Below are positions 1 to 64,000 of a DNA stretch of 64,000 nucleotides, piece by piece. The position numbers and the translations under genes are program-made. A model generated the notes under the pieces. That model saw nothing but the letters and a program-made list of their open reading frames with translations. It was not told the origin of the DNA and did no database searches. The stretch is from Aggregatilinea lenta (GTDB lineage Bacteria > Chloroflexota > Anaerolineae > Aggregatilineales > Aggregatilineaceae): contig NZ_BFCB01000003.1 of assembly GCF_003569045.1 (NCBI RefSeq), positions 1,736,001 through 1,800,000 of the forward strand, written 5' to 3'. Position 1 is the stretch's first letter, and every line of letters starts with the position of its first letter.

Positions 1-1
1 G

Positions 2-901
2 GGGTTCCGCGCGCTGGCCCCCGATCTGCGCGGCTACGGCGGCGCGGATCGTGCCGTGCTGATCGACGCGACGCGCGGGATGCGCGATTTTTCCGACGAC
101 CTGCGGGCACTGCTGGACACGCTCGGCATCGAAAAGGCGCACGTGGTCGGGCATTCGCTCGGCGGCGCGGTGATCTGGCAGATGATGATGGACTATCCCG
201 AACGGCTGATCACGGTGACGCAGGTCGATCCCGGCTCGCCGTTTGGTTTCGGCGGCTCGAAGGGCCTCGACGGCCAGCCGACGCAGCCGGACTTCGCCGG
301 ATCGGGTGGCGGCACGGTCAACCCCGACTTCGCACGGCTGATGGGCGAGGGGAACCGCGCAGCGGATAACCCGCAGGCGTCCCCGCGCATCGTGATGAAC
401 AGCTTCTACTGGAAACCGCCGTTTGTGCCTGCGCGCGAAGAGGATCTGCTTTCCTCGCTGCTGTCGGAACACGTCGGGCCGGAGCAGTACCCCGGCGATT
501 TTGTGCCGTCTGAGAACTGGCCGAACGTCGCGCCCGGGCTGTGGGGACCGATCAACGCCATGTCAGCAAAATACGCCGCGCCTATTGAGGGACTGTACGC
601 CGCCGATCCCAAGTCGCCCGTATTGTGGGTGCGCGGCAGCGACGACCAGATCGTCTCGGACATGTCGCTGTTCGACTTCGGCACGTTGGGCAAGCTGGGC
701 GCGGTGCCCGGTTATCCCGGTGAGGACGTCTTCCCGCCGCAGCCGATGGTGAGTCAGACGCGCGCCGTGCTGGAGCAGTATGTCGCGCGCGGCGGATCGT
801 TCCGCGAGGAAGTGATCGAGGGCACGGGACACACGCCGTACATCGAAAAACCCGCTGAATTTAATGCCCTGCTGCACGCACACTTGCAGCGCGGCGCGTA
901 A
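2..901 (+). CDS. alpha/beta hydrolase (5' end outside window)
   Basis: The reading frame is open from the left edge, so the N-terminus is missing; 299 residues are visible. A strand motif DLRGYG precedes the nucleophile elbow GHSLGG, whose Ser is the expected nucleophile. A late acidic strand (WVRGSDDQ) and a C-terminal GTGHTPYIEKP segment supply the probable Asp and His of the triad. These features define the alpha/beta hydrolase fold family, which includes esterases, lipases and C-C hydrolases; the substrate cannot be read. The gene ends 19 bases before a KAS III-like gene and is probably cotranscribed with it and the acyl-CoA ligase. The Ser nucleophile argues against a dehalogenase/OleB-type enzyme, which uses Asp. 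Confidence 0.85.
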   Translation, partial: GFRALAPDLRGYGGADRAVLIDATRGMRDFSDDLRALLDTLGIEKAHVVGHSLGGAVIWQMMMDYPERLITVTQVDPGSPFGFGGSKGLDGQPTQPDFAGSGGGTVNPDFARLMGEGNRAADNPQASPRIVMNSFYWKPPFVPAREEDLLSSLLSEHVGPEQYPGDFVPSENWPNVAPGLWGPINAMSAKYAAPIEGLYAADPKSPVLWVRGSDDQIVSDMSLFDFGTLGKLGAVPGYPGEDVFPPQPMVSQTRAVLEQYVARGGSFREEVIEGTGHTPYIEKPAEFNALLHAHLQRGA

Positions 902-920
902 CGGACGAGGACAACGACCT

Positions 921-1916
921 ATGGCGCGTTTTGCGCAGATCGTCAGCACCGGGCGGTACGTGCCCGAAAAAGTGATGACCAACGCCGAGCTTGAGCCGCT
1001 GCTGGGCGAATCGGTGGACCAATGGCTGATCGACAACGTGGGCATCCGCGAGCGGCGGTTGATCGCGGACGATGAGGTGACGTCCGATCTTGCCGTGGCG
1101 TCCGCGCTCGAAGCGATGGAACGCGGCGGCGTCGGGCCGGAAGACCTGGATCTGATCATCATGGCGACCGACACGCCCGATTACGTTTCGCCGGGCACGG
1201 CGTCGGTGGTGCAGTACAAGCTCGGCGCGAGCAACGCGGGCACGTTCGACCTGAACAGCGCGTGCGCCGCGTGGGTGATCGGGCTGGATCAGGCCAGCCG
1301 TTACATCGCCACCGACACGGACTACAACAACGTGCTCGTGGTCGGCGCGTATGGCATGACACGCTACGTGGACTGGACCGATAAGCGCACCTGCACGCTG
1401 TTTGGCGACGGCGCAGGCGCGGTCCTGCTGCGCGCGGGGGATAAACCCGGCTGGCTGGGCGGCAATATGCACGCTGACGGCGCGTTCCACGACTACATGG
1501 GCGTGTTCATCGGCGGCACGGTCGCGCCGACGGGCGGGCCGGACTCGCCGCGCCAGGTGCTTGAAATCCGCAAGCGCTTCCCGCCCGACACGAACAACAA
1601 GGGCTGGCCGCCGCTCGTCCGCGCGCTGATGCAGAAGATCGGGCGGTCCGTGGACGAGATCGACAAGATTTATTTCACGCAGCTCAACCTGCGCACCATC
1701 GAATACGTGCTGGATGACCTGGGCCTGCCGCGCGAGAAGACCCACACCATCATGGACAAGTGGGGCTATACCGGCTCGGCGTGCATGCCGATGGCGCTCG
1801 ACGACGCGGTGGTGGAAGGCGCTGGCCCGCAGCCGGGCGATCTGGTGGTGTTCTGCGGCAGCGGCGCGGGCTATACGATGGCCGCTTCCGCGTTTATCTG
1901 GACGGCATCATTGTAG
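921..1916 (+). CDS. KAS III (FabH)-like thiolase-fold enzyme with altered active site
   Basis: A 331-residue thiolase-fold protein, normal length for beta-ketoacyl-ACP synthase III. The ATG at 921 is preceded by GGACGAGG; an upstream in-frame start would run into the hydrolase gene. The acyl-accepting cysteine is kept (Cys115 in LNSACAAW), as is the LFGDGAGA glycine-rich segment (about 160-167). In FabH the other two catalytic residues lie in PHQAN and GNTSAAS; here the aligned segments read FTQLNLR (252-258) and GYTGSAC (282-288), so His is Thr253 and Asn is Tyr283. Family knowledge says His and Asn drive malonyl decarboxylation, so this enzyme probably does acyl transfer or non-decarboxylative condensation rather than fatty-acid initiation. 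It sits between a hydrolase and an acyl-CoA ligase. Confidence 0.8.
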   Translation: MARFAQIVSTGRYVPEKVMTNAELEPLLGESVDQWLIDNVGIRERRLIADDEVTSDLAVASALEAMERGGVGPEDLDLIIMATDTPDYVSPGTASVVQYKLGASNAGTFDLNSACAAWVIGLDQASRYIATDTDYNNVLVVGAYGMTRYVDWTDKRTCTLFGDGAGAVLLRAGDKPGWLGGNMHADGAFHDYMGVFIGGTVAPTGGPDSPRQVLEIRKRFPPDTNNKGWPPLVRALMQKIGRSVDEIDKIYFTQLNLRTIEYVLDDLGLPREKTHTIMDKWGYTGSACMPMALDDAVVEGAGPQPGDLVVFCGSGAGYTMAASAFIWTASL

Positions 1917-1923
1917 AACAACC

Positions 1924-1947
1924 GTAGGGGCAATTCACGCATTGCCC
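1924..1947 (+). repeat. GTAGGGGC palindromic intergenic repeat, copy 1
   Basis: GTAGGGGCAAT at 1924-1934 faces ATTGCCC at 1941-1947, giving a 7-bp stem GGGCAAT/ATTGCCC with a six-base loop. It fills the gap between the KAS III-like and ligase genes. Other copies with different inner arms are at 15021, 37321 and 46638. Confidence 0.6.
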
Positions 1948-1964
1948 GGAAGAAGGGATCGGAG

Positions 1965-3506
1965 ATGTACATCGGGGACACGCTGGCACGGCGCGCGATT
2001 TACACGCCGGACCGGCTGGCGGTCGTGGACGCGGGCAAGCCGGATCGCCCGCATTACACCTACCAACAGATGAACGAGCGCGCGAACCGGCTCGCCAACT
2101 GGCTGCGCGATGAGGTCGGTGTGCGCAAGGGCGACCGGATCGGGATCGTGGCGCTGGATGGCGTCGAGTTCCTGGACGCGTTTTTCGCCTGCGGCAAGCT
2201 GGGCGCGATCCTGGCCTGCTACAACTGGCGGATGCACTGGCGCGAGCTGGTCCAGGTGATGGCTGACACCACGCCCAAACTGATGATCTTCTCTGACGAC
2301 TTCAAAGACAATGTGCGGCAGGCCGCCGCCGAGACGCCGAGCGTGACGCACCTGCTGCACATCGAGGGCGAAGGCGTGCCCGGCAGCGTGCGCTTTGAGG
2401 ACGCGATCCGGGCAGGCGATCTGGCTCCGGTGACAGATGACAGCATCACCGAAGAAGACATCGTGGCGCTGATCTTCACTGGCGGCACGACCGGCGTCCC
2501 GAAGGGCGCACAGATCAGCCACCGCATGATCGTCTGGAATACGCTCAATACCGTGATTCACGACATCCTGCCCGGCGACACGACTGTGAATGTGTTCCCC
2601 ATGTTCCACACGGGCGGGCTGCTGGTCTACACCATGCCGCTGATGATCGTGGGTGGCACGGCGATCCTGCTGCGGCGCTTCGACCCCGCGTTGGTGCTGG
2701 ACCTGATCGAGGAATACCGCGCCGACTTCTTCGCGGGCGTGCCGACCATGTACCAGATGCTCACCCAGGCCGAGAACTGGGACCGCGCCGACCTGAGCAG
2801 CCTGCGCTTCTGCACCAGCGGCGGCGCGCCGCTGCCCGTGACGCTCGTCGAGAAGTTCGCGGACGAGAAGGGCGTGCGCTTCAAGCAGGGGTTCGGTATG
2901 ACCGAGTTTGGTCCCGGTATTTTCGCGCTCGCGCCGGAAGACGCAATCCGCAAAGCGGGCAGCATCGGACGGCCCAACTTCTTCGTGGATGCGCGTATCG
3001 TGGACGAAAACAACCAGCCGCTCGGCCCGAACGAAGTGGGCGAGTTGGTGCTGCGCGGCCCGTCGTTCTGCTCCGGCTATTTCAACATGCCCGACGCGAT
3101 GGCCGAGGTGGTGGACGCAGACGGCTGGTTCCACACCGGCGATATGGCGAAACACGATGAGGACTGGTACTTCTTCATCGTGGACCGCAAAAAAGACATG
3201 TTCATTTCCGGCGGCGAAAACGTCTATCCGACCGAGATCGAGCAGGCGCTGTACCGCCACCCCGCCGTGCACCAATGCGCGGTGGTGGGCGTGCCCGATC
3301 CGAAATGGGGCGAGGTGGGCCGCGCGTACGTGGTGCTGAAGGCGGGCGCGAGCGCGACCGAGGACGAGCTGATCGGCTACCTGCGCGAGCGGCTGGCTGG
3401 GTACAAGGTTCCCAAGTCGGTCGCGTTCATCGACGCGCTGCCGATTTCGGCGGCGGGCAAGATCCTGAAGCGCGAGTTGCGCGAGCAGGCGGCTCAGTCG
3501 GCCTAG
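1965..3506 (+). CDS. AMP-forming acyl-CoA synthetase (acyl/aryl-CoA ligase)
   Basis: A 513-residue ANL-superfamily ligase. It activates a carboxylic acid to an acyl-adenylate and then to the CoA thioester. The ATP-binding loop FTGGTTGVPKGA lies near residues 169-180, GWFHTGD near 387, the hinge KKDMFISGGENVYP near 408-421, and PISAAGKILK contains the catalytic lysine (Lys499). Length and motif spacing are normal for FadD/medium-chain types. The ATG at 1965 is preceded by AGAAGGGATCGGAG. It lies downstream of a hydrolase and a thiolase-fold enzyme and upstream of a LIV-type importer, which suggests activation of an imported carboxylic acid; chain length or aromaticity of the substrate is not visible. 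Confidence 0.92.
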   Translation: MYIGDTLARRAIYTPDRLAVVDAGKPDRPHYTYQQMNERANRLANWLRDEVGVRKGDRIGIVALDGVEFLDAFFACGKLGAILACYNWRMHWRELVQVMADTTPKLMIFSDDFKDNVRQAAAETPSVTHLLHIEGEGVPGSVRFEDAIRAGDLAPVTDDSITEEDIVALIFTGGTTGVPKGAQISHRMIVWNTLNTVIHDILPGDTTVNVFPMFHTGGLLVYTMPLMIVGGTAILLRRFDPALVLDLIEEYRADFFAGVPTMYQMLTQAENWDRADLSSLRFCTSGGAPLPVTLVEKFADEKGVRFKQGFGMTEFGPGIFALAPEDAIRKAGSIGRPNFFVDARIVDENNQPLGPNEVGELVLRGPSFCSGYFNMPDAMAEVVDADGWFHTGDMAKHDEDWYFFIVDRKKDMFISGGENVYPTEIEQALYRHPAVHQCAVVGVPDPKWGEVGRAYVVLKAGASATEDELIGYLRERLAGYKVPKSVAFIDALPISAAGKILKRELREQAAQSA

Positions 3507-3681
3507 CGCACTGCGCGACCAACATGCAGTTTTTCTCCCAGGAGGAGTTATGAGCTGGCAGTCCGGGTTGTGAAGGAGGCACAAGGCGAAGAGACACCCG
3601 TGAAAGAAGTAGATGGTCCTGTTAGGCGCACGATCATCCCGTTTAGAATGCTCAAAGAGACCCATAAAAGGAGCTTTTCAA
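3507..3681 (+). other. leader region before the LIV-type operon with mini-ORFs
   Basis: This 175-base gap has a strong Shine-Dalgarno (GGAGGAG, 3541-3547) followed by a seven-codon ORF at 3550-3573 (MSWQSGL, stop TGA). A second SD-like string AAGGAGG follows at once, and a 29-codon GTG-started ORF (3600-3689) overlaps the start of the binding-protein gene. No terminator was seen after the ligase gene, so readthrough into the importer operon is possible. Whether the mini-ORFs are translated is unknown. Confidence 0.3.
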
Positions 3682-4956
3682 ATGCGTAAACTCTCTCTGA
3701 TTCTTCTCCCTATTTTGGTGCTGGCGCTGGTCGCCGCACCGGTGAGCCGCTCGGTTCAGGCGCAGGATGGCGAGACGCTGAAGATCGGCCTGCTGACCGA
3801 CCTGTCGGGCGCGCTGCAACTGTACGGCGCGGAACTGCAAAACGGCTTCACGCTCGGCCTCGACTACGCGACGGACGGCGCGCTTGAGATCGCCGGGCGT
3901 CCAGTTGAGGTGGTCGTCCGCGACTACGCGGGCGACGCCGATCAGGCGGCCCAGCAGGCGCGCGAGCTGATCGAAGTCGAAGGCGTCGAAGTGTTGGTCG
4001 GCGCGCCCAGCTCTGGCGTGACGCAGGGCTTGGTCAGCATCGCCGCCGAATATGGCGTGATTCTGATGGCCGGTCCGGCGGCGGACCCGCGCCTCACCGG
4101 CGAGTTTTTCGAGCCGACGACCTTCCGCGCGTGCCGTAACTCCTACCACGACGCTTTCGACATCGCCACGTGGGCGGTCGAGAACGTTGGCCCTAACTAC
4201 GTCCAGCTGGCCCCCGACTACGCGTTCGGCTACGGCTCGGTGGCGGCGTTCAACTATGCCTTCATGAGCAAGGGCGCGACCTTCGTGCAGGACGCGATCT
4301 ACGCCCCGACCGATACGACCGAGTTTGGCCCCTACATCCAGGAAATCGTGGATTCTGGCGCAGACGGCGTGATCGTGACCTGGGCCGGGTCGTCCTCCAT
4401 CAACCTGTTCCAGCAGATGTCCGAAGCGGGCATCGGCGTCGATGAAGACAAGCCCGTGCTCATCACCGGCTTCGGCTCCAACGACGACGTCAGCTCGTTC
4501 GTAGACGACTCGCAGGTCGGCAACGTGGGCCTGATTGTCTACCACTACACCCTGCCGGACAACGACATCAACGACTGGCTCGTCGAGCAGCATGAAGAAC
4601 GCTACAGCGAAGAGCCGGACCTGTTCACCGAATGCGGTTTCGCCACGGCGCAGGCGCTGACGGCGGGCATCACGATGGCCGAAGGCTCCACGCTGCCGGA
4701 AGACCTGATCCCGGCGCTGGAAGGCATCACCTGGGACGGCCCGAAGGGCGCCTACACCATGCGCGCTGAGGACCATCAGGCACTCATGCCCATGTACGTC
4801 GTGCGCCTGATCGACGCGCAGCCCGAAGCGTTCCAGTACTACGAGCTGGTCGCGGAAGTGTCGGCTGAAGACGCGGCTCCGCCGTGCGAAGCCGGTACGG
4901 ATCGCAGCAGCGACACGCTCGACTGCACGCCGCTCGCCGAGCGCGCCGCGCAGTAG
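3682..4956 (+). CDS. livJ: ABC transporter substrate-binding protein, LIV/amide type
   Basis: A 424-residue periplasmic-binding-protein fold (Peripla_BP_6, type I). The ATG at 3682 follows AAAAGGAG; the N-terminus MRKLSL, a hydrophobic core and an AQA/QDG-like junction near residue 30 form a Sec signal peptide. The mature start LKIGLLTDLSGALQLYG is the typical opening of LivJ/LivK-like proteins. It delivers ligand to the LivHMGF complex encoded just downstream. Family members bind branched-chain amino acids but also amides, urea, aromatic acids and acyl compounds. The acyl-CoA ligase upstream makes a carboxylic acid ligand possible, so the symbol indicates family only. Confidence 0.88.
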   Translation: MRKLSLILLPILVLALVAAPVSRSVQAQDGETLKIGLLTDLSGALQLYGAELQNGFTLGLDYATDGALEIAGRPVEVVVRDYAGDADQAAQQARELIEVEGVEVLVGAPSSGVTQGLVSIAAEYGVILMAGPAADPRLTGEFFEPTTFRACRNSYHDAFDIATWAVENVGPNYVQLAPDYAFGYGSVAAFNYAFMSKGATFVQDAIYAPTDTTEFGPYIQEIVDSGADGVIVTWAGSSSINLFQQMSEAGIGVDEDKPVLITGFGSNDDVSSFVDDSQVGNVGLIVYHYTLPDNDINDWLVEQHEERYSEEPDLFTECGFATAQALTAGITMAEGSTLPEDLIPALEGITWDGPKGAYTMRAEDHQALMPMYVVRLIDAQPEAFQYYELVAEVSAEDAAPPCEAGTDRSSDTLDCTPLAERAAQ

Positions 4957-4977
4957 CGCTCTGACCTGTTCCATCGT

Positions 4978-5002
4978 GGGGGACGTATACTGTACGTCCC
5001 CC
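4978..5002 (+). promoter_or_regulatory. intercistronic hairpin after the binding-protein gene
   Basis: A perfect 10-bp inverted repeat GGGGGACGTA/TACGTCCCCC with a five-base loop and no T-run lies between the binding-protein and first ATPase genes. Such hairpins commonly stabilise the upstream message, giving more binding protein than membrane subunits. A comparable hairpin follows the other binding-protein gene (25068-25095). Confidence 0.6.
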
Positions 5003-5024
5003 ATTCATCCAACTGGATAGGCTT

Positions 5025-5819
5025 ATGTCTGAAGACATCATTCTTGAAGGCCGGGGCCTGCGCAAAGAGTTCGGCGGGCTGGTGGCCGTGGCGACCGTGA
5101 ATATTCGCGTCCGGCGCGGCGACCTGCATTCGATTATTGGGCCGAATGGCGCGGGCAAAACCACGCTGTTTAATTTATTAACCGGCAACTTGCGGCCCAC
5201 CCGGGGCCAGGTGTTGTTTAGAGGCGAAGACATTACGGCGACGCCGCTGCACCGCCGGGTTCATTTGGGCCTGGGGCGCTCGTTCCAGGTTACGAATATC
5301 TTCCCGAACCTGACCGTGCTCGAAAACGTGCGGTTGGCAGCCCAGGCTCTGGGCCGTGACAGCTTCAAAGTGTGGTGGCATTACCGGCACTTTAAGTCGT
5401 ACAGCGACGCGGCTACCGGCGCGCTGGAGCAGGTGGGCCTGAGCGATAAGGCGGCGGTCCCGGCGGCGATTTTGCCGCACGGCGATCAGCGCAAGCTCGA
5501 AATGGCGATCCTGCTGGCGTCCGACGCCGAGGTGCTGCTGCTGGACGAGCCGACGGCAGGCATGGCGACTGAGCAGGTCCCGGCGCTGATGGAGATGATC
5601 CAGCGCATCCGCCGCGAAGGACATAAAACAATTATGCTCGTCGAGCACAACATGAACGTGGTGATGAACGCCTCCGACCGGATCACCGTGATGCACCAGG
5701 GTGAGGTGCTGGCCGAAGGCACGCCCGCCGAGATCACGCGCAACGAGACGGTCCAGAAGGCGTACCTGGGCGAGTTGTACGGTGACTTTGCCGATCTGGT
5801 GCAGGGGGCAGAGTCATGA
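5025..5819 (+). CDS. livG: LIV-type ABC transporter ATP-binding protein LivG
   Basis: A 264-residue ABC ATPase of the branched-chain amino-acid uptake class. Walker A is GPNGAGKT (39-46), the signature is the LivG-type variant LPHGDQ (150-155) instead of LSGGQ, and Walker B with the catalytic Glu is VLLLDEP (170-176). The switch histidine lies in LVEHNMNVV. It works at the cytoplasmic face with LivF, LivH and LivM. Its last four bases overlap the livF start (ATGA), indicating translational coupling. Confidence 0.93.
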   Translation: MSEDIILEGRGLRKEFGGLVAVATVNIRVRRGDLHSIIGPNGAGKTTLFNLLTGNLRPTRGQVLFRGEDITATPLHRRVHLGLGRSFQVTNIFPNLTVLENVRLAAQALGRDSFKVWWHYRHFKSYSDAATGALEQVGLSDKAAVPAAILPHGDQRKLEMAILLASDAEVLLLDEPTAGMATEQVPALMEMIQRIRREGHKTIMLVEHNMNVVMNASDRITVMHQGEVLAEGTPAEITRNETVQKAYLGELYGDFADLVQGAES

Positions 5820-6535
5820 GCGCCGCCCCGCAGGATTCTATTCTCGAAGTGCGCAACATTCATACGTTCATCGGGGAGTTCCACATCCTCGAAGGCGTGA
5901 CGGTGGACGTGCCGCGCGGCAGCATCACCGTGCTGCTGGGACGCAATGGCGCGGGCAAGACGACCACGCTGCGCAGCATCATGGGCCTGAACGCGCCCCG
6001 CACGGGCGAGATCGTGTTCCAGGGCGTGCCCATTCACCACCTGCCGCCGCACAAGATCGCGCAGATGGGCATCGGTTACGTGCCGGAGAAGCGCATCATC
6101 TTCCGCGACCTGACGGTGGAACAGAACCTGATCATCGCCGAGCGCAAAAAGGGCGATCTGGACCGTAAGGCGGATTTCATCTTCGGGCTGTTCCCCGACC
6201 TCAAGCGCCTGTACAGCCTGCCGGGCGGCAACCTTTCCGGCGGGCAGCAGCAGATGCTGGCCATCGCGCGGGCACTCGTGCCCGATAATACGCTGCTGCT
6301 GATTGACGAGCCGAGCGAGGGTTTGGCCCCGGTGCTGATCGAGCAGATGATGGCCGCGATCAGGCAGCTTTCGGCGACGACAACGGTGCTGCTGGTCGAG
6401 CAGAACTTCCAGGTGGCGAGCCAGATCGCCGAGCGATACGTGATTATCGAGGAGGGCGTTTCCGTGCACGCAGGCAAGATGGCCGATCTCATATCGGACC
6501 GGCAGTTGATCACGACCTATCTGGGCGTGGCGTAG
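5816..6535 (+). CDS. livF: LIV-type ABC transporter ATP-binding protein LivF
   Basis: A 239-residue ABC ATPase, the normal length for LivF. Walker A is GRNGAGKT (42-49), the signature LSGGQQQM follows the LPGGN segment, Walker B is LLLIDEPSEGL, and the switch His position reads VEQNF, the usual LivF form with Gln. It pairs with LivG to energise the permease. The start overlaps livG by ATGA, and the livH gene begins 13 bases downstream. Confidence 0.93.
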   Translation: MSAAPQDSILEVRNIHTFIGEFHILEGVTVDVPRGSITVLLGRNGAGKTTTLRSIMGLNAPRTGEIVFQGVPIHHLPPHKIAQMGIGYVPEKRIIFRDLTVEQNLIIAERKKGDLDRKADFIFGLFPDLKRLYSLPGGNLSGGQQQMLAIARALVPDNTLLLIDEPSEGLAPVLIEQMMAAIRQLSATTTVLLVEQNFQVASQIAERYVIIEEGVSVHAGKMADLISDRQLITTYLGVA

Positions 6536-6548
6536 GGCGGAGGCGAGC

Positions 6549-7550
6549 ATGGGAACCTATTTCGCAAGATTGAGTCCGGCGCACCGCCGGTCGTGGGGCC
6601 TTGTGGCCGTCTATCTGGGCGCGCTGGTAATCATCAGCCTGGTGGATTTCGGGATCAACGGGGCCGGGCAGACATTGTTTCGCGGCGTGCTGCTGGGCAT
6701 GCTCATTTTCCTCGTCGCGTCGGGCCTGTCGCTGATCTTCGGCCTGCTGGATGTGCTGAACTTCGCGCAGGGCGCGTTCCTGCTTGTGGGCGCGTACGTC
6801 GGCTATCAGGTTTACGATAGCGTCGGCCTCAGCGCCGGGCTGAGCTTCCTGGCGGCGATGATCAGCGCAGTGGTTGCGACAGGGCTGATGGGAGCCATCA
6901 TCGAGTGGGGGCTGATCCGGCCCCTGTATAAACGCCCGGTGTTCCAGATCGTGCTGACCTTCGGCCTTGCGGCGGTGCTGGGCGATCTCGTCGAGCGCGC
7001 GTACGGGCCACAGGCGCGCCAGCCGCTGGCTCCGCCGAGCTTTTTGGATGGCACGTTTACGCTGTTCGGCCAGACACAGAGCATCTACCGCCTGTTCATC
7101 ATTGCGCTGGGTCTGGCAATGATGGTGGGCGTATACCTCCTGCTCAACCGCACGCGGATCGGCATCATCATCCGTGCGGGCGTGCAGGATGCCGAGATGG
7201 TCCAGGCGCTGGGCATCAACGTGCGGCGCGTATTCACGCTGGTCTTCGTGATCGGCGCGGCGCTGGCGGGCCTGGGCGGGATCGCCATCGTGCCCTACCA
7301 GGGCGCGACGCTGGAGATGGGGCAGCAGTTCCTGATCCTGGCGATTGTGGTTGTCGTGATCGGCGGCATGGGCAGCTACGAGGGTACTGCCATCGCCAGC
7401 TTCATCGTCGGGCTGACGCGCGCCGTCGCCGAGCAGCTCTCGCTGGCGCACTTCGACGCGCCGGTGATGGCCGAAACGTCGATCCTGCTGCTGATGATCG
7501 TGGTGCTGCTGGTCCAGCCGAGCGGCCTGTTTGGGCGGGAGGTAGAATGA
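6549..7550 (+). CDS. livH: LIV-type ABC transporter permease LivH
   Basis: A 333-residue integral membrane protein of the BPD_transp_2 family. About eight hydrophobic segments are visible, beginning near residue 15. The segment GLSLIFGLLDVLNFAQGAF is the hallmark of LivH-type permeases, and GGMGSYEGTAIASFIVG near the C-terminus is the usual cytoplasmic contact with the ATPases. The ATG at 6549 follows GGCGGAGGCG. The 3' end overlaps livM by ATGA. Confidence 0.93.
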   Translation: MGTYFARLSPAHRRSWGLVAVYLGALVIISLVDFGINGAGQTLFRGVLLGMLIFLVASGLSLIFGLLDVLNFAQGAFLLVGAYVGYQVYDSVGLSAGLSFLAAMISAVVATGLMGAIIEWGLIRPLYKRPVFQIVLTFGLAAVLGDLVERAYGPQARQPLAPPSFLDGTFTLFGQTQSIYRLFIIALGLAMMVGVYLLLNRTRIGIIIRAGVQDAEMVQALGINVRRVFTLVFVIGAALAGLGGIAIVPYQGATLEMGQQFLILAIVVVVIGGMGSYEGTAIASFIVGLTRAVAEQLSLAHFDAPVMAETSILLLMIVVLLVQPSGLFGREVE

Positions 7551-8701
7551 TCGACCGCTACGTTTATTCGCCGATCAACAAGATCGAGAATCCCGCGCTG
7601 CGCAGCGCGCTCGATGGGCTGGCACGCCTGCTCCTCGATAATTGGCTGTATCTTATCGCCGTGCTGCTGCTGTGGCGCTTCCCGAACATCATCGCGCAGA
7701 TGACGGACACCGAAGTCACGCCACAGCGCCCCACGGGCGACTCGGTCTTCTGGCAGAGCATCATGGCGCAGTCGCTGCTGCTGGCCTCGCTCTCGATGAG
7801 CTATAACCTGCTGTTCGGATACAGCGGTATCGTGTCATTCGGGCACGCACTGTTCTTCGGCACAGGTGGCTATGTGACCTTCATGCTCATCGCGCAGATC
7901 GACGGCATGTCGTTCTATCTGGCAGTGCTGCTGGCAGTGGTAGCGAGCATTGCGCTCAGTCTCATCGCGGGCATGGTCACGCTGCGGCTGAAAGGCGTGT
8001 ACTTCACCATGTTCACGCTGGCCTTCGCCGAGATGTTTTTCGTGCTGGCCAAGAGTGGCACCTTTCGTAACTATACCGGCGCGGAAGATGGCCTCGTCGT
8101 GCGCGACATCATCCCCGACGCGCTGAACGCCACCCCGACCGCTGACGGCAGCCGCCTGTTTATGTATCGTTTGACGCTGGTGTTCTTCGTGCTGGTATTC
8201 CTGGCGATCCGGCGCTACCTTAGCTCTCCGGCAGGGCGGGTGATGTTGTCCATCCGCGAGAACGAGGAACGCGCGCGGACCATCGGCTATAACACCGTGC
8301 GCTACAAGCTGCTCGCGATGTCGTTTGCGGGCGTGATCGCCACACTGACGGGCATCCTGTTCGTGCTGTGGAGCACCGACAAACGTGTCAAGCCGGACCT
8401 GCTCAGCCTGAACTACACCGTGCTGCCGCTGCTTTACACGCTGATCGGCGGGCTGGGCACGCTGGTCGGACCTGTGGTGAGCACGCTCGGGCTGGAGCTG
8501 GGCGAGTCGTACCTGCGCGACAAGACGATCACCGTGGGATCGACCACGATCAGCATCGCGGAGCAGTGGGATCTGTTCCTGGGCGTGTTGTTCATCGTGT
8601 CGGTGATGGTGCTGCCTAACGGCATCGTCGGCACCTGGAGCAAGTGGCGCGCGGAACGGCGCATCAAACGCATGGAGCACGAACTACACGCGGATACCTG
8701 A
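7547..8701 (+). CDS. livM: LIV-type ABC transporter permease LivM
   Basis: A 384-residue BPD_transp_2 permease. After an amphipathic N-terminal extension, the segment SMSYNLLFGYSGIVSFGHALFF and the later SIRENEERARTIGYN and GGLGTLVGPVVS segments are diagnostic of LivM. It forms the membrane channel with LivH. The N-terminal region of about 60 residues before the core is longer than in minimal LivM proteins. This is the last gene of the operon and is followed by a terminator hairpin at 8743. Confidence 0.93.
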   Translation: MIDRYVYSPINKIENPALRSALDGLARLLLDNWLYLIAVLLLWRFPNIIAQMTDTEVTPQRPTGDSVFWQSIMAQSLLLASLSMSYNLLFGYSGIVSFGHALFFGTGGYVTFMLIAQIDGMSFYLAVLLAVVASIALSLIAGMVTLRLKGVYFTMFTLAFAEMFFVLAKSGTFRNYTGAEDGLVVRDIIPDALNATPTADGSRLFMYRLTLVFFVLVFLAIRRYLSSPAGRVMLSIRENEERARTIGYNTVRYKLLAMSFAGVIATLTGILFVLWSTDKRVKPDLLSLNYTVLPLLYTLIGGLGTLVGPVVSTLGLELGESYLRDKTITVGSTTISIAEQWDLFLGVLFIVSVMVLPNGIVGTWSKWRAERRIKRMEHELHADT

Positions 8702-8742
8702 GTTCCGGCGGAGTCGCCGGGCGGTCAACGTGTGAATCGAAT

Positions 8743-8775
8743 GGGTCGGGGCGCTCCCCTGGCCCGTTTTTGTGT
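8743..8775 (+). terminator. Rho-independent terminator after livM
   Basis: GGGTCGGGG pairs with CCCC(T)GGCCC across a CGCT loop, with one bulge and one G-T pair, followed by TTTTTGTGT. It ends the LIV operon. The same sequence with few changes recurs at 9746. Confidence 0.8.
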
Positions 8776-8828
8776 CACGGTCCGTCCGCGCGCTATTCCA
8801 CACGACGGAAAAAAACAGGTGTCCATTG

Positions 8829-8866
8829 TATATACCTTGACAGTTATATAACTAATATGGTATATT
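8829..8866 (+). promoter_or_regulatory. promoter with nested palindromic operator for the ArsR-type gene
   Basis: TTGACA (8837-8842) and TATATT (8861-8866) are separated by 18 bases, a good sigma-70-type promoter. Two nested inverted repeats share the centre 8847.5: TTATATAA (8844-8851) and TATATACC/GGTATATT (8829-8836, 8859-8866; 7 of 8 match). The start codon lies only six bases beyond the -10 box and there is no Shine-Dalgarno, so the transcript is probably leaderless. The operator covers the promoter, which fits autorepression by the downstream ArsR-type protein. Confidence 0.65.
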
Positions 8867-8872
8867 TAGAGC

Positions 8873-9217
8873 ATGAACACAACCTTTCAAGCGCTGGTTG
8901 ACCCCACGCGCAGACGCATTCTGGATCTGGTCCGCGAGCAGCCCCGCTTGGTGGGCGAACTGGTCGATCTGTTGAAGCTCAGCCAACCCGGCGTCTCCAA
9001 GCACCTGCGGGTGCTGCGCGAGGCAGGGCTGGTGAGTGTGCGCCAGGATGCTCAGCGGCATTGGTACGAACTGCGACCGGAACCGCTGGCCGAGGTTGAT
9101 GCATGGCTGGAACCGTTCCGCCGTGACATGGAGGAGCGTTACGAGCGCCTGGATCATCTTCTACAGAGACTACAGCAAGAGGAGCATAACAATGAGCAAG
9201 CTGAATCTGATCGCTGA
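8873..9217 (+). CDS. ArsR-family winged-helix transcriptional regulator
   Basis: A 114-residue winged-helix repressor. The DNA-binding helix region reads DLLKLSQPGVSKHLRVLREAG, and the wing is VSVRQDAQRHWYEL, typical for the ArsR subgroup encoded with SRPBCC proteins. No CxC metal-binding motif is present, so it is unlikely to be a metal sensor. It overlaps the next gene by 26 bases. Its promoter carries a palindrome centred at 8847.5. ArsR-SRPBCC pairs are common; the ligand is usually unknown. Confidence 0.9.
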   Translation: MNTTFQALVDPTRRRILDLVREQPRLVGELVDLLKLSQPGVSKHLRVLREAGLVSVRQDAQRHWYELRPEPLAEVDAWLEPFRRDMEERYERLDHLLQRLQQEEHNNEQAESDR

Positions 9218-9662
9218 ACCCGGACAGCTCGACATTCGTATATCCCGCGACTTCAATGCCCCGCGTGAGCTGGTGTTCAAAGCCTGCACCGATCCGGCGC
9301 TGGTCGCTCAGTGGTGGGGACAAAAAAGTACCACCACGATCGTAGACAAGCTGGAGCCGAGAATGGGTGGCCTTTGGCGCTTCATCGAGCGTGACGCGGA
9401 TGGCCAGGAGTACGCATTTCGAGGCGTCTTTCACGAGGTTACACCCCCCGAACGACTGGTTTATACGTTCGAGTTCGAGCCAATGGCGGGTCATATCTTG
9501 CTGGAAACCATCGAGTTTGAGGAACACGATGGCAAAACCCGTGTAATCGACACCTCGGTTTTCCAGTCGGTTGAAGATCGCGACGGGATGATCGCATCCG
9601 GCATGGAAGGCGGCGCCGAGGAAAGTTGGGATCAACTGGAGGACCTGGTGAAGGGGCTGTAA
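9192..9662 (+). CDS. SRPBCC (AHSA1-like) domain protein
   Basis: A 156-residue START/Bet v1-like protein of the AHSA1 family. The ATG at 9192 follows GAGGAG within the end of the ArsR-type gene. Family marks are FNAPRELVFKACTDP, the WWG tryptophans near residue 42, FRGVFHEVTPPERLVYTFEF and the C-terminal ESWDQLEDLV helix. These proteins have a deep hydrophobic cavity and bind small lipophilic ligands; here the partner is probably the ligand sensed through the upstream regulator. Cytoplasmic, with no signal peptide. Confidence 0.88.
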   Translation: MSKLNLIAEPGQLDIRISRDFNAPRELVFKACTDPALVAQWWGQKSTTTIVDKLEPRMGGLWRFIERDADGQEYAFRGVFHEVTPPERLVYTFEFEPMAGHILLETIEFEEHDGKTRVIDTSVFQSVEDRDGMIASGMEGGAEESWDQLEDLVKGL

Positions 9663-9745
9663 CGTTGATCCTTTCCTCCTGCGGCGGCGTTTCCTCCCCG
9701 CCGTGAGGACAAGCGTGTGCCGGAGTTAAATTGACATCGATTGAA

Positions 9746-9774
9746 CGGGTCGGGGCGTTCCCCGGCCCGTTTTT
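9746..9774 (+). terminator. Rho-independent terminator after the SRPBCC gene
   Basis: CGGGTCGGGG (9746-9755) pairs with CCCCGGCCCG (9760-9769) across the loop CGTT, with one G-T pair, then TTTTT. The sequence and flanks closely match the terminator at 8743. Confidence 0.85.
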
Positions 9775-9816
9775 GTGTTACGATCCGGTCGCGTTTGGCT
9801 GGAAGGGGGATCGGCG

Positions 9817-11022
9817 ATGGTTGACGAAGAAGCGCTGCGTGAATGGGAATCCCGGTTGTGGGCGGAGGGCTGCCTCGCGCCCGGTGAGCCGATCCCGCGC
9901 GTACCATGTGATCTGTTCCCGGCAGACACGCGGAATGTTGTCTGCGGCATCGATAACGGTGAGGTGGTGGCGCTGGCAGCACGGTACTGTGGGCTGAGCG
10001 CGCTGCCGGAGTCTTTGGGTGCGCTGCGGGGCCTGCGTCGCCTTGAGTTAACCGGGAGTGCGTTAGCCGGACTGCCGGACTCGATCGGGGATCTGGCACA
10101 GCTACAAACCCTGCACCTGGACGAGAACCGTCTCACGGTGCTGCCCGATGCGCTCGGGCGGCTGACCCGCCTCACCGAACTCAACTTACGCGCCAACCGG
10201 ATCGCCGTGCTGCCAGAGTCGTTCTGGCAGCTGGTGAATCTGGAGGTGCTGTTCCTGGGCGAAAATCCGTTGGGCCGCCTGGACGACCAGATCGGGACGC
10301 TGGGCCGCCTGACGCAGCTTTACGTGCACGATAACGATCTGACCGCCGTGCCGGGCGCGATCGGAGATCTGGCGCGGCTCGAAATCCTGGATCTCGGCCA
10401 CAACGCACTAGACGCGCTGCCGGACACGATCGGCAAGCTGCGCCGGTTGTCCGTGCTGTACCTCAGTAACAACCGCCTGTCGGGTTTGCCGCTCTCGTTT
10501 GGGGACCTTTCCGCGCTGACCTACCTTAACCTGACCGACAACGACTTCACGGTGCTGCCGGAGAGCCTCGGCGATCTCACGCGGCTGGTGGAGCTTCGGC
10601 TTTACAACAATCGCCTGTCCAAGCTGCCGGAATCGCTGGGCAATCTGCGGGATCTGCGCGAGCTGCACGCCATGCACAACGCGCTGGAATCGCTGCCCGC
10701 GTCGTTCGGTGGGCTGCGCAGCCTGCGCACGATGGCGCTGTCCAACAACGCACTGACGGTCCTGCCGGACGAGATCGGGGATCTGGGGGCGCTAGCCGAG
10801 TTGGACTTGCGCAACAACCGCTTGGCATCCGTGTCGGAGACGTTGGGCGCTCTGGGAAATCTGGTGACGCTCGATCTGCGCGGGAACCGTCTGCGCGCGC
10901 TGCCCGCCAGCCTGGGGCAGTTGCATCGCCTCGAAAAGCTCGATCTGCGCTGGAATAAGCTGACCGCAGTGCCGGAGTGGATGCGCGATCTCGAAGAACG
11001 CGGCTGCGTCGTGCTGAGATAG
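9817..11022 (+). CDS. leucine-rich-repeat protein, 14 repeats
   Basis: A 401-residue protein. The ATG at 9817 is chosen because GGAAGGGGGA precedes it. After about 50 residues without repeats, 14 units of about 23 residues follow, each with the LxxLxLxxN core and an LPxSLGxL linker (for example LTELNLRANRIAVLPESF). This is the small-GTPase-associated/PIRL type of bacterial LRR. No signal peptide, membrane segment or enzymatic domain is present, so it is likely a cytoplasmic protein-binding scaffold; ROC-COR or kinase domains found in some relatives are absent. It stands alone between two terminators. Confidence 0.88.
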   Translation: MVDEEALREWESRLWAEGCLAPGEPIPRVPCDLFPADTRNVVCGIDNGEVVALAARYCGLSALPESLGALRGLRRLELTGSALAGLPDSIGDLAQLQTLHLDENRLTVLPDALGRLTRLTELNLRANRIAVLPESFWQLVNLEVLFLGENPLGRLDDQIGTLGRLTQLYVHDNDLTAVPGAIGDLARLEILDLGHNALDALPDTIGKLRRLSVLYLSNNRLSGLPLSFGDLSALTYLNLTDNDFTVLPESLGDLTRLVELRLYNNRLSKLPESLGNLRDLRELHAMHNALESLPASFGGLRSLRTMALSNNALTVLPDEIGDLGALAELDLRNNRLASVSETLGALGNLVTLDLRGNRLRALPASLGQLHRLEKLDLRWNKLTAVPEWMRDLEERGCVVLR

Positions 11023-11038
11023 GGGCGGGAGAACAAAA

Positions 11039-11063
11039 CGGGCGGATCACTTCCATCCGCCCG
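11039..11063. terminator. bidirectional terminator between convergent genes
   Basis: CGGGCGGAT (11039-11047) and ATCCGCCCG (11055-11063) form a perfect 9-bp stem with a seven-base loop. On the minus strand it is followed by TTTTG, so it mainly ends the decarboxylase operon; on the plus strand CTTTC follows and it may also end the LRR gene. Confidence 0.75.
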
Positions 11064-11088
11064 CTTTCAGTAGCCGCGATGGATATCG

Positions 11089-12216
11089 CTAGAGTATGCT
11101 CAGCGCCAGCGTGAGCAGCACGCCGCCCGCCATGACGCTGCCAAGCTGGCCCGCCGTGTTCGCTCCCATCGCGTGCATCAGGATGAAGTTCTCGAAGTCC
11201 TCATCCTGCGCGACCTGCGCCACGAGGCGTCCGGCCATGGGGAAGGCGCTGATGCCCGCCGCGCCGATCAACGGGTTGATCTTGCCGCCGCTGAGACGTG
11301 ACATCAGCTTGCCGAACAGCAGCCCGGCGACCGTGTCCAGCGCGAAGGCGAGCAGGCCGAGGATCAGGATCTGGATCGTGTCCAGGTTCAGGAAGCTGCC
11401 TGCTGCCATCGTCGATCCGACGGTGATGCCCAGGAACAGGGTGGCGATGTTGATGATCTCGTTTTGCGCGCTGAGGTTCAGCCGCTCCACGACGCGGCTT
11501 TCGCGCAGCAGGTTCCCCAGCATCAGCATGCTGATCAGCGGCGTGGCTTCCGGCACCAGCAGGCCCACGACGACCGTTACCACAATGGGGAACAGCACCA
11601 GCGCGCGGCGCGACACCGGGCGCGGCGAATAGTCCATGCGGATGCGGCGCTCGGCTTTGGTGGTCATGGCGCGCATGATCGGCGGCTGGATGATCGGTAC
11701 GAGGCTCATATATGAATAAGCGGCTACGGCAATCGGGGCCAGCAGCGATGGGGCGAGCTTGCTCGCCACGTAGATCGAGGTCGGCCCGTCGATCGCGCCG
11801 ATCACGCCGATGCTGGCCGCTTCGTTGAGCGGGAAGCCGAGCAGTGTCGCCAGGATCAGCGTGGCGAAGATGCCGAACTGGCCCGCCGCGCCGAGCAGTA
11901 CCATTTTGGGCTGGGCCAGCAGGGGGCTGAAGTCGATCATCGCGCCCACACCGATGAAGATCAGCAGCGGGAACAGCTCGTTGCTGATCCCGGCCTTGTA
12001 CAGCACGGCGAACAGACCCTGGCCTTCGGTCATGCCTGTCAGCGGAATGTTGGCCAGGATGCAGCCGAAGCCAATCGGCAGCAGCAGCACCGGCTCGTAC
12101 TCCTTGAGCACGGCCAGCGCGACCAGCACCAGTCCGGCGAGGATCATCAAAGCGTTGCCCGGCGTGAAGTGCGTGAAGCCTTTAATGAGTTCAGGTAGAA
12201 GCTCAGAAAAATCCAT
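11089..12216 (-). CDS. mmdB: Na+-translocating decarboxylase beta subunit
   Basis: A 375-residue, highly hydrophobic protein of the OadB/GcdB/MmdB family, with about ten membrane segments. The opening segment with GFTHFTPGNALMILAG and the motif GFGCILANIPL are family hallmarks, as are LIFIGVGAMIDFSPLL and the conserved acidic and asparagine-rich loops around GAIDGPTSIYVASKL. The beta subunit decarboxylates carboxybiotin and couples this to Na+ export. It is the last gene of the operon mmdA-mmdD-mmdC-mmdB and lies 24 bases after the biotin carrier gene. A terminator follows at 11039. Confidence 0.92.
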   Translation of the reverse strand: MDFSELLPELIKGFTHFTPGNALMILAGLVLVALAVLKEYEPVLLLPIGFGCILANIPLTGMTEGQGLFAVLYKAGISNELFPLLIFIGVGAMIDFSPLLAQPKMVLLGAAGQFGIFATLILATLLGFPLNEAASIGVIGAIDGPTSIYVASKLAPSLLAPIAVAAYSYMSLVPIIQPPIMRAMTTKAERRIRMDYSPRPVSRRALVLFPIVVTVVVGLLVPEATPLISMLMLGNLLRESRVVERLNLSAQNEIINIATLFLGITVGSTMAAGSFLNLDTIQILILGLLAFALDTVAGLLFGKLMSRLSGGKINPLIGAAGISAFPMAGRLVAQVAQDEDFENFILMHAMGANTAGQLGSVMAGGVLLTLALSIL

Positions 12217-12240
12217 TGTTAACGGCCTTTGGGCGCGGCG

Positions 12241-12738
12241 TCAGTCCGCGTATTCGAACAGCAGGTCGCGATGCTTGACGTGCTGGCCCGCAGCGATATG
12301 CACGACAGAGATTTCGCCTGCGCGCGGGGCGCGGATGACGTTTTTCATCTTCATGGCTTCCAGCACACACAGCTCTTGCCCGACCTCGACGCGGCTCCCA
12401 GCGGCGGCAGCGACCGACACGATCACACCGGGAATGGGCGCGTGCACGGCGTTGGCGGCGGGTCCGGTCGGCGCGGCGGCAGCGGCGGCAGAGGTGCGCG
12501 GCACGGCGCTGGCGGCGGTCGGCGGATTGCTGACTTCCGGGTGCGGTAGGACGCTCGGCGTGCTGGGAATGCGCCCCGTCTGTTTGCGGGCGGCGGGCGC
12601 AGCTTTGGCTGGTGCGGCGGTTTCTTCCGGCCAGACTTCGAAGCGCTGGCCGTCTACCGTCGCCGTGATGGGCCGCGCGGTCAGGTCCCCGACTTCGACC
12701 TCAAAGACCTGATTATCGACTTTCACAGTCACTTTCAT
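12241..12738 (-). CDS. mmdC: biotin carrier subunit of acyl-CoA decarboxylase
   Basis: A 165-residue biotin carrier. The start at 12738 is chosen because it overlaps the previous stop codon (ATGA) and is preceded by GAGGT. The N-terminal 35 residues form a small beta-rich segment, followed by an Ala/Pro-rich flexible linker (about 40-100) and a C-terminal biotinyl domain. The biotinylation site is LEAMKMKN with Lys130. The carrier moves CO2 as carboxybiotin from the carboxyltransferase to the membrane beta subunit. Confidence 0.92.
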   Translation of the reverse strand: MKVTVKVDNQVFEVEVGDLTARPITATVDGQRFEVWPEETAAPAKAAPAARKQTGRIPSTPSVLPHPEVSNPPTAASAVPRTSAAAAAAPTGPAANAVHAPIPGVIVSVAAAAGSRVEVGQELCVLEAMKMKNVIRAPRAGEISVVHIAAGQHVKHRDLLFEYAD

Positions 12739-13073
12739 CGGATTGGACCTCGCTGCTTGAGCTGCCGACCGCGCATCACGGCCTGCCACGCGCTGACGAT
12801 GGGCGTGGGTGGAATGGGGAAGGCGTGGGGTAGGGTGTAATCGTGCTCGCGCGCCAGGGCGACCGCCACGGCAGCGACCGCCGCGCGGCGCTTGCGCTCG
12901 GTCTCGGCATCATTAGTGGCTGCGGTGCCGGGCGCGTCGGTGGCGGTGTCGGGGCGATCGGCGGTGAAGCGGACCAGCAGCGACATCACGCCCCACAGTA
13001 GAAAGATGGCACCGAACACCAGCGTCATGCCGACGGCGGTGATTTCAAGTGCGTCAACCAGATTTTCGCCCAT
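12735..13073 (-). CDS. mmdD: decarboxylase small membrane (OadG-like) subunit
   Basis: A 112-residue protein with one N-terminal membrane helix (ITAVGMTLVFGAIFLLWGVMS) and a polar C-terminal part rich in Ala, Thr and Arg. This is the OadG/MmdD architecture. The subunit assembles the complex by linking the carboxyltransferase and the beta subunit. The C-terminal PHAFPIPPTPIVSAWQ segment is the usual binding tail. It lies 9 bases after mmdA and overlaps the biotin carrier start by ATGA. Confidence 0.88.
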   Translation of the reverse strand: MGENLVDALEITAVGMTLVFGAIFLLWGVMSLLVRFTADRPDTATDAPGTAATNDAETERKRRAAVAAVAVALAREHDYTLPHAFPIPPTPIVSAWQAVMRGRQLKQRGPIR

Positions 13074-13082
13074 GTCTGCCCC

Positions 13083-14633
13083 CTACACCGGGATGTTGCC
13101 GTGCTTGCGCGGCGGCGCGGGCGAATATTTGTCGTGCAGCGCGGTCAGCGAGGCAATCAGCTTGACACGCGTCTCGCGCGGCTCGATGACATCGTCCACA
13201 TAGCCCGCGCTGGCGGCGTGGTAAGGGTTGTTGAAGCGCGTGCGATATTCCGCGGCCAGCCGGGTGCGCTCGGCGTCGGGGTCTTCGGCCTTTTTGATCT
13301 GCTTGCCGAACATGATGTTGACCGCGCCCTCCGCGCCCATCACCGCGATCTCGGCGCTGGGCCACGCGTAGTTCACGTCCGTGCCCAGGTACTTGCTGCT
13401 CATGACCACGTACGCGCCGCCGTAGGCTTTGCGGGTGATCACGCTGATCTTGGGCACGGTTGCCTCGGAGTAGGCGTAGAGCACCTTCGCGCCGTGGCGG
13501 ATGATGCCGTGGTGCTCCTGATCCACACCGGGCAGGAAGCCGGGCGAGTCCACGAAGGTGACCAGCGGCACGTTGAAGCAGTCGCACATGCGCACGAAGC
13601 GTGTGATCTTGTCGGCGGCGTCGATGTCGATCACGCCCGCCATGATGCTCGGCTCCTGCGCAATGATCCCGGCACTGTGCCCGCCGATGCGCGCCAGCCC
13701 GACGATGGCATTCCGCGCGAAGTCCGGCTGAAGCTCCAGGAACGATCCCTCATCCACCACACGCCGGATGACCTCGTGCATGCTGTACGGCACGGATGGG
13801 TCAATCGGCACGATGCTGTTCAGCGCGTCGTCCATGCGCAGCGGATCGTCTGTGGGCGGGAAAAACGGCGGATTTTCGACGTTGTTGGAGGGCAGGTAGC
13901 TCAGCGTCTGGCGGCACAAAGTCAGCGCGTCGTGCTCGGAATCGGCGGCCAGGTGCGCCGTCCCGCTGATAGCCGCGTGCACATCCGCGCCGCCCAGGTG
14001 TTCGTTGTCCACATCCTCACCGGTGACAGTCTTGATCACCTGCGGGCCAGTCAGGAACATAAACGACTGCCCCCGCACCATGATGATCATGTCGGTCAGG
14101 GCCGGCGAATAGGCCGCGCCGCCTGCGCACGGGCCGAGCATGACGCTGATCTGCGGGATGACGCCGGAATATTGCGCGTTGCGGCGGAAGATTTCCGCGT
14201 AGCCGCCCAGGCTGCGCACGCCTTCCTGAATACGCGCGCCGCCGGAATCGATCAGACCGATGATCGGCGTGCCGTTGCGCAGCGCAAGGTCCATCACGCG
14301 GCAGATCTTGCGGCTTTGCATCTCGCTGAGCGTACCGCCGTAGACCGTGAAGTCCTGCGCATAGACGTAGACCGTGCGCCCGTCGATCTGGCCGTAGCCG
14401 GTGATGACGCCTTCGCCCAGGTACTGCTCGGCGACCTGTCCCGTTTCGTCGCCCTGGTGCGTGATGAACGGCTCCAGCTCATTGAACGTGCCGGGATCGA
14501 GCAGGACGTCGAGCCGCTCGCGGGCAGTGAGCTTGCCCTTGGCGTGCTGCGCCGCGATGCGGTCGGCGCCGCCGCCCAGGCGGGTGCGCTCGCGCATGGC
14601 GCGCAGTTCTAGAATACGTGGATCTTCGGACAT
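13083..14633 (-). CDS. mmdA: acyl-CoA carboxyltransferase (methylmalonyl-CoA decarboxylase alpha)
   Basis: A 516-residue carboxyltransferase of the MmdA/PccB family. The ATG at 14633 follows GAGGATC; longer in-frame extensions lack family similarity. KGKLTARERLDVLLDPGTF at the N-terminus, GGARIQEGVRSLGGY and GPCAGGAAYSPALTD in the first crotonase-like half, and DSPGFLPGVDQEHHGIIRHGAK and YGGAYVVMSSK in the second half are family motifs. It transfers the carboxyl group of a branched or short acyl-CoA, most likely methylmalonyl-CoA, to biotin. No biotin carboxylase gene is nearby, and the OadB-type subunit is present, so the complex is a Na+ pump rather than a carboxylase. Glutaconyl-CoA or malonyl-CoA as substrate is less likely but open. 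Confidence 0.88.
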   Translation of the reverse strand: MSEDPRILELRAMRERTRLGGGADRIAAQHAKGKLTARERLDVLLDPGTFNELEPFITHQGDETGQVAEQYLGEGVITGYGQIDGRTVYVYAQDFTVYGGTLSEMQSRKICRVMDLALRNGTPIIGLIDSGGARIQEGVRSLGGYAEIFRRNAQYSGVIPQISVMLGPCAGGAAYSPALTDMIIMVRGQSFMFLTGPQVIKTVTGEDVDNEHLGGADVHAAISGTAHLAADSEHDALTLCRQTLSYLPSNNVENPPFFPPTDDPLRMDDALNSIVPIDPSVPYSMHEVIRRVVDEGSFLELQPDFARNAIVGLARIGGHSAGIIAQEPSIMAGVIDIDAADKITRFVRMCDCFNVPLVTFVDSPGFLPGVDQEHHGIIRHGAKVLYAYSEATVPKISVITRKAYGGAYVVMSSKYLGTDVNYAWPSAEIAVMGAEGAVNIMFGKQIKKAEDPDAERTRLAAEYRTRFNNPYHAASAGYVDDVIEPRETRVKLIASLTALHDKYSPAPPRKHGNIPV

Positions 14634-15070
14634 AGGATTGATCCTCACCCCATTAAACAGGCGAGTTGCCTGTTCCAAGTGCAATATTTGTGCTTTCGTG
14701 CGCACTCTAATTGTACCGGGCAGGAGGGATGCGTCAGTACGGCGGATCGTCACGTTTCACTGACGCGGAAGGCACACGTGAAGCAGCCGTTACCTGTTGG
14801 CGATGAGCAAAGGGCAAACACGCGGAAGCAATAGACGCGACTGTCTGTGCGCGACACGGTGGAAGGGGCCATTCAAGAATGGTCCCGCGTCCGATGTTAG
14901 TAGGGGCGGAGCTATGTACATTTACTTTTAAATTTGGCAATCGTTGAGCGGTATTTACGATACCCATGCGTTACCGTATTTAATTTTAAAACTACATTGC
15001 TCTGCCCGTCACCGCTCAGAGGGTGATGCAAGCATCGCTCCTACGAGAAAACGGTATACAGAACCGGGTG
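14634..15070. other. 437-base intergenic region upstream of mmdA
   Basis: No convincing gene. On the minus strand TACAAT (14715-14710) with a weak CTGACG box 16 bases before it could be the mmdA promoter. GGGGCCATTC/GAATGGTCCC at 14865-14886 is an inverted repeat, and an AT-rich stretch runs from about 14915 to 15000. A GTAGGGGC-type palindrome occupies 15021-15044. A possible 77-codon minus-strand frame (14734-14967) has no family-like features and I do not call it. Confidence 0.5.
15021..15044 (-). repeat. GTAGGGGC-type palindromic repeat, copy 2
   Basis: Read on the minus strand it begins GTAGGAGCGATGCTTGCATC and ends ACCC; the inner arms GATGC/GCATC pair with a two-base loop. It lies just downstream of the EamA transporter gene's stop codon. 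Confidence 0.55.
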
Positions 15071-15976
15071 TTAATCACTCGACGTGAGCGCGAGATCCGC
15101 CAGCGGCTCCGGTACGGTGTCGGTGGCATCCGTGTCGCCCAATTCTGCGACGAGCATCCCGGCCAGGATCAGCCCGCAGCCGAGCAGCTCCTTCGCGCCG
15201 AGTGACTCGTGCGCCCACCACCAGCCGAACAACGCGGCGAAGACCGGCTCCAGGCTGAACAGCAGCGCGGTGTGCGTCGAGGTCGTGAAGCGCTGCACGT
15301 AGACCTGAATGCCGAACGCCAGCGCCGTCGCGGCGACGCCGGTCAGTGCAATCGCGCCCCAGGTGGCGGCGGGCAGATTGAGGCTGGGCGTCTCGAAGCT
15401 GAACGCGGCAATCGTGGCGATAGGCGCGACGGCGGCGATCTGCACGACGGACAGCCGGATCGGATCGGTGTGCGGCGAGAAGTGCGAGACCGAGACGATA
15501 TGCAGCGCAAAAGCGACCGCGCAGGCCAGTACCCACAGGTCACCCGCCTGCACGCTCAAATCTTTGTTGAGCGATAGGAAGCCGAGGCCAACCGTCGCAG
15601 CGGCGATGCCCACGATCGCGCTGCGACCCGGCGGGCGGCGCAGCAGCACCGTCGCCAGCAGCGGCACGATCACGACGCTCAGCCCGGTGATGAACCCGGC
15701 CTTGGCGCTGGTGGTGGTCTTCAGGCCGACCGTCTGGAAGAGGTAGCCGAGCGCGAGCCATACGCCGATCAGCCCGCCCGCCAGGATCTCCTCGCGGCGG
15801 ATGCCGCGCAAGCGGCGCGAAAACAGCGCCACCAGCAGGATCGAGGCCAGCCAGAAGCGCCATGCGACGTAGGTCAGCGGCCCGACTGTGTCGAGCGCGT
15901 TTTTTACGATGACGAACGTCGATCCCCAGATCAGTGCGACAAATGCCAGGGCGAGATCGGCCTGCCAGCGTTTCAT
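15071..15976 (-). CDS. EamA/DMT-superfamily transporter
   Basis: A 301-residue membrane protein with ten hydrophobic segments in two EamA halves (5 + 5). The first half begins ALAFVALIWGSTFVIVKNAL, a signature of the drug/metabolite transporter superfamily; the second half ends in the LFGWWWAHESLGAKELLGCGLILAG segment. The ATG at 15976 lies two bases beyond the stop of the iron-ADH gene; a TTG further upstream is also possible. Members export amino acids or metabolites. The operon context suggests export linked to the dehydrogenase, but the substrate is unknown. Confidence 0.88.
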   Translation of the reverse strand: MKRWQADLALAFVALIWGSTFVIVKNALDTVGPLTYVAWRFWLASILLVALFSRRLRGIRREEILAGGLIGVWLALGYLFQTVGLKTTTSAKAGFITGLSVVIVPLLATVLLRRPPGRSAIVGIAAATVGLGFLSLNKDLSVQAGDLWVLACAVAFALHIVSVSHFSPHTDPIRLSVVQIAAVAPIATIAAFSFETPSLNLPAATWGAIALTGVAATALAFGIQVYVQRFTTSTHTALLFSLEPVFAALFGWWWAHESLGAKELLGCGLILAGMLVAELGDTDATDTVPEPLADLALTSSD

Positions 15977-15978
15977 GG

Positions 15979-17130
15979 TCAATAGGCTGCTTTCACGATG
16001 CCGATCAGTTCAGAGTCGGTGAGCACCAGCGGGTTGCCCTTCATCGAGTTGGCCGCGCGGCCCTTCTCGACCAGGGTGGGGAAGTCCGCCGGGGTTATGC
16101 CATACGTCCGCAGCGGCGGGATGTGCAGCACCGCGCACAGGTCGCGGACCCACTGCACGCCGTCCTCGGCGGAGGCGGTCGGGTCGCCGGTTAGGTTCTG
16201 CGCGATCTCGTTCAGGCGGGCCGGAAGATCCGTGTCGGCGGCCCGCGCTCGGATCGCGTCCACGTTGGCCTGCATCACATGCGGCAGGAACGCCGCGCAG
16301 ACCGCGCCGTGCGGCGCGTCGAACATGCCGCCGAACGGCCCCGCGAAGCCGTGCACCGCGCCCAGACCCGCGTTCGCCATCGCCAGCCCGCCGCACAGCG
16401 ACGCCAGCGCCATCTGTTCCCGCGCGGCGGGATCGCCCGCCTCGTACGCCTGTTGCAGCGACCCGGCGGCACGGAGCAGCCCTTGGCGGGCAAGCGCGTC
16501 GGCCAGTGGGTTGCGCTTGACGGACAGCAGTGGCTCGATGATCTGCGTCAGCGTGTCCAGACCGGTATAGGCGGTCACATCCGGCGGCACGCTGTGCGTC
16601 AGCTCAGGATCGACCAGCGCAATGGCAGGCAGCATCGACGCGCTGCGCAGGCTGACCTTGACGCGGTGCTCCGGCGAGGCGAGAACCGCGTTGCGCGTGA
16701 CTTCCGTGCCCGTCCCGGCGGTGGTCGGGATTGCCAGCATTGGCACGGACGGCTCGGTCATCGGTTGGCCGCGCCCGATTACTTCCAGATAGTCCAGCAA
16801 CGGATCCGTGTTGCGCACCAGCGCGGCGATCGCTTTGCCCGCGTCGAGCGCACTGCCGCCGCCGAAGCCGATGACCAGCTCCGCGCCAAATGCACGCGCC
16901 GCGTCCGCGCCGTCTTGCGCCAGATGTGTGGTCGGTTCGCCGCTGACCGGGAACACGGCTGTGGTCAGGCCCGCCGCGACCAGCGTATTCAGCAGCGGCT
17001 GGGCACGATCTACATTTGCGCCGGTCACGACAAACGCGCGGCGTCCGAGCGTGGCAGCTAGCGGACCCGCTTCCTTCAGCATGCCGGGGCCAAAGACGAT
17101 GCGCCCGGCAGTGGCGAATTCGAAGCGCAT
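15979..17130 (-). CDS. iron-containing alcohol dehydrogenase-like protein with changed metal ligand
   Basis: A 383-residue family III (FucO-like) dehydrogenase. The dinucleotide-binding segment GFGGGSALDAGKA lies at 88-100 and IPTTAGTGTEVT at 134-145. The four metal ligands in the family are Asp, His, His, His. Here Asp192 (GLD), His260 (AVHG) and His274 (APHG) are present, but the position in DALTHAIE is Gln196 in LDTLTQIIE. The second histidine of the VHGMAH motif is also Gly. Activity with Fe2+ may be altered or lost, or another metal or no metal used. The gene lies 4 bases after the ABM gene and 2 bases before the EamA gene. Confidence 0.88.
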   Translation of the reverse strand: MRFEFATAGRIVFGPGMLKEAGPLAATLGRRAFVVTGANVDRAQPLLNTLVAAGLTTAVFPVSGEPTTHLAQDGADAARAFGAELVIGFGGGSALDAGKAIAALVRNTDPLLDYLEVIGRGQPMTEPSVPMLAIPTTAGTGTEVTRNAVLASPEHRVKVSLRSASMLPAIALVDPELTHSVPPDVTAYTGLDTLTQIIEPLLSVKRNPLADALARQGLLRAAGSLQQAYEAGDPAAREQMALASLCGGLAMANAGLGAVHGFAGPFGGMFDAPHGAVCAAFLPHVMQANVDAIRARAADTDLPARLNEIAQNLTGDPTASAEDGVQWVRDLCAVLHIPPLRTYGITPADFPTLVEKGRAANSMKGNPLVLTDSELIGIVKAAY

Positions 17131-17134
17131 GAGC

Positions 17135-17440
17135 CTACCATCCCTCGTCGGTGGGGTACACGTTGTCGTAGACGACCTTGCTGCGCGGCTCGACCATCAG
17201 GTCCTTGACTGCCTCCGCCCAGCGCTGGTAATGCGCCGTCTCGCGGTGATGGGCGGGGTCGTCCGGTGCTCGGTAGACCTCGACCAGCACGAAGCGCGTC
17301 GGGTCGTCGGCCTGCTGTATCACGTCGAAGCGGGCGATGCCCGGCTCCTGCACGCTGTGGCGAGCATTGTCGAGGCTGGCGGCGCGGAACGCCTCAATCG
17401 CGTCCGGTTTCACGTGGACGTGGACATGAACAATATACAT
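17135..17440 (-). CDS. ABM-domain (YgiN-like) monooxygenase
   Basis: A 101-residue ferredoxin-like fold protein of the antibiotic biosynthesis monooxygenase family (YgiN/LsrG-like). It opens with [18 protein letters not shown], followed by [19 protein letters not shown] and the [15 protein letters not shown] helix, all typical. These small dimers act on quinols, aldehydes or signal molecules without cofactor. It is the first gene of a three-gene operon with the dehydrogenase and the exporter, and may act on the same substrate. Confidence 0.88.
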
Positions 17441-17580
17441 GGGCGTAATCCTATCTCAGGCGCTTCAGATTATAGTGCCGGGGATGATCGCTCGACTCGT
17501 TAAAACAAACAAGTCCAGCCGGGTTGTGAGTCCAGTCAGCCGGGAACAGCACCGCGAGGCCGCCGCCGGGCAGCGTCCGG

Positions 17581-18027
17581 TCAGACGGGCGGCGGCGGCT
17601 GGTTCAGGACGAGCCAGTACAGCCCCAGATCCTGGATGGACCGTATGAACTGGTTGAAGTCGACGGGCTTGCGGATGTAGCTGTTGGCGCCCAGCGAATA
17701 ACTGCGGAGCAGGTCCTCCTGCTCGACCGAGGACGTCAGAATGACGACTGGCAGCAGCCGGGTTTGCGCGTCGCTGCGGATGCGCTCCAGCACTTCCAGC
17801 CCGTTGATTCTGGGTAGTTTCAGATCCAGCAGGATCAGGTTGGGTCTCTCGCCCGGATTGCGTCCCATATACTTCCCCGTTCCGAAGAGATAGTCCAGGG
17901 CCTCGACTCCGTCCCGCGCGACGACGATTTCGTTACCGAGATTGCTCTTCTTCAAGGCGCGCAGCGTGAGCAACTCGTCGTCGGCATTATCCTCCACCAA
18001 TAGAATGATGGTTCCCAATGTGTTCAT
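17581..18027 (-). CDS. single-domain response regulator (Rcp1-like)
   Basis: A 148-residue receiver domain without output domain. Acidic residues VEDN (11-14), the phosphoacceptor Asp68 (LILLDLKLP), Thr98 and Lys120 (YIRKP) are all present. The extra loop around LDYLFGTGKYMGR is typical of Rcp1/CheY-like regulators that partner bacteriophytochrome-class kinases. It is encoded 18 bases after the histidine kinase gene and is the expected phosphate acceptor. Lack of a DNA-binding domain means it signals by protein contact. Confidence 0.92.
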   Translation of the reverse strand: MNTLGTIILLVEDNADDELLTLRALKKSNLGNEIVVARDGVEALDYLFGTGKYMGRNPGERPNLILLDLKLPRINGLEVLERIRSDAQTRLLPVVILTSSVEQEDLLRSYSLGANSYIRKPVDFNQFIRSIQDLGLYWLVLNQPPPPV

Positions 18028-18045
18028 ATCTCGTGCTTCCCTTCC

Positions 18046-19857
18046 TCAGAGCGAAAAATAAAACGTAGCACCCTGATTCACGGCGGCCTCGGCCCACACC
18101 CGACCGCCGTGCCGGTTGACGACCCGCTGCACCGTCGCCAGCCCGATCCCATTGCCCGGAAACTCGCTCGAGGTGTGCAGGCGCTGGAAGACGCCGAACA
18201 GCTTGTCGGCGTAGGCCATGTCGAAGCCCGCGCCGTTGTCGCGGACGAAGAAAGCCTGCTGGCCGCCGTATTCGGTCGCGCCGAACTCGACGCGCGGTGC
18301 GGCCTGGTGACCCGTGTATTTCCAGGCGTTGCCGAGCAGGTTGCTCAGCATCGCGCGCAGCAGGCGCGCATCGCCCGTGACGACCAGTCCGTCTTCGACC
18401 TCGAATTCCACTTCGTGCCCGGGATCTTGCTCGCGCAGCTCGGCTTCGATCTGGCGGGCCAGCGTGCTCAGGTCGACCTGCTCGTGCCGCATCTCGTTGC
18501 GCGACAGGCGCGACAGCTCGATCAGGTCGTCGATCAACTGGCCCATATGCTGGCTGCTGGCGCGGATGCGTTCCAGGTACATCCTGCCGTCGCCGTCCAA
18601 CTGCCCGGCGTAATCTTCTTCCAGAGCCTGGCTAAAGCCGTTCAGCGCGCGCAGGGGCGCGCGGAGGTCGTGGGAGACCGAATAGCTGAAGGCTTCTAGC
18701 TCCCGGTTCGCCGCCGCCAGCTGGTTGGCCTGGATCGCCAGTTCCGCGTTGAGGTTGCGCAGCCGGTCCACCAGCATGCTGTTCGCCAGGAAGATCGCGT
18801 TTTGCTGAACCAGTAGGGTCACGCAGTACAGGTCGTCCTCAATGAACATCGAGCCGTATTGGAGAAAGACCAGCAGCAGGCCCCATGTGGTGTCGGTGAT
18901 GATGATCGGCGTCGCCAGTAGGGTATCCGCGCGGGCGGACGCAAGCAGTTGGCGGTCGCCCGCCGCCAGAGGATCCGAGGCGCGGAGAAAGTCTGGCGTG
19001 CCGGTGGTCCAGGCCCGCCCCAGAATTCCGGCTTCGGCCAGCGGCAGGCGATCCAGCGCGCCGTCCGTATAAATCCATTCCCATTGCGCGCTGGCGGCGT
19101 CTTTGCGCACGATGCCCGCCGCCATTCCCCCGACGGCCCGGCTGGCGGCCTGGCACAGGTCGATGGTGGCTGTTTCCAGGTTCAGCCGCTCGTCGATCGG
19201 CTTGCTGCTCAACTGCGCCAGGTATTCGCCCGTCTCGGTGAACTGCCACATACGGCGCAGCCCGCGCGGGGGCGTGAAGCCAACGTAAAACGCGATCGCG
19301 CAGACGAGGGCCAGCACCTGCCCAAACGAGTTTTCCCCCACGATGATGACGAACAAAGTTAGCGCGAGCAGCCCGGACCCGGCGGCGGCGAAGCGTACAC
19401 GCTGGCGGACTACCCCCTGGGTCCCTAAAGCGCCGCGCACGAAGGCGACCATCGCATAGATATTGAGGCCGACGAAATATGCCTGAACGGCCAGGGTGGG
19501 TACAGTCGGAACGGAAGACCCGTACACGATGACCACGGCGATAGACGCGATCATGCCCCACCGCGCCAACCGCATCATCGGGACGGAGGTCGAGCGTAAG
19601 TATTTGACGACGCGCAGCAGCGCGTAGGGTTCCGCGATCAGCGCACTGATGGCGACGTAGTCCACCACGACGGGGAAGTCCTGACCGCTGATGCGTTCGA
19701 CGACGGGAACCAGGAAGGGCACAGCGAGCAGGCCGAATAGCACGGCGACATCGCGCCGTATCCTGTCCCTGTGGCGGTGGAAGTCGACGACTGCGAAGGC
19801 GGCGAGCGCAATGAAGAGTACCTGGATGATGAGATCTAAGAGGGCGGACGTGCTCAT
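18046..19857 (-). CDS. membrane-bound sensor histidine kinase with GAF domain
   Basis: A 603-residue kinase. About six membrane segments occupy residues 5-205 (7TM/MASE-like sensor region, not assigned to a named family). A GAF-like domain follows (about 225-360), then the HisKA helix with the phosphoacceptor His396 in SYSVSHDLRAPLRAL, and a HATPase_c domain with N box NLLGNAWKYT, G1 box DNGAGFD and G2 box GNGIGLA. The HisKA type matches the phytochrome-like group that partners Rcp1-type regulators, as encoded downstream. Input signal unknown. Confidence 0.92.
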   Translation of the reverse strand: MSTSALLDLIIQVLFIALAAFAVVDFHRHRDRIRRDVAVLFGLLAVPFLVPVVERISGQDFPVVVDYVAISALIAEPYALLRVVKYLRSTSVPMMRLARWGMIASIAVVIVYGSSVPTVPTLAVQAYFVGLNIYAMVAFVRGALGTQGVVRQRVRFAAAGSGLLALTLFVIIVGENSFGQVLALVCAIAFYVGFTPPRGLRRMWQFTETGEYLAQLSSKPIDERLNLETATIDLCQAASRAVGGMAAGIVRKDAASAQWEWIYTDGALDRLPLAEAGILGRAWTTGTPDFLRASDPLAAGDRQLLASARADTLLATPIIITDTTWGLLLVFLQYGSMFIEDDLYCVTLLVQQNAIFLANSMLVDRLRNLNAELAIQANQLAAANRELEAFSYSVSHDLRAPLRALNGFSQALEEDYAGQLDGDGRMYLERIRASSQHMGQLIDDLIELSRLSRNEMRHEQVDLSTLARQIEAELREQDPGHEVEFEVEDGLVVTGDARLLRAMLSNLLGNAWKYTGHQAAPRVEFGATEYGGQQAFFVRDNGAGFDMAYADKLFGVFQRLHTSSEFPGNGIGLATVQRVVNRHGGRVWAEAAVNQGATFYFSL

Positions 19858-20133
19858 TGGGACAGCTCCACGTAGCGTCTATGCGCCTGATGAGTCAGGC
19901 GGGTCTGTTTCGTCCCTGGTAGCCTCGAAGTGGAAGATGACCGTCCTTTAAGCTGTATTACAAGTGATAACAATCCATTATAAACCTGAACCTCCTGAGC
20001 GCAATTCGCCCGTTTTTCCAGCCCGCCTGCGATGTGCGGCACACGGATGCTAAGGCGCTTCTAATGGATAGGATGGACAGTTTCAAGTAGAATCAAAACA
20101 TGATAGCCATGCTAGATGGAAGGTAGAACGCGG

Positions 20134-20799
20134 ATGGAAAAGATGTTGGACATCCCGCTTTTCCCGTTAAACACGGTGCTGTTCCCCGGAACCCCTATCA
20201 GCCTGCACATCTTTGAGCCGCGCTACAAGGACATGGTCCAGTGGTGTCTCGATCATGAGCTGCCGTTTGGCGTGGTGCTGATCGAAGAAGGCCGCGAGGC
20301 GCTTGGTCCGCTGGCCAAGCCGCACCCCGTCGGGTGCACGGCCCAGATCAGCGAGGTGGAGCACCTGCCCGATGGACGGTTGAACGTGCTGGCGGTTGGC
20401 ATGGATCGTTTCCAGATCCATTCGCTCGCGTTCGAGCACGACTACCTGACCGGCACGGTCGAGCTGCTGCCGCTGTACAGCGAGGATCTCGTGACGGTCG
20501 AGCAAGCTGGAACGCGGCTGCGTCCGTGGGTGGAGCGGTACCTGTCGGTGTTGGCCTCTGCCGCCGACGAAGCCGAGTTTGACGTGGACGACCTGCCGGA
20601 CGATCCGCTGGCTCTGGGTTACCTGGCCGCAGCGCTGGTGCAGATCCCGCCGGACGAGAAGCAGCCGCTGCTGGCGACCGCAGAAGCAGGGGAGCTGCTG
20701 ACGAATATGCGCGGCATTTACCGCCGTGAGGTCGCGCTGTTGAGCGCGATGCTGGAGCGCGAAAAGGGCCAGGAGATGGGCATCTTCTCGCGGAACTGA
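20134..20799 (+). CDS. Lon N-terminal (LON substrate-binding) domain protein
   Basis: A 221-residue protein with the Lon protease N-terminal domain but no ATPase or protease domain. Family marks are IPLFPLNTVLFPGTPISLHIFEPRY near the N-terminus, then FGVVLIEEG, VGCTAQISEVEHLPDGRLNV and GMDRFQI. The start at 20134 is chosen because GGAAGG lies 10 bases upstream; an ATG at 20116 lacks a ribosome site. Such stand-alone proteins are widespread and resemble cereblon-type ligand-binding folds; function is not established. Cytoplasmic, monocistronic, with a terminator at 20842. Confidence 0.9.
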   Translation: MEKMLDIPLFPLNTVLFPGTPISLHIFEPRYKDMVQWCLDHELPFGVVLIEEGREALGPLAKPHPVGCTAQISEVEHLPDGRLNVLAVGMDRFQIHSLAFEHDYLTGTVELLPLYSEDLVTVEQAGTRLRPWVERYLSVLASAADEAEFDVDDLPDDPLALGYLAAALVQIPPDEKQPLLATAEAGELLTNMRGIYRREVALLSAMLEREKGQEMGIFSRN

Positions 20800-20841
20800 C
20801 GGTATATGGCGGCATGGTTACCGCCTGCGATGGAATAACGA

Positions 20842-20878
20842 CGAGGGTATGCGACTGTGGCATGCCCTCGTTTCGTTT
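20842..20878 (+). terminator. Rho-independent terminator after the Lon-domain gene
   Basis: CGAGGGTATGC (20842-20852) pairs with GCATGCCCTCG (20860-20870), 10 of 11 Watson-Crick plus one G-T, loop of seven, followed by TTTCGTTT. Confidence 0.8.
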
Positions 20879-20919
20879 AAGCCTATATCGACTGGCCAGA
20901 GTAGCGTTGTGTTAAGAGC

Positions 20920-20986
20920 ACCTCACCGCTGGCCCCCAATCCGATTGGAGAGGGGAAAGCGAGCAAGGTGCGAGCGGGGGTGAGGT
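20920..20986. repeat. CCTCACC/GGTGAGG inverted-repeat element
   Basis: ACCTCACCGCT at 20920-20930 pairs with AGC...GGTGAGGT ending at 20986. An inner stem CCAAT/ATTGG sits inside, and TTTCTTT follows on the plus strand. The GGCCCCC...GGAGAGGGG wording resembles an intergenic repeat; a related fragment (CCCCTTCCCTCC ... GGGAAAGGGCCAGGGG) is at about 46727-46763. It lies between convergent genes and may act as a second terminator. Confidence 0.5.
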
Positions 20987-21028
20987 TTTCTTTGTGGCGT
21001 TCCTGTATGTTCAAAAGTCCATAACAGC

Positions 21029-22006
21029 CTACTCCAACTGAATGCGCGGATTGAGCAGGGCGTAGAGCAAGTCCGCCGTGAAGTTGGCGACCAGGATCAC
21101 GGCCACGGTTAGCATGACGATGGCCTGGATCAGCGGCAGGTCCCGGTTGTTGATCGCGTTGTTGATCAGCAGGCGGCCCAGACCAGGATAACTGAACACA
21201 GACTCGATCACGACCATGCCGCTGATCAGCCAGCCGGTACTGGTCGCGATGACGGTCACGGTCGGGATCAGTGCGTTGCGCAGCACGTGCTTGACCACCA
21301 CCACGCGGTAGGGCAGGCCCTTGAGTACCGCCGTACGCACGTATCCTTTTTTCATCTCCTCGATCACGCCCGCGCGCACCAGCCGCACGATGTAGGCCAG
21401 CAGCACCAGCGTCGCGGCGACGGCGGGCAGCCACATCGCGGGCAGCGCCTCGCGCAGGGACGCATCCGCGCGGATGGCGGAGCTGGCCGGGAACCAGCCG
21501 AGTTTTTCCGCGATCGGGTTGTCCTGCCAGCCGAGCGCCACCGTGTTGATCAGAAACAAGCCAGTGACAAACTCCGGCAGACTGACCACCGACAGCGTGA
21601 GCACCGATATCGCACTGTCGGCCAGCTTGCCTTCGGACAGCCCGGCTACGACGCCGAGCGTGAGTGACAGCGGCACCGCGATCAACAGCGTGAGGAACGC
21701 CAGCCGCGCGGAGTTCCCGGCGCGCTGGAAGACCAGATCGCGGATGTTCTCGCGCGGGGTGGAGTAGGTCGTGCCCCAGTCGCCCGTGACGAAGTCGCCC
21801 GCCCAGCTGACGTACTGCACGACCAGTGGCTTATCTAACCCCAGTTCCGCACGCTTGGCCTGCACCGCTTCTTCGCTGGCTTCACGGCCCAGCAGCACGC
21901 GCGCCACGTCGCCGGGCAGCACGCGCGTCAGGGCGAACACCAGTACGGACGTGATGAACAGCGTCAGCACGAAGAACACTAATCGCCGCAGGATGAAGCG
22001 AGCCAT
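21029..22006 (-). CDS. peptide/nickel-type ABC transporter permease (DppB-like)
   Basis: A 325-residue BPD_transp_1 permease with six membrane segments. The ATG at 22006 lies one base after the stop of the fused ATPase and follows AGAGGAAGGC. Start MARFILRRLVFFVLTLF, TRVLPGDVAR, and the EAA loop YVRTAVLKGLPYRVVVVKHVLRNALIP followed by ESVFSYPGLG are typical of DppB. It pairs with the DppC-like protein to form the channel. Unusually it is the last gene of the operon (binding protein, DppC-like, fused ATPases, DppB-like). Confidence 0.92.
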   Translation of the reverse strand: MARFILRRLVFFVLTLFITSVLVFALTRVLPGDVARVLLGREASEEAVQAKRAELGLDKPLVVQYVSWAGDFVTGDWGTTYSTPRENIRDLVFQRAGNSARLAFLTLLIAVPLSLTLGVVAGLSEGKLADSAISVLTLSVVSLPEFVTGLFLINTVALGWQDNPIAEKLGWFPASSAIRADASLREALPAMWLPAVAATLVLLAYIVRLVRAGVIEEMKKGYVRTAVLKGLPYRVVVVKHVLRNALIPTVTVIATSTGWLISGMVVIESVFSYPGLGRLLINNAINNRDLPLIQAIVMLTVAVILVANFTADLLYALLNPRIQLE

Positions 22007-22007
22007 C

Positions 22008-24098
<2,091 letters not shown>

Positions 24099-24101
24099 AA
24101 C

Positions 24102-25037
24102 TTACCCGCTCCTTTGCACGGCGCGGCGGATGCCGTCGGACATCAGGTTGACGCCCACCACCAGCAGCGCAATCGCCCCGGCGGGATATTCGAGCGCCCA
24201 CGGCGTCAGTTGGAACAGCCCGCCCCGGTTCTCGTTGACCATCAGGCCCCAGTCGGGCGAGGGCGGACGCGCGGCGACACCTAAAAAGCCGAGCGACGCC
24301 ACGAGGAAGATCGCGTAGGAGAAGCGCAGCGACGCCTCGACCACCAGCGCGGGGATTACCGAGGGGAAGATCTCGCGGAAGATGATGTAGAAGCTCGTTT
24401 CGCCCCGGATCTGCGCCGCTTCGACGAACGCGCGCGACTTGATTTCGAGCGTGCTGCTGCGCACGACGCGCGCCACAATCGGCACGTAAACCAGCGCGAT
24501 CACCAGCAGCACGCTGTTATCCACCAGCGCGTCCTGCCAGCTGCCCGACTCGAATTCGAGGTTGCGCACCACACCCAGGATCACCAGCGCAATCAGCAAG
24601 GCAGGCAACGCCAGCAGCGCGTCGATCAGCCGCCCCGCGACCTCGTCCACGACGCCGCCCCGGTACCCGATGAACAGGCCGAGGAAGGTGCCCAGCACAA
24701 CGGCAATCAGCGTGCCGATGCCCGCCGTGCGGAAGATGCTCGACGCGCCCAGGATCACACGGCTGAGCACATCACGACCCAGGTAATCCGTGCCAAAGGG
24801 ATGGCCTTCCGTGCCGGGCGAAAGGCGCGGGGCCGAAGACTGGTCGTTAGCGGAGTAGGGCGCGACAACCGGCCCGAACACGGCCATCACCAGGAAGAAC
24901 AGCACGATCAGCATGCCGAGCGCGGACTGGGGACTGCGCAGGATCTCGCGTAGGAACCGGCTGATGCTGCGCGCATTCCGCAGCACCGATCCCCGCAAGC
25001 GCACACCTCGCGCGTTACCGGCTATTTCATTCATCAT
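24102..25037 (-). CDS. peptide/nickel-type ABC transporter permease (DppC-like)
   Basis: A 311-residue BPD_transp_1 permease. The ATG at 25037 follows AAGGCGGA; an adjacent ATG at 25034 is also possible. After a polar N-terminal segment the first membrane helix is GMLIVLFFLVMAVFGPVVAPYS, followed by HPFGTDYLGRDVLSRVILGA, the classic DppC motif, and the EAA loop FVEAAQIRGETSFYIIFREIFP. It ends four bases before the fused ATPase begins. Six membrane segments are expected. Confidence 0.92.
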   Translation of the reverse strand: MMNEIAGNARGVRLRGSVLRNARSISRFLREILRSPQSALGMLIVLFFLVMAVFGPVVAPYSANDQSSAPRLSPGTEGHPFGTDYLGRDVLSRVILGASSIFRTAGIGTLIAVVLGTFLGLFIGYRGGVVDEVAGRLIDALLALPALLIALVILGVVRNLEFESGSWQDALVDNSVLLVIALVYVPIVARVVRSSTLEIKSRAFVEAAQIRGETSFYIIFREIFPSVIPALVVEASLRFSYAIFLVASLGFLGVAARPPSPDWGLMVNENRGGLFQLTPWALEYPAGAIALLVVGVNLMSDGIRRAVQRSG

Positions 25038-25067
25038 AAAGATCCGCCTTCGCGAACAGGCGAGGTA

Positions 25068-25095
25068 CGGGCGGAGGTCCATCGACCTCCGCCCG
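25068..25095 (-). promoter_or_regulatory. intercistronic hairpin after the binding-protein gene
   Basis: CGGGCGGAGGTC (25068-25079) and GACCTCCGCCCG (25084-25095) form a perfect 12-bp stem with a four-base loop. No T-run follows on either strand. Its place between binding-protein and permease genes suggests mRNA stabilisation or partial attenuation. Confidence 0.65.
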
Positions 25096-25124
25096 GAACG
25101 ACGGGTTAGTGGTTGCTATGGGTG

Positions 25125-26702
25125 CTATTGAACGGTGGCTTGATTGAAGTTGGTGCGGCCAGGGAACGGCAGCACTTCGACGCCGCCGACGGTGTCGGCC
25201 ATGACGCCAAAGCTGGCAAAGAAGTAGGGGATGATGATGGGGCCGCGCTCGATCAAGATGCGCTGGATGTCAGCATATGCCTGCGCGCGCGCCGCTTCGT
25301 CGGAGGTGCTGCCTGCCGTCTCGATGAGCTGCTCCAGCTCGTCGTCGCAGAAGTGCGCCTCGTTCCACTGCGCGTCGCAGCGCAGGTATAGGTCGAGGAA
25401 CAACTGCGGCGTGGGCCGCGCGCCCCAAGGCGTGATCGCCAGATCGACTTCCAGCCATACGTTGTCGGCGTAGTAAACCGCTTCTTCCTGCGGCTCGATG
25501 GTGATGATGATGCCCGCCTCTTCCCACTGCGCGGCGAGCGCCTGCGCCAGCGCCACGCGGTCGGCCAGGTTAGGCACGTACAGCGTCATTTCCAGGCCGT
25601 CAGGATAGCCCGCGTCGGCCAGCAGCGCCTTGGCCGCTTCGGGATCGCGCTCCGGCAGCGGGGTGTCTTCGGTGTAGTACGTCTCGAACACCGGCGCGAT
25701 GGGGCTATCCCGGCCCACCGTGCCAAAGCCGAACTGGGTGCGGTCGAAGATTGCCTGCCGGTCGGTTGCCAGCTTGAACGCCTGACGCACACGCTCGTCG
25801 CTGCCCGGCCCACGGTCGGCGCGCAGCCGCACGAGGTCGTGGCCGCTGGTCGGCACGGACTGCGCGATGAAGCCGCCCGCCGATTGCAGGGTGAGGAAGG
25901 TCGCGTTGTCCATGCGCAGCGCCACGTCCACGGTGCCGCCCTGCAGCGCGTTGACGGCGCTCTCCACGCTGTCGAAGTACAGGAATTCCAGCGTCTCGAC
26001 GCCCGGCGCACCCGCCCAGTAGTCCGCGTTGGCGCTCAGCGTCGCGCGGTCGGGCACGTACTCGTCCAGCTTAAAGGGGCCGGTACCGTTGAAGTCGGTG
26101 CCAATGTTCTCCGCGTCCGTCTTCAGGATGACGGCGTGATTGTCGGTCAGCGTATAGAGGAAGTCCGGGTTCTGCTGCGTCAGGTGGAACACGACGCTGT
26201 TGCCATCGCCCGCCTCGATGCTGTCGATGTTGGCGTACAGGCCCGCCGTCGCGCTGTCGGGATCGCTGCGCAGACGGTCGAACGTCCACAGGATGTCGTC
26301 GATGGTCAGGTCGCTGCCATCGTGGAACTTTACACCTTCCACGATCTGGAGCGTATAGGTCAGACCGTCGTCGCTCATCTCCCATGAACTTGCCAACCGG
26401 GGGACCAGCTCATAGGTGCCGTTGGTATCAATCAGGTAATCGTAGATGGCGTTCAGGAACGCAATTTCGGTATCGGCGGACGCATACAGCGGGTCGAGCG
26501 TGGCCGGGGCGCCGCCCCACGCGACGCGCAGCGCGCCCGCCTGTCGCCGTGCGGCAGCCGCCGCAGCTTGCTGGGGCGTGAGGGGCAGTCCACCGACGTG
26601 GAAAGCGGCAGCGGCCAAACCTGCCGCGCCGACCTGAAGGAAACGACGGCGCGAAATCTGCGTGCCGCCAGGGCGTTGGGCCGAGCTGTGAGCTTTGTTC
26701 AT
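25125..26702 (-). CDS. ABC transporter substrate-binding protein, family 5, Tat-exported
   Basis: A 525-residue SBP_bac_5 (peptide/nickel-type) binding protein. The N-terminus has a twin-arginine signal, ISRRRFLQVGAAGLAAAAF (about 16-34), followed by an Ala-rich cleavage region. The mature part starts LRVAWGGAPATLDPLYASAD, with YDYLID and the hallmark VEGVKFHDGSDLTIDDILWTFDR-like segment near 120-145. It captures an oligopeptide or similar solute and delivers it to the permeases encoded downstream. Tat export means it folds before secretion. Confidence 0.93.
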   Translation of the reverse strand: MNKAHSSAQRPGGTQISRRRFLQVGAAGLAAAAFHVGGLPLTPQQAAAAAARRQAGALRVAWGGAPATLDPLYASADTEIAFLNAIYDYLIDTNGTYELVPRLASSWEMSDDGLTYTLQIVEGVKFHDGSDLTIDDILWTFDRLRSDPDSATAGLYANIDSIEAGDGNSVVFHLTQQNPDFLYTLTDNHAVILKTDAENIGTDFNGTGPFKLDEYVPDRATLSANADYWAGAPGVETLEFLYFDSVESAVNALQGGTVDVALRMDNATFLTLQSAGGFIAQSVPTSGHDLVRLRADRGPGSDERVRQAFKLATDRQAIFDRTQFGFGTVGRDSPIAPVFETYYTEDTPLPERDPEAAKALLADAGYPDGLEMTLYVPNLADRVALAQALAAQWEEAGIIITIEPQEEAVYYADNVWLEVDLAITPWGARPTPQLFLDLYLRCDAQWNEAHFCDDELEQLIETAGSTSDEAARAQAYADIQRILIERGPIIIPYFFASFGVMADTVGGVEVLPFPGRTNFNQATVQ

Positions 26703-27002
26703 GGGGCATCACTCCTATGACTGGTCAGACGCCTACGCCAGAAGATTATGGCAGAAAGCCCGCCTTAAGACAACAAGAAATAGAACATCTTTGCGGTTAT
26801 TGTTGTCGTGCTGTCTAGACGCCGGATCTCGCCGCTCGCTTTTGTACGGTAACTGTAAAAAAGCAGTTTTTAGTGCTTAAAAAATAGCAAAATAATCGAA
26901 TTCATTGGTATATTGATGGTGGACCTACATTTAGGGCCGCAGCATGACTTTTGGATTGCTGCGACCCATTTTCACCCCGACCGGCGACATAAAGGATGAG
27001 GA
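26703..27002. other. divergent promoter region, AT-rich
   Basis: This 300-base gap separates the minus-strand importer operon from the plus-strand sigma-factor gene. It has an AT-rich core at about 26855-26920 including AAAAAAGCAGTTTTT. Both operons must start here, but I could not fix convincing -35/-10 pairs. The sigma gene's ribosome site is GGATGAGG just before 27003. No gene is seen. Confidence 0.4.
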
Positions 27003-27551
27003 ATGGCCCCTTCCCATGACGATGAGATCCTGGTTCTGCGCGCACAGCAGGGGGATCGGGAAGCTTTTCGCATGCTCTATGGGCTGTATCTCGACAAGGT
27101 TTACAACCGGGTGAAGAGCCGGGTGCCGCTTCAATATGTCGAAGATGTCACTCAGGACGTGTTTATCGCCGTGATCCGGTCGCTGGACAGCTACGAGCAC
27201 CGGGCGCAGTTCAACACCTGGCTGTACACCATCGTTAATCGCCAGATTGCCGATTTTTACCGCCGAAGCCACGAGCCTTCTGGCCCCGCGATCGACCTGG
27301 ATGCGAACGACTCAGCCGAAGTGGCGCTGGTCTACGATCCGGGTGATACCGAAGATTGGCCGCTCTTGCAGGTGGCATTCAATGGCCTGCCGGAGCACTA
27401 CCAGGAAATTATTCTCCTGCGATTTGCGGATGGGTTGTCGTTTGCGGAAATTGCCGAACAGCGTGCGCAGTCTCTCGAGGCCGTGAAGTCACTCTACCGG
27501 CGGGCAATACAGAGCATACGTGAGAAGCTCAATGGAACCCAACTTGAATAA
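27003..27551 (+). CDS. ECF-type RNA polymerase sigma factor
   Basis: A 182-residue sigma-70 family factor with only regions 2 and 4. Region 2 contains DREAFRMLYGLYLDKVYNRV, VEDVTQDVFIAVIRSLDSYEHRAQFNTWLYTIVNRQIADFYRR, the usual core-binding and -10-reading parts. Region 4 contains LPEHYQEIILLRFADGLSFAEIAEQRAQSLEAVKSLYRRA, a helix-turn-helix for the -35 box. It overlaps the downstream gene by 20 bases. The two are probably a sigma and regulator pair, and the Cys-repeat protein downstream is a plausible target. Confidence 0.92.
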   Translation: MAPSHDDEILVLRAQQGDREAFRMLYGLYLDKVYNRVKSRVPLQYVEDVTQDVFIAVIRSLDSYEHRAQFNTWLYTIVNRQIADFYRRSHEPSGPAIDLDANDSAEVALVYDPGDTEDWPLLQVAFNGLPEHYQEIILLRFADGLSFAEIAEQRAQSLEAVKSLYRRAIQSIREKLNGTQLE

Positions 27552-27978
27552 CGCATCTAAATTGGACGAGCGGCTGGCTGCCTTTACCGACGAGCTGCGT
27601 GCAGGGGCGGACCCGGCGACGCCCGCCGATTTGGCGTACTTCGCGCCTGTGGTGCGTGGCCTCGAACGGCTGATCGACGGCGCGCCCGCTGACGACATGG
27701 CACGCATGCGTATCACACAGGGCGTGATGGCCGCGTGGGATGCGTCGCACACGTCATCTCGCCGCCGCTGGCGTTCCCTGCGGACCCTGGAGATGCTGGT
27801 CGCCGGTTTGGGATGGGCGCTGCTGGTGGTTACCCTGCTGGCCGCCAACGGGACGGACGGCATCTCCGCCCTGGAGGGCACTGCGCTAGGCGGGCAGGCT
27901 GGTATGGCCGCGGTGGTCGTGGCGGTGTCGGCGGCGGTCGTCGGCCTTCTGTGGTGGCTGCGGCACCTCCGCGCGTGA
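27532..27978 (+). CDS. small membrane protein, probable sigma-factor partner
   Basis: A 148-residue protein whose start at 27532 lies within the sigma gene. Residues 1-75 are soluble and mostly helical; two C-terminal membrane helices (about 90-108 and 118-143) follow. There are no cysteines, so it is not a zinc-type (ZAS) anti-sigma factor with HxxxCxxC. Position and translational coupling are the only evidence that it controls the sigma factor. I recognise no family. Confidence 0.75.
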   Translation: MEPNLNNASKLDERLAAFTDELRAGADPATPADLAYFAPVVRGLERLIDGAPADDMARMRITQGVMAAWDASHTSSRRRWRSLRTLEMLVAGLGWALLVVTLLAANGTDGISALEGTALGGQAGMAAVVVAVSAAVVGLLWWLRHLRA

Positions 27979-28313
27979 CCTGTGTGAGGTTAACTCGGTA
28001 AGTACTCTAGACATATTAACAAAAACGAAAATTTCGTGAATAATGGGTCAGATAAGATCGAAAAAGGGTTCATTTATGTGACAATCATAAGTAGTAATAT
28101 CCACACACATGGCTCGATGAATGAGCTTCCGGCTGCATGGCCGGAGGATGCGAGTTCAGAAAGTTGGAGCAACCAGGGGGCAGCAGAAACCGTTTTGGGT
28201 GAATGGCATCGAGAAGTTGGCGGACCGCTTATCAATATCCGGTAGTTTCGATCTAGATTTGACCTTATCGACCATGACGCGTAATTCCGATCCGAAGAGA
28301 TAGGAGCTTATCA
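27979..28313 (+). other. 335-base leader upstream of the Cys-repeat protein
   Basis: AT-rich at its left end, with the palindrome ACGAAA/TTTCGT at 28025-28037 and a small CCGGC/GCCGG hairpin at about 28128-28143. A possible 69-codon frame (28036-28245) has no recognisable features or ribosome site and I do not call it. The right end carries a promoter (28259-28287). Confidence 0.4.
28259..28287 (+). promoter_or_regulatory. promoter of the Cys-repeat/TolB protein gene
   Basis: TTGACC (28259-28264) and TAATTC (28282-28287) with a 17-base spacer resemble a housekeeping sigma promoter. The transcript would start near 28294, giving a short leader with AGGAG at 28302-28306 and ATG at 28314. An ECF-type promoter was not obvious. 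Confidence 0.5.
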
Positions 28314-31300
28314 ATGCGGATTCGAACACCTAAAAAACCAGTCTTTCTGGTCGCAGGGATGACCTTTGTCGTACTCGTGGCTGCCGCGCTTGCATTAGGC
28401 GGCTCGAACCTGTTGGGTACGGCGCAGACGGATCCCGGTGTGCAGCGTGTTGCGCACGAGGATCCGGAGGACCAATGCTGGGACGAGGGCCATCCGGGCA
28501 TCCAGTACGAGGTTCCGGAAGGCGAAGTGCAGGACTCCCAGCGTAACTGTTACGTCCCTGGTTCGGACGTCTGTCCGAACATCGACGGCGTGCAGACTTC
28601 GGTCCCTGAGGGGATGCGTCTCAACGGTGATATGAACTGTATCCTCTACTATGACGTGTGCCTGAACATCGACGGCGAACAGACGTCACCGCCTGCGGGT
28701 TACAGCGGGCCAGATGGCAGCGGCAACTGTTATCCGCCCTCGACCGACGTGTGCCCGAACATCGACGGTGACCAGTCCGCGCCGCCGGACGGCATGATCA
28801 TCGACGGCAGCGGCAACTGTGTGACCCCACCGCCGAACACCGACGTGTGCCCGAACATCGACGGTGACCAGTCCGCGCCGCCGGACGGCATGATCATCGA
28901 CGGCAGTGGCAACTGTGTGACCCCGCCGCCGCCCACGGACGTGTGCGCGAATATCGACGGCAATCAGGCCACCGTGCCGGATGGCATGGTCCAGGATGGG
29001 AACGGCAACTGCATCACCCCGCCGCCGCCCACCGATGTTTGCCCGAATATTGACGGCAATCAGGCCACCGTACCAGACGGCATGTACCTCGACGGCAGCG
29101 GCAACTGCGTGACGCCGCCGCCTAACACCGACGTGTGCCCCAACCTCGATGGCACTCAGGAAACCGTGCCGCCGGGTATGGTCATCGATGGCAGCGGCAA
29201 CTGTGTGACGCCGCCGCCGACTATCGACGTGTGCCCCAATCTTGATGGTGTCCAGGAAACTGTGCCTCCGGGCATGATCCAGGACGCGAACGATAACTGC
29301 ATTCCCGAAGACGTCTGTCTGAACATCGACGGCGTTCAGGAAGCGGTTCCGCCGGGCATGATGCAGGACGTCAACGGCAACTGTGTCGAACTCGACCTGT
29401 GCCCGAACATCGACGGCAACCAGACCACGATCCCGGTGGGTATGGTCCTCGACGGAAACGGCAACTGCGTCATCGTTGACCTGTGCCCGAACCTCGACGG
29501 TGTGCAGTCGACCGTGCCAGTTGGCATGGCGATCGACGATCAGGGCAACTGCTCGCCTGACGTGTGCTACAACCTGCCGGGCGCGCAGGCGACTGTTCCC
29601 GAAGGTTACGTCGCGGACGCCAACAACAACTGTCTGCTGGACCTGTGCCCGAACCTCGATGGCATCCAGGAAACGCTGCCCGCGAACATGGTGGTCGATA
29701 TCGCCACGGGCAACTGCGTGACGGACTTCTGCCTCAATTTGGCGGGCTACCAGGACGCCATTCCCGACGGCATGGTGCTCGACCCGCAGGGTAACTGCGT
29801 GATGGACCTGTGCCCGAACATCGACGGCGACCAGACCGAACTGCCTGCAGGTATGCTCTTCGACGCGAACGGTAACTGCGTCCTCGACATCTGCCTGAAC
29901 ATCGATGGCCTGCAGACGGAAGTGCCGGAAGGTATGGCTCAGGATGCAAACGGTGACTGCCTGCCGGTGGACCTGTGCCCGAACATTGATGGCACCCAGG
30001 ATGTAGTGCCCGACGGCATGCTGATCGACGACAACGGCGACTGCGTGCCGGGCGATGACGTCTGCAAGAACCTGGACGGCGTTCAGGCGACCGTGCCGGA
30101 TGGCTACATGATCGATGAGAAGGGCCGCTGCGTCATCGACATGTGCCCGAACCTGGACGGCCTGCAGACGAAGGTCCCGGATCACAAGGTCCTGGATGAA
30201 AACGGGAACTGCGTCTACATCGACCTGTGCCCGAACCTGGACGGCAACCAGGAGAAGGTGCCGGACGGTAAAGTGGTCGACGCGAACGGCAACTGCGTCT
30301 ACATCGACCTGTGCCCGAACCTGGACGGCAACCAGATGAAGGTGCCGGACGGCAAAGTGGTTGACGCGAACGGCAACTGCGTCTACATCGATCTGTGCCC
30401 GAATCTGGACGGTAACCAGTCGAAGGTGCCGGATGGCAAGATGATCGACGCGAACGGCAACTGCGTGTTCATCGACGTCTGCCCGAACATCGACGGCCTC
30501 CAGACGTCTGCGCCGGAGGGTATGTACTTCGACGGCAGCGGCAACTGCGTACCGAATGACCTGTGCCCGAACATCGACGGCAATCAGGGCGCGGTGCCGG
30601 ATGGTATGGCACTCGATGCAAACGGTGACTGCGTCCCGGTGGACGTCTGCCCGAATATCGATGGCGATCAGGGCGTGTTGCCGGCTGGTATGGCACTCGA
30701 CGCGAACGGTGACTGCGTCCCGGTGGACATCTGCCCGAACATCGACGGCGATCAGGCTGCTGTACCGGCTGGTATGGTGCTCGACGCTAACGGTGACTGT
30801 GTGCCCGAAGTCGTTCAGAACCCTGAGGGGACTGAAGAACCGGCTGAAGACTGCGCCGTGAACACGGTGTCTACCGACAACGCGGGCTTCCCGGTGCTGA
30901 ACCTGGATGCGACCAACTGCGTGGACACCGTCGAGCTGCCGCGTACCGAAGCCTGGGAAGCGGTTAGCGTGGGCGAAGCCCAGTGCGTGGACTGGTTTGT
31001 GTACCACACCGATCAGACCGGCGACTGGGAAGTCTTCCGCTATGGCGAGCTGCCCGGTGACCCCGACGCAGAAGTGAACCTGACTCAGGGCGTTGGCGAA
31101 GATGTCTACGACATCGCGCCCAGCCGCTCCCCCGACAAGGGCTGGATCACGTTCTCCAGTAACCGAGACGGCAACTGGGAAGTCTACGTCGGCACGGCGG
31201 ACGGTACCGAGCAGCGGCGTGTGACCTACAACACGGTTGCGCCCGACATCGACCCGGTATGGTCGCCGGTGGGCAACAGCGTCGCCTTCGAGTCGGCCCG

Positions 31301-32012
31301 TGATGGCAACTGGGATATCTACATCCTGGATGTGGTGTCCGGCGACGTGACGCAGGTCACCGACTCTGACGCGAACGACATCAATCCCTTCTGGTCGCCT
31401 GACGGCACCAAGCTGGCTTTCCAGAGCGACCGTGACGGCCTGTGGCAGATCTACGAGCTGGATCTGAACACGCTGGAAGTCACCCTGCTGAGCGACGGTC
31501 AGGGCAACGACTACGATCCCGCGTACTCGTTCGACGGGTCGCAGGTGGTGTTCCACACCAACCGCAACAACACGAGCGAAATCTACCTGATGAACTCGGA
31601 CGGCTCCGACCCGGCGCCGATCTCCGACCCGCAGGGGAACGCTGCGCTGCCGGTGTGGTCGCCGGATGACGCTCTGATCGCGTACCAGTCGGACCTGAAC
31701 GGCACCACGAACCTCTACGTGTACGATGTTGCCACAGGCACGACGCGGCAGGTGACGGACACGAGTGTGTCCAGCTACGCGGCGACGTGGTTCTGCGACG
31801 CGCCGGTCCTGATCTTCACGTCTGACACGACGGGCGACTCGAACTTGTTCGAGCTGAACGCGCTGCCGCTGGAGGACGGACCGGTGACGGATCTGGTGGC
31901 GAACGCTACCCAGCTCACCGACGACCCGGCTAGCGACCGCTACCCGGAGAACTCGCCTTCTGAGGAAAACGCGAGCCGCGAGGGCCAGCTGCCCGCCGCG
32001 CGCCAGCGCTAA
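28314..32012 (+). CDS. giant exported protein: 26 two-Cys repeats plus TolB-like propeller
   Basis: A 1232-residue protein. Residues 10-30 form a signal-anchor or signal peptide (PVFLVAGMTFVVLVAAALAL). Residues 85-832 consist of 26 tandem repeats of 27-32 residues with consensus DxCPNxDGxQxxVPxGMxxDxxGNC; a degenerate unit precedes them. Each repeat has two cysteines 20-22 residues apart, so all may form disulfides outside the cytoplasm. The Asp/Asn-rich ends (DANGNC) look like calcium loops, which is inference. Residues about 880-1180 form six or seven TolB/PD40 blades (SPDGTKLAFQSDRDG, WQIYELD). A polar tail ends it. TolB-like propellers bind peptides or glycans. Function unknown; probably a surface or periplasmic adhesive or scaffold. 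It follows the ECF sigma factor and its partner. Confidence 0.88.
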   Translation: MRIRTPKKPVFLVAGMTFVVLVAAALALGGSNLLGTAQTDPGVQRVAHEDPEDQCWDEGHPGIQYEVPEGEVQDSQRNCYVPGSDVCPNIDGVQTSVPEGMRLNGDMNCILYYDVCLNIDGEQTSPPAGYSGPDGSGNCYPPSTDVCPNIDGDQSAPPDGMIIDGSGNCVTPPPNTDVCPNIDGDQSAPPDGMIIDGSGNCVTPPPPTDVCANIDGNQATVPDGMVQDGNGNCITPPPPTDVCPNIDGNQATVPDGMYLDGSGNCVTPPPNTDVCPNLDGTQETVPPGMVIDGSGNCVTPPPTIDVCPNLDGVQETVPPGMIQDANDNCIPEDVCLNIDGVQEAVPPGMMQDVNGNCVELDLCPNIDGNQTTIPVGMVLDGNGNCVIVDLCPNLDGVQSTVPVGMAIDDQGNCSPDVCYNLPGAQATVPEGYVADANNNCLLDLCPNLDGIQETLPANMVVDIATGNCVTDFCLNLAGYQDAIPDGMVLDPQGNCVMDLCPNIDGDQTELPAGMLFDANGNCVLDICLNIDGLQTEVPEGMAQDANGDCLPVDLCPNIDGTQDVVPDGMLIDDNGDCVPGDDVCKNLDGVQATVPDGYMIDEKGRCVIDMCPNLDGLQTKVPDHKVLDENGNCVYIDLCPNLDGNQEKVPDGKVVDANGNCVYIDLCPNLDGNQMKVPDGKVVDANGNCVYIDLCPNLDGNQSKVPDGKMIDANGNCVFIDVCPNIDGLQTSAPEGMYFDGSGNCVPNDLCPNIDGNQGAVPDGMALDANGDCVPVDVCPNIDGDQGVLPAGMALDANGDCVPVDICPNIDGDQAAVPAGMVLDANGDCVPEVVQNPEGTEEPAEDCAVNTVSTDNAGFPVLNLDATNCVDTVELPRTEAWEAVSVGEAQCVDWFVYHTDQTGDWEVFRYGELPGDPDAEVNLTQGVGEDVYDIAPSRSPDKGWITFSSNRDGNWEVYVGTADGTEQRRVTYNTVAPDIDPVWSPVGNSVAFESARDGNWDIYILDVVSGDVTQVTDSDANDINPFWSPDGTKLAFQSDRDGLWQIYELDLNTLEVTLLSDGQGNDYDPAYSFDGSQVVFHTNRNNTSEIYLMNSDGSDPAPISDPQGNAALPVWSPDDALIAYQSDLNGTTNLYVYDVATGTTRQVTDTSVSSYAATWFCDAPVLIFTSDTTGDSNLFELNALPLEDGPVTDLVANATQLTDDPASDRYPENSPSEENASREGQLPAARQR
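28566..30809 (+). repeat. coding tandem array, 26 units of about 81-96 bases
   Basis: The repeat-encoding part of the large gene. Units keep the codons for DxC...NxDG...GNC while linkers vary: early units carry Pro-rich VTPPPPT linkers, later ones two-residue linkers such as VYI or VPV. Units 3 and 4 (from about 28746) and units 20-22 (about 30222-30470) are almost identical at the base level, which indicates recent duplication within the array. Confidence 0.9.
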
Positions 32013-32037
32013 CCTCACCGACCGACCGCTAGAAACA

Positions 32038-32072
32038 AAACCGCTTCCCAACCGGGAAGCGGTTTCGTTTTT
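32038..32072. terminator. bidirectional terminator
   Basis: AAACCGCTTCCC (32038-32049) and GGGAAGCGGTTT (32054-32065) form a perfect 12-bp stem with loop AACC. CGTTTTT follows on the plus strand, and TTTTGTTTC on the minus strand. It ends both the Cys-repeat gene and the convergent anti-sigma gene. Confidence 0.9.
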
Positions 32073-32099
32073 GGGTAGCAGCGCGATCCGCGATGCGGA

Positions 32100-33179
32100 C
32101 TAGTTCACGGCGAAGGTGAAGGTCCACGGGCCGCTGACCGTCTGGCCCGATTCGTGGTTGGTGAAGCCGTCCAGCGTCAGGGACCAGTCGCCCGTGCGCC
32201 GAGTCAGCGCGTCCGGGATCGCCAGCGCGCGGCACGCTGCGCCAGGATCGAGCGGCGCGCCGTTCAGCCCGGTGAAGCCCGACGGTAGTCCGGTTAGCAC
32301 GCGCTCGCCGTTGACGTCCAGCGTGACGGGACTTTCCCACGCCGTCCAGGCATCGACGGCAAACGGCTCGGCGCTGCTCAGGCACAGCTCGACGCGCGTC
32401 ATCGACGGCGTGATGACGACCTTCTGGATCTCGATAGCCAGACCGGCGGCGGATGCCGACTGGCGCACGTCTACGATGCGCCCGGGATTTACCGGAACCT
32501 GGAACGAGAAGTTCGCGTCGCCCGCGAAGCCCATGATGGCGGGGTTATCGGCGCGCGTGGCGGTGGTGGTATAGGCGACCTGGAGCGTCAATGCCAGATC
32601 GAGCGTCCCCGTCCCGACGGGGACCGCGCTGGCGTCGAAGCTCATCAGGCCCTCGTGCGTGAAGGTTTCCTCGGCGCCACTTTGCTTCTGCGTGGTCTGC
32701 TGGCCGCTGGTGGGTAGCCAGGGATACGCGCGGCCCTGGGCGTCGGCGAGCTGCTGGTTGCTGTAGACTTCGACCCCGGTTCCGGCGGCGGCGCTGCCTG
32801 TGACATGGTAGCCCACGGCGATGCGGTTTGCATCCGCGTAGGCATAGTCGAGCGTTACGTCCAAACGGGTGAGCGGGTCGTCAACCGGCAGCGACTGCAT
32901 CTGGCCGAGTTGTACGATTTGATTTTCGGCCTGAACTGTGCGCAGGCCCGGATCGGGCTGGAGCAGTGTCTGCATCAGCGCGTAGACGGCACCGGTCGAG
33001 GCGGCGAGCACCACGACTAGGGCGGCGGCCCACTTCAGATTCAGGCGTGCGACGAACGGCGTGCGGGCTGGGGCAGGCACGCCCAGGCGGTCGTGTACTT
33101 TGCTGCGAATGTCCATGCTGTCAGGAATCTCCTGTTCTGCTCGTTGGGTGAGGACGTGTTTCAGGCGTTTTTCGTCCAT
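32100..33179 (-). CDS. membrane anti-sigma-like protein (DUF4179-like)
   Basis: A 359-residue single-pass protein. The ATG at 33179 is preceded by AAAAGGATC; it begins 15 bases beyond the sigma-factor stop. Residues 1-45 are cytoplasmic (DEKRLKHVLTQRAEQEIPDSMDI), a membrane helix follows at about 50-70 (WAAALVVVLAASTGAVYALM), and the remainder is a beta-rich extracytoplasmic region. This layout and the sigma-factor neighbour are typical of anti-sigma factors with a DUF4179-type domain. The N-terminus would hold the sigma factor and the outer part would sense a signal. Confidence 0.75.
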   Translation of the reverse strand: MDEKRLKHVLTQRAEQEIPDSMDIRSKVHDRLGVPAPARTPFVARLNLKWAAALVVVLAASTGAVYALMQTLLQPDPGLRTVQAENQIVQLGQMQSLPVDDPLTRLDVTLDYAYADANRIAVGYHVTGSAAAGTGVEVYSNQQLADAQGRAYPWLPTSGQQTTQKQSGAEETFTHEGLMSFDASAVPVGTGTLDLALTLQVAYTTTATRADNPAIMGFAGDANFSFQVPVNPGRIVDVRQSASAAGLAIEIQKVVITPSMTRVELCLSSAEPFAVDAWTAWESPVTLDVNGERVLTGLPSGFTGLNGAPLDPGAACRALAIPDALTRRTGDWSLTLDGFTNHESGQTVSGPWTFTFAVN

Positions 33180-33193
33180 GTGCGTGATCCTTT

Positions 33194-33745
33194 TCAACTG
33201 CCGGTGAGCAGCGCGTGCAGATGCCGCTTGGCGCTGTGCAGGCGCGATTTTACGGTTCCGACCGGGATGTTCAGGTGTTCGGCCATTTCCCTTTCGCTGA
33301 GGTCCAGGTAAAACCGAAGCACGATCACCGCGCGGCGCTCCGGCGCCAGCGCGCTCAGCGCCGCCCAGATCGCGTCCTGCGTTTCCGCCGTTTCCAGCAG
33401 GTGGTCAGGCCCAGGTGCCGGATCGGCCAGGACTGCGTCGTCGTCGGGATCGTCGTCGGCCAGGGTTTCCAGCGAGATCTGCACCTGCATGCGGCGGGTG
33501 GCGCGCAGTGCGCCGTTGACCACCGTTCGCATGAACCACGGCGCGAAGGGACGGTCGGACCGGAACGTGTGGATCGAGCGATACACGTTGACGAAGGCAT
33601 CCTGCACGACATCTTCCGCCAGCGCAGCGTCCTGCGTGATGAGAAAGGCCGTGCGGAGTGCGCGCACCTGATAGCGTTCGATGAGGGCGTCCAGAGCGGT
33701 GATGTCGCCGCGCTTCAACCGCGCGATTGTTTGCGAGTCGTTCAA
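33194..33745 (-). CDS. ECF-type RNA polymerase sigma factor
   Basis: A 183-residue ECF sigma factor. The TTG at 33745 is chosen because GGGAGG lies five bases upstream; farther upstream in-frame codons lack ribosome sites. Region 2 contains DALIERYQVRALRTAFLITQDAALAEDVVQDAFVNVYR and PFAPWFMRTVVNGALRATRR. Region 4 contains LSALAPERRAVIVLRFYLDLSEREMAEHLNIPVGTVKSRLHSAKRHL. It is encoded immediately upstream of an anti-sigma-like membrane protein, the standard pairing. Confidence 0.9.
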   Translation of the reverse strand: MNDSQTIARLKRGDITALDALIERYQVRALRTAFLITQDAALAEDVVQDAFVNVYRSIHTFRSDRPFAPWFMRTVVNGALRATRRMQVQISLETLADDDPDDDAVLADPAPGPDHLLETAETQDAIWAALSALAPERRAVIVLRFYLDLSEREMAEHLNIPVGTVKSRLHSAKRHLHALLTGS

Positions 33746-33854
33746 TGCACCCTCCCACGGTGTGAGTACCCACACTCTATATAGTTCGGGGAAGGCGAAA
33801 ACGTTCGCAGGGCAGGCGAAAAGCGGGAGATCCGTCAAGGAGTGCGGCGGTGAT

Positions 33855-34703
33855 CTACAGCGAGCGCCCGGTGAGGTAGCGCATCAGCAGGTCTTTGCGC
33901 ACGAAGAGGAAGATGCCCAGCGCAGCCAGAAAGCCGGTCAGGTGGGCGAGGTAATTCACGCCGCCGGAGTCGCTGCCGCGCATGATCGTCTCCAGCGAGG
34001 GCGCGGCGTTCTGCACTGCGAACGCGATCAACACCAGCCATGCGGGCAGCGAGATCAGCGGACTGAACACGCGCACCGGCTCGCCACCCAGCCGTCGGAT
34101 GAACGCAACCGGCAGCCGCAGGAACGCGCCGATGCCCCACAGCGTCACGATCCGCGCGCCGGGGAACAGCAGCAGGTACGCGCCCATCACCCCGGCGATT
34201 GCGCCGCTGGCCCCGATGCCAGGCAGGTCGTCCGAGGAGGGGTTGAGCAGCACGCCGCCCGCATTGGCGACCATGCCTGCGAACAGGTAAAAGGCCAGGA
34301 AGCGCCAGTGCCCGCAGGCGTCCTCGATGCGGCGGCCAAATGCCCACAGATAGACCATATTGCTGAACAGGTGCCACAGATCCGCGTGCATGAAGATGCT
34401 GGTGAACGTCGCCAGCGCGCCGATGCCTGTTGGCTGACGGACGACCGTCTCGCGGTAGCCGAATTCCCAGATCTTGGTCGTGTAGCTGCGCACAGCATCT
34501 TCATAGAGGGATGCGTCGCTGTACAGGTCGGGCGCGATCCACGCGAAGAAGATCAGCGTGTTGACCGCGATCAGGCTCAGCGTCATCCAGGGCACGGTGC
34601 GGTAGCGGATCGACCCCGCGTCGTTGACCGGCATGGGGTAGGTCAGCGTGTTCAGGAACAGGTAGAACAGCAGGGAGAACAGGAAGGTGAAGACCAGGCA
34701 CAT
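33855..34703 (-). CDS. rhomboid intramembrane serine protease
   Basis: A 282-residue polytopic protein with six or seven membrane segments. Catalytic Ser167 lies in GIGASGAIAG and His254 in YLAHLTGF; Asn115 (HLFSNMVYLW) is the oxyanion-hole residue. The region MHADLWHLFSN is typical. It cleaves membrane proteins within the bilayer. It lies 15 bases downstream of the TPR membrane protein, so cotranscription is likely. The substrate is unknown; anti-sigma factors are one class of rhomboid/site-2-type substrate but nothing here proves that. Confidence 0.92.
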   Translation of the reverse strand: MCLVFTFLFSLLFYLFLNTLTYPMPVNDAGSIRYRTVPWMTLSLIAVNTLIFFAWIAPDLYSDASLYEDAVRSYTTKIWEFGYRETVVRQPTGIGALATFTSIFMHADLWHLFSNMVYLWAFGRRIEDACGHWRFLAFYLFAGMVANAGGVLLNPSSDDLPGIGASGAIAGVMGAYLLLFPGARIVTLWGIGAFLRLPVAFIRRLGGEPVRVFSPLISLPAWLVLIAFAVQNAAPSLETIMRGSDSGGVNYLAHLTGFLAALGIFLFVRKDLLMRYLTGRSL

Positions 34704-34718
34704 GGCGGCGGCTCCCCG

Positions 34719-36038
34719 CTAGAACACCGGCAGCGGCGGCGGCGAATAGTGCTGGAGCAGGTCGATCGACTGGCCGAGCACCAGCGCCAGCGCGATCAGC
34801 AGCAGCAGCGTTCCGGCGATGCCCAGGCCCGCGCGGATCGCAGGGGGGATCGTCGGCAGGGCGGGTTCAGCCGCATATGCCGTAGGCCCTAGCGATTGCA
34901 GGCGTCCCGTGGCCAGCGTGCGGGCATGGCTGCCATCCAGCCACGCCGCGAGTGGCTGCTGCTGTGGGGACGAGGTAGCGGTGACCAGCAGGTAGCTCCC
35001 CGCCAGCGCGACCAGCACGCCCGCCCAATGTGCCGCGTCCATGCTGAGCAAGCTCAGGCTGCTGTCCTGCCAGGCCAGCATCAGGTACACAAACGTGAGG
35101 CCTGCCGCCTCGCGCACGGCCAGCCACATGCTGCGGCGCTCGCGCTCGTCCAGGGAGGGGCCAAACGCCAGCAGCCGCTCGTCCGCGTCACGGCCCGCCT
35201 TGCTGTGCGGTGACACGCGCAGTGCGCCCTCGTACCAGCGCCGCGCCTCTGGGATGCGCCCTAGCTCGCAGAGCAGGTCGCCCAGCCGGACCATGAGCGC
35301 CTGCCGGTCAGGGTGGACGGCTAGTGCCTGTTCGAGGAACTGCGCCGCGCGGTCGGGCCGCGCGTTCTGGGCGTAGCGATCCGCCAGAGTCAGCAGCGCG
35401 TCCTCTTCCATCGTGGGCAGCGCCGCGACCCGCGCCCGCAGCCGCGTCGCGCTCTCGTCGTCCGCGTCACGCTCGGCGATGTCGAGCGCGGTCAGGTATA
35501 TAGATGGTGTGCTCGTGCCGTTGAGCAGCGCCCGCCCAATGAGTTCTTTCGCGTCGTCGGGATAACCGAGCCGCCACAGGTGGCCGACCGCTCCCCGGAT
35601 GGCGATCGCGTTATCCGGTTGGATCGCCAGCACGTCCTCCCAACGCGCGAGGGCATCCTCGACCGCGCCATTGGCTTGCAGCACCTCGGCCTCGTCAAGC
35701 AGCGCCAGGATGCGCGTATTCTGCGTTTCAGTGAGCGCTTGCGGTTCGGCCTTGAGTGGGCGGATCACACCGGAGGTGGACGGTTCGAGGGCCAGCGCGT
35801 CGAGGCGGTCGCGCAGATCCCGCGCGGGAGGATTGCCGGGGTTGATCGCCAGCGCCCGCTCGACGTACACGCGCTGCTGCTGCGGATCGTCGGTGGTGTG
35901 CGTCAGCCACAGCCACGCCGCGTCGCTGCGCGGATCGAGCTTCAGCGCGCGGGCTAGCAGATCGCGTCCCGCGACCCGATCCTGCCGGTCGCGGATGGCG
36001 GCGATACCTTCGCGGAGCAATGTTTGCGCGTCCGTCAC
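34719..36038 (-). CDS. TPR-repeat membrane protein
   Basis: A 439-residue protein. The GTG at 36038 follows GAGGGGG; earlier in-frame codons would overlap hypE. Residues 1-310 have tetratricopeptide repeats (LLREGIAAIRDRQDRVAGRDLLARALKLDP, ALERWEDVLAIQPDNAIA-like units). Three C-terminal membrane helices occupy about 320-420, between which is a polar loop. It is probably anchored with TPRs in the cytoplasm and works as an adaptor. Neighbour to a rhomboid protease. Specific function unknown. Confidence 0.82.
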   Translation of the reverse strand: MTDAQTLLREGIAAIRDRQDRVAGRDLLARALKLDPRSDAAWLWLTHTTDDPQQQRVYVERALAINPGNPPARDLRDRLDALALEPSTSGVIRPLKAEPQALTETQNTRILALLDEAEVLQANGAVEDALARWEDVLAIQPDNAIAIRGAVGHLWRLGYPDDAKELIGRALLNGTSTPSIYLTALDIAERDADDESATRLRARVAALPTMEEDALLTLADRYAQNARPDRAAQFLEQALAVHPDRQALMVRLGDLLCELGRIPEARRWYEGALRVSPHSKAGRDADERLLAFGPSLDERERRSMWLAVREAAGLTFVYLMLAWQDSSLSLLSMDAAHWAGVLVALAGSYLLVTATSSPQQQPLAAWLDGSHARTLATGRLQSLGPTAYAAEPALPTIPPAIRAGLGIAGTLLLLIALALVLGQSIDLLQHYSPPPLPVF

Positions 36039-36075
36039 TGTGATTCCCCCTCGACGGGCACTCTCACAAGGCGTG

Positions 36076-37134
36076 TTAGCAGATGCGCGGCAGGATCTCG
36101 CCAAGCGGCATATCGACCACGCGCCGCCCGCCGATGGCCGTGCGCGCCAGGACCATGCCGGGGTGCGCCTCGACCACCTGCCCGATGATTGCCGCCTCCG
36201 CGCCGAGCGGATGCGCGCGCATTGCGGCCAGCACGGCGTCCGTGTCCGCCGCAGGCACGACGGCGACCAACTTGCCTTCGTTGGCGACGTACAGCGGGTC
36301 CATGCCAAGCATTTCGCAGGCGGCCATCACCGCCGGACGCACGGGTATCGCGGTTTCATCCAGCTCGAACCCGGCCTGTGACTGGTCCGCCAACTCGTTG
36401 AGCACCGCCGCTACCCCCCCGCGCGTCGCGTCGCGCAGGCAGTGAATGTCCGGCGCGGCGGCCAGCATCGCGGCGACCAGCGTATGCAGCGGGGCGCTGT
36501 CGCTGACCAGCTCCGTCTCGAAGGACAGTCCCTCGCGCACGGACATGATCGCCATGCCGTGATCGCCCACTGTGCCGCTGACGATCACCACGTCGCCCGG
36601 CTGTGCCCGGTTGGCGGCGATGTTCACGCCGTCCGGCACGAGGCCGATGCCCGCCGTGTTAATGAAGACGCCGTCGCCGTTGCCCTTGTTGACCACCTTC
36701 GTATCGCCGGTGACGAGCTGTACGCCCGCGTCACGGCAGGCCGCCGCCATCGATGTGGCGATGCGACCCAGGTCGTCCATCGCCAGCCCTTCTTCGAGAA
36801 TGTACCCCGCCGACAGGAACAGCGGCTGCGCGCCGCTCATCGCCAGGTCGTTGACCGTGCCGTGCACCGCCAGCGAGCCGATGTTGCCGCCGGGGAAAAA
36901 CAGCGGCTGCACCACGAACGAATCCGTGGTGAACGCCAGCCGCGCGCCGTTGATGGTCAGCACGGCCTGATCGTTGAGGCCGGACAGAGTCGGGTTGTCG
37001 AACAGCGGCACGAACAGGTGCTGGATCAGTTCGGCGGACAGCCGCCCACCGCTGCCGTGTCCCAGCACGATTTGTGGATAGTCCCGTAGCGGCAGCGGGC
37101 ACACGAAGCCTTCAAAGTTGGGGGAATCGGCCAT
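36076..37134 (-). CDS. hypE: hydrogenase maturation factor HypE
   Basis: A 352-residue PurM-like ATPase ending in the HypE C-terminal motif PRIC; the terminal Cys receives the carbamoyl group from HypF and is dehydrated to a thiocyanate that becomes the cyanide ligand of NiFe-hydrogenase iron. Other family motifs are LGHGSGGRLSAELI, NDQAVL, GTVNDLAMSGAQPLFLSAGYILEEG and GDTKVV. The ATG at 37134 gives the family's usual length. No other hyp or hydrogenase genes lie in this window, so the rest of the system must be elsewhere. Confidence 0.93.
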   Translation of the reverse strand: MADSPNFEGFVCPLPLRDYPQIVLGHGSGGRLSAELIQHLFVPLFDNPTLSGLNDQAVLTINGARLAFTTDSFVVQPLFFPGGNIGSLAVHGTVNDLAMSGAQPLFLSAGYILEEGLAMDDLGRIATSMAAACRDAGVQLVTGDTKVVNKGNGDGVFINTAGIGLVPDGVNIAANRAQPGDVVIVSGTVGDHGMAIMSVREGLSFETELVSDSAPLHTLVAAMLAAAPDIHCLRDATRGGVAAVLNELADQSQAGFELDETAIPVRPAVMAACEMLGMDPLYVANEGKLVAVVPAADTDAVLAAMRAHPLGAEAAIIGQVVEAHPGMVLARTAIGGRRVVDMPLGEILPRIC

Positions 37135-37208
37135 GATTACTCTTTTGTCGATACGGTTATCGATAGGGTTGTCGATACGATTGATGGTGCGCGTTACTGT
37201 ACTGCGAA

Positions 37209-37346
37209 GCCGGGCGTGAAACAAGCGCCCGGCACGTGTGCATCTGTGACAGGTCGTGGGGCGCTGCCCCACACCCCGCGCGCCTTTTGCAAAGGCGCGA
37301 CCGAAAATCCTACAAGATTTGTAGGGGCACTTCATGAATTGTCCCC
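37209..37346. repeat. cluster of five hairpins (intergenic palindrome mosaic)
   Basis: In 138 bases: GCCGGGCG/CGCCCGGC (37209-37233), GTGGGGC/GCCCCAC (37256-37272), CGCGCCTTT/AAAGGCGCG (37279-37299), CCTACAA/TTGTAGG (37309-37325), and GTAGGGGCACTTCATGAATTGTCCCC (37321-37346). GGTCG/CGACC encloses the second and third. The last is copy 3 of the GTAGGGGC family. Found between korC and hypE, outside any gene; the remainder of the 37135-37428 gap is unremarkable apart from the direct repeat GTCGATACG at about 37147 and 37172. Confidence 0.7.
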
Positions 37347-37428
37347 AGGATGATCTCCCTACGCGGGGTCCGGGGGACCTCATGGTCTGTGGTGGATGGG
37401 CAAAGGCAGCGCCCTCGCGGGTCGATTC

Positions 37429-37983
37429 TTACGCGTGCTGCTCCTGGGCGACGGCCATGCCGCGTTCCAGCGCACGCAGATCGAGCGCGCACAGATCCGT
37501 TTTGGCCGGGCCGAGTTTGGTCGCCAGGACGCGCGCGATGGTATCCTGTGCGACGATGGGCCGGTGCACCAGCAGCGCACCGAGCAGGACCATGTTCGCA
37601 ACACGCGGATTGCCCAGCGCGGTTGCCAGCTCGGTGGCGGGCAGCAGCGCCCGGTCGATGTCATCGCGTTCCGGATCGCGCATGGTCAGCGACGCGTTGA
37701 CGACCAGCAGCCCGCCCGGGCGGATCTGGTCTTCGTACTTGTCCAGAGACGGGTGGTTGAATACGACAACGATGCTGGGATGCTGGCTGACCGGCGAGCC
37801 GATCGGATCGTCGCTGAGGATGACGGTGCAGTTGGCGGTGCCGCCGCGCATCTCTGGCCCGTAAGACGGAATCCACGTGACATGCTTGCCTTCGGCGAGG
37901 GCGGTGTAGGCCAGAAGCTGCCCGGCGAACAGTACGCCCTGTCCCCCGAACCCGGCGAAGATGAGTTCCTCGTGCATCGCCAC
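37429..37983 (-). CDS. korC: 2-oxoacid:ferredoxin oxidoreductase gamma subunit
   Basis: A 184-residue protein of the POR gamma family. FAGFGGQGVLFAGQLLAYTAL is the family signature near residues 9-29, followed by PSYGPEMRGGTANCTVILSD. It forms part of the four-subunit oxidoreductase with the alpha, beta and delta genes upstream. The stop codon of the beta gene abuts its start. The symbol is assigned by operon order; substrate (2-oxoglutarate or branched 2-oxoacids) is unresolved. Confidence 0.9.
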   Translation of the reverse strand: MAMHEELIFAGFGGQGVLFAGQLLAYTALAEGKHVTWIPSYGPEMRGGTANCTVILSDDPIGSPVSQHPSIVVVFNHPSLDKYEDQIRPGGLLVVNASLTMRDPERDDIDRALLPATELATALGNPRVANMVLLGALLVHRPIVAQDTIARVLATKLGPAKTDLCALDLRALERGMAVAQEQHA

Positions 37984-38778
37984 CTACCGCTTCGCTGCCG
38001 TCTGCACGGCGTCGTATACCTTGAAGTCGCCGAGCGGATAGACCGGGACCATCTTCTGCTCGACCCACGCCAGCGCCTCGACCGGGGTCAGGCCCCAGTT
38101 GGTGGGGCAGGTCGAAAGCAGCTCGACCATCGAGAAGCCGAGGCCTGCAAGCTGCGCCTGAAACGCGATCTTGATCGCTTTCTTGGCGCGGTTGATCTCC
38201 TTGACGTTGTGCAGCGACCGTCGCACGACGTAGGCCGCACCCGGCGAAGCGCTGAGCATCTCGGCCATGTGTATCGGGAAGCCGGTCAGCTCCACGTCAC
38301 GGCCCAGCGGCGAAGAGGTGGTACGCTGGCCGGGCAGGGACGTGGGAGCCATTTGCCCGCCCGTCATGCCGTAGACCGCGTTGTTGATGAAGATGGTGGT
38401 GATGTTTTCGCCGCGCGTCGCCGCATGGACGATCTCGGCCAGTCCGATGGAGGCGAGATCGCCGTCGCCCTGATAGGTGAACACGACGTGGTCGGGCAGG
38501 GTGCGCTTGATACCGGTCGCCATCGCCGGGGCGCGGCCATGCGCTGCCTCGGCTCCGTCTACATTGAAGTACTGGTAGGCGAACACCGCGCAGCCGACTG
38601 GCGAGACGCCGATCGTGCGTCCGCGCACGCCTAGCTCGTCGAGCACTTCGGCCACCAGCCGGTGAGCGACCCCGTGCGTGCAGCCAGGGCAGTAGTGCGT
38701 GGCGCAATCGTTCAGGGAGTCGGGACGCTTGTAAACAACTTTTTCTTCGGCTTGCTCAACCATAGAAACGGCACACAT
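37984..38778 (-). CDS. korB: 2-oxoacid:ferredoxin oxidoreductase beta subunit (TPP)
   Basis: A 264-residue thiamine-diphosphate-binding subunit. [12 protein letters not shown] holds cysteines of an iron-sulfur site, and [19 protein letters not shown] followed by [18 protein letters not shown] is the TPP/Mg2+ motif. The start at 38778 has a GGGAGG ribosome site 12 bases upstream; an ATG at 38763 is an alternative. It catalyses decarboxylation of a 2-oxoacid to acyl-CoA with reduction of ferredoxin, together with the alpha subunit. Confidence 0.92.
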
Positions 38779-38786
38779 AGGTTTTT

Positions 38787-39866
38787 TTATCCTCCCGATC
38801 GTAAATCGCCGGGGAGTTTTTCAGCCAATTGTTGAATTGCCTCATAAATTTCTTCAGGCATAGGGACCATGCCACCCATGCGCCCGGCGAACATCACCGG
38901 GACCTGTCCCCCGGCGGCCAGCCGCACGTCTTCCCACATCTGCCCGGCGTTCATCTCGACCACCAGGAATGCGTCGATCTGGTCGGCCAGCGCCGACAGG
39001 CGATCTTCGGGGAACGGCCAGAGCGATATCGGGCGGAAGAGGCCCACTTTCAGCCCTTCTTTGCGCGCCTGACGCACAGCCGTTTCCGCGATGCGGCCCG
39101 CCGTGCCATAGCCCACCACGATCAGCCGCGCGTCGTCGGTCCACTGTTCGGCCCAACGCTGCTCGGTTTCGCGGATAGTTTGCAGCTTGGCTTGCAGGTG
39201 CAGGTTGACCGCTTCCAGTTCGGGCGCGGTCAGTTCCAGCGACGTGATAACGCGCTTGTCGCGGCCTTCCGCGCCGGTCAGCGCCCAGTCGGGCTTTGCC
39301 GTGCGTACGGGCTGCATCGGCGGCAGCTCGGCAGGTTCCATCATCTGCCCAATCAAGCCGTCCGCCACCACGAACACGAGATGCCGGTACTGATCGGCCA
39401 GGTCGAAGGCCAGTGTCATGAGGTCGATAGCCTCCTGCACGGACGCGGGCGCCAGCACGATCGGGTGATAGTCGCCATGCCCAGCGGAGCGGGTTACCTG
39501 GAAGTAATCGGCCTGTGACGGTTGGATGTTGCCCAGGCCGGGGCCGCCGCGCATGATATCTACGATCACGCAGGGCACTTCCGACCCGGCGATATACGAG
39601 AAGCCTTCCTGCATCAGACTGATGCCGGGGCTGGACGAGGAGGTCATGGCACGCACGCCGGTGCTGGCGGCCCCATAGACCATGTTGATGGCGGCGACTT
39701 CGCTTTCCGCCTGGACGAACACGCGGCCCAGTTCCGGCATGCGTTTCGCCATATGCTCCAGCAGTTCCGTTTGCGGGGTGATCGGGTAGCCGAAATAGGC
39801 TTCGACCCCCGCGCGCACGGCTGCTTCAGCCAGAGCGACGTTGCCCTTGAGCAGTTCTACAGACAT
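38787..39866 (-). CDS. korA: 2-oxoacid:ferredoxin oxidoreductase alpha subunit
   Basis: A 359-residue alpha subunit containing the pyrimidine-binding half of the TPP site: [22 protein letters not shown] near the N-terminus and [22 protein letters not shown], with [15 protein letters not shown]. The length, order delta-alpha-beta-gamma and sequence type match KorA/VorB enzymes rather than pyruvate-specific single-chain PFOR. No iron-sulfur motif is in this subunit. Confidence 0.92.
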
Positions 39867-39879
39867 GGCCTACCGCTCC

Positions 39880-40128
39880 TCATGCTGTCGCGGCGGCCTG
39901 CCGGGACGGGACGCTGCGGTAGACGGTGATGCACACATCCGGACACGCGACCGCGCACAGCGCGCAGCCGGTGCACCGGCCCTGCGGATCGGACAGCAGG
40001 GCCGGGGTATAGCCTTTTGCGTTCACACGGTCGGTGGCCAGCGTGATAGTGCCCTGCGGGCAGGCGATGGTACACAGCGCGCAGCCCTTACAGCGCTCTT
40101 CGTTGATCGTGATCCGGCCTTTCGGCAT
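39880..40128 (-). CDS. korD: 2-oxoacid:ferredoxin oxidoreductase delta subunit (2x4Fe-4S ferredoxin)
   Basis: An 82-residue ferredoxin-like subunit with two 4Fe-4S sites: CKGCALCTIACP and CTGCALCAVACP. It passes electrons from the TPP site to free ferredoxin. It starts the korDABC gene order and follows the CoA-transferase gene by 23 bases. A basic N-terminal MPKGRI segment is typical of KorD/VorA delta subunits. Confidence 0.92.
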   Translation of the reverse strand: MPKGRITINEERCKGCALCTIACPQGTITLATDRVNAKGYTPALLSDPQGRCTGCALCAVACPDVCITVYRSVPSRQAAATA

Positions 40129-40151
40129 GAAGCAGTCTCCTTCGCGATTCG

Positions 40152-41486
40152 CTACTCTTCCAACACAGACAGATCGGGCACGAAGAACTGCGGGACGTGA
40201 TAGAGTTTTTCGGCGGCTTCGGCCAGTTCGGCGCGAAACCGGGGATGCGCGATCTCCACGAGCAATTGCGCGCGCTCGCGGATGGTGCGCCCATACAGGT
40301 CGACCACACCGTATTCGGTGGCGATGTAGTGCACGTCATTGCGCGAGGTGGTCACGCCCGCGCCTACAGCCAGCGTCGGCACAATACGGCTCACGGAGCC
40401 GCCTTTGGCCGTGCTGGGCATGGCGATGATCGGCATGCCGCCTTCGCTGCGCGACGCACCGCGCACGAAGTCCACCTGCCCGCCGACACCGGAGTAAAAC
40501 GCCGGGCCGATGCTGTCCGCGCAGACCTGCCCGGTGAGGTCAACCGCGATGGCGGAGTTGATCGAAACCATCTTGCGGTTCTTGGCAATGTTGAACGGGT
40601 CGTTGACGTACTCCGTGGGGTGCAGCTCCACGATCGGGTTGTCGTCCACGAAATCGTACAGGCGCCGCGTGCCGATCACGAACCCGGCGATGATCTTGCC
40701 CGGATGGAACGTCTTGCGCTCGTTGGTGATGACACCCGCCTCAACCAGATCGACCACGCCGTCCGAGAACAGCTCGGTGTGCACGCCCAGGTGCTTGTGG
40801 TTGTTTAGCTTCTTCAGCACCGCGTCGGGGATGCCGCCGATGCCCATTTGCAGTGTCGCGCCGTCGGGGATGATCGCCGCGAGGTGGTTGGCGATGGCGT
40901 CCTGTTCGGGCGACGAGTGCGCCATGACCACTTCGGGCAGCTCATAATCGACCTCGACCACGTAGTCGATCTTGGAGACGTGAATGAAGCTGTCGCCCAG
41001 GGTGCGCGGCATGCGCGGGTTGACTTCCGCGATGACGATCTTGGCGCTTTCGGCAGCGGTCTTGGTCACACCGACTTCCACACCGTAGGAGCAGTAGCCC
41101 CGGCGGTCCGGCGGCGACACCTGGATCAGCGCCACGTCGAGCGGCAGCCGCCCGGACTTGAACAGCTCCGGAATCTCGGACAGGAACACCGGGGTGAAGT
41201 CGGCGCGGCCTTCGTTGACCGCCTCGCGGATATTAGCGCTGATGAACAGCGAGTTCACGCGCAGGTGTGCCGCCAGCTCCGGCTTCGCATAGTCCGCCTT
41301 GCCAATGGTGAGGACCTGGATCAGCTTCAGGCCCGAAAGGTCCGGCGCGCGGCGGCTGAGCGCGTCCATCAACTGCTGCGGGACCGAGCAGTTGCCGGTG
41401 ATGAAGATGCGATAGCCGGACTTCAAGACCCCGGCGGCCTCGTCGGCGGTGACTTTCTTCGGTTCGTACAAACTGAGCCAGCTCAT
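40152..41486 (-). CDS. acyl-CoA hydrolase/transferase (4-hydroxybutyrate CoA-transferase type)
   Basis: A 444-residue family I CoA-transferase (Cat1/AbfT-like). The catalytic Glu238 lies in HTELFSDGVVDL. Other family marks are GIGGIPDAVL, AVDLTGQVCADSI, and GVGGQVDFVRGASRSEGG, with a C-terminal YHVPQFF segment. It exchanges CoA between an acyl-CoA and a free acid such as acetate or succinate. In this operon it probably handles the acyl-CoA made by the korDABC enzyme. It lies 19 bases after the aminotransferase gene. Confidence 0.9.
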   Translation of the reverse strand: MSWLSLYEPKKVTADEAAGVLKSGYRIFITGNCSVPQQLMDALSRRAPDLSGLKLIQVLTIGKADYAKPELAAHLRVNSLFISANIREAVNEGRADFTPVFLSEIPELFKSGRLPLDVALIQVSPPDRRGYCSYGVEVGVTKTAAESAKIVIAEVNPRMPRTLGDSFIHVSKIDYVVEVDYELPEVVMAHSSPEQDAIANHLAAIIPDGATLQMGIGGIPDAVLKKLNNHKHLGVHTELFSDGVVDLVEAGVITNERKTFHPGKIIAGFVIGTRRLYDFVDDNPIVELHPTEYVNDPFNIAKNRKMVSINSAIAVDLTGQVCADSIGPAFYSGVGGQVDFVRGASRSEGGMPIIAMPSTAKGGSVSRIVPTLAVGAGVTTSRNDVHYIATEYGVVDLYGRTIRERAQLLVEIAHPRFRAELAEAAEKLYHVPQFFVPDLSVLEE

Positions 41487-41505
41487 TACCAGTGCTCCAA
41501 TGGAA

Positions 41506-42738
41506 TTAAGATGTCGGTAGTGTTTGGCCTTCGCGGATCACATTGCACAGGCGTTGGATGCCCTCTTCAATGCGATCTTCCGGCATACACGAAAAGTTCA
41601 GGCGCGCGGTCGGCTGCGGGTCGCTGGTGAAGAACGCGCTGCCCGGCACAAACGCGACGTTCTGCGCGATGGCGGCCTTGAAGACGTCCTTGTCGTCGCT
41701 GCCTTCGGGCAGTTTCATCCACAGGAACAGGCCGCCTTCCGGCTCGGTCCAGGTGACGTCCGGCGGCGCCCAGCGGTCCAGCGCGCCGAGCATGGCGTCG
41801 CGGCGCTTGCGGTAGACCTGCCGCAGCGTCTGGACGTGGTCCTCGATGAAACCGTCGCGGGCCGTCTCGTAGACGACCATCTGGTTGAACGTGCTGGTGT
41901 GCAGGTCCATGCTCTGCTTGATCTGCACCAGACGGTCGATGACGGCCTTCGGCGCGACGATCCACGCCACGCGCAGGCCGGGAGTGAGCGTCTTGGAGAA
42001 GGTGCTCAGGTAGATCACGTTGCCGTTGTAGCTGTGCCCGTTCTGGGCGACCGGCTCGACGTCGAGTGTGATGATTGAGGGCAGGTCGTCGCCCTCATAG
42101 CGCAGCGCGCCGTACGGATCGTCCTCGACGATTGGCACGCCGCTGCTGCGGCTGATTTGCACCAGATCCAGGCGGCGTTGGCGGCTGATGGTGACACCCG
42201 CCGGGTTCTGGAAGTTGGGTAGGATGTACATGAACTTCGGGTCCTGGCGCAGCGCGTCGGGTATCTGGTCTGTGCAGATGCCGTGCTCGTCCGTGGGCAC
42301 GCCCGCGTAGGCGGCCTGGAAGAGTGTGAACGCCTGGATCGCGCCCATGTAGGTCGGCTGCTCGACCAGGATGCGGTCGCTGGGGTTGATGAACAGCGCG
42401 CCGAGCATGCTCAGCGCCTGCTGCGAGCCGGATGTGATCAGCACGTTGTCCGGGGTGATGCACAGGTCGTTGTTGGCGCACATCCAGTCCACGATCATCT
42501 CGCGGAGGGGCAGGTAGCCTTCGGTAGGGCCGTATTGCAGTGCATACTCCGACTGCTGGGCCAGAACCTTGGTGCACGCTTCTTGAACGCGCTGTGTGGG
42601 GAAGTACTCGGCAGCGGGCAGCCCGCCCGCAAACGAGATCACCTCTGGACGCTGAGTGAACGTGAGCAGCTCACGAATGATGGAGCTGGTCATGTGTTCC
42701 ATTCGCGCGGCATAGCGCGAAGGCCAAACCATTCCCAT
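41506..42738 (-). CDS. PLP-dependent aminotransferase (LysN/aromatic type, fold I)
   Basis: A 410-residue class I/II aminotransferase of the 2-aminoadipate/MocR-like group. ITSGSQQALSMLGALFINPSD, YILPNFQNPAG and the PLP lysine Lys249 in STFSKTLTPGLRVAW are diagnostic; VEDDPYGALRYEG carries the Asp that contacts the pyridine ring. It converts an amino acid to the 2-oxoacid that the following oxidoreductase would use. The start at 42738 is the first of two ATG codons; AAGGACA precedes. It heads the operon. Confidence 0.92.
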   Translation of the reverse strand: MGMVWPSRYAARMEHMTSSIIRELLTFTQRPEVISFAGGLPAAEYFPTQRVQEACTKVLAQQSEYALQYGPTEGYLPLREMIVDWMCANNDLCITPDNVLITSGSQQALSMLGALFINPSDRILVEQPTYMGAIQAFTLFQAAYAGVPTDEHGICTDQIPDALRQDPKFMYILPNFQNPAGVTISRQRRLDLVQISRSSGVPIVEDDPYGALRYEGDDLPSIITLDVEPVAQNGHSYNGNVIYLSTFSKTLTPGLRVAWIVAPKAVIDRLVQIKQSMDLHTSTFNQMVVYETARDGFIEDHVQTLRQVYRKRRDAMLGALDRWAPPDVTWTEPEGGLFLWMKLPEGSDDKDVFKAAIAQNVAFVPGSAFFTSDPQPTARLNFSCMPEDRIEEGIQRLCNVIREGQTLPTS

Positions 42739-42963
42739 TTCTGCCTGTCCTTAGATAGAGTCCCCGATACGTTTAATGTTCCTATTAAGTACTTGTAACC
42801 ATTATATTACGCACTTTAAATATACCCGCATGCGCAAAACATCAATAGTGGCAGAAGCCACCCGACGCGACGCGCAGTGTCACTTCACCCGCAACTGGCT
42901 CCACAACGTGCCCGGCACTCCTGCGTATAGACGTGTAGGCGTTGGTGAGGGAGGAATGATGCG

Positions 42964-43989
42964 ATGGCCGGAGTCGCACAGTCAGTTACGCAGTCGATCG
43001 AACGGCAATTGAGCAGGTTTTCGCCCGCGATGGCGCTGTTGCTTCTCGGCCCGATTTTCGGAGAACTCGTGTCGGCCCACCAGAGTCTGTTTGAATTCAT
43101 CAATCCGTTGGCGTTCATTCTCTCCGCGCTGCCGTACGGGTTCGGCGCGATCATCTGCCGCGAACTGACCGTACGCTGGGGCAAGGGCTGGGTCAGCCTG
43201 GTACTACTCGCGCTGGCATACGGGTTATACGAAGAAGCACTGGTCGCACGGTCAGTCTGGGATCCGGACTGGGCAGAGTTGGGCGCGCTGCGCGACTACA
43301 GCTACTGGCAGGGCGTCGTCTGGACCTATCTGGCGGTACTGCTGCACTTTCACCTGACGATCAGCATTCTGAGCAGTGTCGTGCTGGCCGAGATCCTGTT
43401 CCCGGCGCAGCGGCACGCATCCTGGGTGACGGATCGCCAACTACGATGGTGCTTCGTCGGGCTAGGGCTATGGCTGCCCGTGTTGGTGCTGCTCAATCCC
43501 TTCATGCCGACCCTGCTCGCGTTGGTGGGCACGGTGAGCGCTATCGCCGCGCTGGTTTGGACGGCGCATAGGCTTCCGGTGCAGGTCCTGCCGCCGCAAA
43601 CGGGTCGGAACGTGGCTCCGGTGTGGTACGGTGTGGTCGCCGCGCTCAACACGACCGCTGTTTTCGTGCTGGTTTTCATACTGCCGGAAGCCGATCCGGC
43701 CTGGCTGCCTGCGTGGCAGGTGTCGCTGGGTATCGTCGTCGCGTTCGATCTGCTTGCGTTCGCATTGATCCTGCGGTGGTCCGGCAACGGCGCGGCGTGG
43801 GACGACCGGCACAAGCTGGCGCTGATCGCCGGATTCTCCGCCTTTTACCTCGTTGTAGGCGCATCCAAAGGCGTTGGCGGCTGGGTGGTTCTGGCTGCCG
43901 CGATTTGGGGCTTCCGCCGGGTATGGCAGCGCCTGAAGACTGCGCGATCTGGCTCGGAGTTGGCACACGGGATGCAACCCGTGTCGTGA
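42964..43989 (+). CDS. polytopic membrane protein of unknown function
   Basis: A 341-residue protein with about nine or ten hydrophobic segments, short N- and C-terminal tails and a Trp-rich loop (ARSVWDPDWAELGALRDYSYWQGVVW) near residues 90-120. The ATG at 42964 follows GGGAGG. The acidic pair YEEA in an early segment resembles CPBP/Abi-type proteases, but the second motif of that family is not clear. Monocistronic or ahead of the GH31 gene by 63 bases. No function assigned. Confidence 0.75.
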   Translation: MAGVAQSVTQSIERQLSRFSPAMALLLLGPIFGELVSAHQSLFEFINPLAFILSALPYGFGAIICRELTVRWGKGWVSLVLLALAYGLYEEALVARSVWDPDWAELGALRDYSYWQGVVWTYLAVLLHFHLTISILSSVVLAEILFPAQRHASWVTDRQLRWCFVGLGLWLPVLVLLNPFMPTLLALVGTVSAIAALVWTAHRLPVQVLPPQTGRNVAPVWYGVVAALNTTAVFVLVFILPEADPAWLPAWQVSLGIVVAFDLLAFALILRWSGNGAAWDDRHKLALIAGFSAFYLVVGASKGVGGWVVLAAAIWGFRRVWQRLKTARSGSELAHGMQPVS

Positions 43990-44052
43990 GAAAAGTCCCG
44001 TTTCCAGGCGCGACCAGTTGCGCTAACATGGACGCTTGAGTGGTGTCAACTG

Positions 44053-46590
44053 GTGGATCGAGAGGGCTGCTTGGAAACGATTCGCAAACTACTGGTCAGG
44101 CCGGAATTCACGATGGGGCTGCCGACCGTGATCCCCGCGCTGCGCTACCGGATGGGGCTGTTCGTGCGCAACCGCCGCTTCAAGCGCCGACCGCCGCACG
44201 GCGAGTTCCAGGCGTTGGGGCGTGTGCTGACCGTCAAGCGGCAACCGGGCGGCGCGTGGCTGCACGCCCAGCAGGGCCACATCGAGATCCGCTTTTGGGC
44301 GTCGGGCATCGTGCGTCTGCGCGCCAGCCAGGACGGGGTCGCGGAGCTGCCGCTGTCGTACGCGGTGGTCGAGCCGGACGAGACGCCAGCGGAAGTCACC
44401 TACGAGGACACGCCCCAGGCGCTGACTATTCGCACCGATCAGCTCACGTGCGAGGTGGACAAAGCGGCCTGTACGCTGGTGATCAAGACACGCGACGGAC
44501 GCTTAATCGTGGAGGATACGACGGGCTTCCGGCTGCGCGGGGAGCAGGTGATGTGGTCGAGCCGCCTGCCAGACGGTGACGGCTGTTACGGCCTGGGCGA
44601 GCGTGCCAGTGGCGTGAACCTGCGCGGACGCCGCTACGGCTTCTGGAACTCCGACCTCGTGCGCTACCGCTACGGCAGCGATCCGCTCTATCTCAGCATC
44701 CCGTTTTTGTTGGGGCTGCGGCCCGATCTGGCGTACGGCGTGCTGTGGGACAACCCCTCGCGCGGTTGGGTCGATCTGGGCGAGGCCACACCCGGCGAAA
44801 AGACGTTCTTCGCGGAGAGCGGTGAGGCGTGCGTGTACCTGATGGCCGGGCACGATCCGCAAGCAGTGCTCTCGGCCTACACGGCGCTGACAGGGCACAT
44901 GCCGCTGCCGCCGCTGTGGGCGCTCGGCTTTCACCAGTCGCGCTGGGGCTACGACGAGGAAGCCACCTTCCGCACGCTGGCCCACCAGTTCCGCCAGCGT
45001 CGCCTGCCGTGCGACGCGCTGTACTTCGACATCGACTATATGGACGGCTACCGCGTCTTCACCTGGAACCGCGAGCGCTTCCCGCAGATGCCTGCGCTGC
45101 TCAAGGATCTGCGCGCGCAGGGCTTCAAGCCGGTCGCCATCATCGATCCCGGCATCAAGATCGACCGCAAGTATGACGTCTACCTCGACGGCGTGCAGCG
45201 CGACGTGTTTCTGAAGTACCCGGACGGCACGCGCGTCGCTGCGCCGGTCTGGCCGGGACGCTGCCACTTCCCCGATTTCAGCCGCCCGCATGCCCGCGCG
45301 TGGTGGGCGGAGCAGGTCGGTAAGCTGGTGCAGGCCGGGTTCGCCGGGCTGTGGAACGACATGAACGAACCGGCCCTGATCAACCTCAGCAGCGACAAAT
45401 CGCTTCCGCCCTACGTCATGCATGAGTGGGAAGAACACCCGCGTAGCCATCTGGCAGGCGGACACAACACGTACGGGATGCTCATGGCGCGCTCGACCTA
45501 CGAGGGCCTGCGCCAGCACCGCCCCGACGCGCGTCCATTTGTGATGACGCGCGCTGCTTACGCCGGGGCGCAGCGATACACGTCGAGCTGGACCGGCGAC
45601 AACACCGCGACGTGGGAGCACCTGCGGCTGAGCATCAGCATGGCGCTCAACATGGGTCTGAGCGGGCTGCCGTTCACCGGGCCGGACACGGGCGGCTTCC
45701 ACGACGAGCCGAGCCAGGAGCTGTTCGCGCGCTGGATGCAGGTCAGCAGCCTGCTGCCGTACTTCCGAGTGCACACCATCGCCGGGTCGCGAGACCAGGA
45801 GCCTTGGAGTTTTGGCGAACAGGTCGAGTCGATTTCGCGCTGCGCACTGGAGCGCCGCTACCGGCTGCTGCCCATGCTGTATACCGCCTTCGCCCAGAAT
45901 GCCCAGCACGGCACGCCGATCATCCGGCCCTTATTCTGGCTGGAACCGCGTAACAAGGCGCTCTACGACGTGGACGACGCGTTCATGGTCGGCGATGCAC
46001 TGCTGGCGGCTCCTGTGCTGGACGAAGGCGCGACGCGGCGCGAGGTGACGCTGCCCGCCGGGACGTGGTACGCGTTCGAGTCGGGCGAGATGCAGCGCGG
46101 CGGCGGACGCATTACGGCGGATGCACCGCTCGATACGCTGCCGCTGTTCGCGCGCGCCGGATCGGTGATCCCGCTGTGGCCCGTTATGCAGTATGTCGGC
46201 GAGCTGCCGGTCGAGGAACTGCTGCTGCGCGTGTTCGCCGGGACGGGCGAGTCCGTGCTGTACGAGGATGCAGGCGAAGGTATGGCTTACCGCGATGGCG
46301 AGACGCGGTGGTCTACGTTCACCACCAGCTTCCGACCGTCCGGCGAATTCGTGATCGAGTGGCACCGGTCCGGTGCGTACCAGCCGTCCTACGAGCGCGT
46401 GCGGGTCGAGGTGGTGGGCATTTCCGGCGAGCCGGAACGTGTGGAACTGGACGGTGGCATGGCCCCGGTGTGGTATTTCAACGAGGGCGTGGTCGAGTTC
46501 GTGGCGGGTCCGTTCGAACGAGCGCGCATCATCGGGCGCGAGGCACTCACACCGTTCCTGGACGAAACGCGCTTGCATCCGCCGCACTAG
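44053..46590 (+). CDS. GH31 alpha-glucosidase/alpha-xylosidase family enzyme
   Basis: An 845-residue glycoside hydrolase family 31 protein. The catalytic nucleophile Asp436 is in GLWNDMNEPA and the acid/base Asp516 in SSWTGDNTATW. PPLWALGFHQSRWGY and DIDYMDGYRVFTW are substrate-pocket motifs. GH31 enzymes release alpha-linked glucose or xylose from oligosaccharides. No signal peptide is seen, so it is intracellular. The GTG at 44053 is used; TTG at 44071, with GAGAGGG upstream, is an alternative start. A terminator-like hairpin follows. Confidence 0.9.
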   Translation: MDREGCLETIRKLLVRPEFTMGLPTVIPALRYRMGLFVRNRRFKRRPPHGEFQALGRVLTVKRQPGGAWLHAQQGHIEIRFWASGIVRLRASQDGVAELPLSYAVVEPDETPAEVTYEDTPQALTIRTDQLTCEVDKAACTLVIKTRDGRLIVEDTTGFRLRGEQVMWSSRLPDGDGCYGLGERASGVNLRGRRYGFWNSDLVRYRYGSDPLYLSIPFLLGLRPDLAYGVLWDNPSRGWVDLGEATPGEKTFFAESGEACVYLMAGHDPQAVLSAYTALTGHMPLPPLWALGFHQSRWGYDEEATFRTLAHQFRQRRLPCDALYFDIDYMDGYRVFTWNRERFPQMPALLKDLRAQGFKPVAIIDPGIKIDRKYDVYLDGVQRDVFLKYPDGTRVAAPVWPGRCHFPDFSRPHARAWWAEQVGKLVQAGFAGLWNDMNEPALINLSSDKSLPPYVMHEWEEHPRSHLAGGHNTYGMLMARSTYEGLRQHRPDARPFVMTRAAYAGAQRYTSSWTGDNTATWEHLRLSISMALNMGLSGLPFTGPDTGGFHDEPSQELFARWMQVSSLLPYFRVHTIAGSRDQEPWSFGEQVESISRCALERRYRLLPMLYTAFAQNAQHGTPIIRPLFWLEPRNKALYDVDDAFMVGDALLAAPVLDEGATRREVTLPAGTWYAFESGEMQRGGGRITADAPLDTLPLFARAGSVIPLWPVMQYVGELPVEELLLRVFAGTGESVLYEDAGEGMAYRDGETRWSTFTTSFRPSGEFVIEWHRSGAYQPSYERVRVEVVGISGEPERVELDGGMAPVWYFNEGVVEFVAGPFERARIIGREALTPFLDETRLHPPH

Positions 46591-46637
46591 CGCAGCCGTT
46601 AGCGGTTAGCAAAAACAGCGTTTACGTGGGGGTATGC

Positions 46638-46661
46638 GTAGGGGCGTATAGCCATACGCCC
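46638..46661 (+). repeat. GTAGGGGC palindromic repeat, copy 4
   Basis: GTAGGGGCGTAT/ATACGCCC with loop AGCC; stem GGGCGTAT pairs with ATACGCCC. Lies after the GH31 gene. Confidence 0.6.
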
Positions 46662-46666
46662 GATGG

Positions 46667-46727
46667 AAAGCCACAGAAAAGGCTGGGCGGATCTGTGACA
46701 CGCCCAGTTTTATCTGTGGCTTTGTTC
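46667..46727 (+). terminator. nested-stem terminator after the GH31 gene
   Basis: An outer 11-bp stem AAAGCCACAGA (46667-46677) / TCTGTGGCTTT (46713-46723) encloses CTGGGCG (46683-46689) / CGCCCAG (46701-46707), which is followed by TTTTA. Either the inner stem with T-run or the whole structure could stop transcription. Confidence 0.65.
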
Positions 46728-46782
46728 CCCTTCCCTCCGCTTGCGTGGGGGAAAGGGCCAGGGGATGGGGGGCGACGCCCCG

Positions 46783-47169
46783 CTACGAATCCCCGTGCGA
46801 CGACGCTGGTAACCCCGCTGTGCGCAGAATCTCCTCGACCTCCCATGGCGCAGGGTCCCAGGTGTGCTGCTTCAAATCGAGCCGGTCCTTGTCATCGAAG
46901 ACGATGCCTTCGGCCTCCAACCGCCGCCGCTGTTCCGCCGCCGCGACGGGCGATCCCTTGATGCTCACGCGGCCCTGCGCGTTGACCACGCGGTGCCACG
47001 GCACGTCTCGCTGGCTGGCGGGCAGGCTGCTCATCGCCCAGCCGACCTCACGCGCGCCGTTGGACACGCCGAGCAGCTCCGCCACCCGGCCATAATTCAG
47101 CACTTTGCCCGGCGGAATAGCGCGCACCAAGGCGTAAATCCGCGTGTTGAATGCGGGCGGGGGTGTCAT
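46783..47169 (-). CDS. atl: alkyltransferase-like protein (ATL)
   Basis: A 128-residue protein with the DNA-binding fold of O6-methylguanine methyltransferase. IPPGKVLNYGRVAELLG and GWAMSSLP (45-50) are family motifs. The active-site PCHR of MGMT reads PWHR here, with Trp58 in place of the methyl-accepting Cys. Known ATLs with this change bind O6-alkylguanine without removing it and hand it to nucleotide excision repair. It overlaps the downstream end of the O-antigen-ligase-like gene by four bases, so both share one transcript. Confidence 0.92.
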   Translation of the reverse strand: MTPPPAFNTRIYALVRAIPPGKVLNYGRVAELLGVSNGAREVGWAMSSLPASQRDVPWHRVVNAQGRVSIKGSPVAAAEQRRRLEAEGIVFDDKDRLDLKQHTWDPAPWEVEEILRTAGLPASSHGDS

Positions 47170-49586
47170 CGTGCAACCTCCTGGAGCTGGCTTTCGGGCA
47201 GCGCTGCCAGCGCGGCCTCGGCCTCAGACAAATAGGGATTCTCGACTAACATCATATGATACACCTCGCGCGCGGCATCGATCTGTCCGTGCGAGCGGTA
47301 GAAGCGCGCTAGCGCCAGGCCGCCGTCGTAGGCGCGGAAGCTGATCCGCAGCGCGCCAAGCTGCGGAAGTGTGCGGAACCCGGCGGGCCGCGCGTAAACC
47401 GTGCTGGCGAAGGACTGCGGCACGGGGCGCAGCGCGATGCTGTCCAGCAGGTACGCCTCGATCTCGTCTGCCTCCGCGCCGCGCCGCGCCTGGATCCGCG
47501 CCAGGACGAAGTTGCCCGGCGCGCCGCCGAAGTGGTCCACGAACAGCGCCTCACGCGCATCGCCTTCGGCCCCGTCGTAGTCGCCGTGCGCCAGCTCGAT
47601 CTCGGCCCGTTCCAGCGCGGCCCGCTCGTCCGCCGGGTGCAGTGCCGTCGCGCGTGTCAGGTGGTCCATCGCCGTCTTGTCGTCGCCCACGACGCGGTGC
47701 TCGTACAGGCCCAGCGCCAACTCCGCGAACCAGCCGCCCTGCTCGACTTCCGCTGCCAGCCGGTCCGCCTCACGCTCGGCGTCGCCCAGCACGGCGACGT
47801 ACAACCGCTCGTCGGCGGGGATCGTCTCGTTGGCCAGGAAGGCATACAGGCCGCTGAGCGAGATCTTGGGCATCTCGGCAGCCAGATCGTTGTCTTCGTC
47901 CAGCGCGCGCGTATAGTCGCCTAGCTCGAGCCAGTATAGCGCGGTGTTCGGCTGGATCGCCGCCGCCTGCTGCATGGCCCGCCGCGCCGCCGTGAAGTCG
48001 CCGCGCTGCACGTAGAGTGCCGAGAGGTTCGCCCAGCCCAGGTCGAAGGTCGGCATGGCGGCCAGCGTCGCCTCGTGCGCCGCGATGGCACGATCCAGGT
48101 AGAGGTCAGGTTGCTCGCTCGCCAGCAGGCCGAGCACGTAAGCGTTGTGCAGGTCGTACAGCGACAGGGATGGGTCCCACGCCTGCGCTTTTTCCGCCTG
48201 ATCGAGCGCCGCGTCCAGGTTGCCGTGGTCGATGCTGCGCAGGCTGAGCGCCATCCAGCCCTGGGCTACATCCAGAGTGATGATCCAGAAGCCGAAGACG
48301 CCGATCGTTGCCAGCGCGCCCCACGCCAGCCGCCGGGACGCGCGGATCGGGCGCGGCGCGGGCCGGGGATCGGCAGCAGCGTAAGCAGTGACGATCAGCA
48401 GCGGCAGCACCGACGAGGTGAGCGGGAACACGTCCACGAGGCTGTGCACGCTGTAGGCCAGCAGCGCCGCGATCCCGCCTTCCAGCCAGAGCTGGCGCTC
48501 CCGCCCGGCGATCTGCCACGCCTGCATCCACTGCCCGCCGAAGCGCACCAGCAGCCAGCCGACGATCAGCAGGCCGGGGATGCCCATTTCCGCCAGAATG
48601 TTCAGCGGCAGGTCGTGCGCGGACATCAGCCGGTCCTGGGCTGTGGCCGGGTCGCGGTACTCACGCAGAGCGAGGCCGAATACACCGGGTCCCACGCCTG
48701 TCACGGGATGCTCGACGATCATGTCCAGCGTGCTGCGCCAGGTGGTGATGCGGCCCATGTCGCTGTCGGCGCGTGAGGCGCGCGCCGTCCACACGACGAA
48801 CAGCAGGCCTGCACCCAGCACGGCGATCAGCAGGCTGCCCAGCACCAGCCGGGGCTGGAACAGCGTCGGCATGCGCCCAGATCCCTGCTGCCAGCGCAGC
48901 ATCGCGAACACGAACAGCGTGCCCGTCGCCACCAGCGCGCCCAGCAGCCCGCCGCGCGAGAAGGTCATGATCTCCACGCCCAGTAGGGTCACGCACAGCG
49001 CGATCAGCGCCGCGCGCACTGGCCAGCGCCGGACGACGATCACCCCGGCCAGCGCCAGCGGGATCAGCATGGCGACGTAGTTGCCCTCGATGGTCGAGAC
49101 GTTGAGCGCTGCCGTCAGCGGGGACCACTTAGGCGGGATCGGGTCGCTCAGGCCGTGCACGCTGAGCCAGCTCCCGTACCAGCGCGCCAGCTCGATCGCG
49201 CTCAGCGCGACCAGGAGGGCCGCCACCGCCAGCAGCGCGGCCTTGAGGTGATCCGCCCACCCGCGCCGGATGAGGTCCACCAGCAGGTAAAAGGCGAGAA
49301 TGTGCGCCAGCAGGGGCCAGATCATTTCCAGGCTGATACGGCGATCCTGTGCGAGCAGGGCCGTGATCACCAGCCACGCCGCCAGCACGGCCAGCGGTGC
49401 GTCCAGCGCCGTGCGGGGGAACGCACGCCGGGTGCGCAGTATGTCCACCAGCCAGACCGCGCTCGGCCCGACGATAGCCAGCAACCGCACGACGTCGGGC
49501 ACCGTGCCGGTGTGCGCGTAAGCCGTCCCACCCAGAAACGTGATGTACAGGATGACGGCGATCGCCATCATACGCTGCCGCGACAT
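47166..49586 (-). CDS. O-antigen ligase/Wzy-type membrane protein fused to TPR domain
   Basis: An 806-residue protein. Residues 1-430 have about 12 membrane segments; the central loop has TGVGPGVFGLALREYRD and SAHDLPLNILAEMGIPGLLI, features of the Wzy_C/O-antigen ligase family. The C-terminal 350 residues carry tetratricopeptide repeats (EKAQAWDPSLSLYDLHNAYVLG; LGWANLSALYVQRGDFTAARRAMQQAA). Such fusions are polymerases or ligases that join glycans on lipid or protein carriers. It lies next to a WbaP-type transferase and a GT2 enzyme. Whether it polymerises or ligates cannot be read from sequence. Confidence 0.88.
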   Translation of the reverse strand: MSRQRMMAIAVILYITFLGGTAYAHTGTVPDVVRLLAIVGPSAVWLVDILRTRRAFPRTALDAPLAVLAAWLVITALLAQDRRISLEMIWPLLAHILAFYLLVDLIRRGWADHLKAALLAVAALLVALSAIELARWYGSWLSVHGLSDPIPPKWSPLTAALNVSTIEGNYVAMLIPLALAGVIVVRRWPVRAALIALCVTLLGVEIMTFSRGGLLGALVATGTLFVFAMLRWQQGSGRMPTLFQPRLVLGSLLIAVLGAGLLFVVWTARASRADSDMGRITTWRSTLDMIVEHPVTGVGPGVFGLALREYRDPATAQDRLMSAHDLPLNILAEMGIPGLLIVGWLLVRFGGQWMQAWQIAGRERQLWLEGGIAALLAYSVHSLVDVFPLTSSVLPLLIVTAYAAADPRPAPRPIRASRRLAWGALATIGVFGFWIITLDVAQGWMALSLRSIDHGNLDAALDQAEKAQAWDPSLSLYDLHNAYVLGLLASEQPDLYLDRAIAAHEATLAAMPTFDLGWANLSALYVQRGDFTAARRAMQQAAAIQPNTALYWLELGDYTRALDEDNDLAAEMPKISLSGLYAFLANETIPADERLYVAVLGDAEREADRLAAEVEQGGWFAELALGLYEHRVVGDDKTAMDHLTRATALHPADERAALERAEIELAHGDYDGAEGDAREALFVDHFGGAPGNFVLARIQARRGAEADEIEAYLLDSIALRPVPQSFASTVYARPAGFRTLPQLGALRISFRAYDGGLALARFYRSHGQIDAAREVYHMMLVENPYLSEAEAALAALPESQLQEVAR

Positions 49587-49590
49587 GGGG

Positions 49591-51018
49591 TTATCTTCCT
49601 TGCAGCGAGAGCATCTTGCCCGCCGTGCGCAGCAAGATCAGCACGTCGAGGGCAAGCGACTGGTGGCGAATGTAGTACAGGTCATATTGCAGCTTAACCA
49701 GTGCGTCGTCTTCGGAGCTGGCGTAGCCATAGCGTACCTGTGCCCAGCCGGTGATGCCCGGCCTGACCGTGTGGCGCGTGCGGTAAAAGGGGATCGTGCG
49801 GCTGAGGTCCGCGATGAATTCCGGGCGCTCCGGACGCGGCCCGATCAGGCTCATTTCGCCGCGCAGCACGTTGACCAACTGCGGCACCTCGTCCAGGCGG
49901 GTTTTGCGCAGGAACTTGCCGGTGCGCGTGATGCGCGGATCGCCGTCGCTGGCCCACTGCGGCCCGGTGTCGCGCTCGGCGTCCGGGATCATCGAGCGCA
50001 GCTTGAGCACGCGGAAGATCTTGCCTCCTTGCCCGACGCGCGGCTGCGCGAAGAACAGCGGTCCCGGCGAATCCAGGGACATCGCCAGCGCGATGAACGG
50101 CAGTAGCACGATGAACAGCGCCAGCCCGATCACGGCCAGCGTCAGATCCCCGAGGCGCTTGACGGTGGGGTAGGGGTCGAAGATCGAGGTGCCTTCGACG
50201 GGCAGGATCGAGGTCCAGTGATTCGGCCCGATGTGCTCGATCGGCACGCGCCCGGTTACCTGCTCGTACAGCAGTGGCATTGGCACGATGCTCAGCCCGG
50301 CCTCGTAACAGTCCATCAGCGCCTGGAACATCTCGTCGGACAGGTCCTGCCCGTTGTTCGCCAGGATGACCTCGGAGACGCCGTGCGCCTGCGCAATCGC
50401 CAGCAGGCTCGCCCCGCTGCCCAGCACCGGGAGCGGGTGGCCCCGGCTGGATCCTTCTTTGTCGCGGATCAGCCCAACGACGCGGTAGTCGTCCGGCGCT
50501 TCTTCGCGCAGCGTCGCGTTGATCGTGTGCGCGGTGTGCCCGGTGCCGACGATCAGCGCGCGGCGCGGTGTGGCCGTCCATCCGATCAGGAAGGGCCGCC
50601 ACAGCCGCCACGCCAGGATGAACGCGAACGACAGCAGGCCGTAATAGAGGATGAACAGGCGGGGCAGCGCCGTGCGCGGCGATAGGAAGAAAATCACCAG
50701 ATATACGACCAGCACCTGCAGCTCGACCTGCACCAGCCGCATCATGCTCTGGTCCAGACGTGACGAAATGCGCAGGTTGTAAAAGTCGTTGGCGCTCGCC
50801 AGCAGCCACCACAGCCCGGCCAGGATCGGGAACCAGTAGCTGTGCGCGGCCAGGAAGCTCACGCCCAGGTGACGCCCGTCCATAATCAGCCAGATCACCA
50901 GCGAGAGCAGCACAGCCAGCAGAATCGCCAACGTGTCGCCGAGCATAAGCAGCACGCGCCGCTCGGATATTTGAAGCTGGAGCCGGTGGGTGCGGACGGC
51001 AGGCGGCGGCAGGGTCAT
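49591..51018 (-). CDS. polyprenyl-phosphate sugar phosphotransferase (WbaP-type)
   Basis: A 475-residue membrane enzyme. Four membrane helices lie at about 22-130, a NAD(P)-like middle domain (RRALIVGTGHTAHTI) at about 150-260, and the transferase domain after 290 with PGPLFFAQPRVGQGGKIFRVLKLRSM and the catalytic region DEVPQLVNVLRGEMSLIGPRPERPEF. It transfers a sugar-1-phosphate from a nucleotide sugar to undecaprenyl phosphate, starting a glycan. The ATG at 51018 overlaps the GT2 stop (ATGA). Confidence 0.92.
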   Translation of the reverse strand: MTLPPPAVRTHRLQLQISERRVLLMLGDTLAILLAVLLSLVIWLIMDGRHLGVSFLAAHSYWFPILAGLWWLLASANDFYNLRISSRLDQSMMRLVQVELQVLVVYLVIFFLSPRTALPRLFILYYGLLSFAFILAWRLWRPFLIGWTATPRRALIVGTGHTAHTINATLREEAPDDYRVVGLIRDKEGSSRGHPLPVLGSGASLLAIAQAHGVSEVILANNGQDLSDEMFQALMDCYEAGLSIVPMPLLYEQVTGRVPIEHIGPNHWTSILPVEGTSIFDPYPTVKRLGDLTLAVIGLALFIVLLPFIALAMSLDSPGPLFFAQPRVGQGGKIFRVLKLRSMIPDAERDTGPQWASDGDPRITRTGKFLRKTRLDEVPQLVNVLRGEMSLIGPRPERPEFIADLSRTIPFYRTRHTVRPGITGWAQVRYGYASSEDDALVKLQYDLYYIRHQSLALDVLILLRTAGKMLSLQGR

Positions 51019-52019
51019 CGACGCACCGCCTTTGCTGCGCCGCGCGCTGTCCGCAGCGCCTCCGTCCAGAAACCGCTGCCCCATGCAACGTGCATCGTCG
51101 CGAACACGACCGGGAGCCGGAGCAGGTGCGACCAGCCAGCGCGCGACGCCTGCCGGAGCGAGGCTGCGCCCAGAGCTGCTGCGTACAGGCCGAGCGTCGC
51201 CCGCCACACCCGCGCGATGCGGCGATCCAGTGGCGCCAAGATCGCGCCGCCCACCGTCGCCGCGACGAACGCGGGCGCGATGAGGTGGCGAATCCGCGCC
51301 GAGGCGGGATGCTTGCGCAGTACGGTGAACTTCCACGCGCCATACCGGAAGAACTGCCGCCACAGCGCGCCGGGCGTCTGCCGCCCGTAATATGCGGAGC
51401 GGATGTCCGGCGCGAGGTAGATGCGCCCGCCATTCTGCCGGATACGCACGTTCAGCTCGTAGTCCTCATTGACTGCCAGGGCCTCGTCGAAGCCGCCGAG
51501 TTTCTCCAGCACGGCGCGCGGCCACGCGCCCATGTAGACCGTGTCCACGTATTCGGCTCTGTCGCTGACGGTAAAGCGGCTGGGTACGCTGAAGGGGGAG
51601 CGGTACGCGACGGCGATGGCGCGACCCCACGGCGTCGTGCCCACGAAGCGCTGCGGTCCACCGACGTTGTGCGTGCCCGTTGCGGCCAGCGTCTCCACAC
51701 AGCGGCGGATGTAGTCGGGCGCGATGATCGTGTGCCCGTCCACGCGCGCGACGATCTCGCCGTGCGCGGCGCGCAGCCCGGCGTTCATGGCGCTGGCTTG
51801 CAGGCGAGCCGGATTGTCAAGCAGGCGCACGCGCCCGTCACGCGCGGCGGTCGCCTGGACCAGCGCGCGCGTCCCGTCCGTCGAGCCGCCGTCCACGACC
51901 AGCACATCCAGGCAGTCGCCGGGGTAGTCTTGGGCCAGCACCGCGCCCAACGAACGTGAAATGAAAGCTGCCTCGTTATAGATGGGCATCACCACCGAAA
52001 CAAGCGGAACGGTCTGCAT
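51015..52019 (-). CDS. glycosyltransferase family 2 (ExoA-like)
   Basis: A 334-residue GT-A glycosyltransferase. VSVVMPIYNEAAFI starts the nucleotide-binding fold, VVDGGSTDGT is the second motif, and VARVDGH is the metal-binding site, followed by MGAWPRAVLEKLGGFDE and NEDYELNVRIR. Two C-terminal hydrophobic stretches anchor it. It adds a sugar to the lipid-linked glycan started by the adjacent WbaP-type enzyme. First gene of a leftward transcript from the 52.0-52.25 kb region. Confidence 0.9.
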   Translation of the reverse strand: MQTVPLVSVVMPIYNEAAFISRSLGAVLAQDYPGDCLDVLVVDGGSTDGTRALVQATAARDGRVRLLDNPARLQASAMNAGLRAAHGEIVARVDGHTIIAPDYIRRCVETLAATGTHNVGGPQRFVGTTPWGRAIAVAYRSPFSVPSRFTVSDRAEYVDTVYMGAWPRAVLEKLGGFDEALAVNEDYELNVRIRQNGGRIYLAPDIRSAYYGRQTPGALWRQFFRYGAWKFTVLRKHPASARIRHLIAPAFVAATVGGAILAPLDRRIARVWRATLGLYAAALGAASLRQASRAGWSHLLRLPVVFATMHVAWGSGFWTEALRTARGAAKAVRR

Positions 52020-52169
52020 CTTGCACCGTACCTTGTACTTCTTCGCGTCAGACTATGATTATAATGATTCCCCCGTCTCAACGGCGAAGCTTTTTCCCTG
52101 ATTGAGGGAAAATCAACGGGAGGCCGTCAGCCGGAGCCAACCAGCACGAGCGAAGCGCTGCGGGTCAGG

Positions 52170-52198
52170 TTGAACTAGAACAGAAACGGGTAGATAAT
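52170..52198 (+). promoter_or_regulatory. promoter of the esterase gene
   Basis: TTGAAC (52170-52175) and GATAAT (52193-52198) with a 17-base spacer. Transcription would start near 52205; AGGAGA at 52247-52252 is the ribosome site for ATG 52258. The remainder of the 52020-52257 gap has an AT-rich TATGATTATAAT stretch near 52054, which could serve the divergent gene. Confidence 0.6.
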
Positions 52199-52257
52199 AT
52201 GTTCTACTTAAACATCGCCCTCTCGCCAGGGCGGACGCGCAGATTCAGGAGACTCTC

Positions 52258-53118
52258 ATGGCCGCAGAACCGGTAACCGTACTTGGCAGCGAACTGCACA
52301 TGATGACCTCGCAGCACAACGGCAGAACCTATCGTATCACCGTCGCGCTGCCGCTGGGCTATGGCGCGGCTCCCGGCGCGGACTGGCCCTTCCACGCGCC
52401 GCCTGCGACGTGGCCCGTCGTATACGTGCTCGACGGCAACTGGTACTTCGGCATGGTCGCGGGCATGATTCGCCCGACGGCATGGTGCGGCAGCACCACC
52501 GACGCAATCGTCGTCGGCATTGGATACCCCGAAGGCGACGACCCGATGGAGGCGTTCCGCACGTCCTTCACCCGGCGCGACCACGATCTGACGCCCGTGC
52601 GGGATGAGGCGGTCGAACAGTCGATGGCGGCGGCCCATAAGCGCCCCGTGCCCAACGGCGACGCCGGGCACTTTCACCAGTTCGTCAGGGACGAACTCAT
52701 CCCGTTTATCGAGCACACCTATCGCGCCGATCCGTCGCGGCGCATCCTGGTGGGGCACTCCTATGGCGGCCTGTTCGCGCTGTTTGGCCTGTTCCAGACG
52801 CCCGATCTGTTCGAGACGCTGATCGTCGGCAGCCCGACGCTGTCGTATGCGGATCGCTTCACGTTCCGGCAGGAGGAGGCGTTCGCCGAGGCACGCCGGG
52901 CGCTGCCTGTGACCCTGTATCTATACGCGGGCGAACTGGAGGAGAGCGTGGACGACCAGACGCTCACCGACACGCTGCGGCTGGCGGCGATCCTGCGGGG
53001 ACGCAACTATGATCGGCTTTCGCTGATCCAGCACATCTTCCCGAATCAGAATCACTGTGAGGTTGCCGCGGCGGGTTTCCAGGCAGGGCTGAAGTTGGCG
53101 CTGAGAAAGGCTCGTTAG
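52258..53118 (+). CDS. esterase, PF00756 (Fes/esterase-D) family
   Basis: A 286-residue alpha/beta hydrolase. The N-terminal strand YRITVALPLGYG, VVYVLDGNWYF, and the nucleophile elbow VGHSYGGLFALFG with Ser168 place it in the esterase D/siderophore-esterase group; a His in FPNQNHCEV closes the triad. No signal peptide is seen. It may hydrolyse acyl or siderophore esters. It stands alone on the plus strand within a long minus-strand polysaccharide block; its stop overlaps the stop of the convergent membrane-protein gene by three bases. Confidence 0.9.
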   Translation: MAAEPVTVLGSELHMMTSQHNGRTYRITVALPLGYGAAPGADWPFHAPPATWPVVYVLDGNWYFGMVAGMIRPTAWCGSTTDAIVVGIGYPEGDDPMEAFRTSFTRRDHDLTPVRDEAVEQSMAAAHKRPVPNGDAGHFHQFVRDELIPFIEHTYRADPSRRILVGHSYGGLFALFGLFQTPDLFETLIVGSPTLSYADRFTFRQEEAFAEARRALPVTLYLYAGELEESVDDQTLTDTLRLAAILRGRNYDRLSLIQHIFPNQNHCEVAAAGFQAGLKLALRKAR

Positions 53119-55412
53119 CGTAGGCCGTGCCTGCGGCGGACGATACCCTGCGCGGCCAGCGCCAGCGCGATCAGCAGCGCGGCGAGGCTGATGACCGCCC
53201 CGGCGCGAAGTCCGTTGGGGCGGAAGGTGAGTGTGACGTCTGCACTGCCCGCAGGCACGGCCACTGCCTGGAACGCGAGGTTGGCGCGATGAATGTCTGC
53301 TGGAGCGCCGTTGACCGTGGCGTGCCAGCCGGGATAGTCCGTGGTGCTGATCACCACATAACCGGGCGCGTCGCTCTCCACATGCAGCATGAGGCGGCTC
53401 GGCTGCTCGTCCAGCACGGTGACAGTTCCCTGCGGCGTTGCATCAGACAGAATACCTGCGGGCGGTGTTCCGGCCAGGATGACAGTCACCTGCGGATCCC
53501 AGTCCGGGCGACGCAGCAACGCTTCGGCGTCGTCGTCGGAAGCGGCCCATTCTGCCGCGCCAACCAGCCACGCGCGCGGCGCGGGATGGGAAGCGGTGAA
53601 TTGGGGGGCGTTGCCTTCCCACCCACGCGGGTGGGTTTCGCCGAGCGTCTGTGTCACGCTTGCGGCTTGCAGCAGCGGCCCGGCTTCCGGCCCCAGATCC
53701 TCGATCAGGTCGATGGTGCGGCGGTAGTGGTCGGGCAGCAGCGGATCGAAGTTGTTGAGCAAGGAGATGCCGTCGAGCATGGTCAGGTTGGGTAGGCGCG
53801 AGGCGCGTAATGCCTGCCAGTCGTCGCGTGCGACGCGGTAATCGCCCAGCACGAACAGCTCGTCGAACTTGACCGACTCCTCGTAGTCCTCGAACCAGTA
53901 CAGCCGCCCGGCGTCGGCGTCGCCTGACGTGGTGCGGTAGAACGCGGCGGGCACGGTCGGGTTCAGGCCCGACGAGGCCCACACGAGGTCCGCTGTCACG
54001 ACGACCAGGGCAGCGGCCTGCCAGCGCCGTACCGCGCGTGCACTCGATGAGGGCTTTGCCAGTACCAGCAGCGCGCTGATCGCGATGCCGCAGCCGAGCG
54101 CGGCCACCCCGCGCGCCAGCACCTCGACGTTGTGCGACGTATCGGCTAGCAGCGGCGCGGCCAGCGCCATCATGGACATCGCCAGTCCGCCCGCGACGGC
54201 CAACCGCGACCAGAACGTGAGCCACTTGCCGCGCGCCACGTGCTGTGCGCCGATCCCGGCCAGCACCGCCAGCGCGACCTCGGTCAGAATCAGCCAGCGC
54301 ACCGGCTCGCGGAACAGGTCGAAGGTGGGTACGTAGGTGTACAGCGCTTTGAACATGGGCGTATAGCGGCCCATCGCCAGGATCAGCGCGCCGAGCGCCA
54401 GCAGCGCCCAGAATGGCACGCCTGCTTCCGCCGCATCGCCGGGTTCCGCCCGCCGCCCGCGCAGCCACCGGATCACCGCCGCCAGCGCCAGCAGCAGTGG
54501 GAAGATGCCGATATAGGCCGTGTCTTCGAAGTAAATACCCTTCGTCAGGTATGAGCCATCGGCAGGTGTGCCGTAGAAGTTCGGACTGAACAACGTGACC
54601 AGCCGCAGCGGGGCGTAGGACAGGTTGGTCGTGAAGGCGTAATCCAGCCCGCTCGCGCGCTGGGACTGCAACAGGTATTCGGCGGTGGGGATGAGCTGCA
54701 CGGCGGCGATCCCCATGCCCAATGCCGCGCCGGTCGCGGCCCGCGCCAGCCCCATCCAGCGCGCATGGCTGGGTGTGCCGCGCTGCTCCCAAAGGGCCAA
54801 CCAAAGCGCGTACAGGCCCACGCCGACCGCGCCGTACCAAGTGGTCTGCGCGTGCCCGGCCAGCAGCTGCATGCCGGCGACCAGCCCTAGCAGCCCGGCG
54901 TCGCACCACCTTCCGTTGGTGAGGACGCGGTGCGCCATCCAGAACACCCACGGAATCCAGGCCGCCGCGTCGAAGGTCGCGAAGGACCCCGCGCGCCCGA
55001 TCAGGTAGCCCGACAGCGTGTAGGCCAGCATGCTCACGCTGCGCCCGAAGCGGTCCAGGCCGAGCGCGCCTGCGAAGCCCCACATGCCGATCCCCGCGAG
55101 CGCGACGTGCAAAAACGTTCCGATGCTCATGGCTGCCACGTCCGACCCCAGCAGGTAGAGCCAGTTAGGTGGGTAGAAGATCGCGCTCTGGTAGTTGGCA
55201 ATCAGCGGCGCGCCCGCGCCCAAATACGGATTCCAGCCGGGCAGCCGTCCGTGCCGGATTTCCTCGAACGCGAAGTGCCGCCACGGGTCGAACTGGAGCG
55301 ACGGCAGGCCCCAGAACAGCGTCTCGCCCGCCAGCAGGCGGTGGAACAGCGCAACCGCCGCCGCGATCAGCAGCAGCGCGGGCAGCCATGCGGAGGCGTT
55401 ACGGTGCATCAT
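53115..55412 (-). CDS. YfhO-like giant membrane protein A
   Basis: A 765-residue polytopic protein with about 12 membrane segments in residues 1-500 and a large outer domain after. The start segment and LPGWNPYLGAGAPLIANYQSAIFYPPNWLYLL are typical of YfhO/GT-C-like proteins, which transfer sugars outside the membrane in some Gram-positive bacteria. The last helix near residue 740 is followed by a basic tail. Start 55412 overlaps gene B by 14 bases. It is paralogous to gene A' at 56999. Confidence 0.8.
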   Translation of the reverse strand: MMHRNASAWLPALLLIAAAVALFHRLLAGETLFWGLPSLQFDPWRHFAFEEIRHGRLPGWNPYLGAGAPLIANYQSAIFYPPNWLYLLGSDVAAMSIGTFLHVALAGIGMWGFAGALGLDRFGRSVSMLAYTLSGYLIGRAGSFATFDAAAWIPWVFWMAHRVLTNGRWCDAGLLGLVAGMQLLAGHAQTTWYGAVGVGLYALWLALWEQRGTPSHARWMGLARAATGAALGMGIAAVQLIPTAEYLLQSQRASGLDYAFTTNLSYAPLRLVTLFSPNFYGTPADGSYLTKGIYFEDTAYIGIFPLLLALAAVIRWLRGRRAEPGDAAEAGVPFWALLALGALILAMGRYTPMFKALYTYVPTFDLFREPVRWLILTEVALAVLAGIGAQHVARGKWLTFWSRLAVAGGLAMSMMALAAPLLADTSHNVEVLARGVAALGCGIAISALLVLAKPSSSARAVRRWQAAALVVVTADLVWASSGLNPTVPAAFYRTTSGDADAGRLYWFEDYEESVKFDELFVLGDYRVARDDWQALRASRLPNLTMLDGISLLNNFDPLLPDHYRRTIDLIEDLGPEAGPLLQAASVTQTLGETHPRGWEGNAPQFTASHPAPRAWLVGAAEWAASDDDAEALLRRPDWDPQVTVILAGTPPAGILSDATPQGTVTVLDEQPSRLMLHVESDAPGYVVISTTDYPGWHATVNGAPADIHRANLAFQAVAVPAGSADVTLTFRPNGLRAGAVISLAALLIALALAAQGIVRRRHGLR

Positions 55413-57030
55413 GCGGCACCTCGTAGCTGCGGTAGAGGTTAGCATCGTCGGCGGCTGCGATCGGATGCAGCTCCTCAGCCCAGGTGGGATCAGACGCGCC
55501 AGGGTCGAACGGCCCGTAAAACACGTAGTCGATTCCGTCCAGCAGCGCGCGCCGCTCGTCCGTATCCATCTTGCCCGCGAAGAAGCGTTCGACCTCGTCA
55601 TTCTTGCGCTCGCCGTCGAGCGTTTCCGGTCCGTGGCCCACGTAGGACACCAGATCCGTCTGTACCGGCACATAGCTGCCCATCTCGCGCGTGGTCAACA
55701 CGCGGGCATCCTGCGGTGCGGCTGTGTCGAGCCGGGCCAGCGCATCGATCATGGGGTCCGGCCAGAACAGCGGCGGATTCTGGCCCAGCGCCGCGCCGAT
55801 CTCTCCCAGCCACAGGATGGCCGAGGTGGGCAGCGCAAGACACAGTACGGCGACGGTGGCCCAGCGCCGCGCCCTCCGTGACTGGACCACCAGCCGCAGG
55901 CCCGCGACGGCCAAAATGCTCAGCGGCACGATCACCGCCTCCGCGAGGCGGCGCTGCACATTAATCGGCAGGTAGACCAGCACCGGCACGGCAGTCAGCC
56001 AGCCGACCAGCAGCAGCGTGCGGATGTCACCGCGTCCGCCGCGCCGCCACGCCCATCCGAACGCGGCCAGCGCGGGCAGTGCCAACACGATGTAGCCGAA
56101 GACGTAGTGCAGCGGGTGCGGCGACGGAAGCTGGTTCTGCGCCGACCACTGCCCAAATACGTCGTTGGTCAGGAACACGATCCCGGTATAGATCAGCATC
56201 GGCAGCGGCACAAGTGCAGCGATCACGGCCTGCCGGAACAATCGCCACGGGAAGCGCCCCTCGCGCAGCCATGCCGCCAGTCCCCACGCGCCGAGCACCG
56301 CGTACACTACCGGGACGTAAAATGGCACGGCGAGGCCCATCACAGCCCAGCACAGCCCGGCGCTTGCGCTGCGTCTCCACGGAGCCGTAGGAGCGTCCAG
56401 CGCGCGGAACAGCAGCAGAAAGCCGCCGAGCAGCGCGCTGCGTGCCAGCGCGAGGTGCGGCAGGCCGTACAGGATCAGGGCGCTGTAGCCTTCGGGTAAG
56501 TAGAAGTCGAGCGGCAGCCAGCTTAGCCAATCCTTCGCGCCGACGAGCAGCAGCAGCCACCCCAACCCGCCGCCAAACGTGATCAGGATCAGTGCCAGCC
56601 AGCGTGCGCGGCGGCTCGGCAAAAACTCGGCGGTGAAGCGGTAGCAGATCAGAATCAACAGCCAGCCGGACGCCACACGCGCCGCGTGATAGAGAATCGC
56701 CAGCGCGTCCGGCAGGACGGGATCGTCGACCGGCACGAAGGGCGCGGCGAGCTTACCCAGCAGCAGGTGAGGCAGGAACATCAGTGCGCCATCGTGCGAC
56801 TCGGTGGTGTGGCGCAGCGTGAACAGCCAGTCGCCGCGCGCACCGAGCCGCATCTTCGCCAGATAGCTGTAGCCGTCCTCGACGCCAAACAGGAAGCCAC
56901 CGAAGCGCGTGTCGTGGCCCGCCGTGCCCCACGCGACGAGGTAGGGGATCGTCGTGAACACCATGACGAGCGCGGCGAACAGCGCCACGCGCCGCCATTC
57001 ACGCGGCGTGATAGGGGCGGATCGTCGCAT
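55399..57030 (-). CDS. membrane protein B (GT-C-like), paralog of 59079-60746
   Basis: A 543-residue protein with about ten membrane segments and a soluble C-terminus of about 130 residues. The first outer loop carries FGVEDGYSYLAKMRLGARG and FTLRHTTESHDGALMF, matching the aligned part of the 59079 gene (NPKDGATYLSKIEQGRRG; FELRHTPEAHNG). A later motif LPINVQRRLAEAVIVPLS also matches. It resembles GT-C glycosyltransferases in layout but no family can be named with certainty. It overlaps A' by 32 bases. Confidence 0.78.
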   Translation of the reverse strand: MRRSAPITPREWRRVALFAALVMVFTTIPYLVAWGTAGHDTRFGGFLFGVEDGYSYLAKMRLGARGDWLFTLRHTTESHDGALMFLPHLLLGKLAAPFVPVDDPVLPDALAILYHAARVASGWLLILICYRFTAEFLPSRRARWLALILITFGGGLGWLLLLVGAKDWLSWLPLDFYLPEGYSALILYGLPHLALARSALLGGFLLLFRALDAPTAPWRRSASAGLCWAVMGLAVPFYVPVVYAVLGAWGLAAWLREGRFPWRLFRQAVIAALVPLPMLIYTGIVFLTNDVFGQWSAQNQLPSPHPLHYVFGYIVLALPALAAFGWAWRRGGRGDIRTLLLVGWLTAVPVLVYLPINVQRRLAEAVIVPLSILAVAGLRLVVQSRRARRWATVAVLCLALPTSAILWLGEIGAALGQNPPLFWPDPMIDALARLDTAAPQDARVLTTREMGSYVPVQTDLVSYVGHGPETLDGERKNDEVERFFAGKMDTDERRALLDGIDYVFYGPFDPGASDPTWAEELHPIAAADDANLYRSYEVPHDAP

Positions 57031-59113
57031 GCTCGGTGCTCCAGGCCAACAGAAGTGCCGCGAGCAGCAGCCCGCTGCCCGCCAACAGACTGATCCAGAC
57101 TTCGGATGTGCTGTAGTGATAGGTATACGTGTGTGCGCTCGCCTCGACTGCGCCCGGCAGGCCGATTACGTCGCCGTCCACACCGGTCCAGCGACCCGCC
57201 GCCACAGCGTAGATTGTTTCGGGTTGGTCCGCCTGCGTACGAATGGTGACGCGGTTCGGTCCGTTCCAGGCCAGCGTCACGTCGGGCAGCAGCGTATTGC
57301 GGTAGACGTACACGCCGCCGACCTGTGCCGCCAGCGCCAGTCCCTCCACGTCGAGCGGGTACGCCGCAACCACGTGCGACACGTCCCACTGCGCCAATAG
57401 ATCCGCGCGGGGTGTCGCGTCGCGGTTAGCCGTGGCGAGTGTGTCTTCGCCGTCGGAATAGGCCGGGATCGTTACGCTGTAGCCCGCGCTGCGCACACCC
57501 GTCGCCGCTTCCGCCGCCCGGACATAGTCCTCCATCTGGAACGGATCGACGCCGCCGAACTGCGGGATGTTCCAGTAGGCGCTGGCCTGCTGCGGCAGGC
57601 TGTACGTGGGCGAGTAGACGCGCGTCGCGCCGTCATCCTTTAGCGTCAGGGTCAGTTCGCGGTACGGATCGAGCCAGTCGCGCGTGGAGCGGCCCTCGAT
57701 CAGCGACGGATCGATCCACAGCACGTCCGCTGCGACGACGACCGCGAACAGTGCCAGCAGGAGCCGCGCCGGGCCAAGCCGGAACACGGCCAGGAGTATC
57801 ACCCCGGCGACTGCTGGCAGCGCGAGCGTGCCCGCGACTGCCGCTACGTCGAGGCCTTCCAGCCTCAGCGCCAGTCCCGACAGGCTGCACGTCAGCCCGC
57901 CACCGACCAGCGCCACAGCGCTCAGCCGCGCCGCCTTGCCGCGCCGCTCGGCGGTGACCAGCGCCTGTGCACCCCACGCCGCGAGGTAGGGCAAAATCAG
58001 CGCGGCGACGATCCAGGCGCGCGACGGCACGCGCCACCAGCGCAGCGGCGGGATCAGCCGGACCAGGACCGGCCACAGCACGAAGTGGTCGCCCATCGCG
58101 TATACCGCCAGCAGCAGCACCCACGCGCCCCAGAACCAGAGCTGGCGCGGACGCAGAACGAACGCGACGACCGCCAGCACCAGCACGCTCACGCCGGGAT
58201 AGATCAGCGTTTCCCACGCGCCGCCGTGATTGCCGATCAGCAGGCCGATCCACTGCTCGGCGCCGAGGCTGTCCACGGCGGCATCTTGCAGGCTGATCGA
58301 CGTGCGCGACAGGTCACCTTGGTACAGCAGCAGCGGCACCCACTGCACGGCAGACAGGGCCGCCGCCAGCAGCGCGGCAGTTGTCGCGCGGGCGGCAAGG
58401 AGCAGGACGGCGCGGCGCAGGCGCAGTTCGGGCTGCCCCACCCACAGCCAGAATCCGTAGGCGAGCGCCGTGACTAAGAGATACGCGCTTAGGCGCACGT
58501 CGGCCAGGAAGCACAGCGCGGCGAACACTCCAACGGCCAATGCCGCGCCGCGTCCCGGCACAGGGCGTACCAACCGTGCGACGGCCCACAGCAGCCACGG
58601 AGTCCACGCCGCCGCGTAGACGAGGTCCAGGTGACCCGCGCCTGCCGCCGCCATCAGGCGCGGCGCAAATGCGCTCCCGACGGCGGCCAGCGCCGCAGGC
58701 CACGTGCCCAGCCCGGACCCCTGCGCCCAGGCCCACATGCCCGTGCCGAGCAGCGTCAGGTGCAGCCACAGCAGCACGTCCAGGTGCACGATTGGGTCCC
58801 ATACGAGCACCAGCCATTGCAAGGGATACCAGACTTTGTTGAGCGGATTGGCGGCGAAGGGCTGCCCGCTCATGATCAGCGGACGCCACAGCGGGAGGGT
58901 ATGCTCGTCCAGCAGGCTCTGGCGCAGGAACAGGGCGTTCGGCCAGTGACTGGTCACCGCGTCGGAATATTGCGCGCTCGGCGGGAAAGGTAGGCTGTGC
59001 GCATCCAGTCCGATCAGCAGCAAAAACGCCGCCATGCCGACGGCGAGAGCAGCGCACAGGGCGGCGGTTCCCCCGCCGTTAGGCCGGGCCAAGGTCGTAG
59101 ATGGTGACCTCAC
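56999..59113 (-). CDS. YfhO-like giant membrane protein A'
   Basis: A 704-residue polytopic protein. GTG at 59113 follows GAAGG. LPLWRPLIMSGQPFAANPLNKVWYPLQWLVL corresponds to the LPGWNPYLGAGAPL segment of gene A, then repeated long helices and a C-terminal outer domain with the final helix near 680. It overlaps B' by 35 bases and B by 32, so translation is coupled. Function probably extracytoplasmic sugar or lipid transfer. Confidence 0.8.
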   Translation of the reverse strand: MRSPSTTLARPNGGGTAALCAALAVGMAAFLLLIGLDAHSLPFPPSAQYSDAVTSHWPNALFLRQSLLDEHTLPLWRPLIMSGQPFAANPLNKVWYPLQWLVLVWDPIVHLDVLLWLHLTLLGTGMWAWAQGSGLGTWPAALAAVGSAFAPRLMAAAGAGHLDLVYAAAWTPWLLWAVARLVRPVPGRGAALAVGVFAALCFLADVRLSAYLLVTALAYGFWLWVGQPELRLRRAVLLLAARATTAALLAAALSAVQWVPLLLYQGDLSRTSISLQDAAVDSLGAEQWIGLLIGNHGGAWETLIYPGVSVLVLAVVAFVLRPRQLWFWGAWVLLLAVYAMGDHFVLWPVLVRLIPPLRWWRVPSRAWIVAALILPYLAAWGAQALVTAERRGKAARLSAVALVGGGLTCSLSGLALRLEGLDVAAVAGTLALPAVAGVILLAVFRLGPARLLLALFAVVVAADVLWIDPSLIEGRSTRDWLDPYRELTLTLKDDGATRVYSPTYSLPQQASAYWNIPQFGGVDPFQMEDYVRAAEAATGVRSAGYSVTIPAYSDGEDTLATANRDATPRADLLAQWDVSHVVAAYPLDVEGLALAAQVGGVYVYRNTLLPDVTLAWNGPNRVTIRTQADQPETIYAVAAGRWTGVDGDVIGLPGAVEASAHTYTYHYSTSEVWISLLAGSGLLLAALLLAWSTEHATIRPYHAA

Positions 59114-60746
59114 CCTGGTCTACCTTCTGTTGAATGCGATCGTTGGGGATGGCGTCGATGCAGCGGCCCGGCGGGCCGTCGCTGGGACCGTTATCGTCGA
59201 TGAACGCCCGCTCGCGCGGGCCCCACAGGATGTAGCGCACATGGAACGGCAGGTCGTCGCTGAGCAGTGTCGTGCAGTCCCGGCCCAGGTACCAGTCCTC
59301 TACCTGCGCGAGACGCTCCTCGCTGGGCACTGTTTCGAATTCGTGCCCATACACCACGCGCTCCTCGGTATAGGCCGGGACCCACAGGCTGATGGTCGGC
59401 GCGGCCAGCACCACGGCGTTCGGCGTATCCTGCCGGTCGATCCATTCCAGGCTGTTCCAGTAGTCCGATTCCATCAGCAGGCCCGTATCCAGCCCGCTTT
59501 CTTTATCGACCACCGCCCCGTAAAGCGGGATGCCGAGGTTGAAGATGTTGGAGGGCACCAGGAACACGATCAGCGCGATGAGCGCCGGGGCGCGCCAGTC
59601 GCGCGGGATCTTGTAGAACCAGTAATCTTCCAGCGCGCGCACGGCGAAGTAGACCAGCGGGATGATCAGGCCCAGCGCGAGGCGGCGCTGCAAATTGAAT
59701 GGGATGTACAGCCCGGCCACGTTGACCGCGAACCACAGCAGCATAAGCTGGTCGCCGTCGCGCTCGAAGCGCCGCACGGCCCGGATCAGGCCCGGAATGG
59801 CGACGAGCAGCAGCAGCCCGTATCCGAACAGGAAGAGGTAGGGCGCGGGCGACGGCGTCTGGTTCTGCCGGTTGAACTCGCCCATGATGTCGTTGAACTG
59901 GAGCACCGCCACGTCATAGACGGCGAAGGGCAGCGCCGGGAGCCACAGCATCGACGACCAACGCAGCTCGTGGACGGGAAACTCGTGCGTGAGGCGATAA
60001 CGGATCAGTACGTACAGTACCAGCGCGCCGCCGATGGGTACCAGGGCGGTCGGTTGAATCAACGCCAGCAGGATCGAGAGCAGCAGAACCGTCAGCCCGC
60101 CGTTGTCCACGGACGGCTCGGCCAGGTAGCCGCGCCGGAAGACGGTGATGTAGGTGGACGCGATCAGCACCAGCGCGGCGATGCTGAGCGGGAAGTGCGG
60201 GTTGGTGTACGCGGCAAACAGCGGGAACGCCTCCGGTAGGTTCATGTCGACCGCGATCTCGCTGGAGCCGAACAGCAGCAGCAGCCAGCCCAACCCTGAC
60301 CCGACGGCGATCAGCGCAAAAAACAGCCGTCTCGGCCTCAGCCGGACCCACACCGTCGCGCCAAACTGGTAGAGCGCGATGAACATGAACAGGCTGGTCG
60401 CCACGCGCGCGAGGTGGAAGATCAGCACATTCGACAGCCCGGTGAAGCGGGCTACGTGGCCCAGGAAAATGTAGAAGATGTTAAATCCCGCGCCGTTGTG
60501 CGCTTCGGGGGTGTGGCGCAGCTCGAACAGCCACGCGCCCCGGCGGCCCTGCTCGATCTTCGACAGATATGTCGCGCCGTCTTTGGGGTTGGAGAGGATG
60601 CCCATAAACTGGACATCGTCCGTCTGTTGGTTGCTGGCGAGTGCCCAAGCATAGGGGAGCAGCGTCAGGGCTACCAGCAGCCCGCTCAAGACGATAACCC
60701 ATCGCCATTCGGTTCTCGAGATCTCTACCGAACGCAGTGTGTGCAT
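59079..60746 (-). CDS. membrane protein B' (GT-C-like)
   Basis: A 555-residue protein with about ten membrane segments and a C-terminal soluble domain (after about 420) with ERVVYGHEFETVPSEERLAQ. It aligns with gene B over its whole length: DGATYLSKIEQG, ELRHTPEAHNG, LGWLLLLFGSSE, and FNLQRRLALGLIIPL. It is the first gene of the B'-A'-B-A series. Family not certain. Confidence 0.78.
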   Translation of the reverse strand: MHTLRSVEISRTEWRWVIVLSGLLVALTLLPYAWALASNQQTDDVQFMGILSNPKDGATYLSKIEQGRRGAWLFELRHTPEAHNGAGFNIFYIFLGHVARFTGLSNVLIFHLARVATSLFMFIALYQFGATVWVRLRPRRLFFALIAVGSGLGWLLLLFGSSEIAVDMNLPEAFPLFAAYTNPHFPLSIAALVLIASTYITVFRRGYLAEPSVDNGGLTVLLLSILLALIQPTALVPIGGALVLYVLIRYRLTHEFPVHELRWSSMLWLPALPFAVYDVAVLQFNDIMGEFNRQNQTPSPAPYLFLFGYGLLLLVAIPGLIRAVRRFERDGDQLMLLWFAVNVAGLYIPFNLQRRLALGLIIPLVYFAVRALEDYWFYKIPRDWRAPALIALIVFLVPSNIFNLGIPLYGAVVDKESGLDTGLLMESDYWNSLEWIDRQDTPNAVVLAAPTISLWVPAYTEERVVYGHEFETVPSEERLAQVEDWYLGRDCTTLLSDDLPFHVRYILWGPRERAFIDDNGPSDGPPGRCIDAIPNDRIQQKVDQGEVTIYDLGPA

Positions 60747-60924
60747 ACTTGTCCCTGTGCGCAGCAGGCGTCCTGCGACGAGCAGCGATTCTGGCGGGCT
60801 TGCCGCGTTTCTGCCGTGTAGTATAATGCCACCTGCTTATTTGTGCTTTAATGGTAAGTTAAGCAGTCTTGATTCTGCGCTCATTGTACATCAGCCTGCT
60901 GGATGCGCCAGCCTACGGGGGAAT

Positions 60925-61626
60925 ATGAGCCAGCCACAGGCACTCTATCGCCTTCAAAAGATCGACACCGAGCTTGATGCCCGGCGTGCTCGCCTGCGCG
61001 AAATTAACGCACTGCTCGAGGGCAATGCGGAACTGCGCGCTGCCCGGTCTACAGTAGAGCAGCTTAAAGACGAGCTGTCGCCGCGCGAGGCCAGCGTGAA
61101 GTCCATGACGCTGGAAAACCAATCTGTGGCGTCCCAGCTGGCCGAGCTGTCTACCCGGCTCTATGATGGCACGGTCAGCAACCCCAAAGAACTGCAAGAC
61201 ATCGAAAACAAGATCGATGAGCTGAAGCGCCATCGTGGGCAGCTCGAAACGAAGCTGCTCGAAGAGATGATGGCGGTCGAGGAGCTTCAGGCGTCCCTGG
61301 CTGAAGCGTCGAGCGAGCTTGAGGCAGTCGAGGCGGCGTGGAGCGGCGATCGGGCCGCGCTGCGCGACGAGCAGCGACGTATCAAGACAGAAGGGCGCGC
61401 GCTGAAAACCGAGCGCGAAACCGCGCTGGCTGCCGTGGATGAGGACAACCGCGTGCTCTACGACGAACTGCGCTCCCAGCGCCAGGGGTTGGCGGTCGCG
61501 CTGCTCAAGGGCGACACGTGCTCTGGCTGCCGCATCGACCAGACGGCCAACGTGGTCATCGACGTGCGGCGGGGCAAGGAGATCGTGACGTGCACGAGCT
61601 GCGGGCGCATCCTGGTCTCGCCCTGA
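60925..61626 (+). CDS. coiled-coil zinc-ribbon protein (CT398-like)
   Basis: A 233-residue protein. Residues 1-180 form a long helical hairpin (LQKIDTELDARRARLREI; VSNPKELQDIENKIDELKRHRGQLETKL) and the C-terminus has a C4 zinc ribbon (CSGC ... CTSC). This matches the CT398/zf-RING_7 family, tied to export or membrane-trafficking roles in some bacteria, with no fixed function. ATG at 60925 follows GGGGGA. It stands alone ahead of the NACHT-like gene, 60 bases apart. Confidence 0.9.
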   Translation: MSQPQALYRLQKIDTELDARRARLREINALLEGNAELRAARSTVEQLKDELSPREASVKSMTLENQSVASQLAELSTRLYDGTVSNPKELQDIENKIDELKRHRGQLETKLLEEMMAVEELQASLAEASSELEAVEAAWSGDRAALRDEQRRIKTEGRALKTERETALAAVDEDNRVLYDELRSQRQGLAVALLKGDTCSGCRIDQTANVVIDVRRGKEIVTCTSCGRILVSP

Positions 61627-61686
61627 TCGCGTCCGATAGCTTGTCTGTGCGATGGAAGTGTGAGAAACGAGGCGTGAGAGACGGCG

Positions 61687-64000
61687 ATGGACTTTGATGC
61701 AGCCTCATTCTTGCTTGGGGCCGGGTCGGCGACCGGAGTGTCGCTGGCGGTGTGGCGATCGCGGGCGCGACTGGCCCGCATTCAGCACTCGACCGAATCG
61801 CAGATCGAGGGCACGCGCCAGTACATTGGGCGCAGCGCCGACGCGCGCTATGCCCGCGACCTGATCGCGTATTTCCAGCGCCAGCACGCGGCGGGCAACC
61901 TGTTCAACCTGACGGATCTGCTGCTGGAGCCGCGCCTCTTGCCCGCGCCCGCGCCGGTCGTTGTGCCGGGCAGCGAAGACGCCGCGCCGGAAGTGTTCGA
62001 CGTGGTCCCCGTCTGGCACGACATGCCGCATAGCTACAGCCCCTACAACCTGGAAACACTCGCGCTCGAAGACCTGGGCGCAGGCGACCGGCATGTCGCG
62101 CTGTTGGGCGTGCGCGGCATGGGCAAGACGACCGCGCTGGTCGCGCTAGGTCTCTTGGCCCTGGGCGAGGTAACGTTTGAATCGCTCGACGATCTGTCGC
62201 GCCGCATCGTTGAGGAACAGGAAATGAACCTCTCCGCTGAGGAGCGCGCGCAGCGCGAGCAGGAGCGTGAACGCCTGCACGCCCGCGCCATGACGCGCCT
62301 CGAAGAGGTGAAGGAGCGCCAGCAGGAAGGCGCCGAGGCCGTCGTGACCGACAAACGGGCTGCGAAGAAGATCACGCGGCTGCTGCCAGTGTACGTCCAT
62401 CTGGACGATTTGAACCTGGACCCGGCGCAGTATGGGCGCGGCGGCAGCGCCGACCCCGCCGAGCCGGTGGTGAACGCGGTTCAGCGGCGGGTCAGCGGCG
62501 TTACGTCGCAGATCGTCGGCAGCGTGGTTTATCCCGCGCTGGACGCGGGGCAGGCGATGGTGCTGATCGATGGCTATGACGATCTGGCTCCGGCGGCGCG
62601 TGAGACTTATGCGGGCTGGCTCGCGCAGTTCCTGGAGGTCTACGGCCAGAATCTGATCGTGGTGGCCGGGCCGCCTGTGGGCTACGAACCGCTGCTGGCG
62701 CTCGGCTTCACGCCGACGTTTATGCGCGCCTGGCGCGACGACGATTACGATCTGCTGGCGCGGCGTTGGGCCGCAACCTGGACCACGCAGGCGAAGGGCC
62801 GCAAGGCCGCGCTGCCCGACGACCAGACCATGCGCCGTCTGACCGCCGACAACCGGGGGCGCACCGCGCTGGATGTGACGCTCAAGCTGTGGGCCGGGCT
62901 GGCCGACGACGCACGTATGACCGGGCGGACTGGCTGGTACGACGCGCTGATCACGCGCAGGCTCTCCCACGCCGATCAGCGCGAGTCGCTGCCTGCCGTG
63001 GCCGTGCCGCTGATCGAGGCTGGGCAGCCGATCCCGCGCGGGCAGATGCTCAGCACGCTGCGTGAGGCGGGCGTCAACAAACCGGAGTCGCTGCTGGAGG
63101 GCCTGTTGGAGGATGGCCTGCTGGTGCAGTACGAAGACGACCGGCTGGCGTTCTTCCACCCGACCATCGCCAGCTACGTTGCCAGCGAGGGCGTTGCGGA
63201 TGGCGAGTCGGAACGTCTCGTCGAGCGCGCGATGAATCCGGCGTGGCAGGAAGCGATTGGCTTTGCCGCCGCGAGGGTGAGCAACATGCTCCCGGCGGTC
63301 TACCGTCGTCTGAGCACGCCGCCCGATCTGCTCTACAGTAATCTGTTCGACCTGATCCAGTGGCTGCCCGATTCGCCGCCGGATGCGCCGTGGCGCGGCG
63401 ACATCTTCAAGCGGCTGGCGGCGGCGCTGATGGCGCCCGACCAGTATCCCGTCGTGCGCGAGCGCGCGATGGCAGCGCTGATCGCCTCGCGCGACAAGAA
63501 CGTGCTGTTCGTGCTGCGTCAGGCGCTGCGTGCCAGCGACAAGGACGTGCGGCGGCTGGCGTGCATCGGGTTGGGCGCGTTGGGGAATCCCGAAGCGGTC
63601 AAGGACCTCGCGCCGATGCTGACCGATCCGGAGCGCAACGTGCAGCTTGCGGCGGGATTGGCGCTGGGCGCGATCGGCTCGGAGGCCGCGCTGGAGGTCA
63701 TGGTCCAGGGGCTGCTGGACGGCACGGAAGAGTTACGCCGGGCCGTGGCCGAAGCTCTGGCCGCGATCCCGGACGTGGGCTACGCTATTCTGCGCGATGG
63801 CATCCATGCCGAGGACATCATGATCCGCCGCGCGACCGTCTACGGGCTGAGCCGCGTTAAAGCGCCCTGGGCGCTGACGGCGCTCTACCGCGCGATGCTT
63901 GAGGACGAGCAGTGGTACGTGCGCGCCGCCGCCGAAGAAGCGTTCATGGAGGCGCAGTCGCCCGATCGCCAGGGACCGCGTGCGCACCCCGAAGCCGACT
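61687..64000 (+). CDS. NACHT-like STAND NTPase with HEAT repeats (3' end outside window)
   Basis: The frame is open from ATG 61687 to the right edge (771 residues seen). Residues 1-115 hold a short hydrophobic stretch (about 8-24) and a polar segment. The P-loop is GVRGMGKTT (141-149) and the Walker B VLIDGYDD (292-299), as in NACHT/STAND NTPases where DGYD/DE is typical; between them is a charged helix (170-218). After a winged-helix-like region (about 430-500), HEAT repeats start near 590 (VRRLACIGLGALGNPEAVKDL and later units) and are still running at the edge. STAND proteins with HEAT sensors oligomerise on ligand binding. A defence role is inference; a regulatory role is possible. Ribosome site GAGACGG is weak. 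Confidence 0.82.
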   Translation, partial: MDFDAASFLLGAGSATGVSLAVWRSRARLARIQHSTESQIEGTRQYIGRSADARYARDLIAYFQRQHAAGNLFNLTDLLLEPRLLPAPAPVVVPGSEDAAPEVFDVVPVWHDMPHSYSPYNLETLALEDLGAGDRHVALLGVRGMGKTTALVALGLLALGEVTFESLDDLSRRIVEEQEMNLSAEERAQREQERERLHARAMTRLEEVKERQQEGAEAVVTDKRAAKKITRLLPVYVHLDDLNLDPAQYGRGGSADPAEPVVNAVQRRVSGVTSQIVGSVVYPALDAGQAMVLIDGYDDLAPAARETYAGWLAQFLEVYGQNLIVVAGPPVGYEPLLALGFTPTFMRAWRDDDYDLLARRWAATWTTQAKGRKAALPDDQTMRRLTADNRGRTALDVTLKLWAGLADDARMTGRTGWYDALITRRLSHADQRESLPAVAVPLIEAGQPIPRGQMLSTLREAGVNKPESLLEGLLEDGLLVQYEDDRLAFFHPTIASYVASEGVADGESERLVERAMNPAWQEAIGFAAARVSNMLPAVYRRLSTPPDLLYSNLFDLIQWLPDSPPDAPWRGDIFKRLAAALMAPDQYPVVRERAMAALIASRDKNVLFVLRQALRASDKDVRRLACIGLGALGNPEAVKDLAPMLTDPERNVQLAAGLALGAIGSEAALEVMVQGLLDGTEELRRAVAEALAAIPDVGYAILRDGIHAEDIMIRRATVYGLSRVKAPWALTALYRAMLEDEQWYVRAAAEEAFMEAQSPDRQGPRAHPEAD

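Follow-up and report, generated by a model that had tools for sequence, protein, structure and literature searches.

The stalk-propeller gene and its neighbours

The window, a stretch of 64,000 nucleotides from Aggregatilinea lenta, carries on its forward strand an open reading frame for a protein of 1232 amino acids (28314-32012; ATG at 28314, stop codon at 32010-32012). This product, called here the window protein, consists of a hydrophobic N-terminus, a long stalk of units with two cysteines each, and a C-terminal propeller. The features of the locus are as follows.

27003..27551, + strand: ECF-type sigma factor, likely partner gene (Pfam Sigma70_r2 and r4_2; linkage in relatives)
27520..27978, + strand: probable anti-sigma factor of 152 aa with two hydrophobic segments (relatives beside the ECF gene)
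28302..28306, + strand: AGGAG, likely ribosome-binding site of the surface gene, seven bases 5′ of the ATG (sequence)
28314..28436, + strand: residues 1-41, a hydrophobic helix after a basic start, ending in LLGTA, likely an uncleaved N-terminal membrane anchor (alignment of N-termini)
28473..28550, + strand: residues 54-79, degenerate 27th two-Cys unit with C55 and C79 (profile match at 61-79; Cys list)
28566..30809, + strand: residues 85-832, 26 two-Cys units with a period of 27-32 aa (Cys list, profile, AlphaFold2 for the last seven units)
30810..30983, + strand: residues 833-890, linker before the propeller, with the conserved Cys pair 847/869 (alignment of 21 proteins)
30984..31976, + strand: residues 891-1221, propeller of the TolB/PD40 type with seven blades by eye (PF07676, TIGR02800 below its cut-off, TolB structures)
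31977..32009, + strand: residues 1222-1232, short basic C-terminal tail (printed tails)

A stalk of two-Cys units

The pattern C.N[IL].G.Q occurs 26 times in the window protein, whereas 2000 shuffled versions of its sequence contain it at most once. The 26 unit starts lie 27-32 residues apart and the two cysteines of each unit are spaced by 22-23 residues, so that both the cysteine list and the pattern count confirm the original prediction of 26 two-Cys repeats at residues 85-832. A profile of the unit, from whose scan redundant, overlapping loci of the own genome and the family had been removed, adds the degenerate unit at about residues 54-79 and brings the number of Cys pairs to 27. The stalk string is acidic, with 121 Asp and Glu residues against 12 Lys and Arg.

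In an alignment of 207 units from this and other proteins, C3 and N5 are each present in 206, G8 in 200, Q10 in all 207 and P14 in 201, while C25 is found in 192 with gaps in the other 15. The unit loci were collected with patterns requiring D.C.N..G.Q, so the conservation at those positions comes partly from selection; P14 and C25 were not forced. The units of the window protein fit the family so defined, a unit of 26 residues marked by these six positions. All 22 proteins with a single unit keep both cysteines, and because of this the disulfide probably lies within the unit, between C3 and C25. The genome also encodes a VKOR match and five DsbA-like matches. The disulfides proposed earlier are thus likely, but their number, given as up to 26, should be corrected to up to 29.

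An AlphaFold2 model of the last seven units has one hairpin per unit at a pLDDT of 90; its pTM is 0.45, which leaves the overall shape of the stalk uncertain. Linkers between units measure 4-32 aa when only those of up to 40 aa are counted, and with this pTM they make the proposed stiffness of the stalk no more than a possibility. The Asp/Asn stretch of the unit is the predicted hairpin turn in this model.

That same stretch, together with the disulfides, had been taken as a sign of a stiff, perhaps calcium-binding rod, which in its most explicit form would make the window protein a counterpart of the thrombospondin type 3 wire. Like the type 3 repeat (PF02412), the unit is short and Asp-rich and starts with DxCPN. 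Its start, DxCPNxxG, resembles bacterial TSP3 in a nine-column match that scores 15.86 where 60 permuted controls reach at most 12.68. Three relatives (G008, G009 and G010) have TSP3-like motifs and two-Cys units in the same proteins, with TSP_3 above its cut-off in those of G008 and G010, and Asp occupies the loop in 95% of the window's 24 standard-length units, as counted with a pattern in which C, N, G, Q and P are fixed. The profile match, on which a possible derivation of the unit from TSP3 rests, nevertheless ends at DxCPNxxG, and the unit has no DxDGDG loop. TSP_3 gives no match to the window protein at E≤1, and classic TSP3 scores 11.2 against the unit, with at least 5 of 60 permuted controls higher; in permutations of classic TSP3 that keep DxCP and the final two columns in place, scores rise to 18.07. 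Of the 207 units, 41 have a gap at position 20, and 13 of 165 unit tails outside the window contain neither Asp nor Glu. We dropped the calcium rod as the main reading, since its loop is unconserved and forms the hairpin turn in the AlphaFold2 model, and we regard it as highly improbable.

Searches for a known domain or fold

The unit is not accounted for by any Pfam, NCBIfam or PDB family, in keeping with the earlier description of the repeat protein as new-looking. Matches of the window protein to NCBIfam and to PDB sequences were confined to the propeller or were weak. CLIP (PF12032) scored 28.7 bits over the whole protein against a cut-off of 20, but none of its stretches passes alone and the match looks spurious; the best one (residues 629-643) covers 15 of the 54 positions of the profile and spans a unit junction. 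Two proteins with five and nine units (L015 and L017) are without any Pfam match at E≤0.01, CLIP included. NF033662, the acidic double-disulfide repeat, is likewise named as a disulfide repeat and matches residues 182-207 of L018 at 42.2 against a cut-off of 41, ahead of the two-Cys units of that protein, whereas the window protein has no match to it at E≤1.

In searches with the structural model, query-normalised TM scores did not exceed 0.18 among the 50 Foldseek matches listed. LRP2/megalin, which leads that list with E-values down to 1.8e-05, was rejected at a TM to the query of at most 0.18 and an rmsd of about 25; target-normalised TM reaches 0.26 in other matches listed. VIA-align returned no match with Z≥2 in 411 chains. 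On account of the low Foldseek TM and of this result we name no fold for the unit. Seven units had no match at E≤1e-3 in phage and plasmid collections, and in PHROGs they met weak families of unknown function only (best E 0.0018). The titles and abstract openings of the literature searched do not describe the repeat, and peptide strings retrieved no paper.

The propeller head

The propeller was correctly predicted to be of the TolB/PD40 type. PD40 (PF07676) scores 107.5 bits against a gathering cut-off of 20.9, in five stretches, and TolB chains of the Tol-Pal system (2w8b, 1crz) are the best PDB matches. Six or seven blades had been expected, and we read seven by eye; two motif patterns caught only five outer and four inner strands. 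Since a single-sequence AlphaFold2 model of the propeller has a pLDDT of 50, the seven blades rest on our reading of the sequence. Residues 1206-1221 probably close the ring. Four further cysteines (847, 869, 891 and 1161) lie in or beside the propeller, and C891 in blade 1 and C1161 in blade 7 would likely staple it.

The likeness to TolB does not amount to membership. The TolB propeller has six blades, and the window protein has a 26-unit stalk and lacks the TolB N-terminal domain among its Pfam matches. Its TIGR02800 score of 184 bits is below the equivalog cut-off of 343.15. As to the outer membrane and the Pal partner of the Tol-Pal system, the genome has no match to Omp85 (PF01103; controls positive in 7 of 14) or to OmpA/Pal (PF00691; controls positive in 5 of 14). 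We reject an assignment to TolB on these results.

Another explanation, which we consider very unlikely, is that the propeller is an enzyme on a stalk, for example an oligogalacturonate lyase or a peptidase-like domain. Pectate_lyase22 (40 bits, cut-off 30) and DPPIV_N (36.2, cut-off 22) are both above threshold in the window protein, the former in several relatives as well, although both partly overlap the PD40 blades and Pfam finds no hydrolase domain behind them. The metal site of oligogalacturonate lyase needs three histidines, and residues 842-1232 contain just two (898 and 1081).

A conserved head and anchor with exchangeable stalks

Propeller relatives are present at E≤1e-40 in 14 of 18 genomes of the host family; for the host order, a threshold of E≤1e-60 leaves 61 genomes out of 154 with one, own genome included. 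Among 21 aligned propeller proteins, 82 columns are identical in at least 20. C891 and C1161 are kept in all 21; C847 and C869 occur together in 18 and are both absent from the same three. Conservation is far higher in the head than in the stalk.

Both ends of the protein lie within the fetched DNA for 11 of the 21 proteins, and ten of these have the same kind of N-terminal anchor; the exception, G006, is 40% identical and has a different N-terminus. An alignment of 13 N-termini, with G052 trimmed by its initial 44 residues, which precede a later start, has GT after the helix in 12 rows and LxGTA in eight. The window protein shares with the order-wide set this anchor, C891/C1161 and the conserved C-terminal tail.

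The stalk is the part that differs. Stalked propeller proteins elsewhere in the order (G002, G007, G021 and G028) are 54-59% identical to the window protein over propeller and tail and, as far as their N-termini are available, have the same kind of anchor, but carry a PKD, TSP3-like or Ig/CARDB-like stalk and not two-Cys units. In the stalk proteins of 14 relatives scanned with Pfam, PKD domains occur in five (L094, L122, L127, L172 and L175) and TSP_3 is above its cut-off in three (L094, L096 and L175); CARDB scores in L127 only, the other Ig-like stalks having been read by eye. The original prediction held the whole combination to be new. This is the case for the combination with a two-Cys-unit stalk, but not for anchor and propeller, whose layout recurs across the host order. 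A conserved head on swapped stalks constitutes a clean natural experiment on what a bacterial stalk has to offer, be it length, stiffness or protease resistance.

Linkage to an ECF sigma factor

A search of 11 of the 14 genomes (G006, G010 and G017 were left out) found a relative of the ECF gene as a single copy at E≤1e-30 in seven. In five of these (own, G008, G028, G066 and G087), which span four families, it lies on the same strand 0.8-4 kb upstream of the surface gene; it is on another contig in G056 and about 27 kb away in G035, and G001, G002, G005 and G052 have no ECF relative. The 152-aa protein with two hydrophobic segments has no Pfam match, and its relatives, 29-33% identical, are neighbours of the ECF sigma factor in G008, G066 and G087. 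Given the single-copy ECF gene upstream in five of seven genomes, the surface gene is probably part of a surface module under ECF control, in which the sigma factor and the small membrane partner would probably control when the protein is produced. The linked module offers a route to learning when the head is needed.

The same linkage could mean that the window protein is the sensor of the module as well as its product, with the propeller sensing a ligand, the small membrane protein relaying to the sigma factor and, in relatives, a PrsW-type protease cutting the small protein. PrsW cuts anti-sigma factors, and in G028 and G087 a PrsW protease with a cNMP-binding domain is encoded in between. 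A protein of 200-220 aa with a similar anchor adjoins the surface gene in G001, G008, G028 and G087, and the conserved position of the ECF gene and its two-segment neighbour fits a sensor too. The linkage is, however, equally compatible with a regulated product, and the absent or unlinked ECF relatives in six of the genomes speak against a sensor. The window has no PrsW-like protein or 200-220-aa protein matching at E≤1e-6, and no shared two-box ECF motif was found between the window and G008, the sole pair compared. The missing or unlinked ECF genes and the lack of a shared motif in this pair also count against ECF control in the reading favoured below. We judge the sensor unlikely.

A proposed surface protein on a stalk of disulfide beads

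We favour, with modest confidence, a binding protein of the cell surface whose stalk of disulfide beads is exchangeable and whose gene is linked to the ECF gene. The N-terminal hydrophobic helix would hold the protein in a single membrane. Once the chain is exported, its cysteines would oxidise pairwise within each unit of 26-28 residues, giving a string of 26-27 disulfide-locked hairpin beads with short linkers. This acidic string may act as a robust spacer that carries the seven-bladed propeller, closed by the C-terminal tail and the C891-C1161 staple, past the cell wall. As a guess, the head may bind an extracellular protein or glycan. A location outside the cell, as had been predicted, is supported, and we infer the position on the surface, although the protein might be cleaved and secreted.

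A purely structural wall or matrix protein, secreted or shed and not a receptor, would also account for a long, acidic and repetitive stalk. The tail of the window protein has no visible C-terminal hydrophobic anchor, and in other species two-Cys units occur in unrelated, exported-looking proteins. On the other hand, the N-terminal segment is kept, to beyond the helix, in the ten of 11 complete proteins noted above, as for an uncleaved anchor, and the head is far more conserved than the stalk, so we hold a matrix protein to be decidedly unlikely.

Distribution of the two-Cys unit

The 207 units come from 70 proteins, a set that includes near-duplicates (L069-L071; L030 and L031), largely from Patescibacteria, Chloroflexi and Demequina. 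The proteins of this distribution (L015-L077) have the unit of the window protein, C..N..G.Q...P...C, but with one to nine copies each and with other ends, among them lamin-tail and histidine kinase domains; the eight scanned with Pfam have no PD40 match. An N-terminal hydrophobic segment precedes the units in 57 of 65 proteins compared with 31 of 62 control ORFs, a crude control in that half of it is positive, and proteins running off the contig start were dropped.

Our tentative proposal, to which we give somewhat less than even weight, is that the two-Cys unit represents a disulfide bead of extracellular proteins, so far undescribed and common mainly to Patescibacteria and Chloroflexota, and that one Chloroflexota-like order uses it as one of several interchangeable stalk modules which tune the reach of one conserved head with its own ECF sigma module. 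If so, the window protein would belong to a series of stalk swaps made by nature, and the facing surfaces of episymbiotic Patescibacteria and of their hosts might share one building block. Naming the unit would annotate many proteins of Patescibacteria and Chloroflexi, the surface proteins of both being poorly known. A bead of 26 residues with a single disulfide would also be a simple repeat for protein engineering.

Overall architecture and repeat array

The most likely mechanism for the 1232-residue product of the repeat gene is that a membrane-anchored, wall-spanning spacer made of disulfide beads would display a stapled propeller, with production of this surface protein controlled by a linked ECF factor. 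The gene and the features on its downstream side are as follows.

28314-32012, + strand: ORF of the surface protein, 1232 aa, with AGGAG just 5' of the ORF
32100-33197, - strand: 365-aa membrane protein, anti-sigma-factor-like in appearance, beside the second ECF gene and convergent with the repeat gene
33194-33838, - strand: second ECF sigma gene, convergent with the repeat gene
33855-34703, - strand: rhomboid protease gene, near the repeat gene; its product might conceivably cleave the anchor

The original prediction of a 26-fold two-Cys repeat at residues 85-832 held up, since the pattern C.N[IL].G.Q is found 26 times in the protein and at most once in 2000 shuffles. The units have a period of 27-32 aa with two cysteines each, and a profile search added a degenerate unit at about residues 54-79. 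DNA identity between adjacent units ranges from 44 to 99%, and the near-identical neighbours (units 3-4 and 20-21) suggest that the array grew by local tandem duplication.

The two-Cys unit as a family

The repeat protein was also described as new-looking, and the searches for the repeat agree: NCBIfam returned no match to it and the PDB weak matches alone (E of 0.2 or worse). The Pfam family CLIP scores 28.7 bits against a cut-off of 20 over the whole protein; however, no single stretch passes, the best being 15 residues long, and two related proteins, one of 5 units and one of 9, match no Pfam family at E<=0.01. We therefore regard the score as artefactual, a sum built up over the repeats, and dropped CLIP as the identity of the repeat. 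No description of the repeat was found in the titles and abstract starts of open-licence PMC literature, which, given that limit, is weak evidence.

In a collection of 84,980 genomes, relatives turned up at 52 loci. Going by record titles, 32 of these are Patescibacteria (including 12 Saccharibacteria) and the others Chloroflexi or Anaerolineales (5), Demequina (4), other Actinomycetota (1), Sumerlaeota (1) or unlabelled (9); the candidate-phylum names are our presumed assignments. The best match to the window's units comes from a MAG labelled Chloroflexi. The single Sumerlaeota contig, which shares a protein start and both units with an Anaerolineales contig, may well be misbinned. A viral collection gave 11 loci, three of them with the same two-Cys units. 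In the unit-alignment search, units were present in 5/101 genomes and, class-wide, in 4/396; both counts include the window's genome and are lower bounds, because assemblies break in such arrays.

By profile, 207 units in 70 proteins could be aligned, counting the 27 of the window and others from its genome and family. The conserved positions within the unit are C3, N5, G8, Q10, P14 and C25; the conservation of C3, N5, G8 and Q10 is partly forced by the search patterns, but that of C25 is not, and C25 is kept in 192 of the 207 units, the remaining 15 being gaps. Both cysteines are present in all 22 single-unit proteins and the linkers between units vary from 4 to 32 aa, which point to each unit being an independent module with its own disulfide.

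Shape of the unit and the question of calcium

An AlphaFold2 model of seven units, built with 23 aligned rows, had a mean pLDDT of 90 and a pTM of 0.45, so that its confidence covers the local shape of the units and not their arrangement. In each modelled unit a D-x-N-G-N stretch is flanked by two strands of three residues, which in the first unit are residues 17-19 and 25-27. Foldseek gave a query TM of at most 0.18 among the matches listed and VIA-align no match with a Z of 2 or more; for a model this small and open, such poor matches do not show a new fold.

The proposal that the Asp/Asn loops bind calcium did not fare well. The turn position is D in 95% of the window's 24 standard-length units, yet 41 of the 207 aligned units have a gap there, 13 of 165 tails from outside the window have no D or E at all, and Pfam finds no TSP3 match in the window protein. 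We also ran the unit profile against TSP3 units extracted from other loci. Against 12 bacterial-type units, DxCPNxxG alone aligns and the score exceeds those of 60 permuted controls, whereas against 96 classic units the score lies within the controls, and for this reason a distant kinship with TSP3 is possible.

Probable location outside the cell

The protein begins with a basic start followed by a hydrophobic stretch. Of the 65 unit proteins whose N-terminus is complete (the window protein counted), 57 have a hydrophobic segment ahead of the first unit, versus 31 of 62 control ORFs, and several of the eight without it look like misassigned start codons or fall just below threshold. The host genome has one VKOR match and five DsbA-like matches and no match to Omp85 or OmpA, so the host is probably monoderm and capable of forming disulfides outside the cell. 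A cytoplasmic location, which would be at odds with the original prediction, is very unlikely on these sequence grounds.

The propeller head and exchange of the stalk

The predicted TolB-like propeller with TolB/PD40 blades was confirmed: PD40 matches in five stretches and reaches 107.5 bits against a cut-off of 20.9, and the closest PDB matches are TolB chains. The TIGR02800 (TolB) score of 184 bits is well below its cut-off of 343.15. Seven outer and seven inner strands were counted by eye, two motif patterns having picked up five and four of them. The last inner strand, DRYPENSP, lies within the C-terminal tail, which therefore probably closes the ring in the usual strap-like way. C891 (blade 1) and C1161 (blade 7) are kept in 21/21 aligned propellers, and C847 and C869 in 18/21, both being absent from the same three; these pairs would form two disulfides.

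The propeller is present at E<=1e-40 in 14/18 family genomes and at E<=1e-60 in 61/154 genomes of the order. Of the 21 propeller proteins read, the family contributed 13 (including a paralogue from the window's genome) and five other families eight. Both ends are present in 11, ten of which start with the same kind of anchor (the exception is in G006); of the ten incomplete ones, eight run off the contig, and G017 and the own-genome paralogue have a broken frame or a separate N-terminal half. Of 13 aligned N-termini, 12 have GT just past the helix and eight have LxGTA. Between anchor and head the relatives carry PKD domains, TSP3-like repeats, Ig/CARDB-like repeats or Pro/Thr-rich stretches, although CARDB clears its Pfam cut-off in a single locus (L127) and the other Ig-like stalks were identified by eye. 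Of the 21 proteins, eight of which are cut short at contig ends, two have the propeller attached to two-Cys units: the window protein and that of G004. In G008 and G010, an anchor, TSP3-like repeats and two-Cys units run to the contig end; G010 has a propeller on a separate contig and G008 none at E<=1e-40. Evolution keeps the head but lets the stalk be replaced, so the head probably does the work of the protein; going by the protein's architecture, it may bind an extracellular protein or glycan.

The own-genome paralogue (L013:5060-11020, - strand, contig C3 near 697,000-703,000) bears the same propeller, 54% identical, on roughly 1550 aa of Ig-like stalk, and its frame breaks upstream; the gene may be split or misassembled. 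In three genomes of another family of the order (G062, G469, G482) the propeller lies inside open frames of 4601-6073 aa, and very large stalk versions may exist.

A linked ECF module

Upstream of the window gene are an ECF sigma gene and a gene for a two-segment membrane protein. With short flanks this pair was apparent in G008 alone of 16 loci, a picture corrected by longer flanks, the upstream DNA being read for thirteen relatives. G008, G028, G066 and G087 each have an ECF relative on the same strand, 0.8 to 4 kb upstream, and the two-segment protein was recognised adjoining it in G008, G066 and G087. When 11 genomes were searched whole at E<=1e-30, seven had a single ECF match and four none. 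Five of the seven genomes that have the ECF gene, the window's genome counted, carry it as the upstream neighbour of the surface gene; it is about 27 kb off on the same contig in G035 and on a different contig in G056. This neighbourhood makes a functional link between the surface gene and the ECF module likely, whichever of the two acts on the other. Two further proteins are encoded near the surface gene in relatives, neither of which was found in the window.

L182:3116-4918 (G087) and L184:2751-4469 (G028), - strand: PrsW-type protease with a fused cyclic nucleotide-binding (cNMP-binding) domain, encoded between the ECF pair on one side and the surface gene on the other
L182:1780-2406 (-), L184:1376-1975 (-), L189:14199-14834 and L123:2157-2816: 200-220-aa single-helix protein with an LFG-type junction past the helix, adjoining the surface gene

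The 200-220-aa protein, whose anchor is similar, neighbours the surface gene in G001, G008, G028 and G087, and the three of its four copies that were scanned matched no Pfam family. G001 and G002 instead have divergent solute-binding protein and transporter genes in common with the window, 69-75% identical.

Two-Cys units in other proteins

The beads also occur on a pilin-like protein of the window's genome, a TadE-domain protein (L014:2111-4978, contig C3 near 1,812,100-1,815,000) with seven units towards its C-terminal side. Two Saccharibacteria proteins (L016:5902-8073 and L028:5818-7848) carry four units between an N-terminal hydrophobic segment and further membrane segments; the first has Pfam histidine kinase domain matches and the second is similar by appearance. 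In an unlabelled uncultured bacterium (L026:5404-7359) the units precede lamin-tail domains, and a C-terminal EWR-type end is common to several Saccharibacteria and unlabelled loci.
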